A stretch of DNA of 33,675 nucleotides, taken from the NCBI GenBank assembly GCA_004124475.1, contig SCKK01000040.1, positions 1 to 33,675 on the forward strand, given 5' to 3'. The first letter of the stretch is position 1. Each line of letters starts with the position of its first letter. Source of the DNA: Fidelibacterota bacterium. GTDB taxonomy: Bacteria > Fidelibacterota > Marinisomatia > Marinisomatales > SCKK01. A program made the translations under genes and the position numbers. Shown here one piece after another: positions 1 through 33,675 of this stretch. Below the pieces are notes generated by a model, which was not told where the DNA came from, did not search any database, and saw only the letters and a list, made by a program, of their open reading frames with translations.

Positions 1-2
1 GA

Positions 3-140
3 GACTTTAGAACCATCACAGATGATGAAATAATCAGAGTTATTAAAAAGCTAAATAACCGTCCGAGAAAATGTCTTGGGTTCAAAACCCCCAATCAGGT
101 ATTTTTCGGGGAACTTTCAAATGTTGCACTTACTACTTGA
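3..140 (+). CDS. IS30-family transposase, C-terminal fragment (cut by window edge)
   Basis: Reading frame 3 is open from the window edge to a TGA at 138-140 and encodes 45 residues. It contains the block KLNNRPRKCLGFKTPNQVFF, the hallmark C-terminal end of IS30-family DDE transposases, followed by the usual short VAL tail. The N-terminal HTH and the DDE core lie outside the window. In IS30 elements the right inverted repeat overlaps the end of the transposase gene, so the element edge should fall near 115-150, where the sequence reads GTTGCACTTACTACTTGAA. No left end is visible, so I cannot tell whether the element is complete. The family call rests on this motif alone, but the motif is distinctive. 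Confidence 0.85.
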   Translation, partial: DFRTITDDEIIRVIKKLNNRPRKCLGFKTPNQVFFGELSNVALTT

Positions 141-148
141 ATCCAGCC
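112..148. mobile_element. Probable right end (inverted-repeat region) of the IS30-like element
   Basis: The last codons of the transposase and the following bases read TGTTGCACTTACTACTTGAA. This resembles the right inverted repeats of IS30-family elements, which commonly overlap the transposase stop codon. The left partner is outside the window, so the exact boundary and any target duplication cannot be defined here. Confidence 0.45.
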
Positions 149-210
149 TATACAAAAATTGACAATAGAAATTACAAGCTTGTTATAAAGATTCCATCCC
201 TCATCACCAG

Positions 211-240
211 ATCTGACAGGTTGGGTTAAACCTGTCAGAT
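211..240. repeat. 12-bp-stem palindrome (CTGACAGGTT type)
   Basis: ATCTGACAGGTT at 211-222 and AACCTGTCAGAT at 229-240 are perfect complements around a six-base loop. There is no T-run on either side, so a simple rho-independent terminator is unlikely. It looks like a REP-type dispersed palindrome. It lies between the IS30 end and the 3' end of the amidase gene. The rest of 141-407 contains no convincing gene. Confidence 0.6.
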
Positions 241-407
241 TGAGAAATAAACTTATAAATTTTATGTTGGTGAAAATTCAAACGGACAAACTAACAGCTT
301 ATCCTACATGTTGAATTTTCTGTTATTCATAAAACAGTATTTGCTATCCGGAAATTTTTCAATTTTTGCACCTTGAAAAGTTCCATAAGCTTCACAACAA
401 ATCTATT

Positions 408-3341
408 TCACTTCAACACAACTAATTTTTTCGTTTCCACGTAGGACGAGATGTCATCTTGTTTTACAACCAATCTATAAAAGTATACTCCGCTTGCTAC
501 ATTTGAGGCGTCCCACACTACATTGTAACGACCTGCCACTGCCTCCCGCCACCTGTCAACAACTACTGCTACTTCTTTCCCAAGAATATTATAAATCACT
601 AACCGAACCATTCCGGCTTCGGGCAGGTCAAATCGTATAGTCGTTGTCGGATTAAATGGATTTGGATAATTCTGGTGAAGAAAAAATTCATTGGGGAGAT
701 TACTATCTTCTTCTACAATCAACGGGGGTAGTGAACAATTAGATACATCAAACGCACTGTCTGGATAGACTAAATTCCCTTCAGTGGGAGGACAGTGATC
801 GAACTGATTATGCTGTGCATTGACGACTTTCCCTACGCCTGCTCGAAATAGATCAAATCCTGAATCGGCATAATTATTCTCGAAAATGTTCGTGTTGTCA
901 GCAGTTCCACCAATGATCGGGTTAGAAGTGGAATCAATCCATACGCCACCACCGAAATAGTTGATCCAAAGACATGGACCACTGACGATATTATTCCGTA
1001 TCGTGTTATTGACAATAATGGGATTAGAATTACCTCTAATGGCAATTCCGCCACCACGATTGCTACAGGAGTAGATTAAGTAATTATCAGATATCCGATT
1101 GTTCCTAATGGTCGGCGAAGCATTTTCTATGTATATACCTCCGCCAAAAAGAGCCGCGGAACCTGGAAACATAGGATCTGCCGCCTCAGTACCTCCACCA
1201 TTTCTGATTGTAAATCCACATAGCACCACTGAGAAGTTTTCACCACTTTCGAAAGTTACGACACTCCCACTTGTGTCCCCATCAATCACTGTCTCAAGTA
1301 TGTAGGCCGATTCTTCTTCAACCATAAACAGAGAACCAAGGACCAAGTTCTTTCCGTAAAAATTGATATTCTCGACATAAGTACCAGGCTGCACTAAAAC
1401 AGTATCCCCACTCACTGCAATATCAATTCCGTACTGGATAGTGGCAAAGGGATTTTCCGCAGTGCCATCACCTGTGGAATCAGAACCGGTAGTAGAAACG
1501 TGATAGGTTACCGTAACGTAATCCTCACCAAATTCCATATCTTTGAATTCCCACGCGACATGCAAGGACCACTGATCATCAAAATGAGGACTGGGAATTC
1601 CCTGCCAATTCCTGAATCCACTTTGACCCGGAGGCACAATATTTTCATCCATGATACCGCTACTAGTGAATTCGATTGCCTGCTGATAAGTCCCATGACT
1701 GCCAATGTTAAAGGGTATATCTTTCAGATTCTCATACGTAAAGCTATCGATAGAACCCACATAATCTTTTATCAATTCCACGCTATGCCCACCCACCCAT
1801 GGTGTGATATCCCCATGATTCCACCAGCTAACCGGTTTGTTGTTCCAATTTGCAAAGTAGCCTTCCGGGTTTGAAGTTGCTTGAGGTAGATCAGTAAAAG
1901 GGATGAGTCCTCCCCACTCCTCTGTCCCATCACCTTTATGAGGTAATCTTGGGTCAACCCCATCACTCCTGTCCTGAAAAAGTCCCAAATGCCAGTATTT
2001 AATATTCTGATCCTGATCAGCGTAGTGCATGTTGAAATTCATGACAAAATACTGTTCTGCAGCACTTTCAAATTCCGAAAGAGAAGTTGCTTTGTAGTTG
2101 TAGTAGAAAAACTGCAGCATATCCAATTCTCTATCCCTGAATGTCCCTTTATAAGAAAAGACCTGATGGTTTTCCAGATCATCCCCAAAGACAGGTCCGT
2201 GTATGGTGCGATAATGGGTATAAATTTCGGTGGAAGCAGAAAAAATGTGAATGGTATCCGTAATCACATTAAAATCGAGCCATTCTCCATTATGATAATA
2301 CTGGCTATAGGAGGCGTCCGAAGTTGAGTCGATATATACGTCGATGTTGTCACTAATTCCGCTGGTTATGGTCCATGCGTGATGTTCCGTGTGACCGATA
2401 ATTACGCCAGGAATTCCAGCTATCGCCATCCCTCCCACATGCAGCGTTGGACATGTCAATTCCACTTCATTATTGATCTGGGGTGCATTTTCTTGGGGTT
2501 CCCCCATTTGCGGACATCCAAGGAGCATTACATTACCCGAACTTGATTTCTCCGGTGAAGTCAAGACGGCAAAACTTCCAAATTTCGGTGGAAGCCCAAT
2601 TTCCTTTTTCAATCTCTCAATTTCCTTCTTACGGATATTTATTTTTTGAATGATTTCTTCACGCACCCGGATACCCGAATAACTCCAACCGGTAGGTGTT
2701 GGCATTCCTCCCTCAGATATGGTAGTGGGCGCGTTGGGATCATTAATGGGGCGATTTTCATCAAACCATTCCTTCCCCTGGGTCTGTAGTTCGCTCAACC
2801 GATCCAATTCCTGTCCCCCGAACATACCGAAATCACGTACCATGAAAATCCCAACAGCTAAGGTATTCAATACAGTCCACGGCTCCATGTCTATGTTCAG
2901 AAGAAAAAACTCAAATGGTTTGTACTGGGTAGGGTCTGCTACCATGGTATCCAAAAAGGTATTAATCCCAGCCGTATAGGCTTCCGCCATGTCTTGTAAT
3001 TCAACGGGAAAAGCAGTAAACATTTCGGTCATTTCTTCAACCGTATATCCCATTTGCCGGATATACCTATCCCAATCCAGAAACCCAATTCCCAACAGTT
3101 CAGAAATTCTCCCTTCAGCCCCTCTCCGATTCATTTCCAATTGAAACAGTCTGTCTTCAGCCACGGCAAAACCCTGTCCATAGAATACTGCCACCTCTGT
3201 ATCACCGGTAATGTGAGGTACACCAAATTCATCACGATGAATAGTAACTGTTGTACCATCCGGAGCGAGTAAAACCGTTTCATTGGCATTAACTTCAGTA
3301 AATATGATAAGGAATGTCAGGTTAATAAATAATAGTCTCAT
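408..3341 (-). CDS. Secreted penicillin-amidase-like (S45) protein fused to a beta-helix domain and T9SS tail
   Basis: Numbering is from the chosen start. Residues 1-19 form a signal peptide (MRLLFINLTFLIIFTEVNA). Residues about 25-600 match penicillin acylase/amidase Ntn hydrolases: an early RDEFGVPHI block, a predicted autoprocessing site and nucleophile Ser256 in KFGSFAV, then GIPGVIIGH and a C-terminal PPGQSGFRNW block. Residues about 610-860 are a right-handed beta-helix (DUF1565/pectin-lyase-like) starting YHVSTTGSDSTGDG and ending in Asn/Gly-rich coils. Residues about 884-977 are a type IX secretion sorting domain (NYPNPFNPTTTI). The frame is open 20 codons further, to 3401, but a GGGAG Shine-Dalgarno nine bases before the ATG at 3341 and the signal peptide support the shorter start. 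Family members cleave amide bonds of acylated substrates; the substrate here is unknown. The fusion of an amidase to a beta-helix is unusual. Confidence 0.85.
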   Translation of the reverse strand: MRLLFINLTFLIIFTEVNANETVLLAPDGTTVTIHRDEFGVPHITGDTEVAVFYGQGFAVAEDRLFQLEMNRRGAEGRISELLGIGFLDWDRYIRQMGYTVEEMTEMFTAFPVELQDMAEAYTAGINTFLDTMVADPTQYKPFEFFLLNIDMEPWTVLNTLAVGIFMVRDFGMFGGQELDRLSELQTQGKEWFDENRPINDPNAPTTISEGGMPTPTGWSYSGIRVREEIIQKINIRKKEIERLKKEIGLPPKFGSFAVLTSPEKSSSGNVMLLGCPQMGEPQENAPQINNEVELTCPTLHVGGMAIAGIPGVIIGHTEHHAWTITSGISDNIDVYIDSTSDASYSQYYHNGEWLDFNVITDTIHIFSASTEIYTHYRTIHGPVFGDDLENHQVFSYKGTFRDRELDMLQFFYYNYKATSLSEFESAAEQYFVMNFNMHYADQDQNIKYWHLGLFQDRSDGVDPRLPHKGDGTEEWGGLIPFTDLPQATSNPEGYFANWNNKPVSWWNHGDITPWVGGHSVELIKDYVGSIDSFTYENLKDIPFNIGSHGTYQQAIEFTSSGIMDENIVPPGQSGFRNWQGIPSPHFDDQWSLHVAWEFKDMEFGEDYVTVTYHVSTTGSDSTGDGTAENPFATIQYGIDIAVSGDTVLVQPGTYVENINFYGKNLVLGSLFMVEEESAYILETVIDGDTSGSVVTFESGENFSVVLCGFTIRNGGGTEAADPMFPGSAALFGGGIYIENASPTIRNNRISDNYLIYSCSNRGGGIAIRGNSNPIIVNNTIRNNIVSGPCLWINYFGGGVWIDSTSNPIIGGTADNTNIFENNYADSGFDLFRAGVGKVVNAQHNQFDHCPPTEGNLVYPDSAFDVSNCSLPPLIVEEDSNLPNEFFLHQNYPNPFNPTTTIRFDLPEAGMVRLVIYNILGKEVAVVVDRWREAVAGRYNVVWDASNVASGVYFYRLVVKQDDISSYVETKKLVVLK

Positions 3342-3485
3342 AGTTGATCGCTCCCAATATTTATTATCATATCGAGTTTTCGAGTAGATTAAAGCATTCA
3401 TTTAAGAATATGGATTGAGAAAAAATAAAAGGCAACAAAATCCATGATTATTTCCTCAATTGGCAAATAACGATCATCCATTCGA

Positions 3486-3536
3486 AAAACAAGTATCCTT
3501 GTCCGTCCTTAGACGGACTCCCTCGAAGCTTGTTTT
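3486..3536 (-). terminator. Candidate terminator hairpin after comEC
   Basis: Read on the minus strand just past the comEC stop, an outer stem AAAACAAG...CTTGTTTT encloses an inner perfect stem GTCCGTC/GACGGAC (3501-3518) with a four-base loop. The distal arm runs into TTGTTTTTCG. This fits an imperfect intrinsic terminator separating comEC from the amidase gene. The inner hairpin also resembles the dispersed palindromes found elsewhere in this window, so it may have arisen as a repeat. Confidence 0.45.
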
Positions 3537-3568
3537 GGATAAGCCGGCAGCTTATACTACGCAACTCA

Positions 3569-5944
3569 TCATCGCCAATCATGTACCCACAACCTGTTCC
3601 CATCCGACTTAAACCAGATGGCATGATCGATATCTGTTCTGTAGATTTTTGCTCCTGATTCTTTTAACCGAGATAAGACAATCTCCGATGGATGTTTAAA
3701 CTTGTTTCTGTCTCCCACAGAAATAACCGCATAGTCTGGTTTAGCGAGGTTAAGAAATGGCTCGGTTGTGCTGGTAATGGAACCGTGATGACCCACCTTT
3801 AATACATCTGTTTTTAAGATTTGACCAAACCGCAACATCTCATGATCTCCTTCCCTTTCGAGATCTCCAACAAAGAGGAACGAAACCTGTCCATAAACCA
3901 ACTTGAATACGATACTGGCATTATTAGCGCTTGTCTCTGTTGCAGCATAAAGACTATCAGGATGAAGGATATATATCTGTGCTGGTTCAAAACTATTCTC
4001 CCAGACGCCTCGTTTTACACGTTGATATGAAATGGAATCTTGATCTATCTTTTTTAATATTCGTTGGTAAATATGAGACTGATAGTCAAAAAAGGTGTCC
4101 CAAACTTCATGGATTGTAATATTTTTTAAAAGCGTTTCAACACCTCCGATATGATCACTATGGGGATGAGACATGACCATAATATCAACTTCCTTTATCC
4201 CAAAATGTTTAAGGACAGGCAGAACTACGCGTTCTCCCACATCACGCCAGAAAGATTTCATTCCTGCATCGACTAAAACTATTTTCATCCCATCTTTTGT
4301 CGGAATCCTGACGAGAATTGCATCACCTTGTCCCACATCCAGAAAAATGACATCGAGTTGCTTTTTTTCTATCGACCATGGCAGAACAAATAGATTTGCA
4401 CAAAGCAAGCAAGCCAATACACCTTTATTCCTCCACCCAACTCTAAATATGAAAAACAAGGTTCCCACAAGTGCCATATATTGAAATACTTGCAGAAATG
4501 AAGGAGTTGCAAGCTCAAGATAAGCGAAGGGTACATTCGAGAAAAATTTAGTCAGAAAGAAAATGAATTGTGATACGAGCCAGGCGCTATTTCCTAAGAT
4601 ACCTCCAACAAAAGGAATCCAACTCCCAAGGAGAAGTATTGCAAATCCCAAAGCTACCAATACCCCAATTAATGGGATAATGATGACATTCGCTATGAGT
4701 GAAATAATGGGAAGTCTGTTAAAAAAGCTCCAGGTAAAGGGAAGCGTTCCTATTTGCGCTGCTACGGATACCAGGAACAGAGCAAACACGTATTTTAAAA
4801 AGGGAGTTTGAATTTCGGACACCCTTAACCTTTTCGGTAAAATTATTTCAAACTGACTGAGGAAAAATACAATTGAAATGACTGCTGAGAAGGATAGAAG
4901 AAAACCGACATCAAAAAGATAATCAGGTTTATATATCAACAATCCTAATGCAGCTACCGCGATAATATTCCATAAATTACTCTTTCGGTGAAAAAGTGGG
5001 GCAAGGACAAAAAGAGAAGCCATCAGCGTTGCTCGCCACACACTGGATTTTCCTCCGGTCAGTACGGCATATCCCATAAGAAGTAAAATTATGAGAATCT
5101 TATTCCAACCGTACGGAATCCTGAATATTTTTACCAGTACAATCAAAATAACAAGGACATAGCCCACATGCAGTCCGGAAACGGCTAAAACATGGATCAC
5201 TCCTGTATCCACAAAATCATCCTTTATTTCTTTTGGAATTTCATCTCTTAACCCTACAATCAACGCTGTTAACAGATTCCCGGCATCTCCCCCAACATGC
5301 TCCTCAAACAGATTTCGAATTCCTATCTGTAATGTACTTATTTTCTTTGTGGTGCTATTTATTTCCCCCACCACGGCAATATCTTGAGACTTATCTTCAA
5401 AAATCTGACCCCAGATTCCCCGACGCTTATAAAATGATGAAAAATCGAATTCTCCGGGATTTCTGGGAGGTATGAACTTTTGGAAGAAACCATTGGCATT
5501 CACTATATCCCCCACTTCAATGGGTTGAGTTTCATCGGTATATAGAAAGATCTTAGTATCGTCTTTCAATACAGCATGATTACCCTGAAGCAGTTGGTTT
5601 TTCAATAAATACTTCCATCCTTTTTCAGTTTGTTTTACAGAAAGCACTTCTCCCGTTATTTCAACATCTTGTTTTTCAAAATGGGAAAGGGATAAATCGA
5701 TGTCTTGTATGGAGAATTGAGAGATACTCAACCGAGCCAATCCGCTCATAAAAATGACACCCCAAAAAAATATCAATAACGGCTTTCCTTGCTTGATAAA
5801 CCAGATAATGGCAACCAAGATAATTAAAATCCCCAGTAAAATTGAGGTGGGTAAATGAAAGTAAAATTGTATCAGTATCCCGGCAATAAACAAGACACAA
5901 AAGGACACCAGAGGCGCCCTTTCGTGATATTTGTATAGGTTCAA
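3569..5944 (-). CDS. comEC: ComEC/Rec2-family DNA internalisation protein
   Basis: This is a 791-residue inner-membrane protein with the full ComEC layout. N-terminal membrane helices (about 10-75) are followed by a soluble OB-like DUF4131 region (about 90-195). The Competence domain (about 220-500) carries HVLAVSGLHVG at 251-261 and many hydrophobic helices. A metallo-beta-lactamase-like domain (about 530-791) carries DVGQGDAI and the metal motif HPHSDH at 593-598. ComEC forms the channel for single-stranded DNA uptake in natural transformation, and the hydrolase-like domain is thought to degrade the other strand. Translation appears to start at TTG, with AGGGAAG upstream overlapping the end of the preceding gene, so the two are probably co-translated. 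No other competence gene is visible here. Confidence 0.93.
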   Translation of the reverse strand: MNLYKYHERAPLVSFCVLFIAGILIQFYFHLPTSILLGILIILVAIIWFIKQGKPLLIFFWGVIFMSGLARLSISQFSIQDIDLSLSHFEKQDVEITGEVLSVKQTEKGWKYLLKNQLLQGNHAVLKDDTKIFLYTDETQPIEVGDIVNANGFFQKFIPPRNPGEFDFSSFYKRRGIWGQIFEDKSQDIAVVGEINSTTKKISTLQIGIRNLFEEHVGGDAGNLLTALIVGLRDEIPKEIKDDFVDTGVIHVLAVSGLHVGYVLVILIVLVKIFRIPYGWNKILIILLLMGYAVLTGGKSSVWRATLMASLFVLAPLFHRKSNLWNIIAVAALGLLIYKPDYLFDVGFLLSFSAVISIVFFLSQFEIILPKRLRVSEIQTPFLKYVFALFLVSVAAQIGTLPFTWSFFNRLPIISLIANVIIIPLIGVLVALGFAILLLGSWIPFVGGILGNSAWLVSQFIFFLTKFFSNVPFAYLELATPSFLQVFQYMALVGTLFFIFRVGWRNKGVLACLLCANLFVLPWSIEKKQLDVIFLDVGQGDAILVRIPTKDGMKIVLVDAGMKSFWRDVGERVVLPVLKHFGIKEVDIMVMSHPHSDHIGGVETLLKNITIHEVWDTFFDYQSHIYQRILKKIDQDSISYQRVKRGVWENSFEPAQIYILHPDSLYAATETSANNASIVFKLVYGQVSFLFVGDLEREGDHEMLRFGQILKTDVLKVGHHGSITSTTEPFLNLAKPDYAVISVGDRNKFKHPSEIVLSRLKESGAKIYRTDIDHAIWFKSDGNRLWVHDWR

Positions 5945-5945
5945 C

Positions 5946-6404
5946 CTACTTCCCTAATAAATATTCTTTTTGCTTGTGTAAAAGCAATTCATTCGCCCGT
6001 CTCACTTTTCCTTCCTGATGAAGGATCAGAACGTGGAGGGCAAAGATAAGGTCAATCTGGTCATTATCGGGATTCGTATAAAAAGCATCCAATAATTTTG
6101 TTATGAGTTCATAGTCATATCCGATCTTTGGAGAATAATACTCCTTTATGTCATGGGCTGATTTCTCTAAAGAAAATGGCGAAGTCCAGTATTTATCTTT
6201 CTTTCGCTGGCGTTTCGCTTCATGTCCCATTATATCCAAACTTTTTGTAAATCCGGAATAAACACCTGTGATAAAGGAAACTTTCTCATTTTCACTCAAT
6301 GCCTGCCAATATTCCTTTCCAAGGACGTCTTGCGAAAACCCAAGTCTTCCCCAAATTAGAATTAATAAAAAACAAATTAATTTAATGGACTGTATCAGGG
6401 TCAT
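5946..6404 (-). CDS. Small secreted or periplasmic protein of unknown function
   Basis: A 152-residue protein that I do not recognise. Residues 1-24 are a signal peptide ending near LGFSQ. The mature part is helical and charged, with an early FITGVYSGF segment and a basic QRKKDKYW stretch around residues 65-74. There is no Cys lipobox and there are no further membrane segments. It ends one base before the comEC start, so it belongs to the same transcript. The ATG at 6404 follows a GATAAGG Shine-Dalgarno. A link with comEC is possible from position only; no function can be assigned. The insertion that carries the four-helix-bundle gene lies directly upstream. Confidence 0.75.
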   Translation of the reverse strand: MTLIQSIKLICFLLILIWGRLGFSQDVLGKEYWQALSENEKVSFITGVYSGFTKSLDIMGHEAKRQRKKDKYWTSPFSLEKSAHDIKEYYSPKIGYDYELITKLLDAFYTNPDNDQIDLIFALHVLILHQEGKVRRANELLLHKQKEYLLGK

Positions 6405-6626
6405 TACCTTATCAGCTCCGCTCCCCTGCTCCTTAATTATTTGAAACTGGAAACTGGGTTTGTTGACTGATTATCAATTATCCAATGATAATTTCATTGT
6501 GTACTTGTGATAAATGCATTTAGCTTTGGACCAAGTTTGTCAATTATCTCTGTGTATTTGCTGATTTGTGTTTCCTGTATGACCTTCCGGCGGATGAGTT
6601 TCCTCAACCACGCTTTGGTTTCTTCT

Positions 6627-6646
6627 CCCATAGGGACTCCCTTTGC
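6627..6646. repeat. Palindromic insertion inside the four-helix-bundle gene (second copy)
   Basis: On the coding strand GCAAAGGGAGTCCCTATGGG is an imperfect palindrome encoding AKGVPMG. It interrupts the family consensus between ARGSF and ETKAWL, where homologues have no extra residues. It is a diverged copy of the element at 6851-6868, which encodes SKGAPLG. Confidence 0.5.
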
Positions 6647-6850
6647 GAGAAATGATCCTCGCGCATACCGGTAAAAATTCCTCCTATCCGCTGAGTGTAT
6701 ATCGTCCATACCCTTCGGCAATGTCAGATGCAATACTAACAGCAGAACGAATGATCTGGTATCCGATAGTGTTCTGTACCTTTTTTGACCATTCATCGAA
6801 AGCATACCATATTAAATCCGAGAGCTTTTCAGCCAATTTATATACATCCC

Positions 6851-6868
6851 CCAAAGGGGCTCCTTTGG
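6851..6868. repeat. Perfect palindrome at the start of the four-helix-bundle gene
   Basis: CCAAAGG and CCTTTGG form a seven-base-pair stem around a four-base loop. On the coding strand it encodes SKGAPLG immediately after the ATG, ahead of the conserved DVYKLAEKLSD block. Together with the copy at 6627-6646 it shows that a short palindromic element has entered this gene twice. Confidence 0.6.
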
Positions 6869-6939
6869 AGCAGTTCATAAACTTCTTTCATTTACTTCTT
6901 GCTCCAGTTTCCATTTTCTAGTTTCAAGTTTCTGCTCCC

Positions 6940-8559
6940 TTACTCCCCATCAAAGTGGTTTACAATCGGATATCTTCTTCCCATCCCAAATGCCTTTGGA
7001 GTTACTTTTAACCCGGGTGCTGCCTGCCGTCTTTTAAATTCAGCTTTTCTAACAAGACCAAAAATATGATCCACTAACTGTTCACCATACCCAAGATTTA
7101 CAAGTTCTCGCTTGCTTAACCGGTTTTCTACAATCTCATCCACCAATGGACTCACCTTGCTATAATCAAACGGATCAACTTGTTTTTCAGACAATTCCGC
7201 AGATGGAGGTTTGGAAAATATATTTTCAGGAATAATTTGTCCACCCCTTTTGTCGTTATACCATTGTGCTACTGAATAGACATCCATCTTACTCAAATCA
7301 CTGATGACAGCCAATCCACCACTCATATCGCCATACAGTGTGCAGTAACCCAGCGCCAATTCCGTTTTATTCCCTGTGGAAAGTACGAGGTAGCCAAATT
7401 TATTGGAAAACGCCATCAGTATATTTCCACGGATTCTTGCCTGAATATTCTCCTCTGTCGTATTCCTGCCTACCCCATCAAATGTTTTCGTAAAAAGAGA
7501 CTCGAACTCAGAATGGAGGTCTTTAATAGGAACAGTCCTCAATTTTACTCCCAGATTTTTCACCAGCTCAACTGCATCATTCTGACTATCGCCGGAAGTG
7601 AATTTGGATGGCATGGAAATACAAAGAACATTGTTTTTACCAAGAGCTTCAACGGCGATACAGGTAGTTAATGCAGAATCTATACCTCCACTTAACCCAA
7701 TGACACATTTTTTATGATCGGTCTTTGAAAAATAATCGCGAACTCCTAAAATAAGACCTCGAAACAATTCCTCATTTCTTTGAATAGAATAGGGAGCTAT
7801 TTCTTTTCCCATCCCATCATTCAAAGCTACCATCACAATTTCCTCTTCAAACTGCCTCCCCTCTGCAATAAGGAATCCTTTGTTATCGTAGGCAAGGGAA
7901 TGTCCATCAAAGATTAACTCGTCCTGCCCGCCCACAAGGTTGCAGTAGAGATAGGGGATTTTTAGACGCTTTGCCTTTGATTTTACTAATGCCATTCTTT
8001 CAAACCGTTTTCTTACATGGAACGGGGATGCAGATATATTGATGAGGAGATTAGCTCCATTTTCACATAATTTATCCGCCACCCTAAATTGATAATTTTC
8101 ATCCCACAGATCTTCACATATCTGAAGCCCAAGCTGAATATTGTTTCCTCCAATTTTAATAGAAACAGGAGTGAATTTTGACCCAGCAGAGAAATATCTG
8201 TCTTCATCGAACACGTCATAAGTGGGAAGTAAAACTTTATCATAGTGGGCAGTTATTTCCCCGTTTAACAGGATTGCTGCGGTGTTAAAGAGATGATGTC
8301 CCTCCAATCTTACAAATCCAATAACCACAGGGATACGAGCCACTTTTGATGCAATCAATTCAACTGTTTCTAAATTCTTATGGATAAACCTGTTTTCCAA
8401 TAGGAGGTCTTGTGGGGGGTAGCCAGTGATGGTCATTTCAGGAAAAACGACCAAATCGGCGCCCGATTCTACAGCAGATTTATAAAATGATAAAACTTTA
8501 TCAGCGTTATACCAGAAATCACCTACAATAGTATTTATTTGACAGAGAGCAATATTCAA
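6940..8559 (-). CDS. nadE: Glutamine-dependent NAD(+) synthetase
   Basis: A 539-residue two-domain enzyme that makes NAD from nicotinic acid adenine dinucleotide, ATP and glutamine. Residues 1-250 form a nitrilase-type glutaminase with the triad Glu41 (FPEMTITGY), Lys108 (HYDKVLLP) and Cys148 (LQICEDLW). Residues about 265-539 form the synthetase, with the ATP-pyrophosphatase P-loop SGGIDS at 290-295 and LSTGNKTELALGY further on. The start is a TTG codon with GGGGTG about ten bases upstream. Just upstream of it lies a 127-bp MITE-like element that separates it from the acylphosphatase gene. Its stop codon lies inside the direct repeat flanking the four-helix-bundle insertion. Confidence 0.95.
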   Translation of the reverse strand: MNIALCQINTIVGDFWYNADKVLSFYKSAVESGADLVVFPEMTITGYPPQDLLLENRFIHKNLETVELIASKVARIPVVIGFVRLEGHHLFNTAAILLNGEITAHYDKVLLPTYDVFDEDRYFSAGSKFTPVSIKIGGNNIQLGLQICEDLWDENYQFRVADKLCENGANLLINISASPFHVRKRFERMALVKSKAKRLKIPYLYCNLVGGQDELIFDGHSLAYDNKGFLIAEGRQFEEEIVMVALNDGMGKEIAPYSIQRNEELFRGLILGVRDYFSKTDHKKCVIGLSGGIDSALTTCIAVEALGKNNVLCISMPSKFTSGDSQNDAVELVKNLGVKLRTVPIKDLHSEFESLFTKTFDGVGRNTTEENIQARIRGNILMAFSNKFGYLVLSTGNKTELALGYCTLYGDMSGGLAVISDLSKMDVYSVAQWYNDKRGGQIIPENIFSKPPSAELSEKQVDPFDYSKVSPLVDEIVENRLSKRELVNLGYGEQLVDHIFGLVRKAEFKRRQAAPGLKVTPKAFGMGRRYPIVNHFDGE

Positions 8560-8655
8560 AACTTATTCACCCCAAAATGTATTAGCCGAAATTATTAGCC
8601 ACAAAAAACGCCTGCTCCATGGAATAACAAGACCGAAAGGTTTGAGTGAGACCTA

Positions 8656-8782
8656 AATTGAGCGATTTGCGTAGGATAAGTTGTCAACTTGTCCTCGTGA
8701 CGAAACGTAATATCTTTAGTAATGATAACAACCCAATAAGTATACATATGTTCTTTAATAATTGACATAAAATCGCTCAATT
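8656..8782. mobile_element. MITE-like 127-bp element with 13-bp terminal inverted repeats
   Basis: AATTGAGCGATTT at 8656-8668 is the exact reverse complement of AAATCGCTCAATT at 8770-8782. The overlapping trinucleotide TAA occurs at 8654-8656 and 8782-8784, which may be a short target duplication. Inside, AGGATAAGTT (8673-8682) and AACTTGTCCT (8686-8695) form a second inverted repeat with one mismatch. The interior has only a 61-codon minus-strand frame from TTG at 8780. Its HMYTYWVVIIT stretch vaguely recalls the start of GIY-YIG proteins, but no GIY-YIG catalytic motif follows. I treat the region as non-coding. Confidence 0.45.
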
Positions 8783-8793
8783 AATGTATCGGT

Positions 8794-9075
8794 TTAATAA
8801 CGTATCTCAAATTTTCGATATTCATTCTGGAACGATTTCCATTTTATATCCACATTGTCAACAAGAGCGAATCTGGGACCTCTCCTCACTTCCTTGATAA
8901 AAGACTCAATTCGGGATTTCTTTCCCTCAACTTCAATTTCAACAGTCCCATCGATATTATTTTTCACCCACCCTGACAAATCGTAATCACCTGCCCACTG
9001 ATAAGCAAACCATCGAAAACCTACCATTTGTACACGACCTTTCAGGACCACATGTACGGTGGCATTTTCACTCAT
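8794..9075 (-). CDS. acyP: Acylphosphatase
   Basis: A 93-residue protein of the usual acylphosphatase length. It has the signature GRVQMVGFRWF (residues 13-23), in which the Arg binds phosphate, and the second signature GWVKNNIDGTVEIEVEG with the catalytic Asn. The enzyme hydrolyses acyl phosphates such as 1,3-bisphosphoglycerate and carbamoyl phosphate in the cytoplasm. Its ATG overlaps the stop of the upstream TIGR00725-like gene by four bases (ATGA), so the two are translationally coupled. Confidence 0.93.
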   Translation of the reverse strand: MSENATVHVVLKGRVQMVGFRWFAYQWAGDYDLSGWVKNNIDGTVEIEVEGKKSRIESFIKEVRRGPRFALVDNVDIKWKSFQNEYRKFEIRY

Positions 9076-9560
9076 ATCAAATCAAGAATCAAATCTACAG
9101 CTTCTTCTGGCGTTTCTGCATATTCAATACCATCAATATCCCACGTTTCTAACCCTACAACCGGTTTACCCTGACGCAACGTATGTCCAATTTCTGATAA
9201 GGTACCATAGGAGCCATTAATGGCAATGGCGCCATGCACAGAATTTGCTATCATGACATTTCGACCGCTACCTGCTCCGGTTGCAACAGGAATAGTTATG
9301 TATTTATTTGCATCCTCACCATTGTCGTCGGGTAATATTCCAACGACAATACCTCCCGTTTCAACTACCCCTTTACTGACTGCTTCCATGACCCCTGTTT
9401 TCCCACCGCAATAGACGATGATGTCTTTTTTGGCAAGTAACTTACCAACTTCCTTTGCTAACTGACCTATTGCATCGGTACAGTCTGCCCCACCAAAAAT
9501 TGCAATCCTAATTTTTTGTCCTTCCCAAATCACCTCTATGTTTCCTTTCGCAGTCGTCAA
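9072..9560 (-). CDS. TIGR00725/LOG-like Rossmann-fold protein
   Basis: A 162-residue SLOG-superfamily protein. It starts with a glycine-rich IAIFGGAD strand-loop, then VYCGGKTGVMEAVSKG, VGILPDD and the conserved SGRNVMIANSVHGAIAINGS block, ending with GTLSEIGHTLRQGKPVVGL. This pattern fits the TIGR00725 family, related to LOG (cytokinin riboside phosphoribohydrolase) and DprA folds. The strict PGGxGTxxE motif of LOG enzymes is replaced by NGSYGTLSE, so nucleotide or nucleotide-sugar binding is likely but enzymatic activity is not assured. It lies 23 bases after asnS and overlaps acyP, forming an operon with both. Confidence 0.8.
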   Translation of the reverse strand: MTTAKGNIEVIWEGQKIRIAIFGGADCTDAIGQLAKEVGKLLAKKDIIVYCGGKTGVMEAVSKGVVETGGIVVGILPDDNGEDANKYITIPVATGAGSGRNVMIANSVHGAIAINGSYGTLSEIGHTLRQGKPVVGLETWDIDGIEYAETPEEAVDLILDLI

Positions 9561-9583
9561 TGGACGATCTTAAATTATCAATC

Positions 9584-10876
9584 CTACGGCTCAAGCCGGT
9601 AGATCATTCTCGGGAAGGCAATGGCCTCTCGTAGGTGGGATAATCCGCACATCCAAGTCACGAAACGTTCAAGTCCAAGCCCAAATCCTGCATGGGGAAC
9701 GGAGCCATATTTTCTTAAATCTAAATACCACTTAAATGCTTCTTCTGAGAGGTCTTCTTCTTTTAATCTTCGGAGGAGTGTATCATAATCATCTTCTCGC
9801 TGTCCTCCACCCACAATTTCGCCATATCCTTCGGGCGCTAAAATATCCATCCCGAGAGATAGTTTTTCATCTTCCGGATCTCTTTTCATGTAAAATGCCT
9901 TGATAGCAGTGGGAAATCGGTGCACAACCACAGGTTGGTCGAATTGGGCAGAAATGATTGTTTCGTGCCCACCGCCAAAGTCACTTCCCCAATCAAATTC
10001 TTCACCGACATTATTTAATATTTCCACAGCTTCTGTATATGAGATTCTGGGAAAATTCCCCTTAACTTTTTCAAGACTTGAAGTATCCCTCTCTAAAACC
10101 TCAAACTGTTCCCTGCATTTTCCTAAAATACGTTGTATCACATAGACGAGAAGATTTTCAGCCCACTCAATATCTTCGTTAAGATCACAATAGGCAATTT
10201 CAGGTTCCAGCATCCAGAATTCTGTCAAATGTCGCCGTGTTTTTGATTTTTCCGCTCGAAAAGTAGGCCCAAAACAATAGGTCTTCCCTACAGACATAGC
10301 ATTGGCTTCGTTATACAATTGTCCGCTCTGGGAAAGATACGCCTTTCGACCAAAATATTCGGTTACAAAAAGGGTCGATGTCCCTTCACAAGCATTCGAT
10401 GTAAAAATGGGAGTATCAACCTGGATAAATCCATTCTGATCCAAAAAATCGTGGATGGCTCGAATGATTTCATGACGTACCCTGAGTATCGCATGCTGAT
10501 TTCGAGACCGGAGCCAGAGATGGCGATGATCCATCAAATAGGCAGTTCCATGTTCCTTTTTGGAAATGGGGTAGTCTTTAACTATCTGGTGAACATCGAT
10601 GTGCTGAATTTCTAACTCAAACCCTCCGATAGACCGTTTATCCTCACGCACAATTCCCACTACAGAAACAGAAGATTCCTGGGTCAGATCAGGTTCTAAT
10701 TCAAATATTTCATCGGGAACATTTCCTTTGACAACCACACATTGTGTTAATCCTGTTCCATCACGAAGAATAAGAAACCAGATTTTTCCACTGGACCGTT
10801 TGTTATACACCCATCCATGTAAAGTAACTTCTTTCCCCACTAATTCCGGTAAATCACTGATATAAGTATGATCCAA
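9584..10876 (-). CDS. asnS: Asparaginyl-tRNA synthetase
   Basis: A class IIb aminoacyl-tRNA synthetase of normal length (about 430 residues) that charges tRNA-Asn. The N-terminal OB-fold anticodon-binding domain begins VTLHGWVYNKRSSGK. Motif 2 is FGPTFRAEKSKTRRHL with EFWMLEPE after it. Motif 3 is GFGLGLERFVTWMCG near the C-terminus. The SGQL block before motif 2 and the overall pattern fit AsnRS rather than AspRS. The frame opens at 10882, but a strong AGAGGAGG ends directly against that codon. The third codon, TTG at 10876, has correct six-base spacing and is my preferred start. The gene follows the LptE-like gene by a short gap and precedes the TIGR00725-like gene. Confidence 0.95.
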   Translation of the reverse strand: MDHTYISDLPELVGKEVTLHGWVYNKRSSGKIWFLILRDGTGLTQCVVVKGNVPDEIFELEPDLTQESSVSVVGIVREDKRSIGGFELEIQHIDVHQIVKDYPISKKEHGTAYLMDHRHLWLRSRNQHAILRVRHEIIRAIHDFLDQNGFIQVDTPIFTSNACEGTSTLFVTEYFGRKAYLSQSGQLYNEANAMSVGKTYCFGPTFRAEKSKTRRHLTEFWMLEPEIAYCDLNEDIEWAENLLVYVIQRILGKCREQFEVLERDTSSLEKVKGNFPRISYTEAVEILNNVGEEFDWGSDFGGGHETIISAQFDQPVVVHRFPTAIKAFYMKRDPEDEKLSLGMDILAPEGYGEIVGGGQREDDYDTLLRRLKEEDLSEEAFKWYLDLRKYGSVPHAGFGLGLERFVTWMCGLSHLREAIAFPRMIYRLEP

Positions 10877-10888
10877 TAACAACCTCCT

Positions 10889-11461
10889 CTACCAAGTTGA
10901 CACAATATCATTGAGGACATCAACGGCAATTTTTCCAACAGCCACTTTCATCGCCAGTTCCCTTGGATCCCCCATTTCATCCGGATCCTCTGCGTCTATT
11001 TTTCCATCACCATCATTATCGATCCCATCGGAAGAGATATCCACCGTTAAACTATAGGAACCCCATCCTGAATAATTTTTATTGAATAAAACCTTGTTCT
11101 CTGCCACATCAAACCACTCCACTTCAATTCGAAGGGAAAATCGGTATTCAGATACTTCCTCAGTTACCGTATACGTGTAAGGAGAGTCATTTACTTTTCG
11201 AATTATCCCTTTTAAAATAGAATCTGAATTTTCCTCACTGACAACTCGAAGAATATTTTCGTCCAAAAATACATTGGTCAAATCGTCAGTGATTATCTCG
11301 GCAACTCCAAATTCTGCAGTCTCATTAACGAAAATAGGAATACTGATTGACTTAATGTGAGGTGGTATGGAACCGGAGAAAGAATATACCCCACATCCCA
11401 CCCAAAGGATTCCGAATAGGAGTAGGCTATTTTTTAGACTTTTTCTTCTTCTCAAGACCAT
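10889..11461 (-). CDS. lptE: LptE-like outer-membrane lipoprotein with an acidic DxDGDG insert
   Basis: LptE plugs the LptD translocon that inserts lipopolysaccharide into the outer membrane. Residues 1-23 (start at 11461) give a basic N-terminus, a hydrophobic stretch and a lipobox-like end LWVGC. The aromatic -3 position is not canonical. The body begins GVYSFSGSIPPHIKSISIPIF, the pattern of LptB-associated LptE proteins, and continues with NVFLDEN and repeated beta segments. Residues about 145-162 (DGIDNDGDGKIDAEDPDE) look like a calcium-binding DxDxDG loop, not a usual part of LptE. The frame could start at 11494, but the shorter start places the signal correctly. It overlaps the upstream regulator gene by about 35 bases. 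Confidence 0.75.
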   Translation of the reverse strand: MVLRRRKSLKNSLLLFGILWVGCGVYSFSGSIPPHIKSISIPIFVNETAEFGVAEIITDDLTNVFLDENILRVVSEENSDSILKGIIRKVNDSPYTYTVTEEVSEYRFSLRIEVEWFDVAENKVLFNKNYSGWGSYSLTVDISSDGIDNDGDGKIDAEDPDEMGDPRELAMKVAVGKIAVDVLNDIVSTW

Positions 11462-12626
11462 AATTATTAATCTTTCGATAGAGGGATCTTTCACTCATTC
11501 CCAAAATCTCCGCCGTTTTCCTTCGGCTGTTATTAAACTTTTTCAGAGTTCTCCTGATGATCTCCCGTTCTAAATCTTTCATCGATACATCCCCGATTGC
11601 ACTCGACATAATGGCTTTTGTATCCTCACCATCAATACTTTCTAATTTTATACCGGGAATGGCTAATTCCGAAGGCAAGTACGCAATCGATCTGCTCACA
11701 TCAATTTCACTTCCCGTCAACAGTGATTTAATATCCCGCATATCCTGGCGAAGGAAAAGTAGTTGCTGAAGTATCAATTCCCTCTCAGCCTGTTCAGACG
11801 ACTTATCGATGACTACCGGTAGATTAGGTGATGGTCTGCCGATTTGAGGGGTAAGGTGCTTTATCACCATATCACTGGATATTTTATTACCTCTTTCGAG
11901 GATAAGGATACTTTCAATAAAATTTTTGAGTTCTCTCACATTGCCGGGCCAGTCATATTGTTTCAGCACTTTGATTGCATCTGATGTGAATCCCCGATAC
12001 GGCAGGTCGTTTGTTCTTGAAAATTGAAGTGAAAAACGATCTACCAAATCATCAACATCTTCCAATCGAAATCTCAGAGCAGGGATATCGATAGTCACTG
12101 TCCTAAGACGATAATATAAATCTTTCCGAAAGTTTCCTTTATTCGATTCTTCAAAGAGGTTTTTATTGCTTGCTGCGATCACACGGACATCCGATCTCCT
12201 CGTTTGAGCATCACCTACCCGCATAAATTCGCCGGTTTCAAGCACACGGAGCAATTTTACCTGAGTCTCATAAGGCATTTCACCAATTTCATCAAGAAAG
12301 ATGGTTCCTCGATTGGCTTCTTCAAAATATCCTTTTCGATCCTCTCCCGCTCCGGTAAATGCACCTTTTTTATATCCGAACAGTTCACTTTCAATTATTC
12401 CAGCCGGAATGGCTCCACAGTTAACAATAACCAATGATTGGCTCGAACGACGGCTTAATTTATGGATTGCACGAGCTACTATTTCTTTCCCCGTACCGGA
12501 TTCTCCGGTAATTAAAACGGAAATATCCACAGGCGCAATTTGACCCATCATTTCGAGAACTTGTTCGATTACCTCGGAGTACCCGATGAGTCCCGATATT
12601 TTTCTTATTCGGTCTAAATCGATCAT
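11427..12626 (-). CDS. Sigma-54-dependent activator (AAA+ plus Fis HTH), no N-terminal receiver
   Basis: A 399-residue bacterial enhancer-binding protein. The AAA+ domain starts almost at residue 10, with Walker A GESGTGKE at 41-48, the sigma-54 contact loop GAFTGA at 88-93, Walker B LDEIGE at 111-116 and the arginine-rich DLYYRL segment. A linker of about 100 residues precedes a Fis-type HTH at about 355-395 (RRKTAEILGMSERSLYRKINNYG). A lysine-rich tail closes the protein. There is no receiver, GAF or PAS domain, so activity must be controlled by level, by a partner or constitutively, as in PspF-type regulators. Its end overlaps the LptE-like gene, so it is the first visible gene of the asnS transcript. 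Confidence 0.92.
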   Translation of the reverse strand: MIDLDRIRKISGLIGYSEVIEQVLEMMGQIAPVDISVLITGESGTGKEIVARAIHKLSRRSSQSLVIVNCGAIPAGIIESELFGYKKGAFTGAGEDRKGYFEEANRGTIFLDEIGEMPYETQVKLLRVLETGEFMRVGDAQTRRSDVRVIAASNKNLFEESNKGNFRKDLYYRLRTVTIDIPALRFRLEDVDDLVDRFSLQFSRTNDLPYRGFTSDAIKVLKQYDWPGNVRELKNFIESILILERGNKISSDMVIKHLTPQIGRPSPNLPVVIDKSSEQAERELILQQLLFLRQDMRDIKSLLTGSEIDVSRSIAYLPSELAIPGIKLESIDGEDTKAIMSSAIGDVSMKDLEREIIRRTLKKFNNSRRKTAEILGMSERSLYRKINNYGLEKKKKSKK

Positions 12627-12707
12627 TTACTTACACCATCCCCAAATCGGACTAAGCCGTCAGTCAGCAGACGGAAAGCCCAACGCTCTTTTCCTTTCCG
12701 GAGCACA

Positions 12708-12741
12708 GCGGGAGATCCCGCCCGCCTGCCGGACGGGCAGG
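12708..12741. repeat. GC-rich palindromic repeat pair (REP-like)
   Basis: GCGGGA-GA-TCCCGC (12708-12721) is followed closely by CCTGCC-GGACG-GGCAGG (12725-12741). The core GGACGGGCAGG recurs exactly in the repeat cluster near 24164-24174. They lie in the 155-bp gap between the epimerase and regulator genes, whose base composition is much more GC-rich than the surroundings. No T-tract follows, so they are better explained as dispersed repeats than as a terminator. Confidence 0.6.
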
Positions 12742-12781
12742 TACACGCAGTGTCGGGGTGCCTGCGCCTTAGCCTGCATAG

Positions 12782-13696
12782 TTACTTAAAATATTGATAG
12801 GTATGCTTCAACCCTTTTCCAATATCAAATTCCGGAGTCCATTCTAAAATTTCTTTTGCCAGTGTATTATCCAAAACAGATCTCAGTTGTTCGCCCTTCA
12901 TTGCAGGTCCTCGATGGGCTGCGACTGTGTTCCCTGATACCAATGCAAGATATTTGAATACTGTATTAATATCGGTTTCAATGCCAGTTCCAATATTTAC
13001 GATCATACTTTCAGGATAATCCAAAACAGAAAGATTTGCCTTAACCACATCATTAACGTGCACAAAATCACGCGTCTGTTTTCCATCACCATTTATTGTT
13101 GAAGTTTCACCCTTTACAAGTTTTTGAGAAAATATGGCTACCACACCTGCCTCACCATGAGGATTCTGCCTCGGTCCATAAATATTTGCGTATCGCAGGA
13201 TAAAGTAACGTAATCCATGCACTTTATGATAATAATACAGGTATTTTTCCAGGGATAGCTTTGCGATTCCGTATGGTGAGACAGGTCTAAGCTCATGGCG
13301 TTCATCAGCAGGAAAATAATCCTGTTCTCCATAGATAGCGCCCCCTGTTGATGCGAATATAAACTGCTTTACGCTTGTTTTAATAGCAGCCTCTAAAAGG
13401 TTCAGTCCACCGATTATATTGATCTCCGCATCAAACATGGGGTTATTTACCGATGCACGCACGTCCATTTGGGCAGCATGGTGGTTGACAATATCAAATT
13501 GCTCGTTTATAAATAAATCTAAAATTGCATCTTTGTTACATATATCTATTTCATAAAACCGGCAATCCGGATGAATAAAATTCTTCCTTCCCGTATAAAA
13601 ATTGTCAATGACCGTCACATCATGACCCTCAACAATAAATGCGTCTTGAACATGCGATCCGATAAAACCTGCTCCACCCGTAACTAAAATTTTCAT
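12782..13696 (-). CDS. NAD-dependent epimerase/dehydratase (UDP-glucose 4-epimerase-like)
   Basis: A 304-residue extended short-chain dehydrogenase that modifies nucleotide sugars. The Rossmann motif GGAGFIGSH is at residues 7-15. The catalytic Ser/Thr lies in ASTGGAIYGE and the YxxxK pair in SPYGIAKLSLEKY. NIYGPRQ and GDGKQTRDFVHVNDV follow, typical of GalE/WbpP-type epimerases. It most resembles UDP-glucose or UDP-N-acetylglucosamine 4-epimerases, but substrate specificity cannot be read from sequence. The ATG has GGGAAGG about eight bases upstream. It stands apart from neighbouring genes (gaps of 155 and 278 bases) and probably feeds surface polysaccharide synthesis. Confidence 0.88.
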   Translation of the reverse strand: MKILVTGGAGFIGSHVQDAFIVEGHDVTVIDNFYTGRKNFIHPDCRFYEIDICNKDAILDLFINEQFDIVNHHAAQMDVRASVNNPMFDAEINIIGGLNLLEAAIKTSVKQFIFASTGGAIYGEQDYFPADERHELRPVSPYGIAKLSLEKYLYYYHKVHGLRYFILRYANIYGPRQNPHGEAGVVAIFSQKLVKGETSTINGDGKQTRDFVHVNDVVKANLSVLDYPESMIVNIGTGIETDINTVFKYLALVSGNTVAAHRGPAMKGEQLRSVLDNTLAKEILEWTPEFDIGKGLKHTYQYFK

Positions 13697-13974
13697 ATTC
13701 GATACCTTCCCTTAAAAAATCTCCTTCGCATCAAGTATATAACGTCTTTCGTTAAAAGGTGACGATGTCCGTCCTGTGGAATAACCAATGAACTTTTTAT
13801 TTGACAAATGCAGTTATTTTTCTATTACAGGGCCCGTATCAATAACGATAGTATGTTATGTAAAATCATCATTTTTCTAACATTCACCATTTAATATCAC
13901 ACTATAGGTAACGTAATCCAAACCCCACAATGAAACGGGCATCATAACCGTCAAACGATTAACGGCAACCGGAA

Positions 13975-15966
13975 TCATTCAGCTAACTCCTTTCTCAAAC
14001 TCTCAATCTCATCTCGCAACTGAGCAGCCTTTTCAAATTCCATCCTATCTGCTGCTTCCAGCATTTCCTGTTTCAATAAATCCAATACAGCGGCTTTATC
14101 AAGATTTTCAAAAAGGTCCCCTTTGAAATGATATCCTCCCCCGGAACTCTCTTTATACGCATCTGCAACAGATGTCGTTATCATTACTTCATCTACGGTT
14201 TTATATATTGTCCTAGGAATAATGCCATGTTTTTTGTTATGATCTTTCTGGATTTTTCTACGTCTGCTCGATTCATCAATGACGGCTTTCATGGATTTGG
14301 TTACCCGGTCAGCATAGAAAATTACCTTTCCATTGATATTACGTGAAGCTCTTCCGGATACCTGCATAAGTGCTGATTCGGATCTCAAAAAACCCTCCTT
14401 GTCCGCATCCAATACAGCTACCAGTGAAACTTCAGGCAGATCAAGACCTTCACGTAAAAGATTGATTCCCACCAATACATCAAATTCTCCTAATCGTAGA
14501 TCTCTGATTATTTTGACTCTCTCAAGAACTTTTATTTCGGAATGGAGGTATCGTACTTGAAGATTCATTCCGGTTAAATAATCGGTTAAATCTTCTGCCA
14601 TCCGTTTCGTCAATGTTGTCACCAGTGTTCTCTCTTTCCTCTCGGTTCTTTCTTTGATTTCACCGATGAGATCGTCAATTTGTCCTCGAGTTTGCCTCAA
14701 TTCGATTTCCGGATCTATCAGCCCAGTAGGACGGATCAGTTGCTCAACAACAACTCCCTGGCATTTTTCAAGTTCACGAGGACCTGGAGTTGCAGACACA
14801 AATATTACCTGCCTTATTTTATCGTCAAACTCATTGAATTTCATGGGACGGTTATCTAATGCTGAGGGAAGACGAAATCCATATTCAACCAAGACTTCCT
14901 TTCTGCTTCGGTCACCATTATACATACCTTGAATCTGTGGAAGGGTCACATGTGATTCATCGATGAAAATCATGTAATCATCCGGGAAAAAATCCAGTAA
15001 TGTATAGGGTCTCTGCCCCGATTTACGATCAGAAAAATAACGTGAATAATTCTCAATCCCAGAACAATATCCAACTTCAAGCATCATTTCTATATCAAAA
15101 TTGGTACGCTGTTCCAATCGTTGAGCTTCCAACAACTTATCCTGTGACCTTAATTCTTCAAGCCGTAGTGTCAATTCCTCTCGGATTTTTATGACAATTC
15201 CTTCAATTTTTGCTTCATCCGTTACAAAATGTTTCGCAGGATAAATATTAAGTGAATCAAAACTCCGGATTACCTCACCTGTCAAAGGGTCGAAAGATGA
15301 AATCGCTTCAATCTCATTTCCAAACATTTCAATCCGAATACAAACATCCTCATACGCCGGGAATATTTCAATAATATCACCTCTCGCCCGAAACCGCCCC
15401 CTCCCTAACACCGCATCGTTTCTTGAGTAATAGATATTTACTAAATTAAGGAAGAGCTCTCGTCGATGAATGACTTGACTTTTTTCGAGAGTTACTACCT
15501 GTTCTTTATACTCTTCGGGAGACCCGATTCCATAAATGCAGGAGACACTACTCACTACTATGACATCTACCCTATGAATGAGTGAACTGGTCGCTTTTAA
15601 TCTTAATTTATCTATCTCCTCATTAATTGAAGAATCCTTCTCAATATATGTGTCGGTAACAGGAAGATAAGCTTCCGGCTGATAGTAATCGTAATAACTG
15701 ATAAAATATTCTACAGCATTATCAGGAAAGAGGGATTTGAATTCCCCATATAGTTGGGCTGCGAGCGTTTTATTATGGGAGATAATAATGGTAGGTCTCT
15801 GAATTTGTTGGATAACATTTGCCATAGTAAAAGTTTTCCCACTCCCTGTCACACCTAAAAGAGTTTGATATTTATCTCCCCTCAATACACCCTCTACTAA
15901 TTGAGAAATTGCTTTGGGTTGATCCCCGGTTGGCTTAAAATCCGAATGTAGTTTAAATTCTGCCAT
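13975..15966 (-). CDS. uvrB: Excinuclease ABC subunit B
   Basis: A 663-residue UvrB of normal length, the damage-verifying helicase-like subunit of nucleotide excision repair that works with UvrA and UvrC. Walker A is GVTGSGKT at residues 38-45. The DNA-gripping beta-hairpin is [20 protein letters not shown]. Helicase motif II is FIDESH, and later motifs include GLDLPEV and QVSGRASRN. The C-terminal UVR domain is [19 protein letters not shown], which binds UvrA or UvrC. An AAGGAGG Shine-Dalgarno lies upstream of the ATG. A 33-codon frame overlaps its stop by four bases (13877-13978), but nothing in it is recognisable. The 13697-13974 gap otherwise looks non-coding. Confidence 0.97.
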
Positions 15967-16080
15967 ATTGACCTAAAATTTACCTCCTTCCGTCAGTCAA
16001 GTCAAGAAAGAGAGTGCGAATATTTTTCAGGATGGAATCTTTCCCGCTTAGCTTTTTTCACATTAGATTGAAGATACCTG

Positions 16081-16878
16081 TTATATAACAAAATGTATTA
16101 ATTGTAGTACTTCGAACCATTCATCAGTTGCAAACTGAATAGTTTGTGGATCGATCAGTTTCACATTTGGAAAAAAGGATACTTTGTAGGCTGATTGATG
16201 TTTGTGATATCGAATCTCAACTAAGAAGTGATCTGGCAAACTAATCTGGCACCTGGAGACATCATCACACACCGCTTTCTCCGTGATTTCTCTAATCTGC
16301 TTAATAGCGTCTTTGGTTTGAATACTCACAATAGAATCTCCCATACCACTCTTGACAGCGACTGTACGAATGTTCTTGCTCAATAATTTTGCATCCTCAC
16401 ACAGAGCCTGGTCACCTGACAGAAAAATGACTGGGACACCCACAAACGCACTTGTATAGGAGTTCAATAGAAATTCCGACGCATACCTATTATTTATTTT
16501 CAAGTAATCCACTTTAGAAGTCATAGTATGTGATAATGGACTTCCTGGTGATCCCGCTCGAGAATGATAGCCTACCATTAAGACGGAATGAAAAGAATCA
16601 TCCAAATCTTGCATCATGGAAAATGGATGACCACTCCATCCGCGAATCAAATGAGCTTCGTTCGGTAATTCCGATCCTAAAATATTTCTACCCGTATCGT
16701 GGGCATCTTTGATCCGGATTTCCGTAGCACCGGCATTCAGACATCCCTCACATGCAGCCACCACTTCCGCTGTCATCTGTTTCTGAAACTGGGAATAGTC
16801 CCCCTTTTCTTTACTCACCTCGTCCCAATGGGCAACCCCTGTAATCCCTTCCATATCGGCGCTGATATAAACCTTCAT
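16081..16878 (-). CDS. M55-family D-aminopeptidase (DppA-like)
   Basis: A 265-residue M55 peptidase, similar in length to Bacillus DppA. The zinc ligands can be seen: Asp8 and Glu10 in SADMEGITG, His60 in IKDAHDTGRN, His105 in MVGYHSRAGS and Glu135 in the RYASEF segment. GVPVIFLSGDQ is also typical. The family forms decameric cytoplasmic aminopeptidases that release D-Ala or D-Gly from short peptides, often linked to recycling of cell-wall peptides. The start ATG has a strong AAGGGGGA box. It is separated from ftsY by a terminator and from uvrB by 114 bases, so it is probably transcribed on its own or with uvrB. Confidence 0.92.
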   Translation of the reverse strand: MKVYISADMEGITGVAHWDEVSKEKGDYSQFQKQMTAEVVAACEGCLNAGATEIRIKDAHDTGRNILGSELPNEAHLIRGWSGHPFSMMQDLDDSFHSVLMVGYHSRAGSPGSPLSHTMTSKVDYLKINNRYASEFLLNSYTSAFVGVPVIFLSGDQALCEDAKLLSKNIRTVAVKSGMGDSIVSIQTKDAIKQIREITEKAVCDDVSRCQISLPDHFLVEIRYHKHQSAYKVSFFPNVKLIDPQTIQFATDEWFEVLQLIHFVI

Positions 16879-17002
16879 TTTTCCCCCTTATTTGCTGTAT
16901 TTCTTTAAAAATACCATCCATCAACTGATGCATGGCATCTTTCTGTTTTGTATTATTTTAGATAACTTATTTTAGATTATTCTATCTTCCAAATAATATG
17001 AG

Positions 17003-17038
17003 AAAAACATGCCATCTTTCCCAAAAGATGTCATGTTT
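17003..17038 (-). terminator. Rho-independent terminator after ftsY
   Basis: AAACATGCCATCTTT (17005-17019) pairs with AAAGATGTCATGTTT (17024-17038) around a short CCCA loop, with one mismatch. Read on the minus strand, the hairpin runs into TTTTTCT, a good T-tract about 100 bases after the ftsY stop. It closes the long envelope operon. The plus-strand side has only a weaker TTTCTTT. Confidence 0.8.
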
Positions 17039-17137
17039 CTTTATGTGGATTTATATTGGATTATGGCAGTAAATCTCAATCGACTCGATCCTTGAAGTTG
17101 AACCGAAAACATCCCAAATATTTGCTTAATCATCCTT

Positions 17138-18037
17138 TCAGCCTATTCCCAATAGTGAAGAAACGTATTCATGAGCGTTGAATTCAATAAAATCACTTAA
17201 CGTCTCTCCAATTCCGATGAACTTGACAGGAATTCCAAGCTCTCGGTATATTGAAAAAACAATTCCTCCTTTGGCTGTGCCGTCCATTTTGGTCAGGATG
17301 ATGCCATCTATAGGTACGTTTTTATTAAACTCTCTTGCCTGAATAATGGAATTCTGACCCAGATTTGCGTCTATCACTAACAACGTCTGAATTTTGAACA
17401 TTGGGAATCTTTTGTTGAGAACTCGATACATTTTTTGAAGCTCATTCATCAGGTTTTTATAAGTATGAAGTCTGCCAGCAGTATCCACAATGGAATAACC
17501 GATATTTCGCGCTTGAGCAGATTTTAAACCATCAAACAATACGGATGAAGGATCTTTAGTTGCTTTATTATAGATCAACGAGACATTTGTTTGAATACTC
17601 CACTTCTGTAGCTGCTCTACCGCCCCCATTCGGTAAGTATCTGCGGCTACTATAATGACCGATTCACCCTTCTTGTTTAGATAGTAGGCAAGTTTTACTG
17701 CGGATGTTGTTTTCCCTGTTCCGTTTACACCCACAATTAAAATCACGACAGGGGTTTGCTTAAGTATGAGTTGGGAATCTGCCGTTTGTTCCAAAAGAGA
17801 AAGTAAATAATTCCTCAACTCAATCTGTGGATTGTGATTAAATTTCTGATACCGCATCCATTCAATAATGTCAACAGTTGTTTCAATACCTACATCTGAT
17901 CCCAGTAGAATTGCCTCAAATTCTTCTAATGTCTCATTCGATGGTCGCCCTAAAGTTAGTCTCTTTGATATGGATTGTAACAACCCCCGGGTTTTTGACA
18001 ATGAGGCAAATAACTTGGTTACTTGATTAAATACCAC
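17138..18037 (-). CDS. ftsY: Signal recognition particle receptor FtsY
   Basis: A 299-residue SRP-family GTPase that docks ribosome-SRP complexes at the membrane. It has the NG core only and no long acidic A domain. The N domain carries the LEEFEAILLGSDVG helix. The P-loop is GVNGTGKTT at 103-111, then DTYRMGAVEQLQ, DTAGRLHT at 185-192 and ILTKMDGTAKGG. Two usually invariant blocks are altered: DTFRAAA reads DTYRMGA, and the DATTGQN motif reads DANLGQN. The start appears to be a GTG at 18037. It is the last gene of the operon, 15 bases after the phosphatidyltransferase gene and followed by a terminator. Lipid synthesis and membrane targeting are thus linked. Confidence 0.93.
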   Translation of the reverse strand: MVFNQVTKLFASLSKTRGLLQSISKRLTLGRPSNETLEEFEAILLGSDVGIETTVDIIEWMRYQKFNHNPQIELRNYLLSLLEQTADSQLILKQTPVVILIVGVNGTGKTTSAVKLAYYLNKKGESVIIVAADTYRMGAVEQLQKWSIQTNVSLIYNKATKDPSSVLFDGLKSAQARNIGYSIVDTAGRLHTYKNLMNELQKMYRVLNKRFPMFKIQTLLVIDANLGQNSIIQAREFNKNVPIDGIILTKMDGTAKGGIVFSIYRELGIPVKFIGIGETLSDFIEFNAHEYVSSLLGIG

Positions 18038-18052
18038 CTATTTATGTAACAG

Positions 18053-18616
18053 TTATTTTCTGTAAAAAGAGATATGTAATGTCAAATAAAATATCCAACT
18101 AATTATCAATAAAACAGTAGCAACGATAAGAACATAATAATTATATGGAGTTAGCTTAATGATATAAAGAAAAATAGCAAGTGTTGAAATTCCTACACTC
18201 CATTTCCCCATATTTATCGATTTGAGTGTTATGTCGTATTGATTCATTATAATAAGAGCAGAAATGGAAATACTCAAATCCCGTATTACATACAAGATAA
18301 AAAACCACAACGGAAAATATCGACTGTTATCCAAAATTAAAAATAATAAAACACCAAGAATAATAATTTTATCTGCCACGGGATCTAAGATTTTACCAAC
18401 ATTTGTGATTTCGTGAGCACGTCTAGCGAATATCCCATCAAGGAAGTCCGTAACCACAGCGAGTATTATAAATACTACAGTCCATGCGATTAATTCCTTA
18501 CTAAGACAATAGACAATGGGTATTGTAAGAAAAGCTCTCATCACACTTAAACCATTGGCTAAAGTGATAATTCGAGTAGGGTCAGTAATTTTAATTTTAT
18601 CAGGTCGATTTGACAT
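18053..18616 (-). CDS. pgsA: CDP-alcohol phosphatidyltransferase (PgsA-like)
   Basis: A 187-residue integral membrane enzyme. It shows the complete family motif DxxDGxxARx8GxxxDxxxD as Asp57-Asp60-Gly61-Ala64-Arg65-Gly74-Asp78-Asp82, plus about five hydrophobic helices. Length and motif context fit CDP-diacylglycerol-glycerol-3-phosphate 3-phosphatidyltransferase, the committed step to phosphatidylglycerol. Other acceptor alcohols cannot be excluded. The gene start overlaps the end of the ABC ATPase gene by 17 bases and the end lies 15 bases from ftsY, so all three share a transcript. Confidence 0.87.
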   Translation of the reverse strand: MSNRPDKIKITDPTRIITLANGLSVMRAFLTIPIVYCLSKELIAWTVVFIILAVVTDFLDGIFARRAHEITNVGKILDPVADKIIILGVLLFLILDNSRYFPLWFFILYVIRDLSISISALIIMNQYDITLKSINMGKWSVGISTLAIFLYIIKLTPYNYYVLIVATVLLIISWIFYLTLHISFYRK

Positions 18617-19931
18617 AAGTATTCACGGTCTGTTTTAATGGAGTAATTGATCCTTTATCAAATTGAAGTATATAATCGCATAACTCCTTACATATGAATT
18701 TATCATGAGTGGCAATAATTAAATGTTTCCTATCCATTATTTTCCTTAAAAAGGTTATAATTCTATTTTTCTGTTGAAATCCCAGAGAAAAAAGGGGCTC
18801 ATCCAGAATGATAATTTCATAATTCGCAAAACACAAAATATGAATCATCACAATTCGTACAATTGATAATTTTAAAGTGTGTATCGATTCATTTTTTACC
18901 ACATCCCATATAATCTGGAATGTCCTTAAAGACTTTACTAATTTTCGAATAGATGATTGGTTCATGAGGTGATGAGCAGTTAATTCGTCAGTAACCTCTA
19001 AAAATGTCCTGCCTCCAAGGATTCGCTCTGGGAATTGTGGTAATAATCCATAATTAACACCTTTATTACCGGAAAGAGTAATCGAAATTTTTCCACTTTT
19101 CTCTTTAAGGATTCCTACGATTAAAAAACCAAGAGTAGATTTCCCTACTCCATTATCACCCAATAGACCTAACCCTCGAAAGGGTCCAATAGTCAGATCT
19201 ATTTGTGTAAATATTGGGTGGTTACTATCATAATAGAAAGACAAATTATTCAATTGTAGTGTTGCAGTGCCGGGTGTTTTGTTCCACTCTGAAGTGTTAA
19301 CATTGTCAGAAAATTTAGTGTTGATGAGTCTGTCTAACCTTAACTCCCAAGTATAGTCTGAATATTGGTAATCTGAAATGGAAGTTGATGCCCATATAAT
19401 AACCGCATCTGTTTCACGAACATAAGATTTAAGCATCGATATCATGCGATGTTTATTCTTCACACTGAGAAAAGCAAGACCATCATCAATAATCACTACT
19501 TTAGGATTCAAAGATAGAGATGTAACTAAATTTAAAATTTCTTTTTCTCCACCAGACAAAGTAGAAGGATGACGATCAAGTTCTTGGCAGAGTTCGTATT
19601 TTCTTATACAATCTATAATTCCTTTTTGAATATCCTCAGTTTGCCGGCCTAAATTTTCAAAATTAAACGCCAATTCCTTGTAAAGAGTGGGTGCAACTAT
19701 CTGATCATCAGGGTCTTGCATGACAAGGACAGAATCATAATCGTTTGATAAATCAGTTATTTCAAAATTTGTTTTCTCCAAAGATAATTCAAGACCCGCA
19801 AGTTTTTGACATAAACTGGTTTTACCAATTCCACTTTCCCCATAAATCAGATTAATCCCACTATGAAATATCATTTTTTTTGGGGGTGAACTAAATCTGG
19901 GGAATTCTATACTAAATGATAATTCAGTCAC
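18600..19931 (-). CDS. Tandem ABC ATPase with one canonical and one degenerate site (ECF/CbiO-like)
   Basis: A 443-residue protein made of two fused ATP-binding cassettes. NBD1 has Walker A GESGIGKTS (31-39) and an intact signature LSGGE (125-129). Its Walker B ends IIDD, with Asp150 in place of the catalytic Glu, and no switch His follows (IIWAST). NBD2 has Walker A GDNGVGKST (258-266), a full Walker B IIILDEP and switch His409, but the signature is replaced by LKLSIVR. In the head-to-tail dimer this gives one canonical site (NBD2 Walker with NBD1 signature) and one degenerate site. The layout resembles fused EcfA/CbiO energising subunits of ECF vitamin or metal importers. No membrane partner is encoded nearby. 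It overlaps waaA by 8 bases and pgsA by 17 bases. Confidence 0.82.
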   Translation of the reverse strand: MTELSFSIEFPRFSSPPKKMIFHSGINLIYGESGIGKTSLCQKLAGLELSLEKTNFEITDLSNDYDSVLVMQDPDDQIVAPTLYKELAFNFENLGRQTEDIQKGIIDCIRKYELCQELDRHPSTLSGGEKEILNLVTSLSLNPKVVIIDDGLAFLSVKNKHRMISMLKSYVRETDAVIIWASTSISDYQYSDYTWELRLDRLINTKFSDNVNTSEWNKTPGTATLQLNNLSFYYDSNHPIFTQIDLTIGPFRGLGLLGDNGVGKSTLGFLIVGILKEKSGKISITLSGNKGVNYGLLPQFPERILGGRTFLEVTDELTAHHLMNQSSIRKLVKSLRTFQIIWDVVKNESIHTLKLSIVRIVMIHILCFANYEIIILDEPLFSLGFQQKNRIITFLRKIMDRKHLIIATHDKFICKELCDYILQFDKGSITPLKQTVNTYVKST

Positions 19932-21207
19932 GGATAATGCCCCGCACTACCCGTGTTGCAGAACCGATATTCTTATGAATTACTCCTGTCGCACTGGAAC
20001 TTGATTTCAGAAAGTAATCTTTATCATTTAACAATTTTTCTAATGTTTCGTGAAATTCCTTATCGTTAGAGATAGAGAATCCGCCTCCTGCTTCAATCAA
20101 TTCCTCAGCAGCATAAGAATTATGGAACTTCGGTCCGAAAATTGTAGGAAGCCTTGCAATCGCCGGTTCCATCACATTATGAATTCCTGTAGAAAAGCCA
20201 CCACCCACGTAGGCAATCCTTCCATGCCAATATAGCTCAGCCAATTTACCGACAGAATCAATGATGATGACTCGTGATTCTTCCATCTCACCGTTTTTAC
20301 ATTCCGACATTAGTTTCACATGTATGTCTACAGTTTCAAATGCTTTTTTGGCTTTTGAAAAATATTTTTCATCCGGTTCATGAGGTACCCAATAAAGATA
20401 GAAATCCTCTCTCGTTCGCATAAGTTCCAGCAGCGTATCAAGTATTATTATCTCATCCTCAGGCCAGACACTGCCAGCAATTAACCGTAGATCTCTTCCC
20501 ATGATTGATTTTGATCTATCTACACTATTTTTATCAGCCAATTCCTTAACACGATCATACCGAGGATTGCCCAAAACACGTACAAGTGCCGTAGAATTAT
20601 TTCTCAATAACTTCCTTACTCCTGTATGATCCTTTTCTGATACTGTATAAATCGTATTGATGCTTCCATATACATGTCGGTAAAAACTTCTGATAATCGG
20701 AATTAATTTTGTGCTATTACTGGGAATTCGTGCTGAAAATACAGTTGTTTTTACATTAAGTTTCTGTGCGGACCAGATTAAATTGGGCCACACATCATAT
20801 TCTGCAAAAATCAATTTGTGGGGTTTAGCTATTTTAAGTACTCTAAAACTATTCCAATAAAAATCTACGGGAAGATATATTTTCAGATCAATGTCACTAT
20901 CATTTACATGTTGATATCCCGATGGGGAGAAAAAACTTACGATACATTTACACTCAGGTTCGATTTCCTTCAAACCTGATAATACAGGACGAACCTGTTC
21001 ATATTCTCCATGAGAGGCTGAGTGAAACCAATATACCAGGTCTTGCGGACTTCTGTCTTTAAAGAAAGTTTGTAATTTGGTGATTGTTTTTCGCCTCCCT
21101 ACAAATCCCTCCTTAATTTTTCGATTAAATAAGGATGATATTCTGGCAATAATATAAATAACCGGCAGGAATAATAAATTGTAAACTAATTGCCAAAAAA
21201 TTTTCAT
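19924..21207 (-). CDS. waaA: 3-deoxy-D-manno-octulosonic acid (Kdo) transferase
   Basis: A 427-residue GT30 enzyme that transfers Kdo from CMP-Kdo to lipid A precursor on the inner face of the inner membrane. An N-terminal membrane anchor (residues 5-25) is followed by FHSASHGEYEQVRP, which contains the catalytic Glu68 region. IFAEYDVWPNLIW, GNPRYD, AGSVWPEDE and the donor-site block YVGGGFSTGIHNVMEPA follow, all typical of WaaA/KdtA. The gene starts one base after the GT9 gene and overlaps the ABC ATPase gene by 8 bases. It marks this organism as a lipopolysaccharide producer and connects functionally with the LptE-like gene further left. Confidence 0.94.
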   Translation of the reverse strand: MKIFWQLVYNLLFLPVIYIIARISSLFNRKIKEGFVGRRKTITKLQTFFKDRSPQDLVYWFHSASHGEYEQVRPVLSGLKEIEPECKCIVSFFSPSGYQHVNDSDIDLKIYLPVDFYWNSFRVLKIAKPHKLIFAEYDVWPNLIWSAQKLNVKTTVFSARIPSNSTKLIPIIRSFYRHVYGSINTIYTVSEKDHTGVRKLLRNNSTALVRVLGNPRYDRVKELADKNSVDRSKSIMGRDLRLIAGSVWPEDEIIILDTLLELMRTREDFYLYWVPHEPDEKYFSKAKKAFETVDIHVKLMSECKNGEMEESRVIIIDSVGKLAELYWHGRIAYVGGGFSTGIHNVMEPAIARLPTIFGPKFHNSYAAEELIEAGGGFSISNDKEFHETLEKLLNDKDYFLKSSSSATGVIHKNIGSATRVVRGIIRD

Positions 21208-21208
21208 A

Positions 21209-22210
21209 TCAGGTTAATGCTCGATTTATTCCATCCATGACCATTTCTGGGGTGATTTCTACCATACAGTATTGTTCCTTCCGGAAACAGGGTCTGCTTC
21301 CATTTTTCGAACATGGTTTGCACCATAAATCGATACCTGTTTCTACCGATTTGTCTAACCTTACATGAGCTCCCGTTTCATGTGATGTAGGTCCTGTGAT
21401 CAGCACGACCGGAGTACCTACCGCTTCAGCACCATGAATGAGTCCGGTGTCGCTTCCGATAGCTAATTTTGCGTTAGACATAATCGCCATAGCAGTTCTA
21501 AGATCTGTCTTTCCTTTTAAATTTATTACACCGGATACTTTTTGAGCAATTTCATCACAAATTGTATCACTTTTACCTCCCAGAATGACGATATCAAAAT
21601 TTTGGTTAAGCGATTGAACGAGCTTAATATAATAATTAAGTAACCACATTTTTGTTCTCCAAGCAGCGCCAGGAATTATGGTAATGTATTCCTTTTGAGA
21701 ACTATAGGAATCGATAAATTTTACCGCTCTTTTTTTTTCATTGCGTGTCAAATGGATTTGAGGTTGTGATAAACTATCTCCCTGAATGATCCGATTTACA
21801 CTTTGCAGGTAGTTATCGGAAATGTCATATGTATTGCTAAATTGATTGATATGAAGATAAAACAATAAAAACCTACGCAATCTGTTTTTTTTATAAACAG
21901 TCCATTCTCCATTCTTGGAATACCACTTTAATAATTTACTTCGAAGGGAATTGTGAATATCAAAAATGGCATGATAGTTTTCATCATCGATTGCCTTAGA
22001 TAAGCGACGTAATTCCAACAGTTTTACATTCCTGTTTAAAACAATAATTCGATCAATGTTAGGATGTTGCTCTAAAAGTGGTGCAAAATCCTCCAATGTT
22101 AGAAAGTGAACTTTACATGATGGATAATTCTCTTTTATTTTTGTTGGTAACGGAGTAGAAAAAATAATATCACCCATTGAACTGAATCGAATTAAGAGAA
22201 ATTTTTCCAT
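21209..22210 (-). CDS. Family 9 glycosyltransferase (ADP-heptose:LPS heptosyltransferase-like)
   Basis: A 333-residue GT9 enzyme. It opens FLLIRFSSMGDIIFSTPL, the acceptor-domain signature of WaaC/WaaF/RfaF proteins. It also has ITIIPGAAWRTKMW and the donor-binding block SNAKLAIGSDTGLIHGAEAVGTPVVLITGPTS split over about residues 245-278. The C-terminus carries a four-Cys cluster (WCKPCSKNGSRPCFRKEQYC), common in GT9 proteins of this type. It likely adds heptose to the inner core built on the Kdo added by the adjacent waaA product. Which core position it modifies cannot be told. The gap to waaA is one base. Confidence 0.88.
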   Translation of the reverse strand: MEKFLLIRFSSMGDIIFSTPLPTKIKENYPSCKVHFLTLEDFAPLLEQHPNIDRIIVLNRNVKLLELRRLSKAIDDENYHAIFDIHNSLRSKLLKWYSKNGEWTVYKKNRLRRFLLFYLHINQFSNTYDISDNYLQSVNRIIQGDSLSQPQIHLTRNEKKRAVKFIDSYSSQKEYITIIPGAAWRTKMWLLNYYIKLVQSLNQNFDIVILGGKSDTICDEIAQKVSGVINLKGKTDLRTAMAIMSNAKLAIGSDTGLIHGAEAVGTPVVLITGPTSHETGAHVRLDKSVETGIDLWCKPCSKNGSRPCFRKEQYCMVEITPEMVMDGINRALT

Positions 22211-22279
22211 GTTTTACTCTCGTTCAAGTCTTCGTTCAATTTATGAAATAGAATACTGCTAAGTATCTATGAATGAACC

Positions 22280-23302
22280 CTAATTAGTCCGGTTTACATT
22301 ATAAGTAGCCAGTTCAATAATTGATGTTTTATACTCACTATCGGGAAAAACTGAGAGAGCTTCTATCGCTGTCTCAGTGAATTGATCAATTTTCTTTTGA
22401 GCATATTCAAACCCACCATAGTCAACCACTATTTCAGTTAATCTTTTTATATCTTTTTTTGAGGAATGATTATATAAAGTTTTTTTGAGATGTACTTTTT
22501 CTGAAGCTGTTAAAGGACTTGATAATGTATGTATAATGGGTAAGGTAATCATATTTTTTGTGATGTCCGAATTTGTATCTTTTCCAGTTACATGCTCTGA
22601 CCCAAGAATATCAAATAGATCGTCTTTAATCTGGAATGCCATACCAAAATTTTCTCCGAACTCTCGCAGGGATTCCCTTTCCTGACCACTATTAGATGAA
22701 GTAATCACACCAATTTCACAACATGTGGCTAAAAGGGATGCTGTTTTATTTTTAATCATTTTGTAATAAACTTCTTCACTCATATTTTTCTTAATACTTT
22801 TTTCTATCTGAATCATTTCTCCCGTACTTAACCTCTCAGCCGTTGTAGAAATTAAATCCAATGCATCAAAATCCCGTAGTCTGATCAAATTTTCTAAAAC
22901 TTTACTTAATAAAAAATCTCCCATGATTATGGCAGTTTTATTTTTCCACAGTTTGTTGATTGTAGGAAACCCCCTACGTTTTTCTGCATCGTCAACAACA
23001 TCATCATGCAATAAGGTGGCGATATGTAGTAATTCCACGATGGCTGCAGCCTTGTAACTGTTTAAAGTTGGACCGCCAGTCATTCGGGCAGCCAATATAG
23101 TTAAAATAGGTCGAATTCCTTTCCCTTTATGTCGTATAACATATTTGGTGATAATATTAATTAATCTAACCTCAGACTTTAGAGCTACTTCGAACTCCTC
23201 CTGGAAGAGTTTAATATCTTCGATGATCGGCTTGATTATTCTTGTGAGTTCAGCTGATTGTTTCACTGTATGAAATTTAAACCACTTCCCTGAATTATAC
23301 AC
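22280..23302 (-). CDS. Polyprenyl diphosphate synthase (long-chain, IspB/HepT type)
   Basis: A trans-prenyltransferase that elongates allylic diphosphates with isopentenyl diphosphate to make the side chain of a respiratory quinone, probably menaquinone. The first aspartate-rich motif is LLHDDVVDDAEKRRG and the second is QIKDDLFDILG. GKGIRPILTIL and LLATCCEIGVITS are also conserved. The open frame starts at a GTG (23302), but family members normally begin near the VKQSAELTRIIKPI segment. A second GTG at 23266 is therefore a likely alternative start, giving 328 residues. It lies 69 bases before the GT9 gene and 80 bases after tatC. Confidence 0.9.
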   Translation of the reverse strand: MYNSGKWFKFHTVKQSAELTRIIKPIIEDIKLFQEEFEVALKSEVRLINIITKYVIRHKGKGIRPILTILAARMTGGPTLNSYKAAAIVELLHIATLLHDDVVDDAEKRRGFPTINKLWKNKTAIIMGDFLLSKVLENLIRLRDFDALDLISTTAERLSTGEMIQIEKSIKKNMSEEVYYKMIKNKTASLLATCCEIGVITSSNSGQERESLREFGENFGMAFQIKDDLFDILGSEHVTGKDTNSDITKNMITLPIIHTLSSPLTASEKVHLKKTLYNHSSKKDIKRLTEIVVDYGGFEYAQKKIDQFTETAIEALSVFPDSEYKTSIIELATYNVNRTN

Positions 23303-23382
23303 CCGCTATATAGGAACCACAATTCCGATAGTGAAAGGTAAAAACTGATGATCTCAAACATTTTTAGATGCCTAACCACGTC

Positions 23383-24114
23383 TTAAACTTTCTTGACAAA
23401 TAATTTGGACAGCCAAATACTGATTTCATACAATATAATTAGCGGTATAGACATCATAAGCAAACTTATTGGGTCAGGGGGTGTGATAAATGCTGATAAA
23501 ATCAAAATCACGACGATTGCATGGCGCTGATAATGTCTCATAAACGGCGGTGTAACTAATCCAATAGAAGATAGAATAACAACCAATACCGGTAACTCAA
23601 AAACCAATCCTGCTGCTAAAATTATCCAAATCAAATAACTGAAGTAGTAATTGATAGAAAAATTATTCTCAACATCAACATAACCAACTGATGTAAAAAA
23701 TTCCATGGAAAATGGGATGATAACAAAATAAGCGAATAACACACCAGTTAAGAAGGCAATAAAAGAAAAAAAGATCACCGGAAAAGCATATCTTCTTTCA
23801 TTTTTCAATAACCCAGGTGCGATAAACTTCCATAGTTGATAAGTCAGAACCGGTAGAGCTAAAATAAATCCCCCTGCCAGAGAGATAAACCATTTTAGCA
23901 TAAACATACCATGAACTTTCAATACCTGGAGTTTGGGGGGGTTCTCTAAGATTTTTACAGGCCGTAACATGATTTCAAAAATCTGATCTATAAACAAAAA
24001 AATAATCATAGAACCAATGACAATTCCAATAATTGATTTAATCAGTCTCCACCTTAATTCTTCAAGATGATCAAGGAATGGCATTCCACTTTTATTTGTC
24101 ACTGTTTTTTTCAT
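23383..24114 (-). CDS. tatC: Sec-independent (twin-arginine) translocase subunit TatC
   Basis: A 243-residue membrane protein with the six-helix TatC pattern. The N-terminal cytoplasmic segment reads MPFLDHLEELRWRLIKS, the signal-peptide recognition region with the conserved Glu and Arg. FWKFIAPGL appears here as LWKFIAPGLLKNERR, with the conserved Phe-Ala-Pro-Gly loop. The end has AFITPPDPISLLMMSIPLIILYE, typical of the fifth and sixth helices. TatC recognises twin-arginine signal peptides and, with TatA/B, exports folded proteins. No tatA or tatB gene is seen in this window. It precedes the quinone-prenyl synthase gene and follows a cluster of palindromic repeats. Confidence 0.95.
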   Translation of the reverse strand: MKKTVTNKSGMPFLDHLEELRWRLIKSIIGIVIGSMIIFLFIDQIFEIMLRPVKILENPPKLQVLKVHGMFMLKWFISLAGGFILALPVLTYQLWKFIAPGLLKNERRYAFPVIFFSFIAFLTGVLFAYFVIIPFSMEFFTSVGYVDVENNFSINYYFSYLIWIILAAGLVFELPVLVVILSSIGLVTPPFMRHYQRHAIVVILILSAFITPPDPISLLMMSIPLIILYEISIWLSKLFVKKV

Positions 24115-24133
24115 TGGGTTAATTTACCGTATC

Positions 24134-24179
24134 GCCTGTCTGCCCAGCCTCATTGCAGGCAGCGGACGGGCAGGCAGGC
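24134..24179. repeat. REP-like hairpin between meaB and tatC
   Basis: GCCTGTCTGCCC (24134-24145) pairs with GGGCAGGCAGGC (24168-24179) with one mismatch. The loop holds GGACGGGCAGG, shared exactly with the repeat at 12731-12741. It is much more GC-rich than its surroundings. It is the first of four palindromes within 24134-24370. Confidence 0.65.
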
Positions 24180-24254
24180 AGGGCTTTTCTATAAAGATCA
24201 CGATGGTCACAATGGACTCTCCGCAGGGTATTTTAGACAATACTCCCTATCTGT

Positions 24255-24277
24255 CCCGCCTGATCAATCTCGGCGGG
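24255..24277. repeat. Short GC-rich hairpin between meaB and tatC
   Basis: CCCGCC (24255-24260) pairs with GGCGGG (24272-24277) around an 11-base AT-rich loop. It belongs to the same repeat cluster and no T-tract follows. Confidence 0.45.
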
Positions 24278-24300
24278 TAGGCGACTGGCAGGCAATTCTT

Positions 24301-24322
24301 CTCCGAAGGAGCTCCTACGGAG
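24301..24322. repeat. Palindrome containing the meaB stop codon
   Basis: CTCCGAAGGAGCTCCTACGGAG is a 22-base palindrome written here in two halves: CTCCGAAGGAG followed by CTCCTACGGAG. Only one mismatched pair breaks it. The TAG stop of meaB (24315-24317) lies inside it. The palindrome is therefore part of the gene's 3' end. Confidence 0.6.
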
Positions 24323-25310
24323 CATTATTCCAATTCTCTTTTAATTCATCCCCCCCGACATGTCGGGGGGACGTAGCTATGTTCTTTATTAATTGTCTGG
24401 CAGCTTTTATTGGTGAAAGATTGTCTTGCTTCAGATACATCAATTCTTTTTGAAATAGAGCTTCTTTTTCTTTCGTCCAAAAATATTTCTCTAATTCTTC
24501 ACGCACTGCATTTCTTACCCTTGTTTTATATTGTTCCAATCTTCTAAGTTTAAAAGTACCTGAATTTTTAAACTGTTGAAGTAATTTGTTGCATTGGTGA
24601 AACAATTCTTTAATACCTCTACCTTCCGTTGCAACTGTCTGTATGACCTCAGGAATAAACTCCTTATCTAATGACGTTTTTTCCAGGTAATCATTAATTA
24701 ATCGAGTGATCCGATTTGCGCCTTCCCTATCGGATTTATTCACAATGAAAATATCCCCGATTTCAACCGGACCAGCCTTCATGACTTGGATCTCATCTCC
24801 GGATTCCGGCACGAGAATTACAATTGTAATATCCACATTTTTCACAATTTCCACTTCCGCTTGCCCTACCCCGACAGTCTCAAACAGAATATAATCTTTC
24901 CCCGTACAAGCGATAATATCAGCCAGATAGTGAGATGTACGAGCCAACCCACCCATATACCCTCGGCTTCCCATACTTCTGATGAATACGCCTTCATCGA
25001 GAGAATGTTTATTCATCCGAATTCTATCCCCTAAAAATGCCCCTCCGGAAAAAGGGCTTGTCGGATCAACAGTGATGACACCTACCGTCTTACCCTCTGA
25101 CCTGAATTCTTTTATCAGTCCATCAGATAAAGTGCTTTTTCCCGCACCGGGAGGACCTGTCACTCCAATCCGAATAGCTTGATGAGCATGAGCATACAGC
25201 ATATTCATGATTTCTTCTGAATCTGATTGACCGTTCTCAATTAAACTCATCAAACGAGAAACTGTTCGTATCTCGTTTTTCTTTAATTTTGTAAGGATTT
25301 CTTTGGTCAT
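24315..25310 (-). CDS. meaB: MeaB/ArgK-family G3E-type GTPase with palindrome-derived C-terminus
   Basis: A 331-residue GTPase that protects and reloads adenosylcobalamin-dependent methylmalonyl-CoA mutase. The P-loop is GVTGPPGAGKST at 49-60. VDPTSPFSGGAFLGDRIRM and ETVGVGQAEVEI are conserved family blocks, and NKSDREGAN serves as the guanine-specificity motif. The C-terminal SPIKAARQLIKNIA is near the usual family end. The last 20 or so residues (TSPRHVGGDELKENWNNAP) are encoded by a perfect palindrome and part of a second one. The mutase gene itself is not in this window. It lies 54 bases after the Crp/Fnr gene and may be co-transcribed with it. Confidence 0.92.
   Translation of the reverse strand: MTKEILTKLKKNEIRTVSRLMSLIENGQSDSEEIMNMLYAHAHQAIRIGVTGPPGAGKSTLSDGLIKEFRSEGKTVGVITVDPTSPFSGGAFLGDRIRMNKHSLDEGVFIRSMGSRGYMGGLARTSHYLADIIACTGKDYILFETVGVGQAEVEIVKNVDITIVILVPESGDEIQVMKAGPVEIGDIFIVNKSDREGANRITRLINDYLEKTSLDKEFIPEVIQTVATEGRGIKELFHQCNKLLQQFKNSGTFKLRRLEQYKTRVRNAVREELEKYFWTKEKEALFQKELMYLKQDNLSPIKAARQLIKNIATSPRHVGGDELKENWNNAP
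24351..24370. repeat. Perfect 20-bp palindrome inside the meaB 3' end
   Basis: Six C, GACATGTC and six G form a fully self-complementary sequence. On the coding strand it is translated as part of SPRHVGGD, near the meaB C-terminus. No member of this shape is needed for MeaB function, so it looks like an inserted repeat that extended the coding region. Confidence 0.7.
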
Positions 25311-25364
25311 AGTCTTATTCAGACCAATGGTCGAAAGAGTTGAAGATGTAAGGATAATTTATCC

Positions 25365-26045
25365 TTAACTAAAAGCGCGTTTAAATTGGGTATAATCGTG
25401 TATAGAAAGGGAGCGGCCTCGTCGTGAAATGAAATTCTTATCTTCTAATACTTTTAGCATTCGAGACACGGTTTCCCGGGATGTACCTGCCATATTGGCT
25501 ATATCCTGTTGATAAGGAAGGGATTCTATTTCCACAACACCTCTGCGTATGGTACCGAGTTCCTCAGCTAATCTCAGGAGTGTTATCCCAATTCTATGTT
25601 CTGCATCGCTGAGTGATAAACTTTCGATCTGTTGATCACTTTTTCGCAAACGCTGTGCCATTTCACTCAATAAAGAAATCGCAATTTTAGGGTATTTTTC
25701 TAACAGTGCGATAAAATCCCTGCGCTTTAAAATAAGGACTTCTGAATCTTCCAATGCAATCACATTCGCCGATCGTGTGTCACCATCAAGCAATGACATC
25801 TCTCCGAAAAATTCTCCCTCACCTAACATAGCAAGGATCACTTCTCTCCCATCTTCGCTGACACGCGTAATTTTTACACCCCCTCTACTGATGATAAAAA
25901 AGGTATCACCAAACTCATCTTCCATGAAGATCATGTTATGTTTATGGTAAGATCGTTTGGAAGTACGCTGCAATAATTCTTCCAACTCAAGGGAAGTGAG
26001 TTCTGAAAATATGGGTACTGTTGAAAGGAGTTTGGCGTCTGTCAC
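25365..26045 (-). CDS. Crp/Fnr-family transcriptional regulator
   Basis: A 226-residue regulator. Residues about 10-125 form the cyclic-nucleotide-binding-type beta-roll, with GEGEFFGEMSLLDGDTRSANVIA, a good phosphate-binding cassette with Glu, Arg and Ser-type residues. A dimerisation helix at about 125-150 is followed by a winged HTH at about 155-215, with QQDIANMAGTSRETVSRMLKVLE as recognition helices. There is no N-terminal Cys cluster, so it is not an Fe-S Fnr sensor. The intact cassette makes cAMP or a similar ligand plausible. The start appears to be GTG at 26045. It is divergent from rpsT across a 171-bp promoter region. Confidence 0.92.
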   Translation of the reverse strand: MTDAKLLSTVPIFSELTSLELEELLQRTSKRSYHKHNMIFMEDEFGDTFFIISRGGVKITRVSEDGREVILAMLGEGEFFGEMSLLDGDTRSANVIALEDSEVLILKRRDFIALLEKYPKIAISLLSEMAQRLRKSDQQIESLSLSDAEHRIGITLLRLAEELGTIRRGVVEIESLPYQQDIANMAGTSRETVSRMLKVLEDKNFISRRGRSLSIHDYTQFKRAFS

Positions 26046-26114
26046 GTCATGAAACTAACGATTTGATATAAAGAAATCAATTTAAATTTAAGGAGTTGAG
26101 TAAATTCCAAACAG

Positions 26115-26143
26115 TTGACAATCACATCAACTGCCAGTAAATT
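26115..26143 (+). promoter_or_regulatory. Sigma-70-type promoter for rpsT
   Basis: TTGACA at 26115-26120 is a perfect -35 box. A 17-base spacer is followed by TAAATT at 26138-26143 as -10 (four of six matches). A start near 26150 would give a leader of about 65 bases before the rpsT ATG, with AAAGGA as the Shine-Dalgarno. It lies in the divergent gap shared with the Crp/Fnr gene. Confidence 0.6.
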
Positions 26144-26216
26144 TCGAACCCTTAAATGGGAATAAATTCAAAATTATTAATGTTAAAAATTAGAAGCTTA
26201 AAGGAATACTAATAGG

Positions 26217-26468
26217 ATGAGATCAAAATCTGTATTAAAGAGACAAAGACAGCAAACAAAAGCCAACGAAAGAAATAAACATTATAAGTCGATGATGAAA
26301 TCCGTGATACGTGGCGTTATCAAGTGTGATAATCATGAGTCTGCCGAACAACTTTATAGAAACGCAGTTTCAACGATTGACAGTCTAGTAAGCAAAGGCG
26401 TGATCCATAAAAATACAGCAGCCAGGCGAAAAAGTAAAATTACGCGACACTTGAATTCTCTCGCCTGA
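26217..26468 (+). CDS. rpsT: 30S ribosomal protein S20
   Basis: An 83-residue, strongly basic protein of the normal S20 length. The N-terminus (MRSKSVLKRQRQQTKANERNKHYKSMMKS split over residues 1-29) and the C-terminal KGVIHKNTAARRKSKITRHL block match S20, a primary 16S rRNA binder of the 30S subunit. It is the only confident plus-strand gene apart from the IS30 fragment, is monocistronic and has its own promoter at 26115-26143. It converges with the 1416-residue secreted-protein gene with only 50 bases between their stops. No clear T-tract terminator is visible in that gap. Confidence 0.95.
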   Translation: MRSKSVLKRQRQQTKANERNKHYKSMMKSVIRGVIKCDNHESAEQLYRNAVSTIDSLVSKGVIHKNTAARRKSKITRHLNSLA

Positions 26469-26518
26469 TATTCAATATCCACATAACCGCTGGATGGTTG
26501 TTAAGTCCACACATGATT

Positions 26519-29500
26519 TTACTTTATCAGCACGAGTTTCTTAGTACTTACAAAAGCCCGTCCTGAGCCTGACGAAGGATCCCCAGCTATCAGTTGATAG
26601 ATATAGATGCCTGTAGCTACCTCTCGACCAAGACGATCTCTTCCATTCCAGATAACAGATTGATACCCTGCCTCCTGCTTATCCTGAATTAGGGTAATGA
26701 CTTCTCGACCTAACAGATCATAAATCACTAACCTCACATCGCTCACTTCTGGTAAATCGTACTGAATCGTAGTTATTGGATTGAATGGGTTGGGGTAGTT
26801 CTGGTGAAGTGCAAACTTATCCGGTAACATTTCTCCTTCGCCAATACCCACGCCAGTTACAGTTAATGTCACTGGGATTGTCACCTTTTGTTCATCCGGA
26901 TCATTGCTCACTATCACTATCTCAGCGGTGTAGAATGCGGAATCCAATTCCGCCGCATCCGCAGTAACTGTCAAATTAAAAGAGTCTCCTATAGGAATAA
27001 CACCCGAGGAGGGCACCACGGACAACCATTCAGTCTGAGCTGAGAACTCAATGGCATAGTTGTTCTCCACAATGTAGGGACTGATGTAGGTGATACCTTC
27101 ACTCCCGTTGCCAAGACCCGTCGAATTGTCCGGACTGGAAATTCCAATAGCCTCAGGTGAGTTCCCCTGAAGATCAAAATATTGAAATCGGATTTTGTCC
27201 CCTGACTCATAAAATAGAACTTCAAAAGTCATGTATGGCGGTCCACTGCAACACCACGGCACACCGTTAAACTCCACCACAAAGATCCGATCTGGAGCCG
27301 TACCCATCGTTTTGTACCGAACAACGCCATCGGGTGGATACAGATCTCCACCAAAAGGCGCTATGACCCCAAAGTAATAGCCATTTGGATCCGGAACCTG
27401 TTCGGGAAACCAACTATCGAAATCTGTAAAACTCACCCAGCCGTTCGACATTATGTTGATGGTACCGTATTCTTCTCCGTAGTAAGAAAATGTGAATCCC
27501 AGTGGAATGCCCATAGCATAGTCGTCATCTGAAAGATAAATGACTGTCCCACCAGAAGCATCAATCCAGTCGAAGTCAGGTCCGTTCGGTTCGTTGGAAT
27601 CTTTCCACTTATATCCAAAATCATCCGGACCACCCTCATCCCTTGTACCATCTTCATAGAAAATATTAATATGATAGTTCAGATCACTTCCCCCTTCATT
27701 CCCGATTGTCATTGTTTCAGATACCTCTGATCCCGCGTCAGTTGTCAGGTCAATCGCATCCGGAGAAACCGATATGTCCGGTGCAATGAGAACAGAAGAC
27801 TGCACAGACGCAGAGACTTCGCTTGCATCCGGATCGTTCGTAGTCATGTTCACGGTAGCGCTGAACAACCCCTCAGTTTCCGCTAATAAAACTAAGAAAA
27901 GTGTATCGCTTGAGACAGGAGGAATTGAAAGAGTCGTTGGTGACACCGAAAGTTGGACATCATCAGAAGTAATATCACTGATTTCAAGAACGTCTGTCCC
28001 TAGATTGTCGATGACGAAGGTGGTAACATTCTCGTACCCCACATAGGAAATCCCAAAGTCGACCGAATCAAGTCCGGAATAAATTGGGATTCCAGTAACA
28101 CTCAAGTGCGCTGGTATCGACATCTCTGGATTTGCCGGGTCGTTACTAACTACCAGAATGTTGGCAAAGTAATCCCCGCCAAACAGATCGGTTGCATCAA
28201 AAGTCACAGTAATATCTTTCTGACTGCCAGCAGAAATAACGCCATCTTCTGAGCTTAACTTTAGCCATGATGGAGCAAATTCAAACGTAATATGACCCAT
28301 ACCTATATCCGGTACAAAATCAGGATCTTCTATATAACTGCCAGCAAGCATAGCAAAGTTTATTGCAGAAAATTCGTCAAATTGAACTCCATCTACTCCT
28401 ACGATGGTTTCATTAGAATTAGCTTCTACTATATTTGTGGTAAGGTCATCAATCCACACGAAATTCTCATAATTATCATCCCAGATGTAAAGACCATCAA
28501 ATTCAGAACCCTCGCGGAGTATCCAATACTCAACACCAATACCCCAACCGAAGTAGGAATCAAAATCAGCACCAGTACTTTGATCTTGGTCAGCATCTAT
28601 ATAAATCATTGCTATCCCATTATCGTAAGGATCAGTCCACGCCACATAGCTTTCTAACTTAAATAGTACTTCATCAGTTTTTACATCGCCATAGACATAC
28701 TGGATGTCATATATAAGCTCTGGTTCGTCCGGATCGGTGTACAGAAGACTCCAAGACCTGTCTCTATCATTAGCGCTCGATTTCTCATTGAATCCACGCT
28801 GATGCCGAGGTTTCTTGATCTTTGTTGATATTTCATTACGGGATGTCCACCGGGCTCTCAACTCCTCCAAGCTGAACCGCTGTTTATCTTTGTGTCGAGA
28901 TTTTATTTCTTTGGAAGCGGCGTGATCTATGCTTGGTATAGAATATTCACCTTTGCCAAAAGGGTGCGATATCGTCGAAACGGTCTTAGCCCTTCCTTGA
29001 GCGGCCACTGACAGCTCATATACCAGATCAGTCACACCGGTATTTGCAATCGTGAATATCTGTTGAGTGGAATCGTTGGTGAATAGGTCGGCTGAGACTG
29101 AATCTGGAACTACGGATATGATGGGTGGTTCTACAGCACTACTAAATAACGGAATTATCAAAACACCCTCATCCTGATCATTAGAAACAATCGTTAGGGT
29201 TCCGGTGTAATCCCCCACTGCTGTAGGTAGAAATGTGACATCTACTTTTGATAGGGAATCATAGTCTAATGTCATGGATGAAAGAGAGACAGTAAAAGCA
29301 TCATTGTCGGTAGTTATACTGGTGATTTCCAGTATATCCGTACCATCATTCCCGATAATAAGTTCAATCACGTCTCCATAATTCACAAAAGTCTCACCAT
29401 AGTCTAAAGTATCTGTATCAACCCAGATATCCGGAGCTCCCGTGACATTCAAGCTCACAGCTACCGCTACCAGTGGATCCACAGGGTCATTATTTAAGAT

Positions 29501-30769
29501 CAATATACTTGCTTCGTAATCTCCCCCAAAAAGACCCGCAGCATCGAATGTTACGGTCACGTCCGCCGAACTTCCGGCAGCCACGGTGCCGGTACCGGGT
29601 GAGGCACTCAGCCAGCGGGACTCCTCCAGCACGTACAGACCCGACTGCATGTCACTCACGTAAATCAAGTTCTGTCCGGCGAAGGGATACACCCCCCAAG
29701 CCCCGGCGTAACCGGTTTCCAAGCCCTCATAGGTGTCGTACTGCCCCACCAACAAGGGGGTGGTGGGGTCCGAAATGTCCAGGACCACCACCCCGTCCAC
29801 ATAAGCGGAGAGATAGGCGAGATTGCCTTTCACAAATACATTATGGGGTATGTGATTGGGGCCCACCCGGTATTGGGCTACCCTTGTGATGCTGTTAAGA
29901 TCACGAATATCATAGATATCAACGTACCCACCAAACACTTCATCGGTGGTCAAGGCATAGTTGCCGTCATCGGTCAACCAGACGTTGTGGGTGAAGAACC
30001 CTGAGGTGGTTATTCCCGCAAGCCATGTGGGGGACGACTTGGTAGTGACATCGACAATGTCCAGCGTTCCGTTCCAAATCGACGCTGTATAGGCTGTATC
30101 ATGGCGCACGAACACATCATGGACATACCGGTCGCTCCAGTTTCCGGCCACAATCGGGTCGACCGGATCGGTGAGGTCCAATATATGCAGCCCCCCATTG
30201 GCGGTGTTGCTACCTACGATGTAGGCAAAACCAGCCTCATCAATGAACAGGTTGTGGGCACTATTGAAGGAGGTGGTGTAAGTGGATGCGAGGACCGGAT
30301 TCTGGGGATCGGTCAGATCAACGATCTGCAAGCCCCCGCCGCCTTCCGTGACGATGTAGGCGTAGTGGCTGTAGGTCTTGATGTCCCGCCAGCTGCTGCT
30401 TGGACCGGTGATGAAACCCACCTCCGTTGGCTGGGCGGGGTCGGTGGATACCTCGATAAAGGAAGTGCCGGTATAAGTGCCTACAATGGCGAGCTCGGTG
30501 CCATCGGGTGCGGTATAGCCCCATACATCGGAGACGGATTGTGGATAGTCGACGTTGCCGAGAAACTCGATACTGACCGCCTGCACCCCTTCATATTCAG
30601 TGGTAATGGAGTAGATCAAATCGCTGTTGCCGGTATTGCTGATCTGCACCACCTGGGTGTCCATCCCGCCGGTGAACAGCGATGCTGATAGAGAATCGGG
30701 ACTCACGCTGATCTTGGGTGTATTGGAAAAAAGAAGAACCGGTAGAAGTAAAACTGTAATGGTTTTCAT
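26519..30769 (-). CDS. Large secreted choice-of-anchor B / choice-of-anchor D repeat protein with T9SS tail
   Basis: A 1416-residue mosaic surface or secreted protein. Residues 1-16 form a signal peptide. Residues about 55-385 resemble choice-of-anchor B/LVIVD-repeat beta-propellers, with repeated LQIVDLTDPQNP, LHILDLTDPVDP and VVVLDISDPTTP units. Several Ig-like choice-of-anchor D modules follow, with recurring FGGDY..ILxxNDPxxP segments. A beta-sandwich near 690-820 contains DADQDQSTGADFDSYFGWG. The last about 95 residues are a type IX sorting domain (NYPNPFNPITTI) ending STKKLVLIK. Within that tail GDPSSGSGRAF is an insertion encoded by a palindromic repeat. The ATG has AAAGGGGGG upstream. 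The 5' third is far more GC-rich than the rest. The function is probably adhesive or structural; no enzyme motif is seen. Confidence 0.85.
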   Translation of the reverse strand: MKTITVLLLPVLLFSNTPKISVSPDSLSASLFTGGMDTQVVQISNTGNSDLIYSITTEYEGVQAVSIEFLGNVDYPQSVSDVWGYTAPDGTELAIVGTYTGTSFIEVSTDPAQPTEVGFITGPSSSWRDIKTYSHYAYIVTEGGGGLQIVDLTDPQNPVLASTYTTSFNSAHNLFIDEAGFAYIVGSNTANGGLHILDLTDPVDPIVAGNWSDRYVHDVFVRHDTAYTASIWNGTLDIVDVTTKSSPTWLAGITTSGFFTHNVWLTDDGNYALTTDEVFGGYVDIYDIRDLNSITRVAQYRVGPNHIPHNVFVKGNLAYLSAYVDGVVVLDISDPTTPLLVGQYDTYEGLETGYAGAWGVYPFAGQNLIYVSDMQSGLYVLEESRWLSASPGTGTVAAGSSADVTVTFDAAGLFGGDYEASILILNNDPVDPLVAVAVSLNVTGAPDIWVDTDTLDYGETFVNYGDVIELIIGNDGTDILEITSITTDNDAFTVSLSSMTLDYDSLSKVDVTFLPTAVGDYTGTLTIVSNDQDEGVLIIPLFSSAVEPPIISVVPDSVSADLFTNDSTQQIFTIANTGVTDLVYELSVAAQGRAKTVSTISHPFGKGEYSIPSIDHAASKEIKSRHKDKQRFSLEELRARWTSRNEISTKIKKPRHQRGFNEKSSANDRDRSWSLLYTDPDEPELIYDIQYVYGDVKTDEVLFKLESYVAWTDPYDNGIAMIYIDADQDQSTGADFDSYFGWGIGVEYWILREGSEFDGLYIWDDNYENFVWIDDLTTNIVEANSNETIVGVDGVQFDEFSAINFAMLAGSYIEDPDFVPDIGMGHITFEFAPSWLKLSSEDGVISAGSQKDITVTFDATDLFGGDYFANILVVSNDPANPEMSIPAHLSVTGIPIYSGLDSVDFGISYVGYENVTTFVIDNLGTDVLEISDITSDDVQLSVSPTTLSIPPVSSDTLFLVLLAETEGLFSATVNMTTNDPDASEVSASVQSSVLIAPDISVSPDAIDLTTDAGSEVSETMTIGNEGGSDLNYHINIFYEDGTRDEGGPDDFGYKWKDSNEPNGPDFDWIDASGGTVIYLSDDDYAMGIPLGFTFSYYGEEYGTINIMSNGWVSFTDFDSWFPEQVPDPNGYYFGVIAPFGGDLYPPDGVVRYKTMGTAPDRIFVVEFNGVPWCCSGPPYMTFEVLFYESGDKIRFQYFDLQGNSPEAIGISSPDNSTGLGNGSEGITYISPYIVENNYAIEFSAQTEWLSVVPSSGVIPIGDSFNLTVTADAAELDSAFYTAEIVIVSNDPDEQKVTIPVTLTVTGVGIGEGEMLPDKFALHQNYPNPFNPITTIQYDLPEVSDVRLVIYDLLGREVITLIQDKQEAGYQSVIWNGRDRLGREVATGIYIYQLIAGDPSSGSGRAFVSTKKLVLIK
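26560..26580. repeat. Palindromic repeat inserted in the T9SS tail of the 1416-residue protein
   Basis: GTCCTGAGCCTGACGAAGGAT is an imperfect palindrome (outer TCCT/AGGA arms) of a type widely dispersed in bacterial genomes. On the coding strand it encodes DPSSGSGR within the sequence AGDPSSGSGRAFVSTKKL, where related tails in this window read AGDFSQTNKL without the extra residues. The reading frame is preserved. Confidence 0.55.
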
Positions 30770-31218
30770 TGCTAAGCCCCCCTTTATTATGTACGCCCAT
30801 CAGATGCAAGAAGTAAGTGCCTTACTCCAGACTTCCGCATCAAGTAGGGCAATAATAGTACCAATAGCATTATCCGAAATGAGATTGACGAGAGTCGAAA
30901 ATCTGATTTATTATTGGCGCAAGTTTCATCTGGCAGTCTATCGTATATTGGAAAATGCATAAAGTATTTTATTCTAAATCCCTGAAGGCAATGTACCCCG
31001 TACAGTTCCTTATATCAAGGTTGTATTCACTGTATTCAATATTACTATCAAATTATTCTTATAAAGTGATATTAATCGCAGGCATAGCGGGAGTCTGTAG
31101 TGTCGGGATACATTTATTTAATAGAATGAAGTCTTAGGGATAATAAAAGTTATACACTGATATTCGAGAGTTATTAAATCAGGTCCCGTGAACTTACAAA
31201 AAACCCGTATGGGAAAAT
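30770..31218. other. 449-bp intergenic stretch between the two T9SS-protein genes
   Basis: Both neighbours are on the minus strand. The only gene-like signal is the AAAGGGGGG Shine-Dalgarno at the left edge for the 1416-residue protein. Plus-strand frames here (for example 60 codons at 30955-31137 with a hydrophobic segment) lack a good ribosome-binding site and recognisable similarity. I see no tRNA, no strong hairpin terminator and no convincing promoter pair. The stretch is AT-rich. Confidence 0.5.
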
Positions 31219-33399
31219 CTACTTCAACAAAAGCAGTTTATTCGTCTGCGAAAAATCACCTGCTTTTATCCGGTATAGGTAGACACCTGTTCCCACAGGA
31301 TAACCTGAATCGTTGCTCCCATTCCATTTTGTATTATAAAATCCTGAAGGCTGAAATCCGGTTACGAGCGTCCTGATTTCACGTCCCAATAAATCATAAA
31401 TGACCAGCGTAACTATTGAATTTTCAGGTATGTCATAACGAATGGTCGTGGTGGGATTGAAGGGATTGGGATAATTCTGATACAGTGCAAACTTCTCCGG
31501 AATTCCTGTCAGTTCTTCCTGAATTCCTACTCCACCGGTCACAGTCAGGATTCCTGAAATTCCTTCAGGCTCCAGGTAACCCTCCTGCTGAACCGCCTTC
31601 ATAAGCAAGATTGGATAATCGAGCACGACATCACCTGACGGGGCGTCCGCTGCTATTTGAATATTTAATTCCAGTAAAATAGATGAATCGGGTTCCAATG
31701 GATCAGCCCAATTCTGTGCGGCAACTACAAACAGGCCCATGGTTTCAAAAACATTCATCACCCACCCCTCGCTGAATCGATCACTCAATGTCACCACATC
31801 CGTCCAAATACTGTCTCCGTTGGTATCCTCAAACTCCTCCCCTTCATCCCACTGACCATTGTTGTTGTCATCGGTGAACGGCTCTGCATAAAGGGTGAGG
31901 ACGTCAGGCGTATCCTGGACATGAAAGACTAAATGGGAGACCCCGACTTTATTGTCCAAAAGGATTGGGATCGAGCCGAATCCTCCTGCCGGCACTGTTG
32001 CAGAAATGACCTCAATTTTCGGAGGAGGACTAAAAAGAAAAAAATCAATCTCATCTAATGTAACAATCACTTCGATTCCACTCGTATCAAAAGCGTCGCC
32101 ATCATACATCAGAAAATGATACCAATCTTCTAGTCCTGTATAAGCAAAATAATCAATATCAAAAAGAATACCGGTTCCGGCAGGAATTACCCCATCTGTA
32201 AGGTGGATATGGGCTCTACCATCCTCCATTTCTTCAAAGGAAATGGTCATCTCAGCGGCCCTTTCCGATGGACGGACATCAATAATAATCATTCTATCAG
32301 GATCTTCGACTATGACGCACTCAAATTCGCTCAAATCAAAATCGTTTTCCAGCGAAACCGTTACTGTGTTTGTGTCCCAGGCTGCACCGGAGAGTCCACT
32401 CAATCCAGCATGGATCATTTCACCGGAACCGACAGTCACATCCACTTGGACCAGAGTGTCAATGAGTGTGATATTGTCCACAGAGATTAAGGAAGGGACA
32501 AGATAATAGCTGTGGGAATTGGGTGTTGTATCATCATCGAATGTGTAATTATCCGTACTTCCAGGGAAAGGATCGCCCACATCTCCTCTGCCCTGGTTAT
32601 TCTCAAGATTGAAATTACCATCCGCTTGCTCCAATCCGACCCCGAAATGAGGTTCATCAGCATTCACGGTATTTGATTCCGGGTACAGGCTTGTTTTCTC
32701 TTCGTCAATATGCCAGATAAGGAGCCCATCTGTATACATGTTAATATCAAATCCACGTTTATTCCTATTCTCTAATAAAAAATATTCCGATGTGTCAACA
32801 GGGTGGTGAATTTGATAAACAACGGGAAAAGTTTCAACAGGCGGAAGCAGAATTCCTGCGGTATCATTAGGGATAACAGTCGGAACAATCCACCCAAGTT
32901 TTATCTTTGACCATGCACACATATGGGACGGAAACCAGGGAGATGACCCATCAGCACTCCAGCCACCTCCCGCCATCAATGACCAATTGCCAGCACCGGC
33001 AGAACCCCCGTTTGTGTCATACAAATCAGGAAGTCCAAGAGCATGCCCAAATTCGTGGGAGATGACACCGATACTTGCCTGGCTATCGTTATAGGTTTCG
33101 GGATTAATGGTATATCCGTCAATCCAAACGCCGTCGTATTGTACAGCTAAGTTTGCTGCAGACAAATACCACTTATGTGACCAGATACTGGTTTCATCAC
33201 CCGCTTCCGCTCCTGGTCCGGCATGGATGATATTCAAGGCGTCCACATAGCCGTCCCCATCATTATCGAACAGGGAGAAGTCAAATCCAGCATATTCGGC
33301 TGCATCCACAGCCTCCCGTACAAGATGAATCGCATTGTCCCCTGGCTGATTATCGCCATAGTAATCATGTTCATTATCGGCTGTAAACCAACCAGTCAC
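31219..33399 (-). CDS. M6-family metalloprotease with T9SS tail, 5'-truncated
   Basis: A 726-residue remnant of a secreted zinc protease. Numbering is from the GTG at 33399. The metzincin-like motif HEFGHALGLPD is at 115-125, followed by NWSLMAGG, typical of M6 (immune-inhibitor-A-like) proteases. FDNDGDGYVDALNIIHAGPG precedes it. Residues about 330-620 form two beta-sandwich (cohesin/dockerin-like) modules with DDNNNGQWDEGEE. The end is a type IX sorting domain (NYPNPFNPTTTI). Homology clearly continues upstream of the GTG as SYNQFHPATIVTGW, to a stop at 33436-33438. The signal peptide and propeptide are missing, and an IS transposase 3' end lies just beyond. As it stands the product cannot be exported normally, so the gene is probably a pseudogene. 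Confidence 0.82.
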   Translation of the reverse strand: MTGWFTADNEHDYYGDNQPGDNAIHLVREAVDAAEYAGFDFSLFDNDGDGYVDALNIIHAGPGAEAGDETSIWSHKWYLSAANLAVQYDGVWIDGYTINPETYNDSQASIGVISHEFGHALGLPDLYDTNGGSAGAGNWSLMAGGGWSADGSSPWFPSHMCAWSKIKLGWIVPTVIPNDTAGILLPPVETFPVVYQIHHPVDTSEYFLLENRNKRGFDINMYTDGLLIWHIDEEKTSLYPESNTVNADEPHFGVGLEQADGNFNLENNQGRGDVGDPFPGSTDNYTFDDDTTPNSHSYYLVPSLISVDNITLIDTLVQVDVTVGSGEMIHAGLSGLSGAAWDTNTVTVSLENDFDLSEFECVIVEDPDRMIIIDVRPSERAAEMTISFEEMEDGRAHIHLTDGVIPAGTGILFDIDYFAYTGLEDWYHFLMYDGDAFDTSGIEVIVTLDEIDFFLFSPPPKIEVISATVPAGGFGSIPILLDNKVGVSHLVFHVQDTPDVLTLYAEPFTDDNNNGQWDEGEEFEDTNGDSIWTDVVTLSDRFSEGWVMNVFETMGLFVVAAQNWADPLEPDSSILLELNIQIAADAPSGDVVLDYPILLMKAVQQEGYLEPEGISGILTVTGGVGIQEELTGIPEKFALYQNYPNPFNPTTTIRYDIPENSIVTLVIYDLLGREIRTLVTGFQPSGFYNTKWNGSNDSGYPVGTGVYLYRIKAGDFSQTNKLLLLK

Positions 33400-33526
33400 A
33401 ATCGTAGCTGGATGAAATTGATTATAACTGATCTTTTACAGTTGTAATAGTTAACTTTAGTAATAAATACACTTACACGACTCCAAATAGAGCTTGGCAC
33501 CACGTTTTCACGTTTTCTCGTATTTT

Positions 33527-33675
33527 TCATAGAGCCCTAATAGTTGGGGGTAGAGCAACTCCTACTGCCTTGAACACTTTGCCACTAACACCCTGACATT
33601 CTGTTCTGATAACAAGTTGTTTCTCTTTTTCTTCAATAACGATTTCCTGTAATGCCTTCAGATCCCGTGTGATCT
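33527..33675 (-). CDS. IS1634/IS4-type transposase, C-terminal fragment (cut by window edge)
   Basis: On the minus strand a frame enters from the window edge and runs 48 codons to a TGA at 33527-33529. The end reads KQLVIRTECQGVSGKVFKA followed by VGVALPPTIRAL. An RTE...G..GKVFKALGVALPP-type ending is characteristic of the C-termini of IS1634/IS4-like transposases. Only this tail is available, so the family assignment is tentative. The element's end must lie between here and the broken 5' edge of the protease gene at about 33436, about 90 bases that contain no other gene. Confidence 0.65.
   Translation of the reverse strand, partial: ITRDLKALQEIVIEEKEKQLVIRTECQGVSGKVFKAVGVALPPTIRAL

Follow-up and report, generated by a model that had tools for sequence, protein, structure and literature searches.

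A decayed S23 gene with inverted heptanucleotide array ends between nadE and its neighbour: a probable IVS-like mobile element outside rRNA

Introduction

Intervening sequences (IVS) of 23S rRNA are units of ~0.4 kb with complementary, stem-forming ends, which carry an S23 gene in Coxiella, and their sporadic distribution has suggested horizontal spread (PMC4990558). The locus described here raises the question of how an S23 gene came to stand between nadE and another protein-coding gene, and what kind of unit it belongs to; the window is the whole stretch of DNA that was analysed, 33,675 nucleotides in length. The question touches a second group of sequences, the bacterial heptanucleotide repeats: their arrays are intergenic, contain mixed related heptads and show indels in 7-nt steps (PMC4679880, PMC4692102); earlier authors described them as spreading horizontally by no evident mechanism (PMC4679880) or gave them no established function or origin (PMC4692102).

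Results

Anatomy of the unit in the window

The unit of ~490 bp (6441-6932) lies outside any rRNA gene, between nadE and a 152-aa ORF, and its ends are inverted arrays of the heptad GAAACTK. The features of the locus are the following:

3569-5944: comEC-like gene, next after the 152-aa ORF
5946..6404, minus strand: 152-aa ORF, downstream of the element; no Pfam match
6413..6432: left remnant of an older octad (GCTCC) array hosting the insertion (compared with the empty allele L028)
6441..6457: inverted array that terminates the unit on the downstream side of the S23 gene, TTGAAACTGGAAACTGG, with GAAACTG heptads
6494..6878, minus strand: S23/23S_rRNA_IVP (four-helix bundle) gene, decayed; Pfam PF05635; intact in the paralogue L008
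6626..6649: palindrome-like segment of 24 nt, inserted in frame into the S23 gene; present in the congener copies L064 and L066, absent from L008
6903..6932: inverted array that terminates the unit on the upstream side of the S23 gene, TCCAGTTTCCATTTTCTAGTTTCAAGTTTC; minus-strand reading GAAACTTGAAACTAGAAAATGGAAACTGGA
6933..6946: remnant of this octad array on the right side; overlaps the nadE stop codon
6940..8559, minus strand: nadE (NAD+ synthase), upstream of the element

A previous sequence-only reading of this DNA had described complementary repeats around the gene, and these were confirmed at 6441-6457 and 6904-6932: the two arms (6441-6457 and ~6903/6904-6932) are 88-93% complementary across 15-17 nt. 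Period 7 was found at both arrays by Tandem Repeats Finder, and in a scan of the entire window this site was the sole strong period-7 segment of the 33.7-kb contig. The same reading had recognized an S23/IVP-type gene, and the family is correct by Pfam (PF05635), but the gene is no longer intact: it is frameshifted, with its first half in one phase, its second half in another and an in-frame TAG at 6684-6686, while the frame is open in L008. Besides this gene no other was found between the unit ends, and no transposase is encoded there.

L008, a 90%-identical copy, is located on a different contig; its ends are of the same type and its outer flanks differ, thus the arrays can be taken as the boundaries of the unit; the end at 6441-6457 recurs in L008 and in the congener loci L064 and L066. 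The anticipated folding of the unit into a stem-loop was also supported: its RNA fold is more stable than those of shuffled sequences (z = -3.1) with the terminal arrays paired, and in the intact paralogue (z = -4.0) the arrays make up a nearly continuous terminal stem. Rfam gave no meaningful match at the window site.

Apart from the arrays, palindrome-like segments were noticed at 6626-6649 and 6849-6871 (TCCCATAGGGACTCCCTTTGCGAG, CCCCAAAGGGGCTCCTTTGGAGC), a pattern that matches three times in the window where 0.11 matches would be expected. The insert at 6626-6649 resembles palindromes of the Rickettsia palindromic element kind, which are likewise inserted in frame.

The empty site at nadE

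Among the 60 relatives sampled, G001 was the only other species of the same genus (NadE 92% identical, 93% nucleotide identity). The empty site that had been expected in a relative was indeed found in this congener, but it carries a short octad array, CTCCGCTCCCCTGCTCCTCTGCACCTCTGCCCCCC, as the only sequence between nadE and the 152-aa gene, and it measures ~50 nt and not the ~30 bases which had been calculated from excision. Pieces of the same array flank the unit of the window at 6413-6432 and 6933-6946. The direct repeats TGCTCCTTAA (6427-6436) and TGCTCCCTTA (6933-6942) had been placed correctly, nevertheless they do not represent one target site in duplicate: the TGCTCCYTTA repeats are remnants of the older octad array, longer in the empty allele, and their interpretation as a target duplication has to be abandoned. 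Of two closely related species, one thus has the unit at this position and the other lacks it, which would reflect either a gain here or a loss in the congener.

Other copies in the genome and in the congener

The 3.15-Mb genome contains 26 PF05635 matches, corresponding to about two dozen copies, several of them broken. Further copies with GAAACTGG-type flanks had been predicted; most copies are flanked by inverted 7-/8-nt arrays, but in most of them the 7- or 8-nt motif is a different one, and it changes from copy to copy: ACGTTNT (L003), GTGAGTA (L006), GTATANG (L007), TGCGGAT (L012), AAGAACC (L013), TTCGTAT (L014), GTGTTNNN (L002, L004), GGGAGCNN (L005) and others besides. The central proposal of the sequence-only reading, an IVS-like unit inserted outside rRNA, is therefore upheld by the empty site within the genus, by the other copies with inverted flanks and by the presence of L008 elsewhere.

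Occupied and empty sites could be paired between this genome (G000) and the congener at nadE, L003, L006, L015 and L024, and one site is occupied by different elements: in G000 it holds L005, with GGAGC arrays, and in G001 L066, with GAAACT arrays; the GGAGC element of the L005 type is found elsewhere in G001, as L058. These elements are mobile. The empty allele of L003 retains a short piece of the ACGTT array, and its breakpoints stand almost level with each other in the stem. Between orthologous copies the arrays differ in length by entire 7- or 8-nt units, usually in one arm, and in both in L013. Concerted change of the two arms was considered: it was seen only in L013/L180 and was absent in L007/L062 and L008/L064, and since the unit changes are mostly one-armed it is not general.

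Solo arrays with no S23 gene also occur. One of them (L079, own genome, C8:~1000) drifts through GTGTTCA, AGTTTCA, AGTATCA, CGTTTTA, CGTTTCA and CGCATCA, as if the motifs evolved stepwise. A second palindromic repeat family (GCCTGCCCCGTAGCG...CGAAGGAGC...CGGGG) is nested in or adjoins heptad arrays (L008 ~1380-1415, right flank of L010, upstream of L020, and L060 of G001) and varies between the two species. A sequence of approximately AAAATRGCTTTGAGCAGG adjoins three different elements on their outer side, in the left flanks of L008, L058 and L066; it may be a landing sequence common to them or one more repeat.

Arrays arrive with the insertion

In ten occupied/empty comparisons, six of the empty sites are free of arrays (L006, L024, L165, L167, L168, L169); an array is present at the empty sites of nadE (GCTCC), L015 (CTGAAAA), L173 (ATTACGA) and L003. 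The arrays thus come with the insertion at the array-free sites. Five complete cyanobacterial plasmid pairs have the element between genes that are adjacent in relatives:

L165 vs L195: cas10/cmr3; empty relative without array
L169, L204 vs L196-L198: integrase operon; empty without array
L168 vs L201-L203: empty without array
L167 vs L199: ribonucleotide reductase genes; empty without array
L173 vs L200: cas6/cas4; L200 carries a solo ATTACGA array

At L165 and L169 the empty form is widespread, therefore gain is the simplest reading there. Two of the elements (L165, L173) lie inside CRISPR-Cas operons of cyanobacterial plasmids, and empty relatives exist for both. In a Nostoc plasmid the S23 element has TAGGGAG ends, and two cargo-less TAGGGAG array hairpins are located less than 5 kb from it.

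No target-site duplication of fixed length was recognized by eye in the occupied/empty pairs, where duplications were absent or of unlike lengths; the candidates were a TTCTAR-like one in L168 and an unclear 13-nt similarity in L024, with none clear elsewhere.

Among 73 loci, the more similar two S23 proteins are, the more similar are their arrays (Mantel r 0.43, a value reached in 0 of 2000 permutations): proteins of less than 60% identity have unrelated motifs, and above this level most motifs are shared. Lineage structure contributes to this correlation, hence it indicates co-inheritance and not yet recognition. The motif is element-borne, common to elements with related S23 proteins and otherwise different.

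The S23 protein

Pooled dN/dS is near 0.1 for four orthologue-like pairs (L007, L008, L012 and L005 with their G001 partners); two more pairs have only non-synonymous changes and bring the pooled value, which rests on few substitutions, to about 0.2 over six. L002/L059, with a dN/dS of 0.58 from similarly few substitutions, was left out of the six-pair pool. For an intact copy a fold was predicted (pLDDT 94) that agrees with the S23 structures 2gsc and 2rld and, more weakly, with Avd (TM-score about 0.8 to 4dwl and 8ub7), and there is a weak match to the bAvd profile. Q34, the NIAEG motif, R52 and E71 are among the conserved residues. We know of no enzyme activity in the S23 family.

Survey across phyla

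A consensus S23 protein was used as query and gave 80 loci in unrelated genomes, to which nine cyanobacterial plasmid loci were added; the left flank was scored against the reverse complement of the right flank at a fixed threshold of 14. This score was reached by 67 of 83 PF05635 loci from about a dozen phyla, and by none of the controls (0/71 for the same loci 700 nt away, 0/29 for NadE loci). Against swapped flanks, a null inflated by shared motifs, 69 of 85 loci had p < 0.05. Strong 7-/8-nt periodicity was present in 64% of the S23 flanks and in 4% and 5% of the controls. A minority of S23 loci has weak or no arrays (e.g. L088, L097, L170, L171). Because the loci were picked by similarity to the consensus protein, the exact fraction is not a census; the copies of the window's own genome, which were not selected in this way, show the same inverted-array pattern.

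A universal heptad consensus was sought and rejected: the strand of the 5' arm shows only a tendency to be rich in G and poor in C and to contain AG. Stop codons in all frames as the cause of period 7 did not prove general on inspection. The consensus query gave no S23 match among phage records, and conserved 23S rRNA stretches were absent from the S23 loci checked.

Discussion

The identity of the element is well supported: with a probability of roughly three in four, the unit of the window belongs, as a decayed copy, to a family of small mobile elements that have a single PF05635 gene and inverted 7-/8-nt array ends. Most probably it represents a mobile element akin to the IVS but situated outside rRNA, with an S23 protein that would bind the terminal array stem. 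In the mechanism that we propose, the terminal arrays would pair into a stem, and the S23 protein would bind the stem that its own arrays form, whether in RNA or in single-stranded DNA, and unite the ends; joining to a new site could be carried out by host replication or repair, or by an enzyme acting in trans. Intergenic gaps, including those within operons, would be the places where insertions survive. Slippage might lengthen or shorten the arrays by whole units, and where the cargo was lost or never present, solo or hairpin arrays would be left, which would account for many bacterial heptanucleotide repeats.

Four other explanations were weighed. An enzyme in trans might be a Y1 (HUH) transposase of the REP/IS200 type, mobilising the elements through their hairpin ends with S23 as a passenger or accessory; we consider this unlikely. 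The genome has seven Y1_Tnp matches, and S23 and Y1_Tnp tend to occur together in the order (61 genomes, G000-G060: 21 with both, 8 with S23 only, 4 with Y1 only and 28 with neither; odds ratio 18, P = 2e-6), but lineage and genome size confound the association and the array motifs follow the S23 protein. Moreover, G034 (95% complete) has 11 S23 matches and G024 has 6, in both cases with no Y1_Tnp, which means that an HUH transposase is not obligatory.

It is distinctly improbable that the heptad arrays are ordinary intergenic simple-sequence repeats produced by polymerase slippage, in or near which S23 genes happen to land. Heptamers are over-represented in many genomes (PMC4692102) and an array stands at the element-free sites of nadE, L015, L173 and L003, but the array-free majority of the ten empty sites argues against it, as do the two arms of a locus, which match in inverted and not in direct orientation, and the way in which motif similarity follows protein similarity.

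Retro-mobility, in which S23 would work like Avd with a reverse transcriptase and copy the RNA of the element to new sites, draws on the Avd-like fold (Avd belonging to the ribonucleoprotein of diversity-generating retroelements), on the weak bAvd profile match and on the stem-loop RNA; it has little probability in our judgement, given that no RVT_1 (PF00078) match was found in this 95%-complete genome.

Finally, a vertically inherited, immobile gene serving the host in ribosome or RNA metabolism, with the stem as a signal of mRNA processing or stability, would suit the purifying selection in several orthologue pairs, the location inside operons and the cleavage of IVS stems by RNase III in 23S rRNA (PMC4990558), but it is hardly tenable and is refuted as sole explanation by the empty sites in the congener and in complete plasmids, and different elements at one site, many decayed copies and a scattered occurrence in one order (0 to 26 matches per genome) speak against it as well.

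The IVS-like mobile element, as the preferred reading, gives an orphan family, known chiefly from rRNA intervening sequences, a role as cargo of a seemingly widespread mobile element, and offers a vehicle for the heptanucleotide repeats: similarly built units with motifs of their own stand between ordinary genes in many bacterial phyla and may explain many of the 7-base repeats. Both ideas are directly testable in laboratory cyanobacteria or Bacteroidota. A wider proposal, which we put forward tentatively as a real possibility, is that these elements may form an enzyme-less class whose spread is driven by an array-specific S23 protein; the STRR, TAACTGA and GGGAATC repeats, found throughout genomes and familiar for decades, would then be its solo ends and scars, and rRNA IVSs a special case that landed in rRNA.

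Several known systems are similar in part. Insertion sequences have their own transposase, and those of the DDE type a target-site duplication of fixed length; both are missing here. MITEs and REP/RAYT elements are likewise short, intergenic and transposase-free with inverted ends, and cargo-less array hairpins exist here too; the present elements differ by their own conserved gene, their degenerate-array termini and the lack of a consistent target duplication. The cargo-less hairpins of the Nostoc plasmid would fit the definition of a MITE, but the unit of the window, with its PF05635 gene, does not. With the Avd protein of diversity-generating retroelements the S23 protein has the four-helix-bundle fold in common, but no reverse transcriptase was found in this genome, and a template or variable repeat is not in evidence.

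The STRR of cyanobacteria, TAACTGA of Beggiatoaceae and GGGAATC/GGGGAYT of Xanthomonas and Nostoc are tandem, partly degenerate intergenic heptads like the arrays described here, but they have been described as solo direct repeats of unclear origin, or as regulatory or G-quadruplex elements. A text search of PMC4679880 and PMC4692102 gave no mention of S23 or four-helix-bundle genes, and in the literature searched no paper was found that joins S23 elements with heptad repeats. The 23S rRNA IVS of Coxiella, Leptospira, Salmonella and others resemble the present elements in their complementary ends, which form a terminal stem, and, in Coxiella, in the S23/IVP protein; in contrast to these, the elements described here sit between protein-coding genes, have element-specific 7-/8-nt array ends, occur in many copies per genome, and show occupied and empty sites at many places.
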